IMG/VR virus record: IMGVR_UViG_3300042544_000888
Span: 1 to 43,350 of that record
Origin: a virus
Strand: one strand, 5' to 3'
DNA: 43,350 bases
Shown piece by piece: positions 1-43,350 of the stretch. A program made the position numbers and the translations under genes. The first letter of the stretch is position 1; every line of letters starts with the position of its first letter. Under the pieces are notes generated by a model. It was not told the DNA's origin. It was given only the letters and a program-made list of their open reading frames with translations, and did not search any database.

Positions 1-73
1 GAATGGTGTCGATTGTTGACTAAAACTCTCAGGGAGAAGCAGCAAGACCAGAGTTCGATTCTCTGCTAGTCCA
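1..73 (+). ncRNA. 3' end of a tmRNA-like or tRNA-like RNA, 5' part outside window
   Basis: Bases 49-65 form a perfect T arm: stem CAGAG/CTCTG around the loop TTCGATT. An acceptor-like 3' strand CTAGTCC and discriminator A73 follow. The 48 bases before the T arm do not fold into an anticodon arm with U33 in any register tried. They contain short hairpins instead (GTCGA/TTGAC at 10-22, TCTC/GAGA at 27-37). The GAC just before the T stem, U at acceptor position 70 and A73 are compatible with an alanine-type tmRNA 3' end, but a class II or degenerate tRNA is not excluded. The CCA is not encoded. It lies 15 bases before the primase start on the same strand. Confidence 0.4.
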
Positions 74-90
74 CGTAACTAAGGAGAAAA

Positions 91-2283
91 GTGGAAGCAA
101 AAGATTTTTTAGAAACAATATTTGGTAGCGGCGCAGGCTACGCCACGCTTGTCACGAAAGACGGCAAGGGCGTTCCTACTGTGCAAAAATTTTACAGTTA
201 CCCTGACGAACTTGACAACATGCTCGCATACATTAGCGAGCGCACAACCGAAGACGTTTACTACTCACCGATCCTTTACTATGAAGAGCGTCGCATTCGT
301 GAGAACGCCAAGACTGTCTCGGTTGTTTATGCTGATGCCGACACCTGTAACCCGAGCAACTTCAGAATTCAACCAAGCATTTCTGTTGAAACCTCTAAGG
401 ATCGTTGGCACTGTTATTGGGTTCTCGATGGCGAGCAAGACCCACAACGTGTTGCCCTGCTTGCTAAGCAGATTGCTTACGCCCACAGGGATCAGGGCTG
501 TGATGTGTCGGGCTGGAATCCAACAAAGCTTCTTCGTGTGGCTGGCACAAGCAACCTTAAGTATGGTCAGGCGCAACCTGTTACCGCCACAACTAACGGC
601 ACTATCTTCTCAATTCAGGAGATGGAAGAAGCCTACAAGGATGTTGTGGTAGATAAGATTCTTGACCTGTCAGACGCACCAATGCCCGAGAACATTCCGG
701 CCGTCATGAACGTGCTGTCCAAGGTTTCAAGTAACCGTGAGATCTTGTCGCTTTACCTTGACGAACCAACACCGAACTCAGATCTTTCTAAACTTATTTG
801 GAAGCTGGAGCTGGAGCTGTTTCGCGCGGGCCTGACCGCTGACGAAGTTTTCGTTGTAGCCAGACACGCCAAGTGCAACAAGTATCACCGCCCAGACCGG
901 CCAAAGCGAGCTGACGCTGACGGCGATCTTTGGCGTGAGGTGCAACGTGCACAGAACATGTTCAAGACAACTGAGAGCGTCACTGTCGAACCTCTGCAGG
1001 TTGAAGAAGAAACCGAAAAGGCTGTCAACTTTTTGACAGACAGCGAGCGCGAAATTGTTAAAGCGTCGCCAACTTTTGTTGACGAGTATGTTGCTTGGGC
1101 TGGCAAGAAAACCGATGGTGCTATTGAGTATCAGCAGGCCGGAGCGTTCACAATACTCTCATCTGTATACAGCGACCTTGGGTGCGCCGCACCAAAGTAT
1201 GGGCGCATGGGCTTGAACCTTTGGTTCATGCTGTTGGGTGAGACAACTCGTAGCCGTAAGTCTACAAGCCGTAGCTTGATGTTGCGGATGATTACTGCAT
1301 ACGAAAAGTATGTCGGCTACCAGATCGATATCGGCTCCAACGCAACAGGCGAAGCTTTGGTCAAGCACCTTTCGGGGCGAGACAAAATGACTTCGCTGTT
1401 CCACCGAGATGAAGTGCAGGGTTTGTTTAAGGAGTTTGTCACCAAGACCTACATGGCTGCTGCTGCCGACCAATACACCGAGCTTTATGATGGGCGTGTG
1501 CCTGTAATGTTGCGCTCAACCGGTGCACAAAACGGTGCTAAGGCTATCCAGACTGAACGTGCCGAGACAAACTTCATTATGTATTTGATGGGTATCACTA
1601 GCAAGGTTGCTGAGATCCTGACTGTGGACTATTTCCGTAGCGGCTTCTTGGCGCGTTTCATTTACGTTGTCGCTGACGCACCGGAACGAACTCGTGAGAG
1701 CGAAGACCTTGATCAAGCTGACGAATACGAGACGAGGGTTCAGGATACCGAGATGGAGAACCTGACACGCTCGCTCTATGACAGTGCGCTTTGGTGGCAG
1801 AAAAAAGGTGGCGTGTTCCCTAGGCCGATCTTCATGGAGAAAGAAGCTTTGGACCGGTTCAACCAGTTCAAGTGGGAGATGGGTGACTTCACTCACGGCC
1901 ACTCAAGTGAGGAATCGATTGAGCCGTCGCGTCAACGACTCGCCCTGTCGGTGTGGAAGATAGCGGTTCTTCTGGCCATGCACGACCGGTCCGAGAAAGT
2001 TCAGATCAAGCACATGCTGATTGCTATCAGCTATTGCGAGGGCTGGTTCAAGAACCTTATCCGCATGGCTGGCGCAATCTCAGCGTCAGAGTGGCAGAGA
2101 GAGGTTGACAACCTCGAGGCTGTCATTCTGTCAAAGGGTGGGCGCATGCGTTACGAAGAGGCTTACAAGAAGTTCTCAAACAAACGCAAGCGTGAGTTCG
2201 ACGAGATGGTTGAGGCGCTACGCTCACAAGCAAGACTAAATGTAAAGATGGAGAATCAGAAAATATTTTTGGAGTTGACATAA
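91..2283 (+). CDS. Primase-helicase: AEP/RepB-like primase fused to a P-loop helicase-like domain
   Basis: Predicted replication protein of 730 residues that would make primers and unwind DNA. The N-terminal third has archaeo-eukaryotic primase hallmarks: D82-A-D84 after a hydrophobic strand, an S-x-H-like motif ending at H107 (RWHCYW), and D138 followed by the LLRVAGTSNLK segment with R149, typical of RepB-like primases. The C-terminal half has a deviant P-loop, GETTRSRKST (383-392), in which the usual second glycine before Lys is Arg, as in DUF3987-like phage proteins. The GTG start is chosen because AAGGAG lies 4-5 bases upstream and the motifs begin soon after. The next gene starts directly after the stop, so it heads an operon. 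Seen: the motifs. Inferred: primer synthesis and ATPase activity. Confidence 0.85.
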   Translation: MEAKDFLETIFGSGAGYATLVTKDGKGVPTVQKFYSYPDELDNMLAYISERTTEDVYYSPILYYEERRIRENAKTVSVVYADADTCNPSNFRIQPSISVETSKDRWHCYWVLDGEQDPQRVALLAKQIAYAHRDQGCDVSGWNPTKLLRVAGTSNLKYGQAQPVTATTNGTIFSIQEMEEAYKDVVVDKILDLSDAPMPENIPAVMNVLSKVSSNREILSLYLDEPTPNSDLSKLIWKLELELFRAGLTADEVFVVARHAKCNKYHRPDRPKRADADGDLWREVQRAQNMFKTTESVTVEPLQVEEETEKAVNFLTDSEREIVKASPTFVDEYVAWAGKKTDGAIEYQQAGAFTILSSVYSDLGCAAPKYGRMGLNLWFMLLGETTRSRKSTSRSLMLRMITAYEKYVGYQIDIGSNATGEALVKHLSGRDKMTSLFHRDEVQGLFKEFVTKTYMAAAADQYTELYDGRVPVMLRSTGAQNGAKAIQTERAETNFIMYLMGITSKVAEILTVDYFRSGFLARFIYVVADAPERTRESEDLDQADEYETRVQDTEMENLTRSLYDSALWWQKKGGVFPRPIFMEKEALDRFNQFKWEMGDFTHGHSSEESIEPSRQRLALSVWKIAVLLAMHDRSEKVQIKHMLIAISYCEGWFKNLIRMAGAISASEWQREVDNLEAVILSKGGRMRYEEAYKKFSNKRKREFDEMVEALRSQARLNVKMENQKIFLELT

Positions 2284-2673
2284 ATGGGACAAGAGCAAAG
2301 GCTTTACGCAATAAACGAAGCGATCTGGTTGCGTGACAACGCACAAAGGATCAGCTCGGATTTGCTGGCGTTGAGGATACAGGAGATTGCGGAGTATGAT
2401 TTGTTCTCGAACAGACAGATCTCTGTGATAATCGGTGGGCTGGTGAGCCACTCGACGATTGGCAAGTTTGTGAAAAAGGAAGATAAGTCTGGTGGCAGGT
2501 TGAACCCCAAAAGCTTGGAAGATATTTCTCTGGCTTTGTTTAGCAAAGCTCGGGGCAGGATAGACTACTCTGCAATCGAACGCGCACTTGAGAGTGGCAC
2601 AAGCCAGGGCATGATTGCAAAGCTTACAGGCATCAGTCAGTCAACAATTAGCAAGAAGTTTGGTGACAAGTAA
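2284..2673 (+). CDS. Helix-turn-helix DNA-binding protein
   Basis: Small DNA-binding protein of 129 residues with two HTH-like segments, one near residues 45-65 (RQISVIIGGLVSHSTIGKFV) and a resolvase-style one at the C-terminus (about 104-127, TSQGMIAKLTGISQSTISKKF). It starts directly after the primase stop with GGAG 9 bases upstream, so it is probably translationally coupled. No catalytic domain is visible. It could regulate early genes or bind the replication origin; which one cannot be decided from the sequence. Confidence 0.7.
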   Translation: MGQEQRLYAINEAIWLRDNAQRISSDLLALRIQEIAEYDLFSNRQISVIIGGLVSHSTIGKFVKKEDKSGGRLNPKSLEDISLALFSKARGRIDYSAIERALESGTSQGMIAKLTGISQSTISKKFGDK

Positions 2674-2840
2674 TGGTTGACATTTACAGCAAAAAGGCCA
2701 AGTGGTCTGAAATCGAAAACAACGAGGAAGCGTTAGAATATCATGCAGCACGTTTTTTGGGTGGCGCTAGGGACGACCTTGCGAGACTCTCTTTCCAGAA
2801 GATCAAAACAATGGAGGCAAAGAATGTCAAAGGTTCTTAG
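2673..2840 (+). CDS. Small hypothetical protein (55 aa)
   Basis: A 55-codon gene beginning at an ATG that overlaps the preceding stop (TAATG), in the tightly packed plus-strand operon. The product starts MVDIYSKKAKWSEIENNEEA and is helical and charged, with no recognised domain. Its end overlaps the start of the next gene by 17 bases, and the next gene's Shine-Dalgarno sequence lies inside it. Support comes from the coupling geometry and fill of the gap, not homology. Confidence 0.65.
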   Translation: MVDIYSKKAKWSEIENNEEALEYHAARFLGGARDDLARLSFQKIKTMEAKNVKGS

Positions 2841-3081
2841 ACTAAACGGCGACGATACATACGAGGAGAAGCTCGCATGGATCGTTTACGGTCAGAACAT
2901 GGGCTGGTGCAGCCCACCAGTATGCGAAACACACGACGGCATGCCACTCACAGAGGCCGAAGACGAAGAGTTTGTGCAAGGATACGACCCCTGCATTACT
3001 GTCGTGCGCCTATATGACGACCAAGATCACCGCAAGGAAGTGGAGTCATATCACTCGGCAAGCCTCTGGAGAAAGCTGTGA
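2824..3081 (+). CDS. Hypothetical protein (85 aa)
   Basis: Product of 85 residues beginning MSKVLRLNGDDTYEEKLAWI. The ATG at 2824 is preferred over an upstream in-frame start because GGAGG lies 7 bases before it and the upstream stretch is occupied by another small gene. It contains a Trp/Cys/Pro segment (GWCSPPVCETHDG, about residues 27-39) and a tyrosine- and aspartate-rich C-terminal half. No family was recognised. It overlaps the following resolvase-like gene by 4 bases. Confidence 0.7.
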   Translation: MSKVLRLNGDDTYEEKLAWIVYGQNMGWCSPPVCETHDGMPLTEAEDEEFVQGYDPCITVVRLYDDQDHRKEVESYHSASLWRKL

Positions 3082-3518
3082 GGTTCCTGTCACTCGATCC
3101 TGGTGGCACGACCGGCATAACAATCATGGAAGTTGGCCCAACAACGCCCCCAACCATAGAGCTAGCTGAGCAGGTCCCAGGGGCGCTAGAAGGCTTTATC
3201 GACTGGCACAGGTCAAACCACTCGCTGGGCTGGGATTTCGTGGTCTGTGAGTCGTTTACGCTACGCCCAGGGGTGAAATTCCCAGACCTGTCACCTGTGT
3301 ATATCATTGGTGCTTTGGAGGCGCTGTCGCCAGAGGCACCGATCTTCTACCAGCCACCAACATCTAAACCCCTTTGCAGTGACGACATACTAAAGCGGCT
3401 TAGGTTCTATCAGGTGGGCAAACCCCACGCAAACGATGCCATCCGCCACGGTATAATTTACTTGAGAAACAAACGACACAAGCCGACGCTCAAAGCAGCC
3501 TGGCCATTCGAGGACTAA
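3078..3518 (+). CDS. RuvC-like Holliday junction resolvase / RNase H-fold nuclease
   Basis: Predicted metal-dependent nuclease of 146 residues with the RuvC/RNase H fold. Visible motifs are the first strand FLSLDPGGTTG with catalytic D7, a second-strand acid E58 in VVCESF, and a C-terminal D120 followed by an AIRHGI helix, the usual acid positions of the phage RuvC-like family. It would resolve branched DNA during replication or before packaging. The start is GTG at 3078, overlapping the previous stop by 4 bases. The next gene overlaps the last base of its stop codon. Length and motif spacing are normal for the family. Confidence 0.8.
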   Translation: MRFLSLDPGGTTGITIMEVGPTTPPTIELAEQVPGALEGFIDWHRSNHSLGWDFVVCESFTLRPGVKFPDLSPVYIIGALEALSPEAPIFYQPPTSKPLCSDDILKRLRFYQVGKPHANDAIRHGIIYLRNKRHKPTLKAAWPFED

Positions 3519-3700
3519 TGCCAACATACGAATACTACTGCAAAAACGGTCACGAATACACTGAGGTAAGATCGATCTTTGTTGACCAGACGGTCACAAA
3601 GTGCTACCATTGTGGAGAAGAACTAATGCAACGCATAGGCAACATAGGAGTGACCTTTAACGGCGCAGGATTTTACAGGAATGATAGGAAAGAGAAATGA
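3518..3700 (+). CDS. FmdB-type zinc ribbon protein
   Basis: A 60-residue protein opening with MPTYEYYCKNGHEY, the signature start of the FmdB zinc-ribbon family. A second metal pair follows in CYHCG (about residues 29-33). Cys8 and His12 plus Cys29 and Cys32 can form one zinc site; the first knuckle uses C-x3-H rather than C-x2-C. FmdB proteins are small presumed regulatory proteins and are common in actinobacteria and their phages; the role in phages is not known. It overlaps both neighbours by 1-4 bases. Confidence 0.8.
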   Translation: MPTYEYYCKNGHEYTEVRSIFVDQTVTKCYHCGEELMQRIGNIGVTFNGAGFYRNDRKEK

Positions 3701-4077
3701 AAAACCAAATCAACAGGTTCAAGGAACTGCTTCAGAGACCGTTCACCGAAGCCGAGCAGGGCAAATACAAGCCACCAGCCGGTGTTCAGTCAGCGGCAAA
3801 GCGCGCACTCAAATGGATCTCTGAGGGCAAAGCCGGCAGTGGGTTCACTAGCGTGGGTCGCAGACGGGCCTCACAGCTCGCAAGCGGACAAGCAGTAAAC
3901 CGAGACACCGTTGCGCGAATGAAATCATACTTCGCAAGGCACGGAGTTGACAAGCAAGCAACCGGCTTCAACGCTGGAGAAAAAGGATTCCCATCACCTG
4001 GTCGCGTAGCCTGGGATGCTTGGGGTGGGGACGCAGGAAGAACCTGGGTCAACAAGATCAAGCTAGACGACAAGTAA
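3697..4077 (+). CDS. Conserved phage protein of unknown function (RMxSYFARHxVDK motif)
   Basis: A 126-residue basic protein. It contains the blocks PPAGVQSAAKRALKWI, SVGRRRASQLASGQ, RMKSYFARHGVDK and PSPGRVAWDAWGGDAGRTW. From memory this domain recurs as a stand-alone protein or as a module of head-associated phage proteins; I know no proven activity. The many Arg/Lys and aromatic residues would suit nucleic-acid binding, which is inference. It overlaps the FmdB gene by 4 bases and stays in the plus-strand operon rather than with structural genes. Confidence 0.7.
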   Translation: MKNQINRFKELLQRPFTEAEQGKYKPPAGVQSAAKRALKWISEGKAGSGFTSVGRRRASQLASGQAVNRDTVARMKSYFARHGVDKQATGFNAGEKGFPSPGRVAWDAWGGDAGRTWVNKIKLDDK

Positions 4078-4088
4078 CCGAAAGGTAA

Positions 4089-4832
4089 ATGGGCATGAAA
4101 ATATTATTCTTAGACTTGGAGACAAGTCCTAACCTCGCATATGTGTGGGGGCTTTGGGATCAGAACGTCTCAATCAACCAGCTGGCATCATCGACAGAAG
4201 TTATCTGCTTTGGCGCAAGATGGGCTGGCACTAAGAAAGTAATCTTTAAGTCAGTGCACCACGACGGCAAGAAAGCAATGCTTGACGAACTCCACGCACT
4301 CATGGAGGAAGCTGACGTTCTAGTGGGTTGGAACTCTCAAGCGTTCGACAGCAAGCACATCAAGCGAGAGTTTTTGGAGAACGGCTACCTGCCACCATCA
4401 CCATACAAAGAGCTTGACTTGATGCGTGTAGTCAAAGGGCAATTCAAATTCCCGAGCAACAAACTGGACTACGTATCACAGAAGCTCGGGGTTGGCGCAA
4501 AGGTAAAGCATTCAGGTTTCGACCTGTGGCTTGGCTGCATGGCCGGCGACAAAAAAGCTTGGGCCGAGATGAAGAAATATCAGATTCAGGATGTTGATCT
4601 GCTGATAGACCTTTATAAAATTCTTTTGCCGTGGATCAAGAACCACCCACACGCAGGGCTATACGAAGAAATGCCTGACGGCTGCCCAAACTGCGCCTCA
4701 AAGAACCTAGAACGCCGAGGCACTGCGCGAACAGTCGCAAACAGCTATCAGCGTTTCCAGTGCAAAGATTGCGGCAAATGGTCGAGAGGGAACAAACCAA
4801 TTGTTACGAAGATTTCTTACAAATCTATTTAA
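4089..4832 (+). CDS. DEDDy 3'-5' exonuclease with C-terminal zinc ribbon
   Basis: Predicted 3'-5' exonuclease of the DnaQ/RNase H superfamily, 247 residues. Exo I is FLDLETSP (D9, E11), Exo II is GWNSQAFDSKHI (D87), Exo III is YQIQD (Y164, D168), giving the DEDDy class. A zinc ribbon follows (C199-x2-C202 and C225-x2-C228), probably for DNA or protein contact. It may serve as the proofreading or end-trimming nuclease of the replication module. Two starts fit: ATG 4089, and ATG 4095, which is better placed relative to AAAGG at 4081-4085; both leave all motifs intact. Confidence 0.8.
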   Translation: MGMKILFLDLETSPNLAYVWGLWDQNVSINQLASSTEVICFGARWAGTKKVIFKSVHHDGKKAMLDELHALMEEADVLVGWNSQAFDSKHIKREFLENGYLPPSPYKELDLMRVVKGQFKFPSNKLDYVSQKLGVGAKVKHSGFDLWLGCMAGDKKAWAEMKKYQIQDVDLLIDLYKILLPWIKNHPHAGLYEEMPDGCPNCASKNLERRGTARTVANSYQRFQCKDCGKWSRGNKPIVTKISYKSI

Positions 4833-5103
4833 GAGAAAACAAAAGATTGAAGAAAGCGAACCACCTTTCCTGATCGAAACCTACTACGACGAATACGAAA
4901 AAGAATTTGTCAGGGTGCACTTTCTTTGCTCATGCCAAATGCCTGTCATTCGGGCGCTTGGGGAAATGTCCTACATCTGCCAACACTGCGACCAGCCCTG
5001 CCAGAAAGAGAAGGGCTGCGTCCAGTGCATAATGTATAATAGAAGCATTGACGAACGCTTCGCGCAGGAGTCAGCGGACGAACAGGACCCCAATGGCAGA
5101 TAA
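4801..5103 (+). CDS. Cys-rich hypothetical protein (100 aa)
   Basis: A 100-residue product with a basic amphipathic N-terminus (MLRRFLTNLFKRKQK) and a cysteine cluster: CSC near 43-45, then C-x2-C...C...C-x2-C between residues 60 and 77, suggesting one or two zinc sites. The assigned start is TTG overlapping the exonuclease gene by 32 bases; no in-frame ATG precedes the Cys cluster, and a weak GGGA lies 11 bases upstream. The end overlaps the next gene by 11 bases. No family was recognised. Confidence 0.6.
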   Translation: MLRRFLTNLFKRKQKIEESEPPFLIETYYDEYEKEFVRVHFLCSCQMPVIRALGEMSYICQHCDQPCQKEKGCVQCIMYNRSIDERFAQESADEQDPNGR

Positions 5104-5470
5104 AATTAAACTCACAGAGTTCAGCACCGACCTTTACGAGCAAACCTCTGGCGACGAACGCGCCCTGATCGACGCCATGCTTGGTGTTGTGCAGGAGTTC
5201 GGTAAGTTCCAATCAGAAGGCAGCTCGATAAACGCTGGCTACGACAACGCAGAGAACAACCCCAACCTTGACATTGGTGTCAAGTGTGGCAACTGCGTAT
5301 TCCACATGGAGACAGAAACAGGCATCACTTGCTCAGCCGTTGAGCAGGAGATCGAAGATGGTGGGGCTTGCAGATTTGCGGCGATACCACCAGGCCTAGT
5401 AAACGCTGGTCCCCCCATGACCGAAGCCAAGAAGCTCGAAGAGATCGCAATCCGAATCTTTAAAAGATAA
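5093..5470 (+). CDS. Conserved phage protein with CGNC / CRF cysteine motif
   Basis: A 125-residue protein starting MADKIKLTEFSTDL at an ATG overlapping the upstream stop. The central part has a four-cysteine pattern: CGNCVF, then TCSAVEQEIEDGGACRFAAIP. The arrangement C-x2-C...C...C-R-F followed by a Pro-rich stretch is, from memory, found in small conserved phage proteins of unknown role; it could bind zinc or an iron-sulfur centre. It is the last gene of the left plus-strand operon and is followed 11 bases later by a terminator. Confidence 0.7.
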   Translation: MADKIKLTEFSTDLYEQTSGDERALIDAMLGVVQEFGKFQSEGSSINAGYDNAENNPNLDIGVKCGNCVFHMETETGITCSAVEQEIEDGGACRFAAIPPGLVNAGPPMTEAKKLEEIAIRIFKR

Positions 5471-5481
5471 AGGAAGAAACC

Positions 5482-5514
5482 AAAACCCCCAGCTCACCTC
5501 TGACTGGGGGTTTT
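5482..5514. terminator. Rho-independent terminator, probably bidirectional
   Basis: An 11-bp perfect stem, AAAACCCCCAG (5482-5492) and CTGGGGGTTTT (5504-5514), with an 11-base loop. The A and T ends of the stem give a U-rich tail in either direction. It sits between the end of the plus-strand replication operon (5470) and the end of the minus-strand late operon (5535), so it can insulate both convergent units. Confidence 0.85.
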
Positions 5515-5534
5515 GTCTTGTCGGATATATTCGC

Positions 5535-5774
5535 CTACGGCAGTAGGGCGCTTACTCCAGATACCAGAACCGCAATTACAGCAATGGTAATTGCAATCTT
5601 GTTACTCTTGTCGTCGCGCTGGGTTTTTAATTCCTTAACGTCAAGTTCGATCTCGTTAATGCGAACGTCTTGCGCATCAAATTTCTTTTCCATACGTTCC
5701 TGTGATTCGCGCATGTTGCGAACACTCTCCTCAATACGACCAAGGGTTACATAAAGCTCTGGTGACTCAGACAT
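5535..5774 (-). CDS. Coiled-coil, single-TM protein (XhlA-like; putative holin partner)
   Basis: A 79-residue protein with a long charged coiled coil (about residues 10-54) followed by one C-terminal transmembrane helix (about 56-77, IAITIAVIAVLVSGVSALL). This is the layout of XhlA-type phage hemolysin/holin accessory proteins. It is the last late gene, after the endolysin and a two-TM protein, overlapping the latter by one base. A role as second holin or antiholin is inferred from topology and position. Confidence 0.65.
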   Translation of the reverse strand: MSESPELYVTLGRIEESVRNMRESQERMEKKFDAQDVRINEIELDVKELKTQRDDKSNKIAITIAVIAVLVSGVSALLP

Positions 5775-6088
5775 TATAGCGGGCTCTCGTCCTTCTTCAC
5801 GTCTGGTGTTGGAATTCCTTTTTCTTCAGCGTGCTTCTGCACAGCATCCTTGGCCGCCTTAGCCACGATGCTCTGGTCTGCGGTTCCGGTGGTGGCAATA
5901 GCGTAGCCAACAGCACCAATAACGCCAAGCATCAAAGTTGCCCAAGCGATTGAAATGCCCATCAGTGGGTCGCCGGTTATGATTGCACCAGAACCTGCAG
6001 CACCGCCAACGATGAACAGGAAGATGCCAAAGCCGCGCCATACGATGGCTCCGACTACAGCGATAGTTCTAGTTATGCGATCTCGCAT
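5774..6088 (-). CDS. Putative holin (two transmembrane helices)
   Basis: A 104-residue membrane protein with a short basic N-terminus, helices at about 18-37 and 44-67 separated by a tight turn containing GDP, and a charged hydrophilic C-terminus. This resembles small two-TM holins of the r1t type. It lies directly downstream of the M23 endolysin, the usual position for a holin, which would form the membrane lesion releasing the endolysin. The leader carries a TATAAT box overlapping the endolysin stop. Confidence 0.65.
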   Translation of the reverse strand: MRDRITRTIAVVGAIVWRGFGIFLFIVGGAAGSGAIITGDPLMGISIAWATLMLGVIGAVGYAIATTGTADQSIVAKAAKDAVQKHAEEKGIPTPDVKKDESPL

Positions 6089-6125
6089 TTATTATCCGTT
6101 CTCGCCGCTTTTGTTATTAGATTCT

Positions 6126-6133
6126 ATTATACA
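6126..6133 (-). promoter_or_regulatory. Late-type TATAAT element before the holin genes
   Basis: On the minus strand the endolysin stop is embedded in TTGTATAATAG. A TATAAT hexamer lies 38 bases before the holin ATG. It belongs to the recurrent late-region element described in the findings. No good -35 box is visible. Confidence 0.4.
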
Positions 6134-6738
6134 ACAGGCTTTTCTTTAGCAGCCAAACGAGCAGTCTCAACCGCCGCAGCTTGAGCGTCGTCATGTGTTG
6201 GCGCTGGAGCCGCAGGTGCGTCGTCGGTAGGAACAACAGGTGCGGTAGCGATAGCTTTTTCCTTAGCGATCAAAGCCTTGAAGAAAGCAATAGGCTCAAT
6301 GTAGTTCTTACCCATCTTGTCCCAGATGTGCTGCTTGCCCAAGCGAAGCTCCCAGTGAAGGTGCTTGCCGGTAGACATACCAGTGCTGGCCATCTTGCCC
6401 AGCGGAGTTCCTGCGGTGACCTTCTGGCCCTTCTTAACCTTCACAGTGCCATCACCCATGTGCGCGTAAAGAGTTGTGTAAAACTTGCCATCGATCTTGT
6501 GAAGCAAAACAACATAGTTACCGAAGCCGCCACCTACAGCGGTAGACTTCTTTGCCTCAAGGACCTTGCCGTCGAACGGCGCTTCGATCCAGCAAGGCTC
6601 GTGCTTTGACCAGATATCTGTTCCGTTGTGGTGCTTGCGCTCACCAGTTACAGGGTGAATTCGCATCCCCATCAAAGAGGTTGCTTTAAAATCTTTGCCC
6701 AATTTTCCGTCAATTGGGAACTGTGCCTTGGTAGTCAT
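6127..6738 (-). CDS. Endolysin, M23 family metallopeptidase
   Basis: Predicted zinc endopeptidase of 203 residues that cuts peptidoglycan cross-bridges at lysis. The M23 (lysostaphin/LytM) signature is complete: H37-x3-D41 in HHNGTDIW, H93 in YAHMGDG, and H126-x-H128 in GKHLHWEL. The fold spans about 10-160. The C-terminal 45 residues are an Ala/Pro/Asp-rich tail without a recognised cell-wall-binding domain. No signal peptide is visible, so export depends on the holin. The start has TAAGGA about 6 bases upstream. The stop overlaps the promoter-like box of the next gene. Confidence 0.85.
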   Translation of the reverse strand: MTTKAQFPIDGKLGKDFKATSLMGMRIHPVTGERKHHNGTDIWSKHEPCWIEAPFDGKVLEAKKSTAVGGGFGNYVVLLHKIDGKFYTTLYAHMGDGTVKVKKGQKVTAGTPLGKMASTGMSTGKHLHWELRLGKQHIWDKMGKNYIEPIAFFKALIAKEKAIATAPVVPTDDAPAAPAPTHDDAQAAAVETARLAAKEKPVV

Positions 6739-6746
6739 AGTGATCC

Positions 6747-7109
6747 TTACTCGAATGCGTGCCAGACAAGCTTAAGTCCAGAGTTTGCGCCAGTTCCGTT
6801 CAGGCGATAAACCATGGCAGTAAAGCCAGTTGTAGTTGGTGTGCCAACAATGTTCACTGCGTAGCCGGTGAGGGCGTCAGTTGTTTGCACAGTAGCAGTG
6901 ACTTTAGGGGCAGTTGAGAACGCTGATGGGAAAGACACCGAAACACTCTGGATACCGCCAGTAGCGGCTGGGCCAGTGAACTGCGTAGTTCCGCTAGCCC
7001 GAGTGAGGACGGTGTTAACAGAGCTTGCCAGAGCCGAAAAATGCGTCTCTAGCGGCGCTATGTTGTCGCTTGATGTTGGGTAAACAATGCCCTTAGAAGT
7101 AGTTGCCAT
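6747..7109 (-). CDS. H-type lectin-like tail protein, probably leaderless
   Basis: A 120-residue virion-associated protein. The C-terminal half (about 50-120) matches the H-type lectin pattern: a beta strand with FPSAFSTAPKVTATVQ, a GF-x-A core strand and a final VWHAFE. Such domains bind sugars, so it may be a receptor-binding tip protein. The ATG at 7109 is chosen because a TATAAT hexamer ends exactly 6 bases upstream, putting the predicted transcription start on the A of ATG. There is no Shine-Dalgarno sequence at a normal distance. It lies between the S74 fibre and the endolysin. Confidence 0.65.
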   Translation of the reverse strand: MATTSKGIVYPTSSDNIAPLETHFSALASSVNTVLTRASGTTQFTGPAATGGIQSVSVSFPSAFSTAPKVTATVQTTDALTGYAVNIVGTPTTTGFTAMVYRLNGTGANSGLKLVWHAFE

Positions 7110-7115
7110 AAGACT

Positions 7116-7124
7116 ATTATACCC
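7116..7124 (-). promoter_or_regulatory. Leaderless-type promoter (GGGTATAAT, N6, ATG)
   Basis: Minus-strand GGGTATAAT overlaps the stop of the S74 fibre gene. The hexamer is followed by AGTCTT and then the ATG at 7109, so the expected +1 is the start codon itself. No convincing -35 box is seen. Confidence 0.55.
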
Positions 7125-8181
7125 TACCCTCAAGAGCCTCAAGGCGAGACTCAAGTGACTTCATCTTGCTGTCCTGGTGCTTGATCGCAGATAGCAAGGC
7201 AGAGGTTAGCTCTGCATAGTAAACGCCATCAGGCTCTTGCTCCCCATCCTGGTTTGTGCGGTAAGCCACAAAGATATCAAGAGATGTTCCGGCAATATCT
7301 TCCGCAATGAGACCGGCATAACGCCTCGCGTTATCATCCTCAGCGGCTTCCTCTTTTAGTCTAAAGGTCTTTGGCTCCAAAGCCAAGATATCTTCGTAGT
7401 TAAAAACGGCATCCTCTATGTCTTGCTTGTATCTGGCAGAGGATGTGGTCCTGATGATACTGCCCGCATTGTTTATAGATGCCCCTGTTGTTCCGCCTCC
7501 GGCCAATCCAAGTGAGGTAAAAAAGTTTCCGGAAGTAATCCTATCGCTGGAAGTTACGAGCCCAGATAGAGTGATATAGTTTGCGCCCAGAACTATGCCA
7601 CCATTTGTGGTGTTTGCATTGATGCTAACGTTCCCCTCCGTGCCGGTTCCGAGCTGAACATTAGAGCCATTGAAGCCAGAAAGAGTTGCAAGGCCGTTGG
7701 TCATAAACAATCCTGCACCGCCAGTGCTTGTCTGCATATTTAATGCAGACTGTGAAGGTCCATATACGCTTGCGGCTATACTGCCAGCGTTGTTATTGTT
7801 TGAGTCAAGAAAAGAAATGTTCGTTGAGTTAAGTTCAACACGCTGGTTGCCAGTGTAGCCAGTCTTTACGGTAAAACCAACAAGCTCACCGGCGCTGATT
7901 TTATTAGCAGCGATGGTGTTGGCGCGAATGTTCCCGCCGTCGATCTCCTCTGTCCCAGGATAGTAGACGGCCTCCTCTACGGTCAAGACTTTATTCAAGG
8001 CTTCTTGTGACTTCAAAACAGTAGCATTCAGTCTATCAAATGCTGAAGCAAGCTGAGTGTCTCTTACGTCATTGTTTCTTTCATTGCGAGCAACTGTGGT
8101 TTCCGTTGCCTCAATGCGCTTCTGGATCTCGCGCCCCCAGGGCTGAGAGTTAGCGGGCAAAAAGTTACTAGGGAACGGCAT
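7117..8181 (-). CDS. Tail fibre with C-terminal S74 intramolecular chaperone
   Basis: A 354-residue tail fibre or tip protein. Residues 1-70 are helical and coiled-coil-like, then a GNIRANTIAANKISAGE hinge typical of central fibre proteins, a Gly/Asn/Ser-rich beta region (100-240), and a peptidase S74 domain from about 245: SSARYKQDI with the presumed Ser247/Lys252 dyad, LEPKTFRLKEE, YAGLIAEDI, and a terminal trimeric coiled coil. S74 domains fold and trimerise the fibre, then cleave themselves off. It starts right at the stop of the upstream tail gene. Confidence 0.85.
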   Translation of the reverse strand: MPFPSNFLPANSQPWGREIQKRIEATETTVARNERNNDVRDTQLASAFDRLNATVLKSQEALNKVLTVEEAVYYPGTEEIDGGNIRANTIAANKISAGELVGFTVKTGYTGNQRVELNSTNISFLDSNNNNAGSIAASVYGPSQSALNMQTSTGGAGLFMTNGLATLSGFNGSNVQLGTGTEGNVSINANTTNGGIVLGANYITLSGLVTSSDRITSGNFFTSLGLAGGGTTGASINNAGSIIRTTSSARYKQDIEDAVFNYEDILALEPKTFRLKEEAAEDDNARRYAGLIAEDIAGTSLDIFVAYRTNQDGEQEPDGVYYAELTSALLSAIKHQDSKMKSLESRLEALEGRV

Positions 8182-9764
8182 TAGATTTCCTCCATCAATG
8201 GAATAACAGTGAACTCATTAAAGGCCACGCCAGAAAGCGCGGTGTTGAACTGGGCAATAGTTCTGCCAGTCCAGTTGTCATTAAAATCATCAACAAGCGC
8301 AGACATAGAATATGTCAAAGAAATATCAGACTCTGAATAGGCTGCCGACTTAACCCTGAACCTGCTAGTCTCAACATACTCAGTCGAACCGATTAGCGTT
8401 CCAAAGCCCTCGACACCATCGATCGTGCGAGTCAAGTTAACTTGTGGCCCGCAAATCTTCTGAGCAGCAGCCACGCCCTTTGCAGAAAGATCGTGAGCGG
8501 TGGTAATAAAGATGTTGTCAACTGAAGTTGGCGACTCATCAACTGTTGTGATTGCCTCAGAAGATCCGGTCAGAAAGTTTGTTGTTTGCTTGTTGTAAAA
8601 AACGCCAGTGCCTGTAATGTAAAAAGCTGGGTAGTCTACGCCATCGGAAGTTTCCACACCAATCTTGTATGGTGCAAGGGTCTGAACGTTTGGGTCAGCA
8701 GCTGTCGGAAGCGACAAAGCCCTCGGCCCAGTGACAGTTACTTCAATCTCATTTGGCACATCAGTCAGAGCAACTGTCAGGCTGCCGCCTTCCCCAAGCC
8801 ACTGTGCCGGAAGAATTGGCAAATTATCAGAACCAACAATCACATACTTTCCCGTCGGGCCATCATAAGGCAACGGGGTAATTGTTGAAACACATTCCGG
8901 CTGGTTAATTGACTCAAGCGTTACGGACATTGGAAAGCGTTTAGTTATTGTCTGGCCAGACTCAACCTGCATGCTGTCATTTATGCTGGCCTTAAAGCCG
9001 CTGCCGATTGCCTCGCCCTCGGAGTAAAGGTTCTCTGGGTAAATAACTTCGTCAATTCCGTAATAGGTGTTGTAATTGATTACGTCAATGCTTTTAGCCG
9101 CTTCTGATGTGTCAACCGAAATGGACTCGGTGATGCTGCGCTCAGCGGTTGAAAGCACGGTGGACAGGGCTTTGCGGAAATGCAGTTCGCCATTATCAAC
9201 ATACATCTCAATGCCAACACTATCGGTGTCGCTTGCACAAACGCCAGCGCAAAGCATCTTCAGATGCTCCCAGACATTGCCCTTCCAACCGATAAACTCA
9301 CGCTCAACCAAATCAAGATCAACGTCAAAGTTATCGTCATACACAGGCGTAACGCCAACAAGATCACAGTAATAGTTCAGGGCCTCTTTGACCGTGTAAC
9401 CAATAACCACGCCGCTCTCATCTTTGTGCGGAAACGGCTTGGCGGTCTTAACTGCGTTAAGCTTTCCAGAGATGGTGTCGCCAGTAATGTTAGCAACATT
9501 GCCGTCAGCAATCGAAACATTCTTAACCTGAAAAGAAACGGTTCCGTTATCGGAGTCAACCAAAGACATGGAGTTATTGATCAGCAGTTTTGTGTTTGGC
9601 TTTGATGGGGTGTTGACTGATTGAACTGAAAAGCTTACTTGACCAGTTCCGCCATCGATGCTCGAAGGCTCAAGAGAAGTAATATCCTCTTCGTAAGAAA
9701 AGCTGATAAGGCTGTCCTCAACAAAGCTGCCGTTACCTGATGTGTTTACAACTTTTACAGGCAT
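8181..9764 (-). CDS. Minor tail protein (baseplate hub / Tal-like)
   Basis: A 527-residue beta-rich protein in the position of the tail-associated hub protein: after the tape measure and the distal tail protein, before the fibres. Contains a conserved-looking stretch (about 115-200) with VKEALNYYCDLVGV and WKGNVWEHLKMLCAGVCAS, which resembles the middle of actinophage minor tail proteins. No enzymatic motif was found. It overlaps both neighbours at start/stop codons. The role is assigned mainly from gene order. Confidence 0.65.
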   Translation of the reverse strand: MPVKVVNTSGNGSFVEDSLISFSYEEDITSLEPSSIDGGTGQVSFSVQSVNTPSKPNTKLLINNSMSLVDSDNGTVSFQVKNVSIADGNVANITGDTISGKLNAVKTAKPFPHKDESGVVIGYTVKEALNYYCDLVGVTPVYDDNFDVDLDLVEREFIGWKGNVWEHLKMLCAGVCASDTDSVGIEMYVDNGELHFRKALSTVLSTAERSITESISVDTSEAAKSIDVINYNTYYGIDEVIYPENLYSEGEAIGSGFKASINDSMQVESGQTITKRFPMSVTLESINQPECVSTITPLPYDGPTGKYVIVGSDNLPILPAQWLGEGGSLTVALTDVPNEIEVTVTGPRALSLPTAADPNVQTLAPYKIGVETSDGVDYPAFYITGTGVFYNKQTTNFLTGSSEAITTVDESPTSVDNIFITTAHDLSAKGVAAAQKICGPQVNLTRTIDGVEGFGTLIGSTEYVETSRFRVKSAAYSESDISLTYSMSALVDDFNDNWTGRTIAQFNTALSGVAFNEFTVIPLMEEI

Positions 9765-10627
9765 TAGACTTCAACCCAGCTCGCACTCAAACCAATAAGG
9801 CCATCACCGATAGCAGCCGAATAGTATTCAATCTCGGGGATTTGTCCAAACTCAATGGCGGTCGTGCCGCGACCAGAAATGAAACCCCCTTGCGCAACCG
9901 AAGAATTTTCTGGCAGGATCTGCGCAATCATGCCGGTAATGTTGACCTCTGCAGTGGCAGATGTGGCGATAAAGATTTCAACATAACTATATGTGTCACC
10001 CTTGAGCTTTAGGTTTGTTCTAGCGGTTGAAGTCGTTGGCAGCTTGGTCGGATTCAATGCGGTGTCCGCCGCTCCTGTTGCGCGAAGATAAGGCACAACA
10101 CGCACACCTGTGGAGGCACCAGTTGTCGGCCCATGCCAGCCAAAGTTCAGGGCATAATCTTTAGGAATAATGATAGTCAGCTTGTTGGTTGACTGATAAG
10201 CGCCAGCCATCTCGTAACTTGCGTAACGGATTGGGTAGTTATTCGACACATCTTCTTTAACAAAGGTGGGAGAGAAGCCTGGGGCCAGCGAAGGCCAGTC
10301 GCGCTCTGTAAGCATTGGGGCAGCCCAGTGTGGTGGCAAAATGTTCTGATCAATGGCGTAGGGGTCAATAAAGTAGAAAGGACCATTGCCGTAAAGACCA
10401 TCAGCAAAGTCTTTCAACACATAGATACTTGTGCCATCTTCGCTGTTCTGGTAACCTAGCCACGAAGGGTCGTAGGTTCTCTTAGAAGCCTGCGAACGCT
10501 TGACGCTACTGCGACCAGACAGGTAATCGTTCTGCACAACCTTGCCAGCATTAGCTGCCTTCAAGCCAGTCTTTGGTGCTTTAATCCAAAGCTGCTTATC
10601 CTTGTTACCAAAATATACGCCCGACAT
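9764..10627 (-). CDS. Minor tail protein (distal tail / Dit-like)
   Basis: A 287-residue protein directly downstream of the tape measure gene, where siphoviruses encode the distal tail protein. The N-terminus (VYFGNKDKQLWIKAP) and the Trp/Tyr-rich region up to about 100 resemble actinophage minor tail proteins that start by describing a planar ring. The second half is Thr/Ala-rich beta structure. Function is by synteny; homology was not tested. Confidence 0.6.
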   Translation of the reverse strand: MSGVYFGNKDKQLWIKAPKTGLKAANAGKVVQNDYLSGRSSVKRSQASKRTYDPSWLGYQNSEDGTSIYVLKDFADGLYGNGPFYFIDPYAIDQNILPPHWAAPMLTERDWPSLAPGFSPTFVKEDVSNNYPIRYASYEMAGAYQSTNKLTIIIPKDYALNFGWHGPTTGASTGVRVVPYLRATGAADTALNPTKLPTTSTARTNLKLKGDTYSYVEIFIATSATAEVNITGMIAQILPENSSVAQGGFISGRGTTAIEFGQIPEIEYYSAAIGDGLIGLSASWVEV

Positions 10628-13600
10628 TAGACAGAACCTCTCTGAGCAAGAACCTTATTGCCATCATTAACCGATTGAGCCAAGCGTGTGCCGTTAGCAT
10701 ACAAGTTGACTGGGCGGTCAATCGCTGCACGAAGAAGTGCGCGATCATCAGGACTCAAGTATACCACCGAAGAACCGCCACCAACCTGGGCGGTAGAAGA
10801 TTGAGCCGGTGCATACATCACGCGACTCTGGTTTAGCGAGTTCATAAAGTCAACACCGTAAGTTGCCACAGTCTTTGCAGACATAACAAACTCGCCGTTA
10901 GATAGACGCGCAGGTATCGAGTCCGATGTGCCAGTCCCTGGGCCGCTCACATAACCGCCGGTAGCAAAAGTATTCATTTGACCACTCTTGCTGTATGGGT
11001 TGATTAGCGAATATTTCTTGTCAAGCTTAGCCATTTCTGCTTTTATGCCAGACAGGTTTATAGATAGCTGATCAATTGCTCTAGGGCTCATAGCACCAGC
11101 GCCAATTCGTTTCTCCAAAAGAGAAGACTCAACAGCAAGGTTTTTGTATTTAGCTATTGCCTCTGTGCGCTCAGCGGCTTTTGCTAAGGCAGCTACTGTT
11201 GCAGGATCGATGATTGGATCCTTCTTCATGCCATTAACGGCAGCAGCAAATTCTTTCATTGCACGGGCGGCCTCGTCAAGACCCTTAATGCTAACAGTCA
11301 CAGTCTTAGGCATCTCAGTGATTACCTTCTTGTAGCTGTCAAAAGTGCCAACGTAGCCCTTAAGGTCAGATTCTGCAAAACCAATTTCCATTGCTTGCTT
11401 TTTAAATTCTGCCTTAAGCTTGTCAGCCTCTATCGCTACATCCTTCTGGGACTTGCCGCTGTTAAGCAGAGCCTGGAGATAAGGGATGTAGGTCTGCACA
11501 AGCCCAGAGAGGGCTGACCTGTTCTGGATTGCGGCATCAGAACCTGAACGCAAGTCAGTGCTCAAGTTATCCTGAGCTTCTTTCAACTGGTCAGTAGCCT
11601 CAGTTGTGCTGTTCGTGTTCTCCTCAAGCTTGGCTTGAATCTCCGCAGCACGCTTAGAGTCACCATACTTGATTGCGATGCTGAACTGATACTCGAGAAC
11701 GGTGCGGTTAGCCTTCAATGCGTTTAGCTGATCTTGAGCTTTCTTTACTGCCTTTCGAGCATCGTCAGCTTTCTTGCGAAGATCAGACCAGGCCTTGCGG
11801 ATGTTATCAAGTGCGGTGATCTTGCCATAGCGAATATCGAAAGCGGCTTGCATAACCTGACCGACTTCGCCAGCCCACTGAGTCAGTGTCTTAACGCTTC
11901 CAGTAAGCTCTTTAACTCCACCATCAAGTTCATCAACAACACCAAGCGCCGAGCTAAGGGAGGCTCTCAAGGCGCTTGTGTCAAGACCCTGAGACATTGC
12001 CAAAGCAATCTCACGAACTATCTGCTTTACACGCTCAAGAGCCTTCTGCTGGTTAAGCATGTCGACATAAACTTTTCCAGGGTTAGAGCCACGCTTGGCG
12101 TCTGGGTTGTTTAGGCTCCACTCTCGGAAATAGGCAGCAGCCTTTTTCCTAACCTTTTCAATTGCGCCATCAATCTTTGAAAGAGCCGCAACCTCTCCGC
12201 CACCCTTAGGGTCTCGAACAATTTCGTTTATAACCTGACTAAAGCTACTTCCATAATCCCGAAGAGCAGCCTCCGCCTGACTAAACAAACCAGGGTTTTC
12301 TTCAAGCCAACCATTGACCTTTTCGTTGCCAATAATTGCATTTAGCATCCACTCTTTAGTGTTCTGCCCAATCGCCAAGGTCTGGGTCTTAATGCTTTCG
12401 GTAACATCACCAGTAGCGCTCTTAAGGTTTTTGTTTGCACCAGTGACCTCCACAATTGCATCGTGCGCAAGATAGGTTTCTGCGGTAAAGTCTGCATACT
12501 GAACCTCAACCTTGCTAACCGCTTCTCCGGTTTTCTTCCAGATTTCTGTGTCTTGCGCAATTGCTTCACGCAATGACTGAACGCCACCGCCACTTTCAAG
12601 TAACTTAATTTTGTTAGCATCTTCAATCGCAGCAACAATCATTGCTACGGCTGAAACAACGGTTGCAGCAATTGCGACAACACCAAGAGCTTTTGAAACA
12701 CCGTTCATAACCTTTGAGCCAAATGTGGTTGCTGCGCTTGTTGCGGCAACGGTTTCCTGGTTCATTTCTTTTATGTTTCTTCTACGAGCTTCTGCTTCAA
12801 TGTTCTTTGTTCCAGCAGCTCTTGCGCTAGCAATTTCATTATCTATTTGTGCAACAGTGCCGCGCGTGATGGCAACAGCTTCGTTGTCAATTATTTCTAC
12901 AAAGAAACTCTTGTTTGCAAGCTTTGCCTGGCCAAGTTCGTCGATCTTGAAACGCTCAACCAAAGCGGCGTTTTGCATTTTCTGGTTTTCAATGGCGCGT
13001 TGGATGCTGTCGGCCTGAGCCCTGGCAACTTGAATATCTGCTTTCTTAGTGCTGGCTGCGGTAACTAAAAGAATGTTACTACTCTTAAGTAGGTCCTGTT
13101 CTTTAGCAAGACTAATGATGTTTCTTGCAGAGGCGATATCTCTGTTTTTAGCCAAATCAGCCAAAGCATCTTTCTGTGCCTTGAACTGAGCGCCAGCGTT
13201 GTAAGTAACCGGAGTCACAACACCCTTATCCTCAACCGTGCCCACTCCGCGCAAGCCACCACGAACCTCAACCAGATCAGAGTATGCGCCAGTTAGTTGC
13301 TTAATTCTGCCACTCAGACTGGTAATATCTGTCCCCGAAGCATTCATGCCATTAATCTGGGCAACTCTAAATGCGTAAATCTGCGCAATAAGTTTACTAA
13401 ATCCAGCAGTTGCTAAAGTCGCAGCAGCACCAATTGCGGTTATTGCCGCAGCTGCAGGCAAAAGACCCTGCGCCCACGGCGACTCCGAAGCGCCTTTGAG
13501 GAAGTTCAAGAACTCAGAACCAACTTTAACAGTGTTTTTAAGTGACTCTCCAAAGACCTTGCTGAATGAAGCAGAGAAGGAGTCAAGGTTATTTCTGAAG

Positions 13601-16600
13601 ATTATAAGTTGAGAGTCAAGGTTGTCGCTAGTCTTTGCGAAAGACTGTGACAAGAAGATACCTTCAGCATAAGATGCGTTGGCATCTGAAACCGCACGGT
13701 CAACAACGTTTAAGTTGTTAGCCAAACGGGTAAGTGTATTAATCTCTCGAGTCTCAACAATGTTTAACGAGTCAAAAGTTTTTGTAAGATCGCCACTTCC
13801 GCCAAGACCACCAAGCAACCTACGGAAAACATTGTAAGTTTCACCCTCGGTTCCCCACTGCTTGGCGAAATCCTTAGCAGACATGCCCGAAGCTTTTGCA
13901 AAATTATCGAGCTCAGAGCCGCCCCTAGAGACCGCACGGTCAATGTCGGCAAACACACGGGTAAATACACCACGCGCCTGTTCGGCCTGAATACCCACCG
14001 ACGCCAAAGCTGTAGACATACCAATAATTTCTTCAGGCATGAAACCGGACTGTTCAGATGCTGCAGCAATTGACTCTGCAAGTGTCAGGATTTCAGACTC
14101 TGTAGCAACTGCGTTAATACCGGCGTAGGCTACAGCTGAGCCGAGGTTTGCAAATTGCGAAGAATCAATGTTTGCAAGCTCAGCTATGCGACCAAACTTC
14201 TGTGCAACAGTATCCGCGCTAATTGACGTAATAGCCGAGAACTCTGCAACAGTTTGAGTGAACTGCTTAATGCCACCAGCACTAATACCCATCTGGGCAC
14301 CGAGGGTAGCAATTTTTGAAAGATCCTCAAAGGTTATAGGCAGAACCTCAGACAGGCCGATGAACTGATTACGCATATCAACAGAAGCGTCCTCAGCGAG
14401 CTGCATTGCACGCTCAACAGAAGTAAAAGAAGTTTCAAACTTTTTGTAAGCCCCTGTGGTGCCGAGGATTTGTCTGGTTAAACCAAACAGTTGCTGTGAA
14501 AGGTTTTGGTAGAAGTTTCCAACATCATACAAGGCGTAGCGAGCAGTAACCCACTGGTTTACTTGTTCGCGGTTAGCTTTCTGCACGGCCTTTGAGGCCT
14601 CGAGTTCTGCCTTAAGATTCGCTTTGATCTGCGCAGAGAACCGCTTGCCAGCCTGGCTTCTCTCGAAGTCGGTATCAATCTGTTTGCGAGTATTGAGCCT
14701 AACCTGCTCCTGCATCTGCTTGTAGCGACCCTCGGACAAGGTTCTCTCAACAACGGCAGCCTCGTTCTTGCGACCGGCGTTTGTAAGCTTGATAATCTCA
14801 TCATCAAGCTTGGAAACCTCGTCACGAACAGCCTTATACTCCGCAGAATCCGGCGCACTCAAGCGAAGCTTTGCAAGCTCAGTTCGCTTATCCTTGATAG
14901 CAGACTCTCGAGCAATAAGCTGAGTTGCAATCTCAACCTGCTGAGCGTCGCTCTGAAGTAGCCTCAGCCTATCTGTTGCTATCTTATATTCATCTCGGGT
15001 AAGACCAGCAAGCATCCTATTGTATTCTGACCTTGCGTGGAATGCCCTCTGCGCATTAGCAACAGCCCTATTCGCCATCGGATCTTCATCAGCTGCGCCA
15101 GAAGTCACAGGGGGTTGGCTAGGTGGCTTACCAGAGCCACCACCAGAAGCTAAAGGCTTTCCAGGCAAACCAGAAGCTGGAATAGTTATCTGCTCCATAC
15201 GCAAAAGCGTTTCGGCAAATGTGTCAAAGAAGTCCTGAACAATAAGGCTCATAGCCGCATCGGCTGCGGCATAGTGGGCTGGAAGCTCACCAGTTCCAGG
15301 AAGTTTTACCTGAGAACCCTTAGTTGGATCCATTCTGAAAACATTAGAATATTTCGACAACCATTCCTGGTGCTTTAGATTAGTAGATTCAGCAATACCA
15401 GTAATAAGCTTTTGTAAGCCAAAGCCCTTGCCGGTTGGGCCAAGTATGCTTGCAATTTCTGGATTGTCTTTTGCTTTCTTGAATTGCTGGGTTGAATCCC
15501 ACACGCCCTGCTTCAGGTTGGTCGGGGTTTTAAACTGTGACAGCCCCCTAGCGGCAGACATTTCGTTTACAAACTTAATCAATTCACCAATGTTGCTGCC
15601 CTCTGCGCTTGCAACATTGCTGCCAGTTATTGGAATGTTAAGATTTTGAAGAAGCTCAAGTAGGCCAACAAGAGATGCGGTCTTTTTCCTAAGCATCTGG
15701 AAGTTTAGTTCCGGATCTTCTATGTCCCCAAGTTTGCTTGGGTCTAAGCCAAGAACCTTTGCGCGAGCAGCTAGATCCTCGGCTGACTTGGCTCTTGAAC
15801 GGTAGCTCTCGTCGGTCTCTCCGCCAAACCTTTTACCCATCTGCTTATAGTCAGAAGGGATGTGTATGAAGGAAAAGATTTCCTCAAAGTCGCCGGCAGC
15901 GTTCCTGAAAACTGCACTAAGTTCATTTACTGACTGTTTAGTGTTTCTGTTAAACTCTGTGTCCAGCGCAACTGAGAAAGGCTTACCCTGACGGGCTGAC
16001 TCTTCCTGTGCCGCCAAAAGCTTTGTCTTGGCATCATCAAGCCAGTTAGTTTGCTTTAAGGCAGCCGCTGTGCTGGCCGATGGTGCTGTTGTCGAGGTGT
16101 TTCCTTTAGTTTCAGCAACCGCAGCCTCTTCGATCTGCCCCTCAATTGCCTCGACCTTTTTGGCAACGCGCTTCTGCACGCTAGCTTTAATCTCAGGCTT
16201 AGACTCAACAACCGCAGGCGCTCCAGAATTACGCCTAGCTTCCTCAGCGTGTGCCTCATCCCAGGCCTTGTCGAAGGCTTCTGCGTCTTTACGGATCCTG
16301 TCGCGGCGCTGAGCAATTAACCTAGCCTGCGCCTGGCCGTATGCTTTGTCTGCAGCTTTTTCTTGAAGAGTTCTTGGGCCTTTATCTCCAGCAGCCTCTT
16401 CTTCTTGCCTGCGACGAGCAATAGCAACACTCCGCTGAATATCAATGTTAGGCTTTGCTGGCGCATTAGCTGCAGCCCTGGCTTCTTCAATTGCACGCTG
16501 ACGCGCAAGATCGTTAGGGCTTGGCTTGTCTAGCTTTTCTTCCTTAATTCTTTCAACAAAGCGAATCGCGTAGGCAAGGTCAGTTGCCTCTTTCATGATA

Positions 16601-18348
16601 CCTTTCCAGGGGTATCCGTTATTGGTGGCGGTCAGCTCATTAAACGCTTGACCTTTTCTTGACTCTAGGGTGGGCGGCGTTATGCTTGTTAGTTTTTTTA
16701 GAATTGCAGGGTTTGAAAGAACCTGGTTTACAATAGAGAATGTTGCGGCCGGAACACTAAGGTCTCCGGCTGCCGATGGCGATATTTGTATGTCTTGGCG
16801 TCCAAGTCCCGTAGGGAAACTTGCGCTCCTAGCCGCTCTGAGCACATCCTGAACGTTATATCCGGCTGGGCCGCCTTCTGAGACGCCTATGTTTTCGCCA
16901 AATTTTTTTGAAAATGTGTTAGGCGCTAAAGCCGCAAAAGTTGATGGATGGAGTCCAGCTTTAAGCATCTCCTGATAAATAAACTTTGCAACATCTTCAT
17001 CAACATAGCGACGCCCAATGTTTGCATCATCTACCTTGCCAGGTTGTATTGCATTTGGCGCATAACCATAAACCGGGTCTTCTTCAAAAGTATTAAATCT
17101 TTCCGCAGAGGCACTGTTGGCTCTTGTTAAAGCCCTTTGAAGCACGTCGTCAAAAAAGCTTGTCTGTATTTCTTCAAATCTTCTTCTGGCCCTGTCTTCG
17201 CCTCCAGGCTCATCAATTACCTTCTCAAGTTTTTCAACGAAGGAATCAATAACTTTATCGCTGGCCTGCTCGATACCTTTGGGGAATTGCTTGGCTTCAT
17301 ACTTTGAGGCCTTAAGCCTGTCTTCTCTTTTAATGTTTCCAATGCCCACAGTTGGTAGAGGGTTTTCAGCAAGAACTTTGTTGTATGCGCTCAGGAACGT
17401 TGCAGCATCAATGATTGGCTTGATTCCAGTCTTGACGTTATCTTCGTTAAGCACGTCAGCAAACTTGATGTTTTTAACTTTTTCAAGTTCTGTCTCTGTA
17501 AGCACAAGGCCGTCGTTGATTTTGTTTAGAATTACTGCAAGATCAACCGCTCCTTGCTGTAGGTCTTCTGAGACTTTGCCCGAGCTATCTAGTTTATCCA
17601 TGACCGTGTTTGGTAGAAGCTCAAATTCGTCTTTAATTTCAACCACAGCCACTTGAACGGCATCCGCAAGGGCATTGTTTATTTTCTTTATGCTGTCGGA
17701 AATTTCACCTGATCCAAAAGCGAACTCTTCAACAGCGTCATTAATTTCCATAATTGACGCGCTAAGAAGATCTCCGCTTTCACGAAGATCGTCAAGTTCA
17801 CGTTCGCTTACAAGGCCATCGCTCAGGGCATCCTCAAGAGCTGAGTTAAAGTCTTTAAGTTCTTTTTCAACCTGATTGTTCTGGCCTTTGGCGTAAGACT
17901 TTATCTTTAAGTTGTCTGGTCGAACAAAACGGCCAACGCTAAAGTCTTGGTTTGGGTCGTCAAAAATTTCTTTGGCAATTCTTTGCCTAAGGTTCAGCTG
18001 TCGGGTAAGTGCATCATTTGTTTTTTCTGTAAGCCCAAGACCATCTCTTAGTCTCGCATAAAACGCATTTGCTGCTGGGCCCGGGGTGGAAAGAGCGCCA
18101 AGCATGCTGAAGTCCTCATTGAACTTACTAAGCTCCTCTTGGGCTGTCGATACACTACCAACAAGTCTTTGAAGTTTTGCTTGGACCTTATCAATGTTAG
18201 TTACATTGATTTCGATGTTCAAATCCTTGAGCATCTTTTCGCCAGTTGTGCCAAGCCTGCGAGCTACGTCGTCTAGTTTTTTGGCTGCGGCTTTTTCGTC
18301 AATGTTAAGATCGACGCCAATGCTTATGCTTAAGTCTTTGTCAGCCAA
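10627..18348 (-). CDS. Tape measure protein with an internal DnaQ-like exonuclease-type domain
   Basis: Giant 2573-residue tape measure protein that would set tail length and line the tail tube. The TP901-type core starts near residue 1290 (SFTSVERAMQLAEDASVDMRN, then the repeated helical LSEVLP...TVAEFS pattern), followed by hydrophobic segments (a LLPAAAAITAIGAAATLATA stretch and, further on, a KALGVVAIAATVVSAVAMIV stretch). Unusually, about 785-1045 looks like a DEDDh exonuclease domain: ALDTEF with D796/E798, a central ITGSNVASAE block (N911, E916), and H1025-x4-D1030. It is bounded by an Ala/Glu/Arg-rich linker and a Gly/Pro/Ser linker (about 1056-1080). The start is TTG with AGGATGG upstream. 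Core role is known for the family; the nuclease activity is conjecture. Confidence 0.85.
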   Translation of the reverse strand: MADKDLSISIGVDLNIDEKAAAKKLDDVARRLGTTGEKMLKDLNIEINVTNIDKVQAKLQRLVGSVSTAQEELSKFNEDFSMLGALSTPGPAANAFYARLRDGLGLTEKTNDALTRQLNLRQRIAKEIFDDPNQDFSVGRFVRPDNLKIKSYAKGQNNQVEKELKDFNSALEDALSDGLVSERELDDLRESGDLLSASIMEINDAVEEFAFGSGEISDSIKKINNALADAVQVAVVEIKDEFELLPNTVMDKLDSSGKVSEDLQQGAVDLAVILNKINDGLVLTETELEKVKNIKFADVLNEDNVKTGIKPIIDAATFLSAYNKVLAENPLPTVGIGNIKREDRLKASKYEAKQFPKGIEQASDKVIDSFVEKLEKVIDEPGGEDRARRRFEEIQTSFFDDVLQRALTRANSASAERFNTFEEDPVYGYAPNAIQPGKVDDANIGRRYVDEDVAKFIYQEMLKAGLHPSTFAALAPNTFSKKFGENIGVSEGGPAGYNVQDVLRAARSASFPTGLGRQDIQISPSAAGDLSVPAATFSIVNQVLSNPAILKKLTSITPPTLESRKGQAFNELTATNNGYPWKGIMKEATDLAYAIRFVERIKEEKLDKPSPNDLARQRAIEEARAAANAPAKPNIDIQRSVAIARRRQEEEAAGDKGPRTLQEKAADKAYGQAQARLIAQRRDRIRKDAEAFDKAWDEAHAEEARRNSGAPAVVESKPEIKASVQKRVAKKVEAIEGQIEEAAVAETKGNTSTTAPSASTAAALKQTNWLDDAKTKLLAAQEESARQGKPFSVALDTEFNRNTKQSVNELSAVFRNAAGDFEEIFSFIHIPSDYKQMGKRFGGETDESYRSRAKSAEDLAARAKVLGLDPSKLGDIEDPELNFQMLRKKTASLVGLLELLQNLNIPITGSNVASAEGSNIGELIKFVNEMSAARGLSQFKTPTNLKQGVWDSTQQFKKAKDNPEIASILGPTGKGFGLQKLITGIAESTNLKHQEWLSKYSNVFRMDPTKGSQVKLPGTGELPAHYAAADAAMSLIVQDFFDTFAETLLRMEQITIPASGLPGKPLASGGGSGKPPSQPPVTSGAADEDPMANRAVANAQRAFHARSEYNRMLAGLTRDEYKIATDRLRLLQSDAQQVEIATQLIARESAIKDKRTELAKLRLSAPDSAEYKAVRDEVSKLDDEIIKLTNAGRKNEAAVVERTLSEGRYKQMQEQVRLNTRKQIDTDFERSQAGKRFSAQIKANLKAELEASKAVQKANREQVNQWVTARYALYDVGNFYQNLSQQLFGLTRQILGTTGAYKKFETSFTSVERAMQLAEDASVDMRNQFIGLSEVLPITFEDLSKIATLGAQMGISAGGIKQFTQTVAEFSAITSISADTVAQKFGRIAELANIDSSQFANLGSAVAYAGINAVATESEILTLAESIAAASEQSGFMPEEIIGMSTALASVGIQAEQARGVFTRVFADIDRAVSRGGSELDNFAKASGMSAKDFAKQWGTEGETYNVFRRLLGGLGGSGDLTKTFDSLNIVETREINTLTRLANNLNVVDRAVSDANASYAEGIFLSQSFAKTSDNLDSQLIIFRNNLDSFSASFSKVFGESLKNTVKVGSEFLNFLKGASESPWAQGLLPAAAAITAIGAAATLATAGFSKLIAQIYAFRVAQINGMNASGTDITSLSGRIKQLTGAYSDLVEVRGGLRGVGTVEDKGVVTPVTYNAGAQFKAQKDALADLAKNRDIASARNIISLAKEQDLLKSSNILLVTAASTKKADIQVARAQADSIQRAIENQKMQNAALVERFKIDELGQAKLANKSFFVEIIDNEAVAITRGTVAQIDNEIASARAAGTKNIEAEARRRNIKEMNQETVAATSAATTFGSKVMNGVSKALGVVAIAATVVSAVAMIVAAIEDANKIKLLESGGGVQSLREAIAQDTEIWKKTGEAVSKVEVQYADFTAETYLAHDAIVEVTGANKNLKSATGDVTESIKTQTLAIGQNTKEWMLNAIIGNEKVNGWLEENPGLFSQAEAALRDYGSSFSQVINEIVRDPKGGGEVAALSKIDGAIEKVRKKAAAYFREWSLNNPDAKRGSNPGKVYVDMLNQQKALERVKQIVREIALAMSQGLDTSALRASLSSALGVVDELDGGVKELTGSVKTLTQWAGEVGQVMQAAFDIRYGKITALDNIRKAWSDLRKKADDARKAVKKAQDQLNALKANRTVLEYQFSIAIKYGDSKRAAEIQAKLEENTNSTTEATDQLKEAQDNLSTDLRSGSDAAIQNRSALSGLVQTYIPYLQALLNSGKSQKDVAIEADKLKAEFKKQAMEIGFAESDLKGYVGTFDSYKKVITEMPKTVTVSIKGLDEAARAMKEFAAAVNGMKKDPIIDPATVAALAKAAERTEAIAKYKNLAVESSLLEKRIGAGAMSPRAIDQLSINLSGIKAEMAKLDKKYSLINPYSKSGQMNTFATGGYVSGPGTGTSDSIPARLSNGEFVMSAKTVATYGVDFMNSLNQSRVMYAPAQSSTAQVGGGSSVVYLSPDDRALLRAAIDRPVNLYANGTRLAQSVNDGNKVLAQRGSV

Positions 18349-18380
18349 TTGTCCATCCTAGCGATATAGTGATAATACTT

Positions 18381-18388
18381 ATTATACA
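18381..18388 (-). promoter_or_regulatory. Late-type TATAAT element before the tape measure gene
   Basis: Minus-strand AGTGTATAAT follows the chaperone stop codon directly and precedes the tape measure start by 32 bases. It could provide an extra transcript for the very long downstream gene. No -35 box was found. Confidence 0.4.
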
Positions 18389-18823
18389 CTAATCGGATTC
18401 GATCTGCTTAGCCACTTCCGCTAGGTTTTTGTAATAAGAAAGTCTCGTCGGCATGTCAGAGCCATCATAAGTGTAGGCGAGCACATACTCTTGTTCGCCG
18501 TGCTTCTTAGACTTTGACTTCTTTTTCTCCTGCTGCTCGGCATGCCTATCCAGCTCAGCCTTGGCAAAGCACTTGGTTGTTTTGATCTTAAAGCCCACGT
18601 TGTCAGCAAACTCGTTGCGGCAAATCCAGATAGGGTTGCCGCACATTTGGCAGGTTTCATCCTGCAATATTTGATACGACTCTAAAAGAAGGAAGTCAAA
18701 CTTGGTCCAGGGATCGGTTGGTTGCTCGTGAAAAAGCATTGATACCGGTCTGATACCATTCTCGATGGCTGCCCTAAGCTTAGTTACATAACCTCGGTTA
18801 TGTTCCCAAGTTAGGACTTCTGT
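18389..18823 (-). CDS. Tail assembly chaperone, frameshifted C-terminal part (gpT-like)
   Basis: This reading frame is expressed as a -1 frameshift extension of the upstream chaperone. From the slippery site it runs 144 residues without a stop, beginning TEVLTWEHNRGYVTKLRAAI and continuing through DPWTKFDFLLLESY to the end. The gpG-gpGT fusion would be 341 residues. A Cys pattern, C-x2-C then C...C (about 58-62, 68, 86), may bind zinc. In siphoviruses gpGT links the tape measure to tail tube subunits; position directly before the tape measure fits. An internal ATG at 18739 exists, but the frameshift explains the frame better. Confidence 0.8.
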   Translation of the reverse strand, partial: TEVLTWEHNRGYVTKLRAAIENGIRPVSMLFHEQPTDPWTKFDFLLLESYQILQDETCQMCGNPIWICRNEFADNVGFKIKTTKCFAKAELDRHAEQQEKKKSKSKKHGEQEYVLAYTYDGSDMPTRLSYYKNLAEVAKQIESD

Positions 18824-19413
18824 AAAAAACCTGCATCCGTTAGTTGCTCAAAGTATCCACCGGCAAGAGTCAAACGCTGCATAGTCTCAACCAGCTTGTT
18901 CCATTCGGCCGTCGGGATGAAGCCGCGTATCTCGTTCAGTTTGTCAAAGTCAAAAGGTCCCTCATCGGTTTCGCCATCGCCCGTAGTAATCGAAACAATG
19001 TTCCTAGCAACCAGGGTAACGATGTAGTCAACCATCCAGTCAAGGCTGGAGGGGCCTTCGCCCTCTTTAACCTTGTGCTTTTCATTGCACATGTCGGAGA
19101 CCTCTTCAATGGTCTTCTGGTTTACGCCACGCATCGCAACCGTCAAAGCAGATTCGTTAATCTTTGCTTTAAGCTCATCTGCTTCAGCCTCAAGCTTCGC
19201 AAGGGTTTCGGCATCGGTTGTTTCGTTCATAAGGTCATTAATCTCGACAAGAGCCATCGCGCTGTTTTCGTCGAGAAAGATCGTCACAGTTTTCTGTGGG
19301 AGGGCTCGGCCCTTGATTGCGTCCGCCAGGTTAAAAACCTTCTTGGACTGTGCCTCTTCGGCAAGCTCCAGAGCTTCCGCTCCGGCATCCTTAGTTGTGT
19401 TCTCTTCGCTCAT
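18811..19413 (-). CDS. Tail assembly chaperone (gpG-like)
   Basis: A 200-residue acidic, helical protein between the tail tube and tape measure genes, the classic position of the tail assembly chaperone. It keeps the tape measure soluble and recruits tube subunits. Features include a Glu/Lys-rich coiled segment (about 55-90) and a C-terminal ELTDAGFLQKS-like tail that overlaps the slippery heptamer. Most ribosomes would stop at 18811, while a fraction shifts to the gpT frame. The start has a weak AGGCG upstream. Confidence 0.8.
   Translation of the reverse strand: MSEENTTKDAGAEALELAEEAQSKKVFNLADAIKGRALPQKTVTIFLDENSAMALVEINDLMNETTDAETLAKLEAEADELKAKINESALTVAMRGVNQKTIEEVSDMCNEKHKVKEGEGPSSLDWMVDYIVTLVARNIVSITTGDGETDEGPFDFDKLNEIRGFIPTAEWNKLVETMQRLTLAGGYFEQLTDAGFLQKS
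18823..18829 (-). promoter_or_regulatory. Programmed -1 ribosomal frameshift site (T TTT TTA)
   Basis: On the minus strand the gpG frame reads GGT TTT TTA CAG. The heptamer T-TTT-TTA is in the exact X-XXY-YYZ register for -1 slippage, four codons before the gpG stop. After slippage the frame stays open into the downstream chaperone frame. A GC-containing stretch with AACCGAGGTT lies 3' and could form a modest stimulatory hairpin. Confidence 0.85.
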
Positions 19414-19460
19414 TTTTCGCCTATTCTAGTAAAGTTAAACGCCGTTTTAGAGGTGATGAA

Positions 19461-19497
19461 GTGGGGGAGGCCAAATGGGCGCAAATGCCTCCCCCAC
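19461..19497 (-). promoter_or_regulatory. Strong hairpin between tail tube and chaperone genes
   Basis: A perfect 11-bp stem, GTGGGGGAGGC and GCCTCCCCCAC, with a 15-base loop, lies just after the tail tube stop. No T-run follows on the minus strand (TTCATC), so it is more likely an mRNA-stabilising or attenuating hairpin that keeps tail tube expression above the downstream genes than a full terminator. Confidence 0.6.
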
Positions 19498-19503
19498 AGC
19501 TTA

Positions 19504-20583
19504 TTAAGCTACTTCTGCTACGTTTACCGCTAGCTTGCCCTGAGGCATGAAGTTAACCATGTATTTAACGCTGTCTTCACCCTCGGTGTTGTCCATAACT
19601 GCATCTGCGATGAACTTGTAGACTGACACCTTCTGGGTTGCTGCGTGTGCAGTTCCTGCTGCGACACCGATGCGAACGATCAAGTAACCCTCTGGGCGTG
19701 AGCCGTCAGTTGCTGCCTTGAAAGTGTTGAACACGGTGTTGTAGTCGCTGCTTGCTGCCTTGTCTGCGTCGCGGAAGAACATTAGAGAAGCGTCAAACTG
19801 CGCGAAACCGCGAGTCTGAACCTGTCCCTCGTCAAGAATTCCACGGTCGTCAATCTTGTTTGAGTCAGTTGAACCTAGGTTGTAGCTGTCCCATGCGATT
19901 GAAGAGGTTAGCTTTACAGCCTCTGCTTCGATTAGTGATGCGTCTGGTGCTGCAAGGAAAGCAGCCTCGTCGGCTACATCAGAAATGTCTAGCCAGTCAA
20001 CACGGATCTTACCGTTTGAGGTCATTTTGGTTCCGATGGTTGATGCAAGTGCTGGGCCGCTTCCTGCGGTTCCTGCTCCAACTGCAACGTTAACCTTGAC
20101 TTCACCGGTGGTGAGGAAACGTGCGCCTAGACGCACCATCTCGCCATCGCCAACAATGTCAACAGGGAAGTCAGTCTTTACGCCGTAGATTGAGATCTCG
20201 TCGCCAGCCGCAAAAGCTGCGTCGTGAGTCTTTCCAACACGCTTGATCAAGTAATACTTGACGTCAGGTGCTGCAAACAAGTCGCGTGCCTTGTTGTAAA
20301 CAGAGGTTGCGCTTAGGTTTGCGTCACGGAATACGTCCATTGATGCTTCGTAGTTGTAGTAGGTTGGGGTCTGAACGTCTGCGTTGTCAACAACAGAAAG
20401 CGAGTTGTCTGCTTGTGAGTCGGTCATGTTCAGGGTGTAGCCGTCGGTTACAGCTGGTGAAATGTTGAACACCTTAGCTGCGGCGGTGATCTCGGTCAGC
20501 GTTGGAGCCGTCCAGTCAGCGAACGCATCTGCAGCGGCAACATAAATGCCCACATTTGGGCGTAGCATTTTAGTATTTGGCAT
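19504..20583 (-). CDS. Major tail tube protein with duplicated domain
   Basis: A 359-residue protein in the tail tube position, upstream of the chaperones. The sequence is an internal duplication. In the first half a VFRDANLSATSVYNKARDLF block leads to YYLIKRVG and a GEVKVNVAVG strand. In the second, FFRDADKAASSDYNTVFNTF leads to GYLIVRIG and GKLAVNVAEV. Both follow a QVQT or DVQT-type strand. A doubled tube domain means each ring could be built from fewer, two-domain subunits. Product abundance is suggested by the strong hairpin behind it. The start is coupled (TAATG) to the previous gene. Confidence 0.75.
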   Translation of the reverse strand: MPNTKMLRPNVGIYVAAADAFADWTAPTLTEITAAAKVFNISPAVTDGYTLNMTDSQADNSLSVVDNADVQTPTYYNYEASMDVFRDANLSATSVYNKARDLFAAPDVKYYLIKRVGKTHDAAFAAGDEISIYGVKTDFPVDIVGDGEMVRLGARFLTTGEVKVNVAVGAGTAGSGPALASTIGTKMTSNGKIRVDWLDISDVADEAAFLAAPDASLIEAEAVKLTSSIAWDSYNLGSTDSNKIDDRGILDEGQVQTRGFAQFDASLMFFRDADKAASSDYNTVFNTFKAATDGSRPEGYLIVRIGVAAGTAHAATQKVSVYKFIADAVMDNTEGEDSVKYMVNFMPQGKLAVNVAEVA

Positions 20584-20816
20584 TAGTTTTCCTTCTCGAT
20601 GGTTTGTTCTGGAGCGTTTGACTCCTCGGGGGCTTTGACGCCCTTTTCTGCTCCGCCTTCTGCTTTGGTTGCAGTTGGCGACGGTTTAGCCTTTGGGGCT
20701 TCTGCAGTTTCCTTGTCCGTAATTGGTTCTAGGTTTCTGCCAAAAACTGGGTGTGTTGCGTAGTGGGCTGGTCGCTCAATAATAGCGCCAGTCGGCTTGT
20801 GCTTGAAAAGTGCCAA
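20583..20816 (-). CDS. Small low-complexity virion or assembly protein (77 aa)
   Basis: A 77-residue protein whose first 30 residues look folded (LFKHKPTGAIIERPAHYATHP). The rest is an Ala/Glu/Lys/Pro-rich, presumably disordered tail. The start is TTG at 20816, chosen for the AGGAAGG Shine-Dalgarno upstream. It sits between the tail terminator and tail tube genes and is coupled to the latter. No family recognised. Confidence 0.6.
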   Translation of the reverse strand: MALFKHKPTGAIIERPAHYATHPVFGRNLEPITDKETAEAPKAKPSPTATKAEGGAEKGVKAPEESNAPEQTIEKEN

Positions 20817-20838
20817 GGGTAGTCCTTCCTAATCTATA

Positions 20839-21270
20839 CTATAATACCACATTTGTGTTTACAGCATATCTGAAAGTTACCTCTGAGATGTATTTTGCTG
20901 GACGCGATGTGAAATCTGGTGTGATAAAACGTGAGTTGCCGGCAGGCGTAAGTTCACCTGCGTCGTTTGGTTTGAAGCCCATCATTTTGTCTCGGACAAG
21001 ATCTGCTACTTGTCGGCTTGATCTTTCGGTTGGGCCAACACACTGAATGATAACGTAGCTTTCCCCAAGATTTTGCCTTGAAGAAACTATGCCTTGGCCG
21101 TCTAGTGCTTTTGCAAACCCACCAAAGAAGGGCACAAGGAACGGCAGCATTGCACCGTTAGAGTATGGCAACTGTGCATCGTCTGGGACGCCATTTTCGT
21201 AAACGGTTTGCGGTAACTGCTTTAGACGCGTAATGATTTCATCTTCGATAGGTAGTAGCGATAGTCCCAT
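20839..21270 (-). CDS. Tail terminator / tail completion protein
   Basis: A 143-residue protein in the tail-terminator position (after the HK97 gp10-like protein and before the tail tube). It opens with LLPIEDEIITRLKQL, has a central FGGFAKALDGQGIVSSRQNLGESYVIIQCVG region and ends in a beta strand, like gpU/gp9-type terminators. It would cap the tail tube and make the interface to the head. Assignment is by synteny and general pattern. Confidence 0.6.
   Translation of the reverse strand: MGLSLLPIEDEIITRLKQLPQTVYENGVPDDAQLPYSNGAMLPFLVPFFGGFAKALDGQGIVSSRQNLGESYVIIQCVGPTERSSRQVADLVRDKMMGFKPNDAGELTPAGNSRFITPDFTSRPAKYISEVTFRYAVNTNVVL
20841..20851 (-). promoter_or_regulatory. Extended -10 element (TGTGGTATTAT)
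   Basis: Minus-strand TGTGGTATTAT overlaps the stop of the tail terminator gene, with the TGnTATTAT form of an extended -10. The downstream gene starts 25 bases later and has AGGAAGG in between, so this would give a short-leader mRNA for the tail tube module. No -35 box is evident. Confidence 0.45.
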
Positions 21271-21845
21271 TACCTTCTCCTCAGCTTGTTGATTTCTTCA
21301 ATAAGTTTTTTGCGAGCTGCTTCCATACCGGCCCCTGTTGCATTCATAGGTGGAACACCTATTCCATATTCTTGGAATTCAAAATAGTTTCTATCCGACC
21401 CCCAGTTGTCTGTGTCTGGTCTGCGGCTTCTATTCAACGGCCGTGAGGGGGCTGGCTTAATTCTACCATCCCGTGTAGCGGGCCAACCAAAACCGCCCTG
21501 AATGCTTTGCATACGTCTCTTGTCTACACCAGGAACGATCTTTCCATAGTTTGCAGAAACACTGTTATACATGTTTCCGGTTTCGAGACGAGAACCCCAA
21601 GAGTTGTTTACTGCACCGTCTTTGCCGTTGATTGAGGGGCGGTTCATGCCACGCCAGGCGTTACGCTTGATGTGCCAGTCCGTGCCTGTGGGGCTATCTA
21701 AGATGCGTTCACGCATAGCCTTAGCGCCAGCCATGCCTGCGCGGCTAACAGCCAACCTGAGCTCTTTAGCAAGCTTCTGGGCTGCAGGGCTTTTCTTTAA
21801 AATGTATTCAGGGGAAATGACGCCAGTTAATTTAAATTTAGTCAT
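21270..21845 (-). CDS. HK97 gp10-like neck protein
   Basis: A 191-residue basic protein with a helical start (SPAAQKLAKELRLAVSRAGMAGAKAMRERIL), a central region of short basic motifs and a C-terminal amphipathic helix (GMEAARKKLIEEINKLRRR). This is the layout of HK97 gp10-like minor structural proteins at the head-tail joint. It overlaps the upstream connector gene by 8 bases. Function by pattern and position. Confidence 0.6.
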   Translation of the reverse strand: MTKFKLTGVISPEYILKKSPAAQKLAKELRLAVSRAGMAGAKAMRERILDSPTGTDWHIKRNAWRGMNRPSINGKDGAVNNSWGSRLETGNMYNSVSANYGKIVPGVDKRRMQSIQGGFGWPATRDGRIKPAPSRPLNRSRRPDTDNWGSDRNYFEFQEYGIGVPPMNATGAGMEAARKKLIEEINKLRRR

Positions 21846-22323
21846 TGTTTGGGTTCAGCTCCTGGTTCACCTCGCACAGCAGCGTGCGATGCCAAGGGTT
21901 AGAGCCGTTCAAAACCCCACGAACAACAAACTCAAAATTGCACAAAGCCTGGTCAAGCGGTGAGTTGGTGACCTTCATGCGGTGGCCTGGTCGAATATCC
22001 GGCATAGCGCCGTTAGAGCCGGTCAGCTGGTTCTCTCGCAAACCAATGTGAACCTCAACTATTTGAGAAGCCCCAGGATCAATTGCTGAGATAACTGTGC
22101 CCATAGAGCCAAGCCTTGCGGTTGCTGAGCGTGGCTGAATGCGAGCCTTGCCCTGCCAAAGCACGGAAGGTGTGTTGTTCCAGGTGTTGGTTGTGGCGTT
22201 GTATTGGCTGCCAGCCGTTGCAGGGTTGTAGATTTGAATAGAAGCTAGGGCTATCGACTTCTCTACAAGCCTGTTATGAAACTGCCAGCGAGGATCTAAA
22301 GCTCCACGAGTATTTAAAGCCAT
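21838..22323 (-). CDS. Head-tail stopper / connector protein
   Basis: A 161-residue protein, rich in beta strands, with the segment GAMPDIRPGHRMKVTNSPLDQALCNFEFVVRGV and a final SNPWHRTLLCEVN. This matches actinophage head closure proteins (DUF6093-like), whose IRPGxRV and late R-x-L-x-x-E-V-N elements I recognise. It would gate the portal channel between adaptor and tail terminator. It overlaps its neighbours by 8-10 bases. Confidence 0.6.
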   Translation of the reverse strand: MALNTRGALDPRWQFHNRLVEKSIALASIQIYNPATAGSQYNATTNTWNNTPSVLWQGKARIQPRSATARLGSMGTVISAIDPGASQIVEVHIGLRENQLTGSNGAMPDIRPGHRMKVTNSPLDQALCNFEFVVRGVLNGSNPWHRTLLCEVNQELNPNND

Positions 22324-22721
22324 TCATTATCCCACTTAACCGTCAGTGGCACGATAGTTAGCGAAGACTCGTAGGAGTCCATCAAGTCGTCCTTGTCGGC
22401 CTCGTCCTGTAGTTGCTTGGCTTGTGCGCGAAGTTCCGCACCAAGCTTTGCGCCATCGGTTGAGAAATCGTAGCTCTTGATAACTTTGTTGATCAAAGCC
22501 TCAGAGGTTGCAAGGACAAGCTTTGCTTGGGCTGCGGCACGTTTAACGTTGTTGCCGTAAAGGGTAGCAAACGCTTGGATTTGTGAGTCGCTAAAAATGT
22601 ATGCGTCAGCCGCAGAAGGATTGGCCAGGTCGTCCAGCTGCTCGGTGTCTGGAATCAGTAGACGAATTTGACCTACCACGGTAGCGTAGTCTGGTGGGTA
22701 TAGGTCTGGGATTACTGGCAT
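22314..22721 (-). CDS. Head-tail adaptor, probably leaderless
   Basis: A 135-residue helical protein. PPDYATVVGQIRLLIPDTEQLDD, then YIFSDSQIQAFATLYGNNVKRAAAQAKLVLA, is the typical start of portal-adjacent adaptor proteins (gp6/gp15 type). It would form the ring below the portal. The ATG at 22721 is preceded by TATAAT plus exactly 6 bases, so its mRNA probably starts at the ATG. It is the first of the connector genes and may be transcribed separately from the fibre genes upstream. Confidence 0.65.
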   Translation of the reverse strand: MPVIPDLYPPDYATVVGQIRLLIPDTEQLDDLANPSAADAYIFSDSQIQAFATLYGNNVKRAAAQAKLVLATSEALINKVIKSYDFSTDGAKLGAELRAQAKQLQDEADKDDLMDSYESSLTIVPLTVKWDNEWL

Positions 22722-22727
22722 GAGTTA

Positions 22728-22735
22728 ATTATACC
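22728..22735 (-). promoter_or_regulatory. Leaderless-type promoter (GGTATAAT, N6, ATG)
   Basis: Minus-strand GGTATAAT follows the stop of the zinc-binding gene. The hexamer is followed by TAACTC and then the ATG at 22721, placing +1 on the A of ATG. No -35 box is apparent. Confidence 0.55.
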
Positions 22736-22981
22736 TTACTTGCGTTCTCTGAAATCGATCTTAACTTGACCCCATTTACCAATTGGACACTCTGCGTTTG
22801 GTAGTTTTGTTTTCATGTCCATAAAACATTTGCAGTCTTTGCACTGGTGAGTTGATGGAATGTAAAGCGGGCAAGCTTTGCATATGTCTAGTCGCTCTGT
22901 GGCGATTTCGGTCTCAACCCTGCCAATGTTTTTGTTGAGCATATCCCAAGGTCGCGCCGGCCTCTCGAATGGGTCAACCAT
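22736..22981 (-). CDS. Small zinc-binding protein (CKACP...CKDCKCFM...CPIGKW)
   Basis: An 81-residue protein. The second half has ICKACPLYIPSTHQCKDCKC then FMDMKTKL and AECPIGKW, five or six cysteines arranged like a double zinc knuckle. I recognise this layout as a conserved small phage protein found next to fibre and neck genes, of unknown function. The ATG at 22981 overlaps the upstream stop (TAATG); a longer in-frame extension would overlap the previous gene and is rejected. Confidence 0.65.
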   Translation of the reverse strand: MVDPFERPARPWDMLNKNIGRVETEIATERLDICKACPLYIPSTHQCKDCKCFMDMKTKLPNAECPIGKWGQVKIDFRERK

Positions 22982-23427
22982 TAGCCCTGCTCCATCTCCG
23001 CAATGATAGTCTCTAGGTCTTCGGTGATCTCGACCCAAGAAATTGTCTCTTCATCCCAGCGATAATTCTTTCCGTCAGTTGGGTAAGCAATAGGTGGCTC
23101 CCAGGTTTGAGAGTCATTGTTCCAAACAAACGAAGGGTTTAGTCTTGGGGATATTGAGGAACCAACGGCACTTTCAGTTTCGGTGGTCTCCGGCAATGTG
23201 AATTCGCCGTTCTGATAACTTGCGCCAACAAGATTCTGTGAAGTGTTTGTCCTTGCTTGATACCAGTCAGTCACTTCAACCATTACAGGATCGCTGAGGA
23301 ATATTGCTGCAAGCCTTGCTTCAGAGTGAAGAACGTCTTGCACAACTCCGTCGATAATGAATGCAACCGAGAAGCTGTCCTCCGGTATTTGTGTTGCCTC
23401 CTGGTGTTGGTGTTGTGTCTCCGCCAT
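22981..23427 (-). CDS. Hypothetical virion-associated protein with W-x-N/D-W repeats
   Basis: A 148-residue acidic protein. N-terminal VAFIIDGVVQDVLHSEARLAAIFLSDPVMVEV is a compact alpha/beta unit. Later, FVWNNDSQTWEPP and YRWDEETISWVEI form two short aromatic repeats of the kind seen in phage fibre-assembly or tip proteins. Located between the Cys-rich jelly-roll protein and the small zinc protein. Function unknown. A GGTATAAT box 64 bases upstream lies inside the preceding gene. Confidence 0.6.
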   Translation of the reverse strand: MAETQHQHQEATQIPEDSFSVAFIIDGVVQDVLHSEARLAAIFLSDPVMVEVTDWYQARTNTSQNLVGASYQNGEFTLPETTETESAVGSSISPRLNPSFVWNNDSQTWEPPIAYPTDGKNYRWDEETISWVEITEDLETIIAEMEQG

Positions 23428-23429
23428 TT

Positions 23430-24293
23430 TTATCCTTCCGCCGCAAAGTTATCAACTGTTGAGCTTTGCGTATATGTTGATGGAACCTTAATTATACCAG
23501 CCTTGGCCGCCTTTGTTGCGCCAGACTGCGTTGTGCTTATCGTTCCGATTACGTTTGTTATCGAAGAGTCAGAGTATGCGACTGCTGTGATTGAATCACC
23601 AGAAGTTGTGACTTTAATTGAGTTTGCCGCCTGGTTTAGCGTAACGTCGCTAACCACTGAGGTGGTTACAGTGCCAGATAGTGAGCGTGACAGCCTAAGG
23701 TAATGAAATATGTCTGTGCAAGTTTGACAGTTACAAGAGTAGGTTCCACAAGCATACGAGCCACAAGCAGCGCAGTTATTGTAAGTCATACAACTGTTGC
23801 AAACCAATGAAGCGTTACCAATTACTGTGTTGAATCCAACACAGCACTTAGTGCCTTGACAAACAAAACCAGAGGAGCATTGATAATATGATCCGCAAGC
23901 GCCACAATCCGTAACCGTGCAACTGTTACAGCAGTAGCTGGTGCAAGTCTGGCAGTTACAAGAATAGCTTGACGAGTTATTTGTGTAGGCAGCAGACCAC
24001 CAGTTGTTTGCATCTGAAACCCAGAAACCCACACCAGTTCCAGCCCCAATAGTCGCAGAGACAACCATGTTGTTTGAAGAAAGTGTTGCGCTTGCTAGCG
24101 AGTAGTTGCTCGCCGCATCGTTGCTTTGAGCTTGGGAGCCATTAGCGAACCAGGTGCCACGAACGTTTGTCCAGAAGCTGCCTAGCGAACCTGAAGTCGT
24201 TCTTGTGAAGGCGTCCACAATAGCCGTTTTCATTGACTGCATAAAGCCGTAGGCCCTTGCCCCGGCTGCAGCGAATAAAGTAAATAGTGGCAT
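23430..24293 (-). CDS. Jelly-roll virion protein with a 20-cysteine insert
   Basis: A 287-residue protein. Residues about 24-108 and 194-285 together look like a concanavalin/LamG-type jelly roll (SGSLGSFWTNVRGTWFANG, VVSATIGAGTGVGFWV, NWWSAAY; later YLRLSRS, IKVTTSGDSITAVAYSD and a final VDNFAAE). Between them, residues 112-192 hold 20 cysteines, with YSCNCQTCT at both ends (110-118 and 185-193). The insert could be disulfide-linked on the virion surface or bind metal. It lies among fibre genes, so glycan or host binding is plausible. The start has AGG 7 bases upstream. Confidence 0.7.
   Translation of the reverse strand: MPLFTLFAAAGARAYGFMQSMKTAIVDAFTRTTSGSLGSFWTNVRGTWFANGSQAQSNDAASNYSLASATLSSNNMVVSATIGAGTGVGFWVSDANNWWSAAYTNNSSSYSCNCQTCTSYCCNSCTVTDCGACGSYYQCSSGFVCQGTKCCVGFNTVIGNASLVCNSCMTYNNCAACGSYACGTYSCNCQTCTDIFHYLRLSRSLSGTVTTSVVSDVTLNQAANSIKVTTSGDSITAVAYSDSSITNVIGTISTTQSGATKAAKAGIIKVPSTYTQSSTVDNFAAEG
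23491..23499 (-). promoter_or_regulatory. Extended -10-like element inside the jelly-roll gene
   Basis: Minus-strand TGGTATAAT, a perfect TGnTATAAT extended -10, lies inside coding sequence near the 3' end of the jelly-roll gene, 64 bases before the next ATG. It may drive an internal transcript for the following genes, but could be chance. Confidence 0.3.
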
Positions 24294-24302
24294 TTTTACC
24301 TA

Positions 24303-26069
24303 CTAAGCAAACTTAGATACTGAAGCCAAAACTGTGAATGTTGCGCTCGCCGTTTTGGTTATTACAAATGAGTAAACATCAATTGATGATGCGTTTCCTG
24401 CTGACGGTGCGGTTCCGCCAAGCCACTTAGGCGTTACAGAAGTTCCGTCAATTGAAAAAGCTGTTGGGTAATAAGGCGTAGTGCCGTTAGTGTTCCTGAA
24501 AACAAGCGTTGCTGTTTCACCAGTTGCCATTGAATTGTTTAGCGTTACGCTTGAAGAGCCCCTGAAGTTCAGGGTAAAGTTTGCGCTCGCGTTTGATGTG
24601 TAAAAAAGATCTGCCTGTGTTTGCTGGTCATAGTTTATCGTGCCAGTTGCGGCAGTTGCCGATACTGTGGTTATTTCTTTCGGTGACCTTAGGGTGGCAA
24701 AGCTTACAGCTGGAGAGGTTCCGAAAACCAAAGCGCCAGAACCAGTTTCGTCAGAAATCACACCAGCAAGCTGAGAAGAAGTTGTTGCTGCAAACTGCGC
24801 CAGTGTCCCCGAAGTGCTAGCGTCTCCAGCGGAGAACGTTGTCCACTCAACGCCATCTGCCTGAGCAGAGTTAGCGGTTAGAACCTGACCATTTGTGCCA
24901 ACGCTTTGCGCAACAAAAGTCCCAGAACCAGTGCCCACAAGGATAACACCCTTTGCAGAAAAGTCGCTCTTAGGAACTCTAGCATCAAGCTGTGTCTGCA
25001 CGGCAGAGGTTACACCATTAAGATACTGAAGTTCGGTGTTTGATACGTCACCAATAGTGGCTGACGTTGCTTCGATTGTGTCAACGGCTAGGGTGTCAAG
25101 GGCTCCCTGGGCGAAGTTAATCGTGGTGGTCGGTTCGTCAGTGACTCCACGGAAAAGCTTCCACTTATTGTCAGAAGCGTCTCGCACAAGACCAGTGTGC
25201 TGATAAGTTCCGTTGTTAAAAGAGCCGACAATACCTACGTCAACAACGTTGCTTGAGTTCCCCTCAGCAATATAAATTAGAGGATCTTCAACAACAAGGT
25301 CTTGAGCATTAACAGTTGTAGTTGTTCCGCCAACGGTTAGGTTGCCTGAGATGCTTACAGCAGCGGCGTTAAGAGTGCCAGTGAAAGTCGGGTTTGCTGC
25401 GGTAGCAAGACCAGCCTGAGCAGCCGTCTGGTTGGTCCACATTGAGGTAGCTGAATCCCAAGCCAAAACGTTATTGTCGCTTGGAGAAGGAGCGTTTACA
25501 TCGTGAAGCTCGTTAAGCTCATAGCCGTTCTGGACCTTGACAAGAATCTCACCATTAACAGAGTGTGCACGAATAACAACACCCAAGTAAACCGAGTGGG
25601 CTGGCTTTGCTGGCGGTGCGTTAAAAACAAACTCTCCGGCGGTAGAAGAAAGCCACACAGACTGGCCGGCGGTTGCAGAGCCGGTGTTGACGCCAGAAAG
25701 GAGACCTTCGCAAACAACCATTCCGGTAGCGCCATCAGCTATGCTTGCGGCGGTTAGACCTAAGGTCTTGCTTGAAGTGGCCTCACTGTCAGCATCTGAA
25801 AGTGTGATTAGAGCATTATCTCCGGTTGCGCCAGAGATGTAAACAACTTTACCTTTTCCAATTGTAGAACCAGTTGAGTTTTTAACTTCTTCGGTGATTC
25901 TAGAGACAGAAGCATATGGCAAAGCGGTCCAAGTTGTCGAACCATCACCAATCTTTGATAGGCCAGTGTTGCTTTCATAGCCTTGCTCACCAGCGGCAAG
26001 TGTTGGGTTAGTTGAAGCCCAGTTAGCAGCAGTGTCTCTGCGTAGCTTGATTATTGTTTGAACTGGCAT
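24303..26069 (-). CDS. Large tail fibre protein
   Basis: A 588-residue fibre protein. Residues 1-55 (IIKLRRDTAANWASTNPTLA, GEQGYESNTGLSKIGDGSTTW) form the N-terminal module typical of phage receptor-binding fibres (Mtd-N-like). The rest is Gly/Ala/Thr/Ser-rich beta-repeat sequence, including a block around 230-290 (NLTVGGTTTTVNAQDLVVEDPLIYIAEG) common in long phage fibres, and a C-terminal strand-rich head. It begins at the stop of the collagen-like gene upstream. Likely attaches the virion to the host surface. Confidence 0.75.
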   Translation of the reverse strand: MPVQTIIKLRRDTAANWASTNPTLAAGEQGYESNTGLSKIGDGSTTWTALPYASVSRITEEVKNSTGSTIGKGKVVYISGATGDNALITLSDADSEATSSKTLGLTAASIADGATGMVVCEGLLSGVNTGSATAGQSVWLSSTAGEFVFNAPPAKPAHSVYLGVVIRAHSVNGEILVKVQNGYELNELHDVNAPSPSDNNVLAWDSATSMWTNQTAAQAGLATAANPTFTGTLNAAAVSISGNLTVGGTTTTVNAQDLVVEDPLIYIAEGNSSNVVDVGIVGSFNNGTYQHTGLVRDASDNKWKLFRGVTDEPTTTINFAQGALDTLAVDTIEATSATIGDVSNTELQYLNGVTSAVQTQLDARVPKSDFSAKGVILVGTGSGTFVAQSVGTNGQVLTANSAQADGVEWTTFSAGDASTSGTLAQFAATTSSQLAGVISDETGSGALVFGTSPAVSFATLRSPKEITTVSATAATGTINYDQQTQADLFYTSNASANFTLNFRGSSSVTLNNSMATGETATLVFRNTNGTTPYYPTAFSIDGTSVTPKWLGGTAPSAGNASSIDVYSFVITKTASATFTVLASVSKFA

Positions 26070-26680
26070 TAGGCCGTGCCTCCATCGATAGTGTTAGACC
26101 AAGTAGTGTTGTAGTCTGTTCCGTTAACTTTAGTAAGTATTTGATTAGCTGTTCCGCCAGATGGGACGCCAGGTCCAGTAGCACCTGTGGCCCCAGTAGC
26201 GCCGGTTGCACCAGTAGCGCCGGTGGGTCCGGTTAGGTAGTAAACCCCATTTGAGTCCGGCACGGGGGATGCTGTTGTTAAATCAACTGTTGTGTTTTGG
26301 GCCAGCTGAAAGAAAAATGTTGGAATGCCACGAGTTGGGGTGTCCGACTGATCGGTTAGGCGGAAGTCTACCCTCCAGCTCCAGTCAACAGGGTTGTTGT
26401 CTGTGTCGTTTGTTGCAACTAGGCGAACGCCGCGAGTGTTGTCTGGGCCAAGAACGTAACCCTCAGAATCGAGCGGGCACTCAATTGTTGAAGGCAAGAT
26501 TGTTACAGGAGCCGGTGATGCTGTCACGTTTTTAACGTAAGGCGCTGAGGGTGTTAGTAGAATGCTTCCCCTGGCTGGAACGCCATCAGGAAAAACATCC
26601 AGGTCGTCACCGTCAGCGTGAGCAAGAAGAAAACGGCCAACGACAGTGCCGTAGCCAACATTTGATGGAAGAGTAGTCAT
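26069..26680 (-). CDS. Fibre protein with short collagen-like stretch
   Basis: A 203-residue protein. A beta-rich domain (1-150; VVGRFLLAHADGDDLDVFPDGVPARGSILLTPS) is followed by five or six GAT/GPT triplets (about 150-170) and a C-terminal tail ending NTIDGGTA. The collagen-like part probably forms a trimeric stalk. The same IDGGTA ending occurs in the next gene upstream, suggesting an exchangeable C-terminal unit. It begins 20 bases after that gene's stop. Confidence 0.7.
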   Translation of the reverse strand: MTTLPSNVGYGTVVGRFLLAHADGDDLDVFPDGVPARGSILLTPSAPYVKNVTASPAPVTILPSTIECPLDSEGYVLGPDNTRGVRLVATNDTDNNPVDWSWRVDFRLTDQSDTPTRGIPTFFFQLAQNTTVDLTTASPVPDSNGVYYLTGPTGATGATGATGATGATGPGVPSGGTANQILTKVNGTDYNTTWSNTIDGGTA

Positions 26681-26700
26681 TATAGATCCATTCTATCAGA

Positions 26701-26994
26701 TTAGGCCGTTCCGCCATCAATAGTTGTTCCGTCAAATGTTCCAGTTGCGCCGGTGTCACCCTTCGGACCTGTTGCGCCTGTTGCGCCCGTTGCTCCAGTC
26801 GCACCCGTTGCGCCTGTCTCACCTTGTGGACCAACTAGCCCAGCGTAAGTTCTTGAGTTCCACGCTTGACTACCATTGCCAATTTTAAATTTGTTTGTGT
26901 CGGACTCAAGACCAATCTCACCAACAGCAAGTATCGGGTTTGCAGCAGTCCAGTTTGCCGCCGTGTCATTTCTTAATTGTATCTGCACAGCCAT
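26701..26994 (-). CDS. Short fibre: Mtd-N-like module plus collagen-like repeats
   Basis: A 97-residue protein with residues 3-50 (QIQLRNDTAANWTAANPILA, GEIGLESDTNKFKIGNGSQAW) clearly similar to the N-terminus of the large fibre at 24303-26069. GPQGETGATGATG-type triplets (about 55-85) follow, and the end is TIDGGTA. It is a minimal fibre made of attachment module and collagen stalk. It overlaps the end of the next collagen-like gene by one base. Confidence 0.7.
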   Translation of the reverse strand: MAVQIQLRNDTAANWTAANPILAVGEIGLESDTNKFKIGNGSQAWNSRTYAGLVGPQGETGATGATGATGATGATGPKGDTGATGTFDGTTIDGGTA

Positions 26995-27719
26995 TAGAAG
27001 CTACCCGCATTTCCGCCCACAAGTGGACTAATTCCGCCATAAACACTATTTGCTTTACCACCATCAATGTTACCGTATGGTTGCCCATCCGCACCTTGCA
27101 AAGACTCAAGCCATTGAGCCTCGGTGCCAGTGAAGCCTTCGATCTGTGCAACTTGGTAAGCAGAGAAACCGTTTTGCCCCTGAGCTCCGGTAGCGCCGGT
27201 GTTTCCTGTGTCACCCTTTACGCCTTGAGCTCCAGTGTTTCCGGTGTCGCCTTTAACGCCTTGAATGCCTTGTTCGCCCTGCGCACCCTGAGCACCAGTG
27301 TCTCCCTTGTCGCCCTTAACGCCCTGGATACCCTGAATGCCTTGCGCACCAGTGTCGCCCTTAGGGCCAGTTTCTCCCTGGACACCTTGAATGCCCTGGT
27401 CGCCTTTTGCGCCCTGAGCTCCCGTGTCACCCTTAGCTCCGGTCTCGCCCTGGATTCCAGGCATGCCCTGAATTCCCTGAATTCCAGGAGCGCCGTCAGC
27501 ACCATTTGCACCATCAGCACCAGGCTCACCCTGCGGACCTTGTGGACCTTGTGGACCAGCAGGCCCAGGAGTGCCAGCGGAACCGCTATCACCAGGAGCA
27601 CTGCTGCCGTTATTAGTAACGCCAGGCTTTCTCTTGTCTAGCTTATTAATTTCAGATTCGACCTTATCAGCCCAGTCCTGTGACTGTGCCGGAAGATTGC
27701 TATCGGGAAAGAAAACCAT
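26994..27719 (-). CDS. Collagen-like fibre protein, probably leaderless
   Basis: A 241-residue protein. Residues 1-45 are a helical attachment segment ([21 protein letters not shown]). Residues about 52-190 are nearly uninterrupted Gly-X-Y triplets ([16 protein letters not shown], then GIQGIQG and GDTGAQG units). The rest is a short folded C-terminus with [16 protein letters not shown], a motif common after phage collagen repeats. It should form a trimeric triple-helical fibre. The ATG is preceded by TATAAT plus 7 bases and no Shine-Dalgarno sequence, and is the first gene after two terminators. Confidence 0.8.
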
Positions 27720-27726
27720 AATATAA

Positions 27727-27735
27727 ATTATACCC
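27727..27735 (-). promoter_or_regulatory. Leaderless-type promoter (GGGTATAAT, N7, ATG)
   Basis: Minus-strand GGGTATAAT stands directly after the T-run of a terminator and 7 bases before the ATG of the collagen-like fibre. Its position between terminator and start codon makes it the most convincing of the late promoters here, since the gene would otherwise be cut off from upstream transcription. Confidence 0.65.
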
Positions 27736-27736
27736 T

Positions 27737-27781
27737 AAAAAGAAAAGGCCCACTCCGGAACAGAGGCTCAACGGAGTGGGC
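27737..27781 (-). terminator. Rho-independent terminator (distal of two)
   Basis: Minus strand: a perfect 10-bp stem GCCCACTCCG/CGGAGTGGGC with a 14-base loop, followed by CTTTTCTTTTT. It lies upstream of the fibre promoter and would end any transcript reading past the capsid terminator, or a short RNA started at 27803. Confidence 0.85.
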
Positions 27782-27815
27782 TGTCCCAAAGGAGGGGTGG
27801 GACAAAACAAGTATA
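27740..27815 (-). ncRNA. Candidate small RNA with a CCUCC loop
   Basis: Between the two terminators the minus strand has GCGGTATACT (-10-like, 27810-27815), then after 7 bases a hairpin with stem TGTCCCA/TGGGACA (27804-27782) and the 9-base loop CCCCTCCTT. The second terminator follows immediately. A transcript starting near 27803 would be about 65 nt and consist only of these two hairpins. The loop can pair with Shine-Dalgarno sequences (AAGGAGG). No convincing -35 box is visible. It may alternatively be part of an untranslated tail of the capsid mRNA. Confidence 0.35.
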
Positions 27816-27820
27816 CCGCA

Positions 27821-27849
27821 AAAGAAAAACCCCCAACCGAAGTTGGGGG
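27821..27849 (-). terminator. Rho-independent terminator after major capsid gene
   Basis: Minus strand: 8-bp stem CCCCCAAC/GTTGGGGG closed by the stable TTCG tetraloop and followed by TTTTTCTTTT. It lies about 20 bases after the capsid stop codon and would separate capsid expression from the fibre and tail genes. Confidence 0.9.
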
Positions 27850-27869
27850 CAATTCTTTTGTGCGAGGTA

Positions 27870-28970
27870 TTAGCTACCTGCACCAGTCGAAGCGATTGTT
27901 CCGGCAGGAACAAAGAATCCACCAGTTGCGATGTGGCGGATTCGCATCTGCCAGTCGTCGTTGTCGAATGAGCCATAAGCCTCAGGGACAGCGCCGCCGC
28001 CTAGTGCAACACCCGATGCTGACTTAACGCGAAGCTCAGGAGCCTCGAATCCGCGAAGGAATCCAAGCACAACGCTTGGGTTAAGTGAAGCACTTGGCAC
28101 TGGAATCAAGAACCAGTAAGCACCGGCGCTTGGGTTGATCTTTGTGATCCAGTCGTTAACAACGATAGTCACCTGTGAACCGATTGGGTTACCAGTGATG
28201 GTCTTTGTCAAGATTGAGCCAGTAGTTGATGAGGTCTCAACAGTCTGAACAGCAAGGATCTTGCGTGCAGTAAGCTCAAGCGCACGTGGGATTACCAATG
28301 CGAACTGGCTTACAGGCTGGATCAGTCTGCCGTTATACTGCTGAAGGTTTGCAGCCTCGATAGCCAACTCTAGGTTAGTTAGAGTTAGTGCACCGTTACC
28401 CGAGAAGAGGTTGTTGTTGCCCGACTTGAAGTTGGCAGTGTTCAAACCTGAGCTTGAAACTAGCTGCTTGGTAACTTCTTCGTCCTCTTTACCCGCAGCC
28501 TTTAGGCCAAGCTCGATAGGTAGACGCTCTAGCAATGAGATGTTGCCGTCGTTTACAACAGCCTCCCATGAGAAGCGCACACGCTGACCGGCCTTCTTTA
28601 CTGCGAAGTCGCTCTCAGTTACTGAGAACCAACCAGCAGTTGGGTATTCGTCGTATTCGCCAACAGTAGGAAGTGAGCCGTCACGGAAAGTGTCGCCCTG
28701 GTTGTCCTTACCCTCATCTTCGTAGCGAAGGTTTAGGTATTGCTGCTTGCGGAAGTCATCAACAACTAGACGAGTTGCGAACTGGTCCCACACCTTTGGG
28801 GTGGCCTGGTAGTTCTCAAAAAGAATCTTGTTGATGGTTGGAGCTAGCTGGATCGGTAGGTCTGAAGTAGAGATACCTTCCTGAAGCTTTAGCTTGTCGT
28901 TGCGGTCGCCGCGAAGTGCGCCTTCGAGAAGCTTAGCAGCCTCTACTTGACGTGATGTAATGTTTTCCAT
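27870..28970 (-). CDS. Major capsid protein (HK97 fold, Mu-type)
   Basis: A 366-residue protein in the capsid position, after protease/scaffold and decoration genes and before a strong terminator. Recognisable elements are TSDLPIQLAPTINKILFENYQATPKVWDQFA near the N-arm, a YPTAGWFSVTESDFAVKKAGQRVRFSWEAVVNDG segment like the E-loop/P-domain of Mu-type capsids, and a C-terminal GFLRGFEAPELRVKS...WQMRIRHIATGGFF strand pattern. It would form the icosahedral shell. The TTCG terminator after it fits high, discrete expression. Confidence 0.85.
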   Translation of the reverse strand: MENITSRQVEAAKLLEGALRGDRNDKLKLQEGISTSDLPIQLAPTINKILFENYQATPKVWDQFATRLVVDDFRKQQYLNLRYEDEGKDNQGDTFRDGSLPTVGEYDEYPTAGWFSVTESDFAVKKAGQRVRFSWEAVVNDGNISLLERLPIELGLKAAGKEDEEVTKQLVSSSGLNTANFKSGNNNLFSGNGALTLTNLELAIEAANLQQYNGRLIQPVSQFALVIPRALELTARKILAVQTVETSSTTGSILTKTITGNPIGSQVTIVVNDWITKINPSAGAYWFLIPVPSASLNPSVVLGFLRGFEAPELRVKSASGVALGGGAVPEAYGSFDNDDWQMRIRHIATGGFFVPAGTIASTGAGS

Positions 28971-28982
28971 AATTGCCTATCC

Positions 28983-29324
28983 TTACGCAGCCTGAGTCAA
29001 ACGGACGTAAATGTCGCCAGCGGTTGTAGTTGCCTTTGCGGTAACTGCGTGACCGATGAACTTGTTACCAGAAGCGGTAACATTGATAACACCAGCAGAA
29101 GTCATGTAAACCGCTGCGCCAACAGTCACTGCTACTAGGGTTGAAAGCTTGACAACACCGTTGAACTTGAGAGTGGCGTAGTATGAACCGTTCTCCCCAA
29201 CTTTTGCGTCATGCTGTGCTAGGCCAACAAGTGCGCCAACCTGAACCAAGTCGCCTGATTTAACAGTGCTTGCTACAGGAAGGACAAGCTCATTGCCATC
29301 TTTGTAAGTCTCATTAAGAGCCAT
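28983..29324 (-). CDS. Capsid decoration / stabilisation protein (DUF2190-like)
   Basis: A 113-residue beta-rich protein: LVLPVASTVKSGDLVQVGALVGLAQ, then GAAVYMTSAGVINVTASGNKFIGHAV and AGDIYVRLTQ. This is the DUF2190 pattern, whose members sit beside capsid genes and include head-stabilising proteins. Located between protease/scaffold and major capsid. AAAGG lies about 9 bases before the ATG. Confidence 0.75.
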   Translation of the reverse strand: MALNETYKDGNELVLPVASTVKSGDLVQVGALVGLAQHDAKVGENGSYYATLKFNGVVKLSTLVAVTVGAAVYMTSAGVINVTASGNKFIGHAVTAKATTTAGDIYVRLTQAA

Positions 29325-29338
29325 GATTTACCTTTCGA

Positions 29339-29776
29339 TTACTTACCAGTTAGGCGAGCAATGATTGCATCATACTCGTCCACTGGTGTGGTGGTTGCGG
29401 CTTTGTTAGCCTCGTATACTACGCCTACAACCTGAGCAGCTGGGGCGGCGACGGCCTCACGAAGCGAGTCAGCGTAAGCCTTCTCTTCTTCAATAAGTTC
29501 GTCAACAGTCTTGACGTTAGTGTCAGACTTTAGGGCTTCCGCGACACGCTTAAGCGCGATCTTCGGAAGACCAGATTCGTTAAATTTCTCGGCAACGTCA
29601 ACAGGGTCGAGAGCTGGAGTTTCCTCAGCAGCGTCCTCGTCGGTTTCAGTTTCCTCAGCCGGGGTGGCTGCCTCTACAAGAGTCTGAACAGACTCGCGTA
29701 GCGGACCGAGTGCCTCAACAAAAACAGTCTTAAGGTCAGCAAGGGCTGCCTCAAACTCTTCCTTTGAAATAGACAT
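29339..29776 (-). CDS. Nested scaffold protein from an internal start in the protease gene
   Basis: In frame with the protease, the ATG at residue 184 (29776) begins MSISKEEFEAAL and is preceded on the minus strand by GGAAGGAAACGAA, a strong Shine-Dalgarno at good spacing. The 145-residue product would be exactly the acidic helical scaffold region. This mirrors the nested scaffold of lambda C/Nu3 and Mu I/Z. Evidence is the start site and domain boundary; expression is inferred. Confidence 0.55.
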   Translation of the reverse strand: MSISKEEFEAALADLKTVFVEALGPLRESVQTLVEAATPAEETETDEDAAEETPALDPVDVAEKFNESGLPKIALKRVAEALKSDTNVKTVDELIEEEKAYADSLREAVAAPAAQVVGVVYEANKAATTTPVDEYDAIIARLTGK

Positions 29777-30325
29777 TTCGTTTCCTTCCGTTTCGGCTTC
29801 AGTCACCAAATCGGTAACCTCACCTTGCTTTTTGTAGCTCTCAAGCAGTGAAATAAATTTTCCACCAGCTCCGGCTACTGTTACCACATCAACGCTCGTC
29901 ATTGGATCTGATTCCAAAGATTCGATGATAGGACCTTTGCGCCCTTCGGCTTCGCCAGCGATGGCTGAACCAAAAGCACGAATAGACAAACCCACATCAG
30001 AAGCCATCTCTTTAATGATAGGCGCAAAGTGTGAGTAAAACTCGATTTCGGCATACAAGCCGTCGTTGTTAAAAACTGCATCAGAAACAAGTTTACCAGC
30101 CAACTGGTTAACGTCACGCTCTGGGCGATCCGACTCTTCAGCAATAGAAGGGTGGTTCATGTAAACTTTTGTGCCAGCCTTAAACACGTTAGGGCCGTAA
30201 GTCTTGAGCATCTCAGGGCCGTAATAACCCGAAGAACCCCAACCAGCTTCAATGACCTTGACGTTCCATTTCTTTCCAGAAACAGGTGCATCAAAACCAA
30301 TCTTCTCGGTAAGAATCACTGACAT
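29339..30325 (-). CDS. Capsid maturation protease with C-terminal scaffold region
   Basis: A 328-residue prohead protease. Residues 1-165 hold the protease: MNHPS with H58, RPERDVNQLAGKL, and VGLSIRAFG with the presumed nucleophile S114, as in actinophage capsid proteases. From about 184 the sequence is acidic and helical (MSISKEEFEAALADLKTVFVEALG, an EET/DEDA-rich stretch, then DPVDVAEKFNESGLPKIALKRV), a scaffold-like part that would be digested during maturation. The start has GGAG 6 bases upstream. An internal start may yield scaffold alone (separate entry). Confidence 0.8.
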   Translation of the reverse strand: MSVILTEKIGFDAPVSGKKWNVKVIEAGWGSSGYYGPEMLKTYGPNVFKAGTKVYMNHPSIAEESDRPERDVNQLAGKLVSDAVFNNDGLYAEIEFYSHFAPIIKEMASDVGLSIRAFGSAIAGEAEGRKGPIIESLESDPMTSVDVVTVAGAGGKFISLLESYKKQGEVTDLVTEAETEGNEMSISKEEFEAALADLKTVFVEALGPLRESVQTLVEAATPAEETETDEDAAEETPALDPVDVAEKFNESGLPKIALKRVAEALKSDTNVKTVDELIEEEKAYADSLREAVAAPAAQVVGVVYEANKAATTTPVDEYDAIIARLTGK

Positions 30326-30358
30326 AAAATCTCCAATTATTTTAACAATCTATATGTT

Positions 30359-30369
30359 ATGATACCACA
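30359..30369 (-). promoter_or_regulatory. Extended -10-like element before protease gene
   Basis: Minus-strand TGTGGTATCAT lies shortly after the portal stop and 34 bases before the protease start, with GGAG between. It shares TGTGGTAT with the element at 20841-20851. Confidence 0.4.
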
Positions 30370-30374
30370 TTTAG

Positions 30375-31763
30375 TTACTGCGGTGTTGCAGAGTTGTTAA
30401 TGTCGCGCAACTCGTTTGAGTTATCCTGCATCGAACCAACACTGCCACTGTTTCCCTGTGAAGGAACAGCGCTTCCGTTGCCACTTGGCATGTCCATCAT
30501 TTCTTCAGGTGCACTATCGTGCAAAGCAACAATGTCTAGCTCGTCGAGCACAGATGCGCGGAACTCGTCCATCCAAATCGCGCCAGACTCTTTGGCCAAC
30601 GCCAAAGACTGCAACTGGCGGTAGCTTGATTCAGATTCCATCTTAGGCCACTTGACGGCAACCTTCTTGTCGCCAAAGAAGCGGAAAATGCGAGCCATGT
30701 AAAGCTCCCACAACTTCTGACGGGCCTGCATCGCCTTCAAGGTCGGCACATCAAGAGTCTGTGCGACGCCATAGGCACCAGAGGTTCCAGGGTCGGACAT
30801 TAGTGCCACAACCGAAACCTCAAGAGCAGAAGCAACCATGGCGGCCAAAGGGCGACCATTTCCAAGATCCACACTGTTACCGGTGCGAGGCAAAGAAGCC
30901 AGCTCCATGTCTGCACCCAAAATAGCTGTCGAACCAGCAGAGCTAGGAGTAGCAATAGTCGCAGCCGCAGCAGTTGTGCCAGACTTAGACTTCGATTTCA
31001 AAGCCCAAGCAAACATGCTCAAAGCCTTTAAAATTCTTGCGCCATCCTTCAAGTAGTCATTGTAAGCGTAAGCCCAAGGATAAGCAGCGAAAGCGTCAGG
31101 GACACCCCACACACTACCCGTGCGACGGTTCACTGTAAAAGGAAACATCGTCTTCGTATAGTTGACCGGCTGCTTCTGAATAGTTGAAACCCTCTGAGGG
31201 TTCTCGTAAGTGTCAACTGGATACCACTCGTGCACAGTTGACTTAAAGTTGTTCAAATCAATGCGCGACCAAGAACGGCGAATAAAACGCAAAGTCTCAG
31301 TGTCGTCAGGATCGGTCACCCAGCCGGTGATCTCCTTAAAAGGAATGCGCTGCAACTTTTTAGTCGCATTGTCGCCCAGAATAAAAAACTGGCCAGAAGT
31401 AAAATTAGAACGCTCATTAATCAGCATTGCGTCAAGGCTGAACAAGGCCTGCTGGTTAGCCATATCGTTAACCAAGTTCTCGATGCGTCTCGAAGAATAG
31501 CCCTCAAAAGAAACGCCCTTACCAAACACGTAACTCGAGCGCAAACCAAAGCCGCGCTTCAACAGTGGATTACCGTCGCACTTCTCGGTCAGCTTCTCAG
31601 AAAGATCGTGCAACTGCTCCAAAGTGAAAGCATCGCCAACCGGTGCGCTCAAGCCCAGCAAAGACCAGCCCTGATCTTCAATATTTAGCATCACACGCGT
31701 CATATCTGAATAAGACTCAGAAAGGATCTCTTTGTTGTCAAAAAACTCGTCAAAATTATTCAA
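30375..31763 (-). CDS. Portal protein
   Basis: A 462-residue protein between the large terminase and protease, the portal position. The sequence shows a long alpha/beta start, FGLRSSYVFGKGVSFEGYSSRRIENLVND, a clip/stem-like region with WSRIDLNNFKSTVHEWYPVDTY, a helical SMFAWALKSKSKSGTTAAAATIA segment and a low-complexity Gln/Ser/Asn tail. It would form the dodecameric channel that receives terminase and later the adaptor. The start is TTG with GGAG 8 bases upstream; no closer ATG keeps the N-terminus. Confidence 0.8.
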   Translation of the reverse strand: MNNFDEFFDNKEILSESYSDMTRVMLNIEDQGWSLLGLSAPVGDAFTLEQLHDLSEKLTEKCDGNPLLKRGFGLRSSYVFGKGVSFEGYSSRRIENLVNDMANQQALFSLDAMLINERSNFTSGQFFILGDNATKKLQRIPFKEITGWVTDPDDTETLRFIRRSWSRIDLNNFKSTVHEWYPVDTYENPQRVSTIQKQPVNYTKTMFPFTVNRRTGSVWGVPDAFAAYPWAYAYNDYLKDGARILKALSMFAWALKSKSKSGTTAAAATIATPSSAGSTAILGADMELASLPRTGNSVDLGNGRPLAAMVASALEVSVVALMSDPGTSGAYGVAQTLDVPTLKAMQARQKLWELYMARIFRFFGDKKVAVKWPKMESESSYRQLQSLALAKESGAIWMDEFRASVLDELDIVALHDSAPEEMMDMPSGNGSAVPSQGNSGSVGSMQDNSNELRDINNSATPQ

Positions 31764-31798
31764 AAGAACTCCAAAAAATTAAAAAACTCAATAAAAAC

Positions 31799-31807
31799 AG
31801 TATACCC
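31799..31807 (-). promoter_or_regulatory. Late-type GGGTATACT element before portal gene
   Basis: Minus-strand GGGTATACT overlaps the terminase stop and stands 36 bases before the portal TTG start, with GGAG between. It is a variant of the recurrent late element. Confidence 0.4.
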
Positions 31808-33321
31808 TACCAAACCCAGTCCGACAAAAATGTCGAACCCGAGCTGAAGTCAGAAGCATCCGCAAAGAACTGGTCACCAGGCTTTGCGTTACCAAACCTG
31901 TTGCCCACCAAAGCGGACATGTCAAGGCACGCATACATCGCCGCATCCAAACGGTCAGGGGACTTCATTCCCCTAGAGCGCATGTCGTCCTTCGACTCAA
32001 TCTGAATCGAACCCTTCGCACTGAACTTATACTTAATCGCCATCATCTCATCCAACAAACCACGATCATCCATCTCAATGTCAAGCTGGCCGCGCAACAA
32101 AGCCTCACGGAAAGAATCATAACCAGCGGCACGAGCATTCAGCCAACGAGTGTTATCAGGTGAAGCAGCGGAACCAACAACAGAAATAACCAAATACTTG
32201 CCATCGCACATCGCCGCCAACATATCCACAATCGGCGCACCCAAACCAGTGCCGTCCACACGAACCTCAGTCGCGCCATGCGCCACAGCCAACTCGTGAA
32301 TCCTGTTCGCAGACTCAACAGCATTCGACTTAGACCACGTAGCTAAATGGCGGAGTCGCCCACCCCTATTAGAATAAATGACAGAATCATCGTCACCAAA
32401 ACGCGCAACGTCCACACCAAAAACAACCGGAACATTCATATCCTCCACAATATCCAAATCGACACCCTTATCAATCGCAACCTGCGAAAAGAACGTAGTA
32501 TCATCCTCATCAGGGAACTCCGCCAACACCTTAGACTTATAACGTGCAGAATCCTCACCCCAAGCAATCTTCTGACGCTCAACCCACGAAGGCTGAATCA
32601 ACAAAGGAGCCAAAGCCTCCGGGATCTTCTCACCAGTAAAATTCGGTGTATCAAAAGCAGAAACCGTAATCTTATTCCAAGTATCATCCTCACGGAAAAT
32701 GCGATGAAACTCGGTCCCCCTACGGTCAGGGTTACCAATCGCCAAAACACGGGAATCCGCAGTAGTCGTAACCGCCTCAGCAGCAGTATACAAATCAGCC
32801 GGAATACCACCAGCCTCATCCAAAATCACCATCACAAAACGGCGGTGAATACCCTGGAACGCAGAAACAATATCAGTATCAGCCGGACGACGACCAAACC
32901 CAACCAACGTGCCATACTCATCATCAAGCTTCCACTCCTCAGACTGATTAATGTGACCAGCCAAAGGGAAACCGCGCAACGCAGCCGCCTTATGATTATC
33001 CTTCAACTCACGAAACAAAACACGAGCAATCTGCGGATAAGTAGGAGCCGAACAAATCAAAGCAACCTCATAAGGATTATGAGTAGCCACCCACCAAGCA
33101 CCAGCCATACCAGCAATAGCAGACTTACCCATACCATTACAAGAAACCACAGCCGTGTGCGTGTTATCCACCAAACTATCCAAAATCTCACGCTGCTTAG
33201 ACCACACAGTCTTACCCAACACATCAAACACCCAAGCCGCCGGATCCTTCTGATACAACGACAACTTAGACCGCTGACGCAAATCACCAATCACACCATC
33301 AAGCACATCATCAATCATCAT
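31807..33321 (-). CDS. Terminase large subunit
   Basis: A 504-residue DNA packaging motor. The ATPase has Walker A SCNGMGKS (60-67) and Walker B VMVILDEA (D168, E169). The RNase H-like nuclease has FGVDVARFGDD (D304), VRVDGTGLG (D356) and DRLDAAMYA (D459). It pumps DNA into the prohead and cuts concatemers. The ATG at 33321 (or the adjacent ATG at 33318) follows AGGAG by 4-7 bases; a longer upstream extension overlaps the zinc gene and is rejected. Its codons strongly favour G or T in third position, unlike the genes further downstream. Confidence 0.92.
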   Translation of the reverse strand: MMIDDVLDGVIGDLRQRSKLSLYQKDPAAWVFDVLGKTVWSKQREILDSLVDNTHTAVVSCNGMGKSAIAGMAGAWWVATHNPYEVALICSAPTYPQIARVLFRELKDNHKAAALRGFPLAGHINQSEEWKLDDEYGTLVGFGRRPADTDIVSAFQGIHRRFVMVILDEAGGIPADLYTAAEAVTTTADSRVLAIGNPDRRGTEFHRIFREDDTWNKITVSAFDTPNFTGEKIPEALAPLLIQPSWVERQKIAWGEDSARYKSKVLAEFPDEDDTTFFSQVAIDKGVDLDIVEDMNVPVVFGVDVARFGDDDSVIYSNRGGRLRHLATWSKSNAVESANRIHELAVAHGATEVRVDGTGLGAPIVDMLAAMCDGKYLVISVVGSAASPDNTRWLNARAAGYDSFREALLRGQLDIEMDDRGLLDEMMAIKYKFSAKGSIQIESKDDMRSRGMKSPDRLDAAMYACLDMSALVGNRFGNAKPGDQFFADASDFSSGSTFLSDWVW

Positions 33322-33529
33322 CAAACTCCTGCCCACGGAAACCAATATGCAAATTCTTATCCGTGAAATCCGGCGCAACATCCGCCAACCCATTAGAACC
33401 AGTCACAACCAAATCCCCACCAACAAAACAAGAATGCGCACCACGCCACAAATTCAACAAACGCAACTCATCCTTCGGCCGATCCGCCGAAAACGACGCA
33501 CCACACCCACAAGACTCAGAAACGCTCAT
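33311..33529 (-). CDS. Small zinc-finger-like protein between terminase genes
   Basis: A 72-residue protein starting MSVSESCGCGASFSAD. C7-x-C9 and H32-x-C34 (WRGAHSC) can form one zinc site. Small C-x-C...W-R-x-x-H-x-C proteins of unknown role are, from memory, found near terminase genes in actinophages. It overlaps the small terminase gene by 14 bases and the large terminase by 11, so it belongs to the packaging transcript. It may be a structural or packaging accessory protein. Confidence 0.6.
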   Translation of the reverse strand: MSVSESCGCGASFSADRPKDELRLLNLWRGAHSCFVGGDLVVTGSNGLADVAPDFTDKNLHIGFRGQEFDDD

Positions 33530-34031
33530 CCGACTCAGCCACCAACTCAGACTTCGCCAAAAACAAACCCTCAGCAACCAAACCATCCAACTCAGCCGCA
33601 CCAACCTCAGGATAACGCTCCAACAACTCCCGCTTAGCAAAATTTAAAGCCACATCCATAGCCCTCAACAACACACCCTGTTGATACTCAGACAAACGCA
33701 AAACCTCAACATCCAACTGCGTTTTCTGCGAATCCAAACGCTTACCAATCAACTCCAAAGTTTTGAGTAGAAGACGCGCAGACTCCGGATCCTTCAAACG
33801 CAAAGCCGCATCCCCCAAAGAATCCTTCAACCCATTCAACTCATAAAGCAACAACTGACGCTGCTCAACATCCGACCAAACATCACGACGACGCATCAAA
33901 CCCTTAACATGCGACACAGCCTGCTCAGCAGGAATACCAGTCTTACGCTCAATCTCCTCACCACTCCGACCCGAAGCAGCCAAACTAATCAAAGTCTCAT
34001 CCAACAAAGACAACCCATTACTGCGCTCCAT
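33516..34031 (-). CDS. Putative terminase small subunit
   Basis: A 171-residue helical protein. The N-terminus carries an HTH-like segment (GRSGEEIERKTGIPAEQAVSHVKGLM, about 20-47) followed by long helices and coiled coil (50-130), as in small terminases that bind pac or cos sites and oligomerise. It is the second gene of the late operon, just before the zinc protein and large terminase. ATG at 34031 overlaps the upstream stop by one base (TGATG); a GTG one codon earlier is possible. Confidence 0.65.
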   Translation of the reverse strand: MERSNGLSLLDETLISLAASGRSGEEIERKTGIPAEQAVSHVKGLMRRRDVWSDVEQRQLLLYELNGLKDSLGDAALRLKDPESARLLLKTLELIGKRLDSQKTQLDVEVLRLSEYQQGVLLRAMDVALNFAKRELLERYPEVGAAELDGLVAEGLFLAKSELVAESDERF

Positions 34032-34222
34032 CACAACCCCCTCAAATCAGAAGGCGACCCCTCTTGAACCTGCAAACCCCCAACAGCATCCAAAAGCACA
34101 TCCAACTTATCCTCAACATCCTTCACAGCCGAAAACACCGTAAACAACATATCGGCCAACTCCGCCAACGACGGACCCTCAACCGGCTTCTCCTCCGGAT
34201 CATCCATAATAGAACGAGACAT
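34031..34222 (-). CDS. Small acidic coiled-coil protein, first late gene
   Basis: A 63-residue acidic protein with a helical heptad-like stretch (LADMLFTVFSAVKDVEDKLDVLLDAVGGL, about 21-49). No domain recognised. It begins the late operon right after a non-coding stretch with a palindrome. Start ATG at 34222 has GGAGG 8 bases upstream; M6 is a weaker alternative. It may assist the terminase, given position. Confidence 0.6.
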   Translation of the reverse strand: MSRSIMDDPEEKPVEGPSLAELADMLFTVFSAVKDVEDKLDVLLDAVGGLQVQEGSPSDLRGL

Positions 34223-34440
34223 ACAAAACCTCCAACGAAAAATTTTTCCTACCCCAATTCTACCAGGAAACCCAAACCAGCCCGATTTGTTTCAAAAACC
34301 CTTAGAATTAGGGCGTGGAGGGAGACGGGTCTCCCATATGTATAAATGTCTATATAAAATGATTTCTTTGGTTTTGACCTGGGGCAAAAAAAATCCCCTA
34401 AGCCCAGGGGGTGGACTTAGGGGACTCTTTTGCGTGAAGG
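34223..34440. other. Intergenic region between late and accessory operons
   Basis: About 218 bases with no gene. It contains a perfect palindrome GGGAGACGGGTCTCCC (34320-34335), an AT-rich stretch (ATATGTATAAATGTCTATATAAAATG), a short inverted repeat CCCT/AGGG just left of the palindrome, an AAAAATTTTT tract at 34240-34249, and the terminator of the accessory operon at its right end. No clear TTGACA/TATAAT pair was found for the late operon. The base-composition flip described in the findings is centred here. Confidence 0.5.
34386..34424 (-). terminator. Rho-independent terminator of accessory operon
   Basis: Minus strand: perfect 9-bp stem TCCCCTAAG/CTTAGGGGA with a 13-base loop, followed by eight T. 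It lies 17 bases after the stop of the last accessory gene and separates it from the late operon. Confidence 0.88.
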
Positions 34441-34848
34441 TTACGCCTCCAGTTTGGTGAAGGTCTTCACGAAGTTCTGGTTCTCTTCAGGTCGGTCAGC
34501 TCGTGGCTGGATACCGATTTCTGCTCCAACCATCGTGCCGATGAGGGCATCTAGGTCGAGCCCTTTCTTGCTGCCTGTCGCGTTGGCGAAAGCCAACGTG
34601 CTCATGCGAAGCCAAGTTAGTCCTTTGATATCATCTTTCTCGATACCGAACATAGGCAACTGCTTCCACACCCACACGTTGGTGCTGGTCGCTAGTCCAA
34701 CGTTCAGGACTGGCTTTCCGGCATACTTGCCACCCTTGATGGCTTGCTGACGAATTTCTCGAATTTCGAGTTCGTAGTTTCCAGCCTCGAGAATGGTTAC
34801 TGCGGTTTGGGTGCCATCAAATGATGGCAACTTGATGATGTTTGTCAT
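34441..34848 (-). CDS. DUF669-like predicted ssDNA-binding / recombination protein
   Basis: A 135-residue protein with the pattern of DUF669-type phage proteins: an N-terminal AGNYELEIREIRQQ strand pair, GGKYAGKPVLNVGL, a central KQLPMFGI, LRMSTLAFANATG, then GTMVGAEIGIQPR and a final NFVKTF strand. This OB-like arrangement is associated with ssDNA-binding accessory proteins in phage recombination modules. No annealase or nuclease gene lies beside it, and a separate SSB starts at the right edge, so the role is uncertain. It is the last gene before a terminator. Confidence 0.5.
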   Translation of the reverse strand: MTNIIKLPSFDGTQTAVTILEAGNYELEIREIRQQAIKGGKYAGKPVLNVGLATSTNVWVWKQLPMFGIEKDDIKGLTWLRMSTLAFANATGSKKGLDLDALIGTMVGAEIGIQPRADRPEENQNFVKTFTKLEA

Positions 34849-34878
34849 GGTTTTCTCTTTTCATTATTTAGGTGAAGA

Positions 34879-34906
34879 CATTTCCGCCTTCAAAGGCGAG
34901 GAAATG
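34879..34906 (-). promoter_or_regulatory. Leader hairpin, copy 1 of a repeated structure
   Basis: A hairpin of two stacked stems, CATTTCC/GGAAATG and GCCTT/AAGGC, lies between a membrane-protein gene and the DUF669-like gene. Its minus-strand sequence is very similar to the hairpin at 35379-35420. No T-run follows. Confidence 0.55.
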
Positions 34907-34909
34907 GCT

Positions 34910-35137
34910 TTACCGCCGGTTGAGTGATTCGATTACTGCAATGATTATGGCTAGCGTGACTAGACATACTGTTACTATCCCGAAGAAGATTCCGCCGATG
35001 GTGAACTCTTCTGCTGAGAATAGTATGTGGTTTGGGTCTGCATCTACTGCTCGCCCAATCACTTCTGCTCGTCTGAATGCGATGAGTGTGAATAGTCCTG
35101 TGAATCCCGATATGATTAGAATTAGAACTGCGCTCAT
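34910..35137 (-). CDS. Two-TM membrane protein
   Basis: A 75-residue membrane protein with helices near residues 3-20 (VLILIISGFTGLFTLIAF) and 47-70 (GGIFFGIVTVCLVTLAIIIAVI) joined by a hydrophilic loop with RAEVIGRAVDADPN. The ATG at 35137 overlaps the upstream stop (ATGA). It is in the early or accessory operon rather than beside the lysis genes, so superinfection exclusion or host membrane takeover is as likely as lysis. No family recognised. Confidence 0.6.
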   Translation of the reverse strand: MSAVLILIISGFTGLFTLIAFRRAEVIGRAVDADPNHILFSAEEFTIGGIFFGIVTVCLVTLAIIIAVIESLNRR

Positions 35138-35346
35138 TTGACCCACAGTATCTTTCTGACCGGTAGTCTCAGGTTTTTCAGTTCATTCATCACATACGCG
35201 TATTCGCAGTCAAGACTGAACAGAATGATTTTGAACAACTCTGTTTTGTCGGTTGCTAACCTTACGGTGTCCCCAATGTCAAGACAGAAGCCATTCATAT
35301 CTTTGTATGGCCACGATGCGTAGTGTTCATCTGATTGTATATACAT
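35134..35346 (-). CDS. Hypothetical protein (70 aa)
   Basis: A 70-residue protein beginning MYIQSDEHYASWPYKDMNGF, with a beta-strand-like LDIGDTVRLATDKTELFKIILFSLDCEYAYVM core. GDTV-RL followed by an I-x-x-x-x-x-D-x-E-Y-A-Y-V pattern recalls small SH3-like folds, but this is only an impression. ATG at 35346 has AAAGG about 12 bases upstream. It overlaps the membrane-protein gene by 4 bases. Confidence 0.6.
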   Translation of the reverse strand: MYIQSDEHYASWPYKDMNGFCLDIGDTVRLATDKTELFKIILFSLDCEYAYVMNELKNLRLPVRKILWVK

Positions 35347-35378
35347 TCCATTTACCTTTCAATCAATAGCCCCAAACC

Positions 35379-35420
35379 GGGGGGAGAGTTTCCGTCTCCG
35401 AAGGCGCGGAAATCTCCCCC
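35379..35420 (-). promoter_or_regulatory. Leader hairpin, copy 2 of a repeated structure
   Basis: A long hairpin, GGGGGGAGAGTTTCCG (35379-35394) and CGGAAATCTCCCCC (35407-35420), with one bulge and a 12-base loop. It lies in a 190-base gap upstream of the 35134-35346 gene. Its inner minus-strand part, ATTTCC-G-CGCCTT-C-G, matches copy 1 almost exactly. The rest of the gap shows a 31-codon stretch, open in frame after the upstream stop (ending GNTKRKVKTKPLGW) but with no good start codon. Confidence 0.55.
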
Positions 35421-35536
35421 ACACGGAGCTTGCTAGCTGACTACCAACCAAGGGGTTTGGTTTTGACTTTGCGCTTTGTGTTGCCGCGCACGTAGCCAGC
35501 ATTGCAAGACTCTGCGTTTATGGTAGAAGCTGGTGT

Positions 35537-35857
35537 TTACTTTTTCTTACTAGGAGCCTTAGGCTCTTCGATTTTTGCCGGAGTTTCTGGCACGAATCTG
35601 ACATACACAGTCCACTGCTTTTTGTCTGGGTGGTTTTTGCCCAGGTTGTTGCCACCTGCGAGTTTAGCTTCGACTTGTGCAAATCGGGCTATTGCTGAAT
35701 ACGCGCTCGCGGATGAGTTGACTTTGATGGGGAACTCTGCCCATTTGTTTGGGTGCTTGTAGAGCTCTTCCATAAAGCCGGTCCACATTATCTTCTTGAC
35801 TCTTGAGCCGGTGGTAAGTCCTGCTAGTGCTTCGTCTGATACGAATTTGAGTTCCAT
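35537..35857 (-). CDS. Hypothetical protein (106 aa), possibly nucleic-acid binding
   Basis: A 106-residue protein starting MELKFVSDEALAGLTTGSRVKKIMW. The middle has a KHPNKWAEFPIKVNSSASAYSAIARF segment, followed by a Gly/Lys-rich loop, VYVRFVPE strand and a Pro/Lys tail. The KW-x-E/R...S-A-x-x-x-A-I-x-R pattern occurs in small actinophage proteins with a compact alpha-beta fold. AAGGAG lies about 13 bases upstream of the chosen ATG. Function unknown. Confidence 0.6.
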   Translation of the reverse strand: MELKFVSDEALAGLTTGSRVKKIMWTGFMEELYKHPNKWAEFPIKVNSSASAYSAIARFAQVEAKLAGGNNLGKNHPDKKQWTVYVRFVPETPAKIEEPKAPSKKK

Positions 35858-35859
35858 GG

Positions 35860-36102
35860 TTAGTTGTTGTCTCCTTTTAGAATGTCTTTGATCTTGGTGA
35901 TTGCTTCGCTCCAAGTCAGGTTGTCTTCAATGTATGATGTCACGATTTCGTCAATTGCGCTGTTGTCTCGAAGCACATCTTCGCTGATTACCAGCTCTTC
36001 GGCTAGTTCTTCCATTGTTTCATTGTATGCTTCGTTGAATTCATAGTCGAGGAACTCGGTTTCTTGTGCTTCGAGTTCTTCGTCGCTGTAGAATGCTGAC
36101 AT
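35860..36102 (-). CDS. Acidic hypothetical protein (80 aa)
   Basis: An 80-residue, very acidic helical protein (EELEAQETEFLDYEFNEAYN, then EELAEELVISEDVLRDNSAI). Strong negative charge and small size resemble phage DNA-mimic or host-takeover proteins, but no family was recognised. Located two bases from the next gene in a compact operon. Confidence 0.6.
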   Translation of the reverse strand: MSAFYSDEELEAQETEFLDYEFNEAYNETMEELAEELVISEDVLRDNSAIDEIVTSYIEDNLTWSEAITKIKDILKGDNN

Positions 36103-36105
36103 GGT

Positions 36106-36420
36106 TTATTCGCCTTTCTTTGCGAATTGTAGTTCGCGGATTACCGCTTGCAGGTGGTTGATGTGGTCCACGAGTTCCTCTACTCGTGAGTTGTCGACTG
36201 GTGTTGTGATTTCGTATCCGAAGTCCCAGATTACTTTGTGCAGTTTGTCCTGGTTCATGATTTCTTGGTTGATCTTTCCATTTGGAATGTCAAGCTCGTC
36301 TTCCAGGTCGGCTATTTGTTCTGGATCCATTTGGTTCAGATCTAGCACATACAGCTTTTCTCCTGGTTTGTGTTCCCACCAGTCGCCGTTTTCGTTGGCG
36401 ATTACAATTGGTTTTGCCAT
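36106..36420 (-). CDS. Hypothetical protein (104 aa)
   Basis: A 104-residue acidic protein. The first part (KPIVIANENGDWWEHKPGEKLYVLDL) is beta-rich, followed by QMDPEQIADLEDELDI and C-terminal helix VEELVDHINHLQAVIRELQFAKKG, which could form a coiled coil. No family recognised. It follows its upstream neighbour by one base in the accessory operon. Confidence 0.6.
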   Translation of the reverse strand: MAKPIVIANENGDWWEHKPGEKLYVLDLNQMDPEQIADLEDELDIPNGKINQEIMNQDKLHKVIWDFGYEITTPVDNSRVEELVDHINHLQAVIRELQFAKKGE

Positions 36421-36421
36421 G

Positions 36422-36754
36422 TTACTCGGTTTCCTCTACTTCCATTGGGTCTTCGGTTGGGATTATTGTGCTGTGGTCAATTTCCCAGTTGCGAGAGTTT
36501 GACGGGTGTTCTGCCATTGCGATTGCTTCTTCTTTGCTGCTGGCTTTAACTTCGAGTCGCATCATTCCGTCGAACTGTCGCCACACATAGAATGTTTTCT
36601 TTTCTTGCATTGTTGCTTCTGCTCTCTGCTGACCTAACAGATATGTTAGGTTGCCGTAGTTGGTGATTGCTTGATTCATTTCTTCTTCTGCTTGCGCTAC
36701 GTCGAACGCGGTTACTACATCTGGGTAGATTCCTTGCGATAGGTCGTCGTTCAT
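36422..36754 (-). CDS. Hypothetical protein (110 aa)
   Basis: A 110-residue acidic protein: helical first half (TAFDVAQAEEEMNQAITNYGNLTYLLGQQ), then a beta unit TFYVWRQFDGMMRLEVKASSKEEAIAMAEHP resembling small phage proteins with a V-x-A-x-S-x-x-E-A-x-x-x-A motif (also seen in the 42797 gene). Function unknown. The start has AGGGAAG upstream and overlaps no other gene. Confidence 0.6.
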   Translation of the reverse strand: MNDDLSQGIYPDVVTAFDVAQAEEEMNQAITNYGNLTYLLGQQRAEATMQEKKTFYVWRQFDGMMRLEVKASSKEEAIAMAEHPSNSRNWEIDHSTIIPTEDPMEVEETE

Positions 36755-36755
36755 T

Positions 36756-36911
36756 TTACTTCCCTACTATTGTGTATATCCACAGCTGGTAGCCGTGTGT
36801 TGTTTTGCAGATTACGTATCTGGCTCGCGGATCACTGTTGTTGTTTTTTGTGCGTTTCGTGTATACCTGTTGTGCCGCTGATTTTGTGCCGTATGTTGCA
36901 ATGAGTTGCAT
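36756..36911 (-). CDS. Small basic hypothetical protein (51 aa)
   Basis: A 51-codon gene with an excellent Shine-Dalgarno (AAGGAGAAAC before ATG). The product starts MQLIATYGTKSAAQQVYTKR and is basic, with an aromatic C-terminus (GYQLWIYTIVGK). It fills the gap between the amidoligase and the next gene exactly, and its stop lies one base before the next ATG. No family recognised. Confidence 0.7.
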   Translation of the reverse strand: MQLIATYGTKSAAQQVYTKRTKNNNSDPRARYVICKTTHGYQLWIYTIVGK

Positions 36912-36965
36912 GTTTCTCCTTGTAGTGATGGGTGAGCAGTTTATACACTTGCTCAGGTGCTGCAG

Positions 36966-38483
36966 CTAGTTCCTTGTGTTTACGTGCTGGATTCTAACTA
37001 CTTTGTCGTCGTCACTCTTTGAACCATAGATAATCAGTTCTGGGTGCTCGTTGTCTGGCTCAACATTGAACTTAGCAAACAGTTTGACTAGACTGTTCAG
37101 GTCTGTAACTTGTCTGTAATTTGCAATTGTTGCGCCACGTTTTGCTAGTGTTACTAGGCCACGAACAATCCAAGCCCAGGCACTTATGCGGTCTGCATCT
37201 AGGTTGCAGTCCATTTGCCTGAACTCGATTGTTCCACGGTTTGTGAACAGTGGCGTTGCATTTACTGTTCTTGGCTTGTCCGGCGTTAATCTCGGGTTGT
37301 TTTTTCTGATAGCTGATCCGATATATGACACTGGAAAATCCATTGCATAACTTGTGTTTTGCCGTCCGGCAATTGCTGACATGATGTGTTCTAGCCATTT
37401 GTATGCTGCAAACACTTGACCTACTTGGTTGGTTGTCAAGTCTGCTGCAAACACGTGGATGTGCGTGCCCGCACTATCATTCATCTCTGCATCTTCTTCG
37501 TTCAGGTTTTTACATAGCTCATACATTCCGCTGTGTTTCATCCTTTGGACACCGCCGACTGTGCGATATTCTGCACTTTCGCCACTGCTGCAACTTGAAC
37601 CACTGCAGTGATCTGGGTCGTCGTTTTGTTGCTCGCACCAGTCACAGTCACAGCTGTGATATGTGCAGTCTTCACAGTCACAATCGCAGTCGTCTGAACC
37701 GCTATATGATCTTAGTGAACCGTCTTCGCCTTTCTCGAAGCCGTTTGGTGCTTTGACACCTCTGCAGTCTGGAACTTCGATCTCGAAGCCATAAGTTCTG
37801 GCCGTGAGACCGTTGCCCAGCTGGTTTTGCAGTTCCACTAGCTGTGCTTCAGTTTCGGTTGGTCTTGGTTTTGGTTTGTTTTCAAACACTTTTTCAAGAC
37901 CCGTGCTACTCTTTTTTACTTCGTTATATCTTTCCAGCTCTTTGACTTTTTCTTTGTATGCGCCTATTGCCCATACTAAGTCTTCTTTGCTGATCACTAC
38001 TTCTTGCATTATTTTGAAGAACACGTAAGTGCTGTGTTGTGCTAGCGGTTTTTCTGCAACTTGTATATCTTCTACATACGCTTCGTAGTTGATGTTCATA
38101 CTCAATGATTCTGGGTATATTGAACTGCAAGCATATACTTCGTTTGATCCTATGCTTTGACTGCTTCTTGTCGCATCTGTAATTGCTTTCATGTATGCCA
38201 TCAAAGCAATCACTTGCGCTCTGTTGTTTTGCATATTTTGCAGGGTTACTGGTTCTGTGTTGCCTTGGAAAAATCCATGACCACCTAGCTTTAGATAAAG
38301 TTGCCTGCTTCTTGTTTGTATGAACCAGTCATTTTCATCTTTGTTTCCCGCAGCCTCGTTTATGTCCGCTTCGAGCCTGCTGTAATCCCACATTGGGCCC
38401 CAGCGCATAACTCCATCATCTACGCCGCGACTGTTTGTGGTGTTTGTTGTGTTGTTTCTAGCATTTATGTATACTAGAGTCAT
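36966..38483 (-). CDS. Amidoligase (glutamine-synthetase-like fold) with Cys/Asp-rich insert
   Basis: Predicted carboxylate-amine ligase of 505 residues, of the glutamine-synthetase-like amidoligase family. Motifs: YGFEIEV (231-237, metal-binding E234/E236), EDGSL (253-257), GTHIHV (339-344, H341/H343) and RGTIEFRQMD (416-425, E420/R422). Residues 1-225 are an unidentified N-terminal region. Unusually, 9 cysteines and many Asp lie between 266 and 298, inserted after the EDGSL motif; they could bind metal. Amidoligases couple ATP to amide formation on a peptide or small acid. A glutamine amidotransferase, the expected ammonia source, lies divergently at 39095. Known: family chemistry. Inferred: cooperation. 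Substrate unknown. Confidence 0.8.
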   Translation of the reverse strand: MTLVYINARNNTTNTTNSRGVDDGVMRWGPMWDYSRLEADINEAAGNKDENDWFIQTRSRQLYLKLGGHGFFQGNTEPVTLQNMQNNRAQVIALMAYMKAITDATRSSQSIGSNEVYACSSIYPESLSMNINYEAYVEDIQVAEKPLAQHSTYVFFKIMQEVVISKEDLVWAIGAYKEKVKELERYNEVKKSSTGLEKVFENKPKPRPTETEAQLVELQNQLGNGLTARTYGFEIEVPDCRGVKAPNGFEKGEDGSLRSYSGSDDCDCDCEDCTYHSCDCDWCEQQNDDPDHCSGSSCSSGESAEYRTVGGVQRMKHSGMYELCKNLNEEDAEMNDSAGTHIHVFAADLTTNQVGQVFAAYKWLEHIMSAIAGRQNTSYAMDFPVSYIGSAIRKNNPRLTPDKPRTVNATPLFTNRGTIEFRQMDCNLDADRISAWAWIVRGLVTLAKRGATIANYRQVTDLNSLVKLFAKFNVEPDNEHPELIIYGSKSDDDKVVRIQHVNTRN

Positions 38484-38521
38484 TTTCTTGGCGATTTCGC
38501 GCCATTGTTGGATTGTTTGGA

Positions 38522-38650
38522 TTAGAATGCCTTTCCTTGCGTATTTGCAATTGCTGTAATTATTACTACAGCATATGTTATGAATCCTACTACTACTAGA
38601 ACTGCTATTGTCAGTTCTAGCTTGTCTAATCTATGATTATCATGTATCAC
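38522..38650 (-). CDS. Putative single-TM small protein (42 aa)
   Basis: A 42-codon open frame upstream of the amidoligase. Its product has a charged start (MIHDNHRLDKLEL) and one transmembrane helix (about 13-35, TIAVLVVVGFITYAVVIITAI). The start is GTG; AGGA is almost adjacent, which is too close for a standard Shine-Dalgarno. The helix is too clean to ignore, but expression is uncertain. Confidence 0.4.
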   Translation of the reverse strand: MIHDNHRLDKLELTIAVLVVVGFITYAVVIITAIANTQGKAF

Positions 38651-38660
38651 ATCCTAACTA

Positions 38661-38721
38661 TAAATAAAAAGTGGGGGGAACCAGCGAGGGCTCCTACAGA
38701 CGAATGAGCTGGTTTCCCCAC
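38661..38721 (-). terminator. Terminator or attenuator in amidoligase operon leader
   Basis: Minus strand: a 14-bp stem GTGGGGAAACCAGC pairing with GCTGGTTCCCCCCAC (one bulge), containing a nested GCTC/GAGC stem, followed by TTTTTATTT. It lies between the minus promoter (38816-38844) and the first genes of that operon. Transcripts would therefore be attenuated here unless an antiterminator acts, or a short leader RNA is made. Confidence 0.7.
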
Positions 38722-38796
38722 AATCGTGACTATGCATAATTTATTACACAATATTTTCTATATTTTTATAAATTCTATGCCACTATAGATCTCAAA

Positions 38797-38813
38797 CGCC
38801 TATATAGGGGGCG
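38797..38813. promoter_or_regulatory. Operator-like palindrome, copy 1
   Basis: CGCCTATATAGGGGGCG covers the predicted transcription start region of the minus promoter, directly after its TAAAAT box, an ideal repressor site. A second version lies at 38868-38888. Confidence 0.45.
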
Positions 38814-38815
38814 AT

Positions 38816-38844
38816 ATTTTACCAAATTTGCCCAGTTTTGTCAA
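38816..38844 (-). promoter_or_regulatory. Promoter for amidoligase operon
   Basis: Minus strand TTGACA (38844-38839), 17-base spacer, TAAAAT (38821-38816): a near-consensus vegetative promoter. The transcript would start near 38809, inside the operator-like palindrome, and reach the hairpin terminator about 90 bases later. Confidence 0.75.
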
Positions 38845-38867
38845 GCATTTTTGCACAAGATCGAGCT

Positions 38868-38888
38868 CGCCTACCATATAGGAGGCCG
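38868..38888. promoter_or_regulatory. Operator-like palindrome, copy 2
   Basis: Imperfect palindrome with CGCCTA and ATATAGG-AGGC halves, similar to the one at 38797-38813 with a few inserted bases. It sits just downstream of a lone minus-strand TTGACA, where a -10 box would be expected. Confidence 0.4.
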
Positions 38889-38920
38889 TTTGTCAAGTAT
38901 TTTGCCCAGAAATTTTGATC

Positions 38921-38949
38921 TTGACACACCACCCACCGGCCATTACACT
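38921..38949 (+). promoter_or_regulatory. Weaker upstream promoter for amidotransferase gene
   Basis: TTGACA (38921-38926), 17-base spacer, TACACT (38944-38949). It is preceded by TTTTGCCCAGAA, a block also found upstream of the early promoter at 40403. The -10 matches consensus at four of six positions. Confidence 0.45.
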
Positions 38950-39012
38950 ATGTATAGGAATAACGAAACCCCCACAAGGCCAATGTTATCCCGAAAAAGT
39001 TTCCCAAACCCA

Positions 39013-39042
39013 TTGACACGACCGTTGTTTTTGGGTTAAAAT
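39013..39042 (+). promoter_or_regulatory. Main promoter for amidotransferase gene
   Basis: TTGACA (39013-39018), 18-base spacer, TAAAAT (39037-39042), a strong vegetative promoter. Transcription would begin near 39049, 46 bases before the preferred start codon. Confidence 0.75.
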
Positions 39043-39094
39043 TGGGTATTAGGTAATTTTAGTGAGCCGGATGGCTCGGATTGGTATTGATATT

Positions 39095-40141
39095 ATGTGT
39101 GGTATTGCAGGTTTTAGTTTGTCGCCTACTTCTAAGGTGAATGCTCGTAAGTTGGCTCACGAGTTGTTGTGTGGTATTGAGTCTCGTGGCGGTCAGGCTT
39201 CTGGCGTTGCGTGGCAGTCTGCTAAGGGTTCTGGCTTTTTTAAGCAGGATGTTGCAGGTTCTCGTTTGTCGCTTAAGACTATGGATAAGCGTAGTCGTGT
39301 TGCGGTTTTGCATACTCGTCTTGCTACTCATGGTAGTGTCAAGGTTAGTGCTAATAATCATCCGGTTATGTCGCCTGATAAGTCGATCTCGCTTGTTCAC
39401 AATGGTGTTATTTATAATCATGACATTGTTCGCAAGCAGTTTGTTGGCAAGTTAGCAGAGGTTGATACTGCGGTTATTCCTGCTATTGTTCAGTCGTTTG
39501 GCTTTGAGCGTTTTGACATGCTTGACGGCGACGCTAGTGTTGCGTGGCTTGACGAGAATAATCGTGGTGTGCTTATGGTTGGCCGTTTGTCGCATTCTCC
39601 TTTGTGTATTGCACAGTTGCATGACGGCTCGTTTGTGTTTGCTTCTACTGAGAAGTTGTTGCGTTCTGCTATTGAGAGTCTCAACTTGTCGTTCAGCTAT
39701 TTGGGCATTGTTGAGGAGCGCACTTTGTTTACTGTTCGTGAGGGTCGTATTGACGGCATGGATGTTTTGCCTGAGACTTCGCCGGAGTTTGAGGTTAAGG
39801 TTTCTGCTTCGTCGTATGGCCGTTATCGTGGTATGACTTCTGGCGGTTTCGGTTCTGAGTCTGGTTGGGATGATTACAAGTTTAATGCTTCTCCTGTTGG
39901 CGACGAGGTTGCCGAAGAGTTTGAGGATTACTTGTGTAATTTCTATGAGCAGGATGGCCAGTTCTATAACTGGGATGGCGTGTATGTTGGCGATCGTCGT
40001 AGCATGTTGGAGCAGTTTGAGGATTTCCGTTATAGCAAGTATTGGGATGGTGCTGGCATGGGGTCTGATGATGGTTTGTTTGATTATCGTGAGTCGTATA
40101 CGACTTCTGGTGGTCGCAAGTCGTTGTGGGATTGGGAGTAG
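39095..40141 (+). CDS. Class II glutamine amidotransferase (Ntn hydrolase)
   Basis: Releases ammonia from glutamine for a partner enzyme. MCGIAGFS places the catalytic Cys directly after Met, so removal of Met exposes the N-terminal nucleophile; hence the ATG at 39095. Further motifs are IESRGGQASG, HTRLATHG, NNHPV, LVHNGVIYNH and the DASVAWLDE strand. The amidotransferase domain covers about 1-200. The remaining 150 residues are Gly/Tyr/Asp-rich and match no known synthase, so this is a stand-alone domain needing a partner, likely the divergent amidoligase. An in-frame GTG at 39062 would add an 11-residue propeptide before Met, as processed in some PurF enzymes. Third codon positions are strongly T/G-biased. 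Confidence 0.85.
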   Translation: MCGIAGFSLSPTSKVNARKLAHELLCGIESRGGQASGVAWQSAKGSGFFKQDVAGSRLSLKTMDKRSRVAVLHTRLATHGSVKVSANNHPVMSPDKSISLVHNGVIYNHDIVRKQFVGKLAEVDTAVIPAIVQSFGFERFDMLDGDASVAWLDENNRGVLMVGRLSHSPLCIAQLHDGSFVFASTEKLLRSAIESLNLSFSYLGIVEERTLFTVREGRIDGMDVLPETSPEFEVKVSASSYGRYRGMTSGGFGSESGWDDYKFNASPVGDEVAEEFEDYLCNFYEQDGQFYNWDGVYVGDRRSMLEQFEDFRYSKYWDGAGMGSDDGLFDYRESYTTSGGRKSLWDWE

Positions 40142-40453
40142 TTTTTGGGTTGGCTCTCCCTCTCTGCCTATTATTATATATATTATTATTGTATATAATA
40201 CTAGGATATAGGAGGAGCTGAGATTTGGCTTTATTTTCATCGAATATGGTTCATCACTTGACATATTAGATGATTTCTCAGCTCCCCCTACCACACATAA
40301 ACACCACATCCGACATTTTTCTTAGTTTGGAAATAGTGTTTTTTTAAAGAAATAAAATAGGACATAGCGGAATAACCACCGGTTTTTGTCCAGAATTGGC
40401 ACTTGACTTTCATCGAATATGTAAATATCATGGAATATGTAAAAGGAGTTTTT
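40142..40453 (+). other. Leader/intergenic region with inverted repeat and direct repeats
   Basis: About 310 bases. It begins with an AT-rich run containing TATAAT (40194-40199), then GGAGGAG, and an inverted repeat GGAGCTGAGA/TCTCAGCTCC (40214-40223 and 40276-40285) enclosing 52 bases. Inside the loop a TTG codon 7 bases after GGAGGAG opens a 14-codon frame (MALFSSNMVHHLTY, 40225-40269), a possible leader peptide. The 14-mer TTTCATCGAATATG occurs at 40235-40248 and again inside the promoter at 40408-40421. No T-run terminator for the amidotransferase gene is visible. Confidence 0.45.
40403..40431 (+). promoter_or_regulatory. Early promoter for right-end small genes
   Basis: TTGACT (40403-40408), 17-base spacer, TATCAT (40426-40431). 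TTTTGTCCAGAA lies just upstream and TTTCATCGAATATG overlaps the spacer. Transcription would start near 40438, immediately before AAAAGGAG and the ATG at 40454. Confidence 0.65.
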
Positions 40454-40663
40454 ATGGCGGTTTACGCAGTTTACGAGGCAGACGGATTTCTGCCGGTGTT
40501 CGTCAGTCGAACACAACGCGACATAGAAGTGTGGGATTACACCACACACGACATTGTGAGATACGATCATCTGACACAGAAGCAGGTGGAGCTTTTACCA
40601 TACGCCACCGCAAAGGCCTACGAGGCCGTTTTGGAGGAATACAATGCTACAACACTACAGTAA
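40454..40663 (+). CDS. Hypothetical early protein (69 aa)
   Basis: A 69-residue protein, MAVYAVYEADGFLPVFVSRT..., with a beta-hairpin-like start and helical C-terminus (KQVELLPYATAKAYEAVLEEY). AAAAGGAG lies 5 bases before the chosen ATG, which is better than the upstream in-frame ATGs inside the promoter. First gene of the right early operon. No family recognised. Confidence 0.7.
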   Translation: MAVYAVYEADGFLPVFVSRTQRDIEVWDYTTHDIVRYDHLTQKQVELLPYATAKAYEAVLEEYNATTLQ

Positions 40664-40862
40664 GAAGCGGTTGTGCCACTACTGTCAGGATGAGCCTGTG
40701 AACACTTTTGAGGAGTGGGAATACTCTTGCTCGTATTGTGTGTTCGACTGCCCTGACTGTGGCAAGAGAACCCCATACGAAGCCGGCGGCTCGTGTTGCG
40801 ACGCATGCGACAACTGCCACGTCAACTACAAACAAGGAGAACACTATGGAACAGACAATTAA
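40644..40862 (+). CDS. Cys-rich zinc-finger-like protein (72 aa)
   Basis: A 72-residue protein with five paired cysteine motifs: C-x2-C (CHYC), CSYC, CPDCG, and CCDACDNC with C-x2-C twice. It can bind two zinc ions in a double-ribbon or treble-clef arrangement. GGAGG lies 6 bases before the ATG. It overlaps the gene before by 20 bases and after by 17. DNA- or protein-binding early function is inferred. Confidence 0.65.
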   Translation: MLQHYSKKRLCHYCQDEPVNTFEEWEYSCSYCVFDCPDCGKRTPYEAGGSCCDACDNCHVNYKQGEHYGTDN

Positions 40863-41133
40863 GGAAGCAATTGGCACAACCTTTACAGGTGCGCCGAAAA
40901 GAGAGGAAAGCGAAACTCGCTACCCTGTCTACTTCACCATTAAGGAGTTGGAGATTTTGGAAGACTTGATTTATGAGAGGTCTAACATCCTTGACTCTAT
41001 GAGTGAGTGGAAAGCCTACAAAAAAGATCATGACACTGCTAAGCGTTTAGGGCGTAAAGCAATTATGCTAGAAAAGCTGGCTGTCCGGTTCGGGCTTGCC
41101 ATTGACATGCGAACCGCAGAGGGGGCAAAATAA
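40846..41133 (+). CDS. Hypothetical protein (95 aa)
   Basis: A 95-residue protein starting MEQTIKEAIGTTFTGAPKRE, with a long helical region (FTIKELEILEDLIYERSNIL, then DTAKRLGRKAIMLEKLAVRFGLAI). AAGGAG lies 7 bases before the ATG. The upstream in-frame extension overlaps the Cys-rich gene and is rejected. Function unknown. Confidence 0.65.
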   Translation: MEQTIKEAIGTTFTGAPKREESETRYPVYFTIKELEILEDLIYERSNILDSMSEWKAYKKDHDTAKRLGRKAIMLEKLAVRFGLAIDMRTAEGAK

Positions 41134-41357
41134 TGAATAAGGAACAACTACAAAGGTTCGTGAACGAACTGAGCGACACCGAGCAGATTGTGATTTTTGC
41201 TTACACGAAGTTCGACATTGACTACGAGCGTGAGTCTGACAACCTGCCGAAACTAACCGACGAGCAGTGGGACAAGTTCCGCTACTGGATGAACAAGTAT
41301 GTTGACGTTTGGGAAGACTATAACGACGCTTTGCATTACGCAATGGAGGAGAAATAA
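41133..41357 (+). CDS. Hypothetical acidic protein (74 aa)
   Basis: A 74-residue acidic helical protein, MNKEQLQRFVNELSDTEQIVIFAYTKF..., rich in Asp/Glu/Trp/Tyr. The ATG overlaps the upstream stop (TAATG). No family recognised. Confidence 0.65.
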   Translation: MNKEQLQRFVNELSDTEQIVIFAYTKFDIDYERESDNLPKLTDEQWDKFRYWMNKYVDVWEDYNDALHYAMEEK

Positions 41358-41698
41358 TGTTAACTAAGGAATACGATTTAAACCTGTATGGCTCTGACAA
41401 GCACACAATGCGTTTGACGGCCTACCGGCTTTACTACGACTTTCAGGGCAACGTCAGCACCAACTACGACGACCAGTTTTTTACCCTGATCTTGACTAGG
41501 GCTGACGACAAGGCCACCATCAGGGAGTTGGTGAATAGCGACGCATTTTATGACATGCACCTTGTTGCCGATTACACCGACTATGACGATTGGCTTGAGT
41601 TTGACGGATTGACTTCTAGCAATTTACCGCCTAAAGTTATTGAGTGGCTGGAGACCCTGCCACCTTATACAATGCTTGACCAGAGGGAGCTGAAATAA
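41357..41698 (+). CDS. Hypothetical acidic protein (113 aa)
   Basis: A 113-residue acidic, beta-rich protein (MRLTAYRLYYDFQGNVSTNYDDQFFTLILTRADD), ending in a short helix with PPKVIEWLETLPPYT. Coupled to its neighbours by one-base overlaps. No family recognised. Confidence 0.65.
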   Translation: MLTKEYDLNLYGSDKHTMRLTAYRLYYDFQGNVSTNYDDQFFTLILTRADDKATIRELVNSDAFYDMHLVADYTDYDDWLEFDGLTSSNLPPKVIEWLETLPPYTMLDQRELK

Positions 41699-41946
41699 TG
41701 GGAAAACGTGAAGAAAAATTTTTTGAGTGGTATGAGCCTATTCAGCAAATGGCTGATAAGCATGGCGTGACCATTTACCAGATTGTAAACGCCCGAGAGA
41801 TTTGGGATTTCGCATACACGACAGGCAAATCTGATGGTTTGTCAGAGGCTATGAGTATCGTTAAGGGAGAGAATAACTTTGGCGACGCTGAGGTGGCAGA
41901 GGTTGGCCTGTTGCTGACCGATTTGCAGGAGGGTAAAGATGCCTAG
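41698..41946 (+). CDS. Hypothetical protein (82 aa)
   Basis: An 82-residue helical protein, MGKREEKFFEWYEPIQQMADKHGVTIYQIVNAREIWDFAY. Coupled by TAATG to the gene before; the next gene starts inside its last codons. No family recognised. Confidence 0.65.
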   Translation: MGKREEKFFEWYEPIQQMADKHGVTIYQIVNAREIWDFAYTTGKSDGLSEAMSIVKGENNFGDAEVAEVGLLLTDLQEGKDA

Positions 41947-42118
41947 CCCCTTGACAATTATCAAAAAAGCAGGTAGTCTGGTTATGTATTTTGACAATGA
42001 CAAGTATGACGTGATTGATTATGACAGACCTTATGAGGCTCAACCTGAGCCGGTAGCAACTAGGGAGCAGGCAAACCGCCTGTTTCTGGATATGTTTTTG
42101 GAGAAAAATTATGAGTAG
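41939..42118 (+). CDS. Small hypothetical protein (59 aa)
   Basis: A 59-codon gene with GGAGGG 5 bases before its ATG, overlapping the previous stop by 8 bases and the next gene by 8. Product begins MPSPLTIIKKAGSLVMYFDN, with a YDVIDYDRPYEAQPEP middle and a helical end. No family recognised; support is the Shine-Dalgarno and coupling. Confidence 0.7.
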   Translation: MPSPLTIIKKAGSLVMYFDNDKYDVIDYDRPYEAQPEPVATREQANRLFLDMFLEKNYE

Positions 42119-42455
42119 AATGTTTGTAACTGCGGATGGCAGTTGGGGCGTTATCACTGAAGAAGATTTCATGATCTTGCCTTGTGATAGTTTCAGTGAG
42201 GCCGATTGGGCAAGCATTGATAATGCTTCGGATGGCGACAAGATGGACATTGCTTTGTTGAGTTTGCTTAACAACACTTACGACCCCAGCAAGCCCGAGG
42301 AAGAGTTTGCTTTGTGGCAGGATGTTCCGGCGGTGCTGGAAACCCTGTCTCGCCTGATTACGGAGCTGTCCTTTAGCGAGGACAGTATCGCAAAGGTTGT
42401 TGAGCCTCGCCTGCGTGAGGTGTCGTTGCAACTGCGTGAGGCCTTGGGGCTGTAG
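42111..42455 (+). CDS. Hypothetical acidic protein (114 aa)
   Basis: A 114-residue acidic protein. First part MFVTADGSWGVITEEDFMILP looks beta-rich; the second half is helical (LWQDVPAVLETLSRLITELSF, then PRLREVSLQLREALG). TTGGAG lies 9 bases before the ATG. No family recognised. Confidence 0.65.
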   Translation: MSRMFVTADGSWGVITEEDFMILPCDSFSEADWASIDNASDGDKMDIALLSLLNNTYDPSKPEEEFALWQDVPAVLETLSRLITELSFSEDSIAKVVEPRLREVSLQLREALGL

Positions 42456-42583
42456 TGCGAGACGTTCACGCCGGTCACTGCGACCACCCATATACCGCTG
42501 TTGATGTTTGCCTTGACTGTGAGGTTCAGCACGAGTTTGTTGTTTGTATCGATTGCGATACGATTTTAGAAGAAAAGGAATAG
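42455..42583 (+). CDS. Tiny zinc-binding protein (42 aa)
   Basis: A 42-codon gene starting at a GTG that overlaps the previous stop (TAGTG). Product begins MRDVHAGHCDHPYTAVDVCL and has H-C-x-H, C-x2-C (CLDC) and C-x2-C (CIDC) motifs, a complete single zinc-ribbon-like set. The metal pattern plus coupling support it despite its size; no standard Shine-Dalgarno at ideal spacing. Confidence 0.6.
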   Translation: MRDVHAGHCDHPYTAVDVCLDCEVQHEFVVCIDCDTILEEKE

Positions 42584-42593
42584 AAGTAAAATT

Positions 42594-42797
42594 ATGTCTA
42601 GTAAGAAGCAAATATTTTTTGTTGTTGGCGTTGACCTGAATGATGGGGCAATGTTTGTTGATGATGATGCGACTGTTGAGTTAGCTAAGTTGGGCCGGAG
42701 TGCCTATGACGTTGAGTTTGATGAGTGGACTACGCACGAAACTGACGCTGAGATTAACGAGGCCGAACGTATCCTCAAGGAAGCGTTGGACTGCTAA
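42594..42797 (+). CDS. Hypothetical acidic protein (67 aa)
   Basis: A 67-residue acidic protein (IFFVVGVDLNDGAMFVDDDATVELAKL; DAEINEAERILKEAL at the end). AAAAGGAA lies about 12 bases upstream. Coupled to the next gene through TAATG. No family recognised. Confidence 0.65.
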   Translation: MSSKKQIFFVVGVDLNDGAMFVDDDATVELAKLGRSAYDVEFDEWTTHETDAEINEAERILKEALDC

Positions 42798-42961
42798 TGG
42801 CGTTGAGAGAGTTTCGTGTGACCAAGATCGTCACCACTGAGGTTAGCAACGTTTTTTATGCTGAAGATGAGGCTGATGCCGTCAAGACCAGCATGATCTT
42901 TGACACTTGGCCGGAGGAAACCACTGTGACCTACGTTGATTATTCGGCGGAGGAAGCATGA
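42797..42961 (+). CDS. Small hypothetical protein (54 aa)
   Basis: A 54-codon gene at TAATG. Product begins MALREFRVTKIVTTEVSNVF and contains YAEDEADAVKTSM, a beta-strand plus helix pattern (V-x-A-x-x-E-x-D-A) common in tiny phage proteins. It overlaps the next gene by 4 bases. No family recognised. Confidence 0.65.
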   Translation: MALREFRVTKIVTTEVSNVFYAEDEADAVKTSMIFDTWPEETTVTYVDYSAEEA

Positions 42962-43176
42962 GGCAGGAGTATTTTCGTGAGGCCATTCGTGAGCACGTAG
43001 CGAACCTGTTTGAGGATGAGGAGATGCCCCTACTGGCTGACTGCGTGTTGGGCGAGTGGGAAGAGGAAAAGCTTGACAAAGCTTTCGCTGAAGCGTATTA
43101 TTCTCTTGATAGGGCTTTAAAGAAGTTGAGCCGGTTGGCGGTTCGGATAGGCTATCTGGAAAAGGATGGAAAATGA
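42958..43176 (+). CDS. Hypothetical protein (72 aa)
   Basis: A 72-residue helical protein (YFREAIREHVANLFEDEEMPLLADCVLGEW; SLDRALKKLSRLAVRIGYLEKDG). ATGA overlap with the previous gene and with the next. No family recognised. Confidence 0.65.
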   Translation: MRQEYFREAIREHVANLFEDEEMPLLADCVLGEWEEEKLDKAFAEAYYSLDRALKKLSRLAVRIGYLEKDGK

Positions 43177-43259
43177 GTAAGATGAATGAACTATGGTTGG
43201 AAGAAAACTATCCTGCGGAGATGCCGCAGATTATTGTAGAGGAGTCTACGGATGAATAA
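43173..43259 (+). CDS. Very small hypothetical protein (28 aa)
   Basis: A 28-codon frame coupled by ATGA to the gene before and overlapping the SSB start by 8 bases. Product begins MSKMNELWLEENYPAEMPQI and is acidic. GGATGG lies 6 bases before the ATG. It may be a real mini-protein or a coupling device. Confidence 0.45.
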   Translation: MSKMNELWLEENYPAEMPQIIVEESTDE

Positions 43260-43350
43260 CATTGCTGTTTCTGGCTTGGTGGCTACGACCCCACGCCATT
43301 TGGTTACACAAGATGGGTTGCCGATTACGTCGTTCCGTCTTGCTTCGACG
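43252..43350 (+). CDS. ssb: Single-stranded DNA-binding protein, N-terminal part (cut by window)
   Basis: The frame from ATG 43252 runs off the window. Its 33 residues (MNNIAVSGLVATTPRHLVTQ, then DGLPITSFRLAST) match the first OB-fold strands of bacterial/phage SSB: I-x-V-x-G-x-V-x-x-x-P and the FRLAST strand. GGAG lies 8-11 bases upstream. It would coat ssDNA during replication. It is the last visible gene of the right early operon. Confidence 0.75.
   Translation, partial: MNNIAVSGLVATTPRHLVTQDGLPITSFRLAST

Follow-up and report, generated by a model that had tools for sequence, protein, structure and literature searches.

The DNA analysed here, hereafter the window, is a 43,350-nucleotide stretch (IMG/VR record IMGVR_UViG_3300042544_000888) from an uncultivated, actinophage-like virus that belongs to a siphovirus clade. 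On its minus strand, a gene with a TTG start encodes a 2,573-residue protein that matches the PHROG tape measure family phrog_17594 (E = 5.6e-107) and, above the family cut-off, the Pfam family PhageMin_Tail. Tail chaperones are encoded upstream and minor (distal) tail proteins downstream, and we assign the product as the tail tape measure protein on family homology and gene position. Its conserved core starts at position 1235 of the stop-to-stop frame, about residue 1232 counted from the TTG codon. The main features are as follows.

10627..18348, minus strand: tape measure protein gene, TTG start, 2,573 aa
14656..18348, minus strand: N-terminal extension, residues 1 to ~1231, ahead of the conserved core
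10627..14655, minus strand: ruler part, from the conserved core (PhageMin_Tail) to the C-terminus, of a length class as in relatives
15151..16053, minus strand: DEDDh exonuclease-like domain, residues 766–1066, with a confident model for residues 766–1050 (15199–16053)
4089..4832, plus strand: separate 3′–5′ exonuclease gene of the replication module (phrog_403; Pfam RNase_H_2, E = 1e-10)

Judged by its sequence matches, the last of these genes means that the tape measure domain is not this phage's sole enzyme of the 3′–5′ exonuclease kind. The exonuclease match at 4089–4832 begins at profile position 63 of 321, and the N-terminal part of this protein may lie in the preceding open reading frame (3697–4077) or be missing. 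Derivation of the tape measure domain as a copy of this replication exonuclease was considered but is not supported, a comparison of the two giving no match. Elsewhere in the window, downstream of the tail genes, a peptidase has a gene of its own (6127–6738, minus strand) that matches peptidase regions within several PHROG tape measure families; this enzyme type is free here and fused elsewhere. A few kilobases beyond the terminase gene, a 505-aa protein (36966–38483, minus strand) matches Amidoligase_2 (Pfam, E = 4e-11) and the PHROG amidoligase annotation. Promoter and terminator scans of the window gave chance-level results only, and genome contigs scanned with the whole tape measure and the tail protein alignment yielded no host and no prophage.

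Conservation and predicted fold of the domain

Relatives were reached only by way of the major tail protein: viral contigs were searched first with the window's copy and then with eight aligned sequences of this protein, giving 72 related loci; a search with the core obtained 62 tape measures, the window's included, plus two that are cut off. Eight records with seven distinct sequences, the window among them, share the domain described here and are denoted group A (alignment A3). The catalytic motifs of the window copy, whose positions had been given correctly by a first-pass annotation made from the letters alone, are these.

15955..15963, minus strand: Exo I motif D796-x-E798, within ALDTEF (794–799), invariant in 7/7 group A domains
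15922..15924, minus strand: E809, on strand 2, invariant in group A
15601..15618, minus strand: Exo II motif N911-x4-E916, within GSNVASAE (909–916), with Asp at 916 in 5/7 homologues
15259..15276, minus strand: Exo III motif H1025-x4-D1030, within AHYAAAD (1024–1030), invariant in 7/7

Group A domains are only 23–33% identical to the window copy, and just 12 columns are invariant: D796, E798, E809, P831, G867, G874, K889, G909, N928, H1025, A1027 and D1030. The Exo I and Exo III ligands make up four of these 12, a coincidence with a chance probability of about 1.5e-6. E809 apparently corresponds, in a match made by eye, to the Glu of the DnaQ-type ‘IEIgAV’ motif that is invariant in RNase T, DnaQ and ExoX. 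The Exo II motif is more variable, with N911 present in six of the seven domains (Gln in homologue L043) and position 916 occupied by Glu in the window and in homologue L055 and by Asp in the other five. On the core tree the window groups with L055 as its sister (support 84), so that the Glu probably reflects a single change; their domains have diverged to about 33% identity with the acid at 916 retained. The altered Exo II residue that had led the first-pass annotation to suggest an inactive or binding-only domain is real and shared with L055, but inactivity is unlikely as the state of the family, given Asp in 5/7 homologues and an acid in the other two.

Conservation within the extension is concentrated in this domain. 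BLAST matches within group A were found for the domain in 21/21 pairs and for the ruler in 21/21, but for the segment preceding the domain in only 5/21 and for the following linker in 4/21. The domain is thus, by sequence comparison, the only part of the extension recognisably conserved across all group A members, and selection inside the extension appears to work mainly on it. Over four domain pairs, dN/dS (Nei–Gojobori) is about 0.11–0.29, with dS near saturation in two of them.

An AlphaFold2 model of the window domain built on alignment A3 (pLDDT 82.6, pTM 0.84) predicts an RNase H-like α/β fold of DEDDh (RNase T/TREX/DnaQ) type for residues 766–1050, with the DxE motif on the first strand, Exo II at a strand–helix junction and H-x4-D starting the last long helix. 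The span of 785–1045 proposed initially was rightly located and slightly short. Foldseek against the PDB returned 15 matches at E ≤ 0.001, all of them RNase T, the best with E = 1.6e-4 and probability 1.00. Below these rank exonuclease I, REXO2, exonuclease domains of polymerases and a TREX1 homologue. TM-scores against RNase T reach only 0.36 (by query) and 0.48 (by target), modest values that we attribute to a core with added helices. The resemblance to RNase T extends to the DxE and H-x4-D motifs, the strand-2 Glu and, with Glu in place of Asp in the window copy, Exo II; in contrast, the window domain has an N-x4-D/E spacing where RNase T has N-x3-D, lacks a significant sequence match to it, and is part of a tape measure whereas RNase T is a free enzyme. 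Among viral models, the best matches (E about 9e-4) are phage ‘polymerase III epsilon’ proteins, such as the DnaQ-like proteins of Gordonia phages GRU3 and GMA5, which are stand-alone proteins of 251–290 aa with no tape measure fusion.

At the level of sequence, single-sequence searches with the domain alone were negative in Pfam, PHROGs, PDB sequences, viral contigs and 50,697 phage records, and profile comparisons gave no known DEDDh family in Pfam or the PDB and did not reach significance with hhalign against RNase T, DnaQ and ExoX. Because no sequence-level homology to the named families is demonstrable, we term the domain DEDDh-like by fold and motifs and do not place it in RNase T, DnaQ, TREX or ExoX. 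A Pfam match to Imm30 (E = 0.011, below the cut-off) was dropped, as it spans only a helix and the first strands at the domain start.

A second set of tape measures, sister to the first and denoted group B (eight distinct sequences in eleven records), has at the corresponding place a domain that looks different and bears the motifs ALDIES, HxxxxSD and AHDPxxD. All DEDDh ligands are invariant in group B, including an Exo II Asp in 8/8 domains. The AlphaFold2 model (pLDDT 82.0, pTM 0.85) matches TREX1 (E = 7e-5) and DnaQ epsilon (E = 6e-3) best in Foldseek, although profile searches link it to none of the known DEDDh families and the group B domain, unlike these enzymes, sits in a virion protein. 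Comparison of the group A and group B profiles gives a weak match (E = 2e-4, probability 45%) that aligns Exo II on Exo II, and common ancestry of the two domains is suggested. One group B member, a 3,603-aa tape measure on a 37-kb record (L079:4077-14885; IMGVR_UViG_3300043470_000314), has about 1,878 residues ahead of its conserved core, the DEDDh domain included.

The bare three-motif pattern is weak evidence by itself, occurring in 2.2% of shuffles of the 2,573-aa protein; a chance arrangement of residues in a helical tape measure could draw on this frequency and on the lack of a Pfam match. The same pattern was found in 0 of 44 related tape measures without the domain, where the first-pass annotation had suggested looking for it. 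The homologues, a confident α/β model and specific DEDDh matches for two separate families leave a chance origin effectively refuted, and the seven group A sequences, the AlphaFold2 model and the RNase T matches bear out the proposal of a DEDDh exonuclease-like domain in this tape measure.

The extension, the ruler and their history

The core was mapped onto each tape measure, with positions counted from the preceding stop codon. It starts at residue 52–286 in the 38 complete tape measures without the domain and at residue 885–1978 in those with it; every long-N tape measure has a DEDDh domain and no short-N one does. From core start to C-terminus, complete proteins span 966–1555 residues without the domain and 1342–1726 with it. 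The length of the ruler is alike in both classes, and the extension is a discrete addition to a ruler of unchanged length. Because core-to-C-terminus length is alike with and without the domain, the domain does not interrupt the ruler and instead sits within the large N-terminal extension. The discrete modular insertion envisaged initially is upheld in being modular and absent from ordinary relatives, but the absent unit is the whole extension (~1,000 aa in the window) and not a module of ~260 residues.

This changes how tail length should be read. The tape measure rule is 0.145–0.15 nm per residue (PMC5099701), by which 2,573 residues would give a tail of about 386 nm, whereas the 1,342 residues from core to C-terminus in the window, plus 100–250 residues of ordinary N-terminal part, predict about 215–240 nm. 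Tail length should best be estimated without the extension, from roughly 1,450–1,600 ruler residues instead of 2,573. The first-pass annotation was right to shorten the estimate, but the whole extension should be subtracted, not ~260 residues. The common practice of reading tail length directly from tape measure length would fail for these phages.

The DEDDh domain is absent from the tape measures (1183–1635 aa) of six cultured relatives, Jojan60, Amigo, Musetta, Pioneer3, Yappy and Pan2, which have a homologous core and are rulers only; their hosts are Stenotrophomonas, Microbacterium, Arthrobacter, Curtobacterium and Pseudanabaena. Among cultured phages, Stenotrophomonas virus Jojan60 (ON045087.1, L091) gives the closest tape measure match, although most other close matches infect actinobacteria; a wrong host label or a host jump is conceivable. 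On the core tree, group A forms one clade (support 100) and group B another (99). Presence of the domain needs one change, on a tree that unites A with B at a support of only 66; the domain was probably gained once, with no loss seen.

This history bears on whether the domain could be inactive, a DEDDh fold retained as a relic or spacer only for bulk or chaperone binding. The Exo II Glu of the window and the highly variable length of the extension would suit such a role, but the placing of ligands among the few invariant columns at 23–33% identity, the low dN/dS and the absence of loss in any descendant all oppose it, and we regard it as unlikely.

Proposed delivery at infection and competing roles

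On balance we lean towards a tape measure that is a ruler of the usual kind, prolonged at its N-terminus by a large segment bearing a DEDDh 3′–5′ exonuclease-type domain as cargo, delivered at infection. Tail assembly would then involve just the ruler part; the extension would lie at the neck end, beside the DNA terminus, and enter the host with the leading DNA end; and in the host the domain would trim or degrade nucleic-acid 3′ ends. An active 3′-end nuclease, delivered with the leading end of the genome, is the most likely identity of the domain. The Exo II residue of the window copy counts against an active enzyme; a Glu replacing the Exo II Asp can weaken catalysis. The negative profile comparisons with known DEDDh families and the modest TM-scores also weigh against this reading.

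Delivery of the extension is extrapolated from other phages. The tape measure of 80alpha is a trimer whose C-termini lie at the baseplate and whose N-termini contact the tail completion protein, which caps the DNA end (PMC11661146). If this layout holds here, the extension would be at the neck end and emerge just ahead of the DNA. The initial suggestion that the domain is ejected ahead of the DNA may thus stand, but as a late event and not the first, since the domain lies in the N-terminal third-to-half of the protein. The lambda tape measure touches proteins of the inner membrane as injection proceeds, and the membrane-bound defence nuclease SNIPE binds tape measures; in Bas14, mutations in tape measure residues 100–150 escape SNIPE variants (PMC13190303), suggesting that N-terminal parts of tape measures can be exposed to the host interior. 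The main physical objection to delivery is that three folded domains of ~32 kDa hardly fit a tail tube of 4 nm (PMC9022992), so that passage would require unfolding and refolding, staggering or cleavage.

The same neck-end location (80alpha; PMC11661146) would also suit a DEDDh pocket that grips the 3′ end of the packaged genome and pilots it while cleaving little or nothing. RNase T crystal structures, as their titles state, hold single-stranded DNA and 3′ overhangs, and the Glu shared by the window and L055 could shift the balance from turnover towards binding. However, the full acid set in 5/7 group A and 8/8 group B domains goes beyond what binding needs, the DNA end in 80alpha is capped by another protein, the tail completion protein, and the domains are mostly acidic (pI 4.8–8), so we consider such a DNA-end holder possible but rather doubtful.

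Action in the producing cell at assembly, for example in trimming nucleic acid around tail or head joining, with delivery incidental, seems improbable to us. Tape measures are late products made in quantity, as such a role would have it, and the sequence contains no proof of delivery; but a separate exonuclease gene is present, and fusion to a tape measure would be a costly route to a cytoplasmic enzyme.

For the delivered nuclease that we favour, proofreading is not a likely purpose, because the replication module has its own exonuclease gene (4089–4832). We think that early host takeover or counter-defence, acting on host RNA or DNA ends or on signalling oligonucleotides, is likelier than trimming of the phage's own ends.

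The known roles of tape measures are to set tail length, to form pores and to carry enzymes that act on the cell wall. Those with built-in lytic or peptidase domains resemble the window protein in carrying an enzyme, but they act on the cell wall, whereas the domain here is of a nucleic-acid-processing type and lies ahead of the ruler core. In the open full-text literature, judged mostly by titles and abstracts, we found no report of a tape measure fused to an exonuclease, DnaQ, DEDDh, RNase T or nuclease domain; the DEDDh reports from this search concern separate genes. Enzyme-bearing tape measures and DEDDh enzymes are each known, and their combination appears to be new.

Tentatively, then, a clade of actinophage-like siphoviruses may inject, as part of the tape measure, a catalytically active 3′-end nuclease that enters with the tip of the genome and acts in the first moments of infection, with host nucleic acids or nucleotide-based immune signals, for example, as possible targets. 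That SNIPE recognises tape measures at the membrane shows this to be a contested place and time (PMC13190303). A point mutation in a single ligand would be a clean genetic test of tape measure action inside the host, and, with a conserved nucleic-acid enzyme in the tape measure, the tail would become a means of delivering early effectors.
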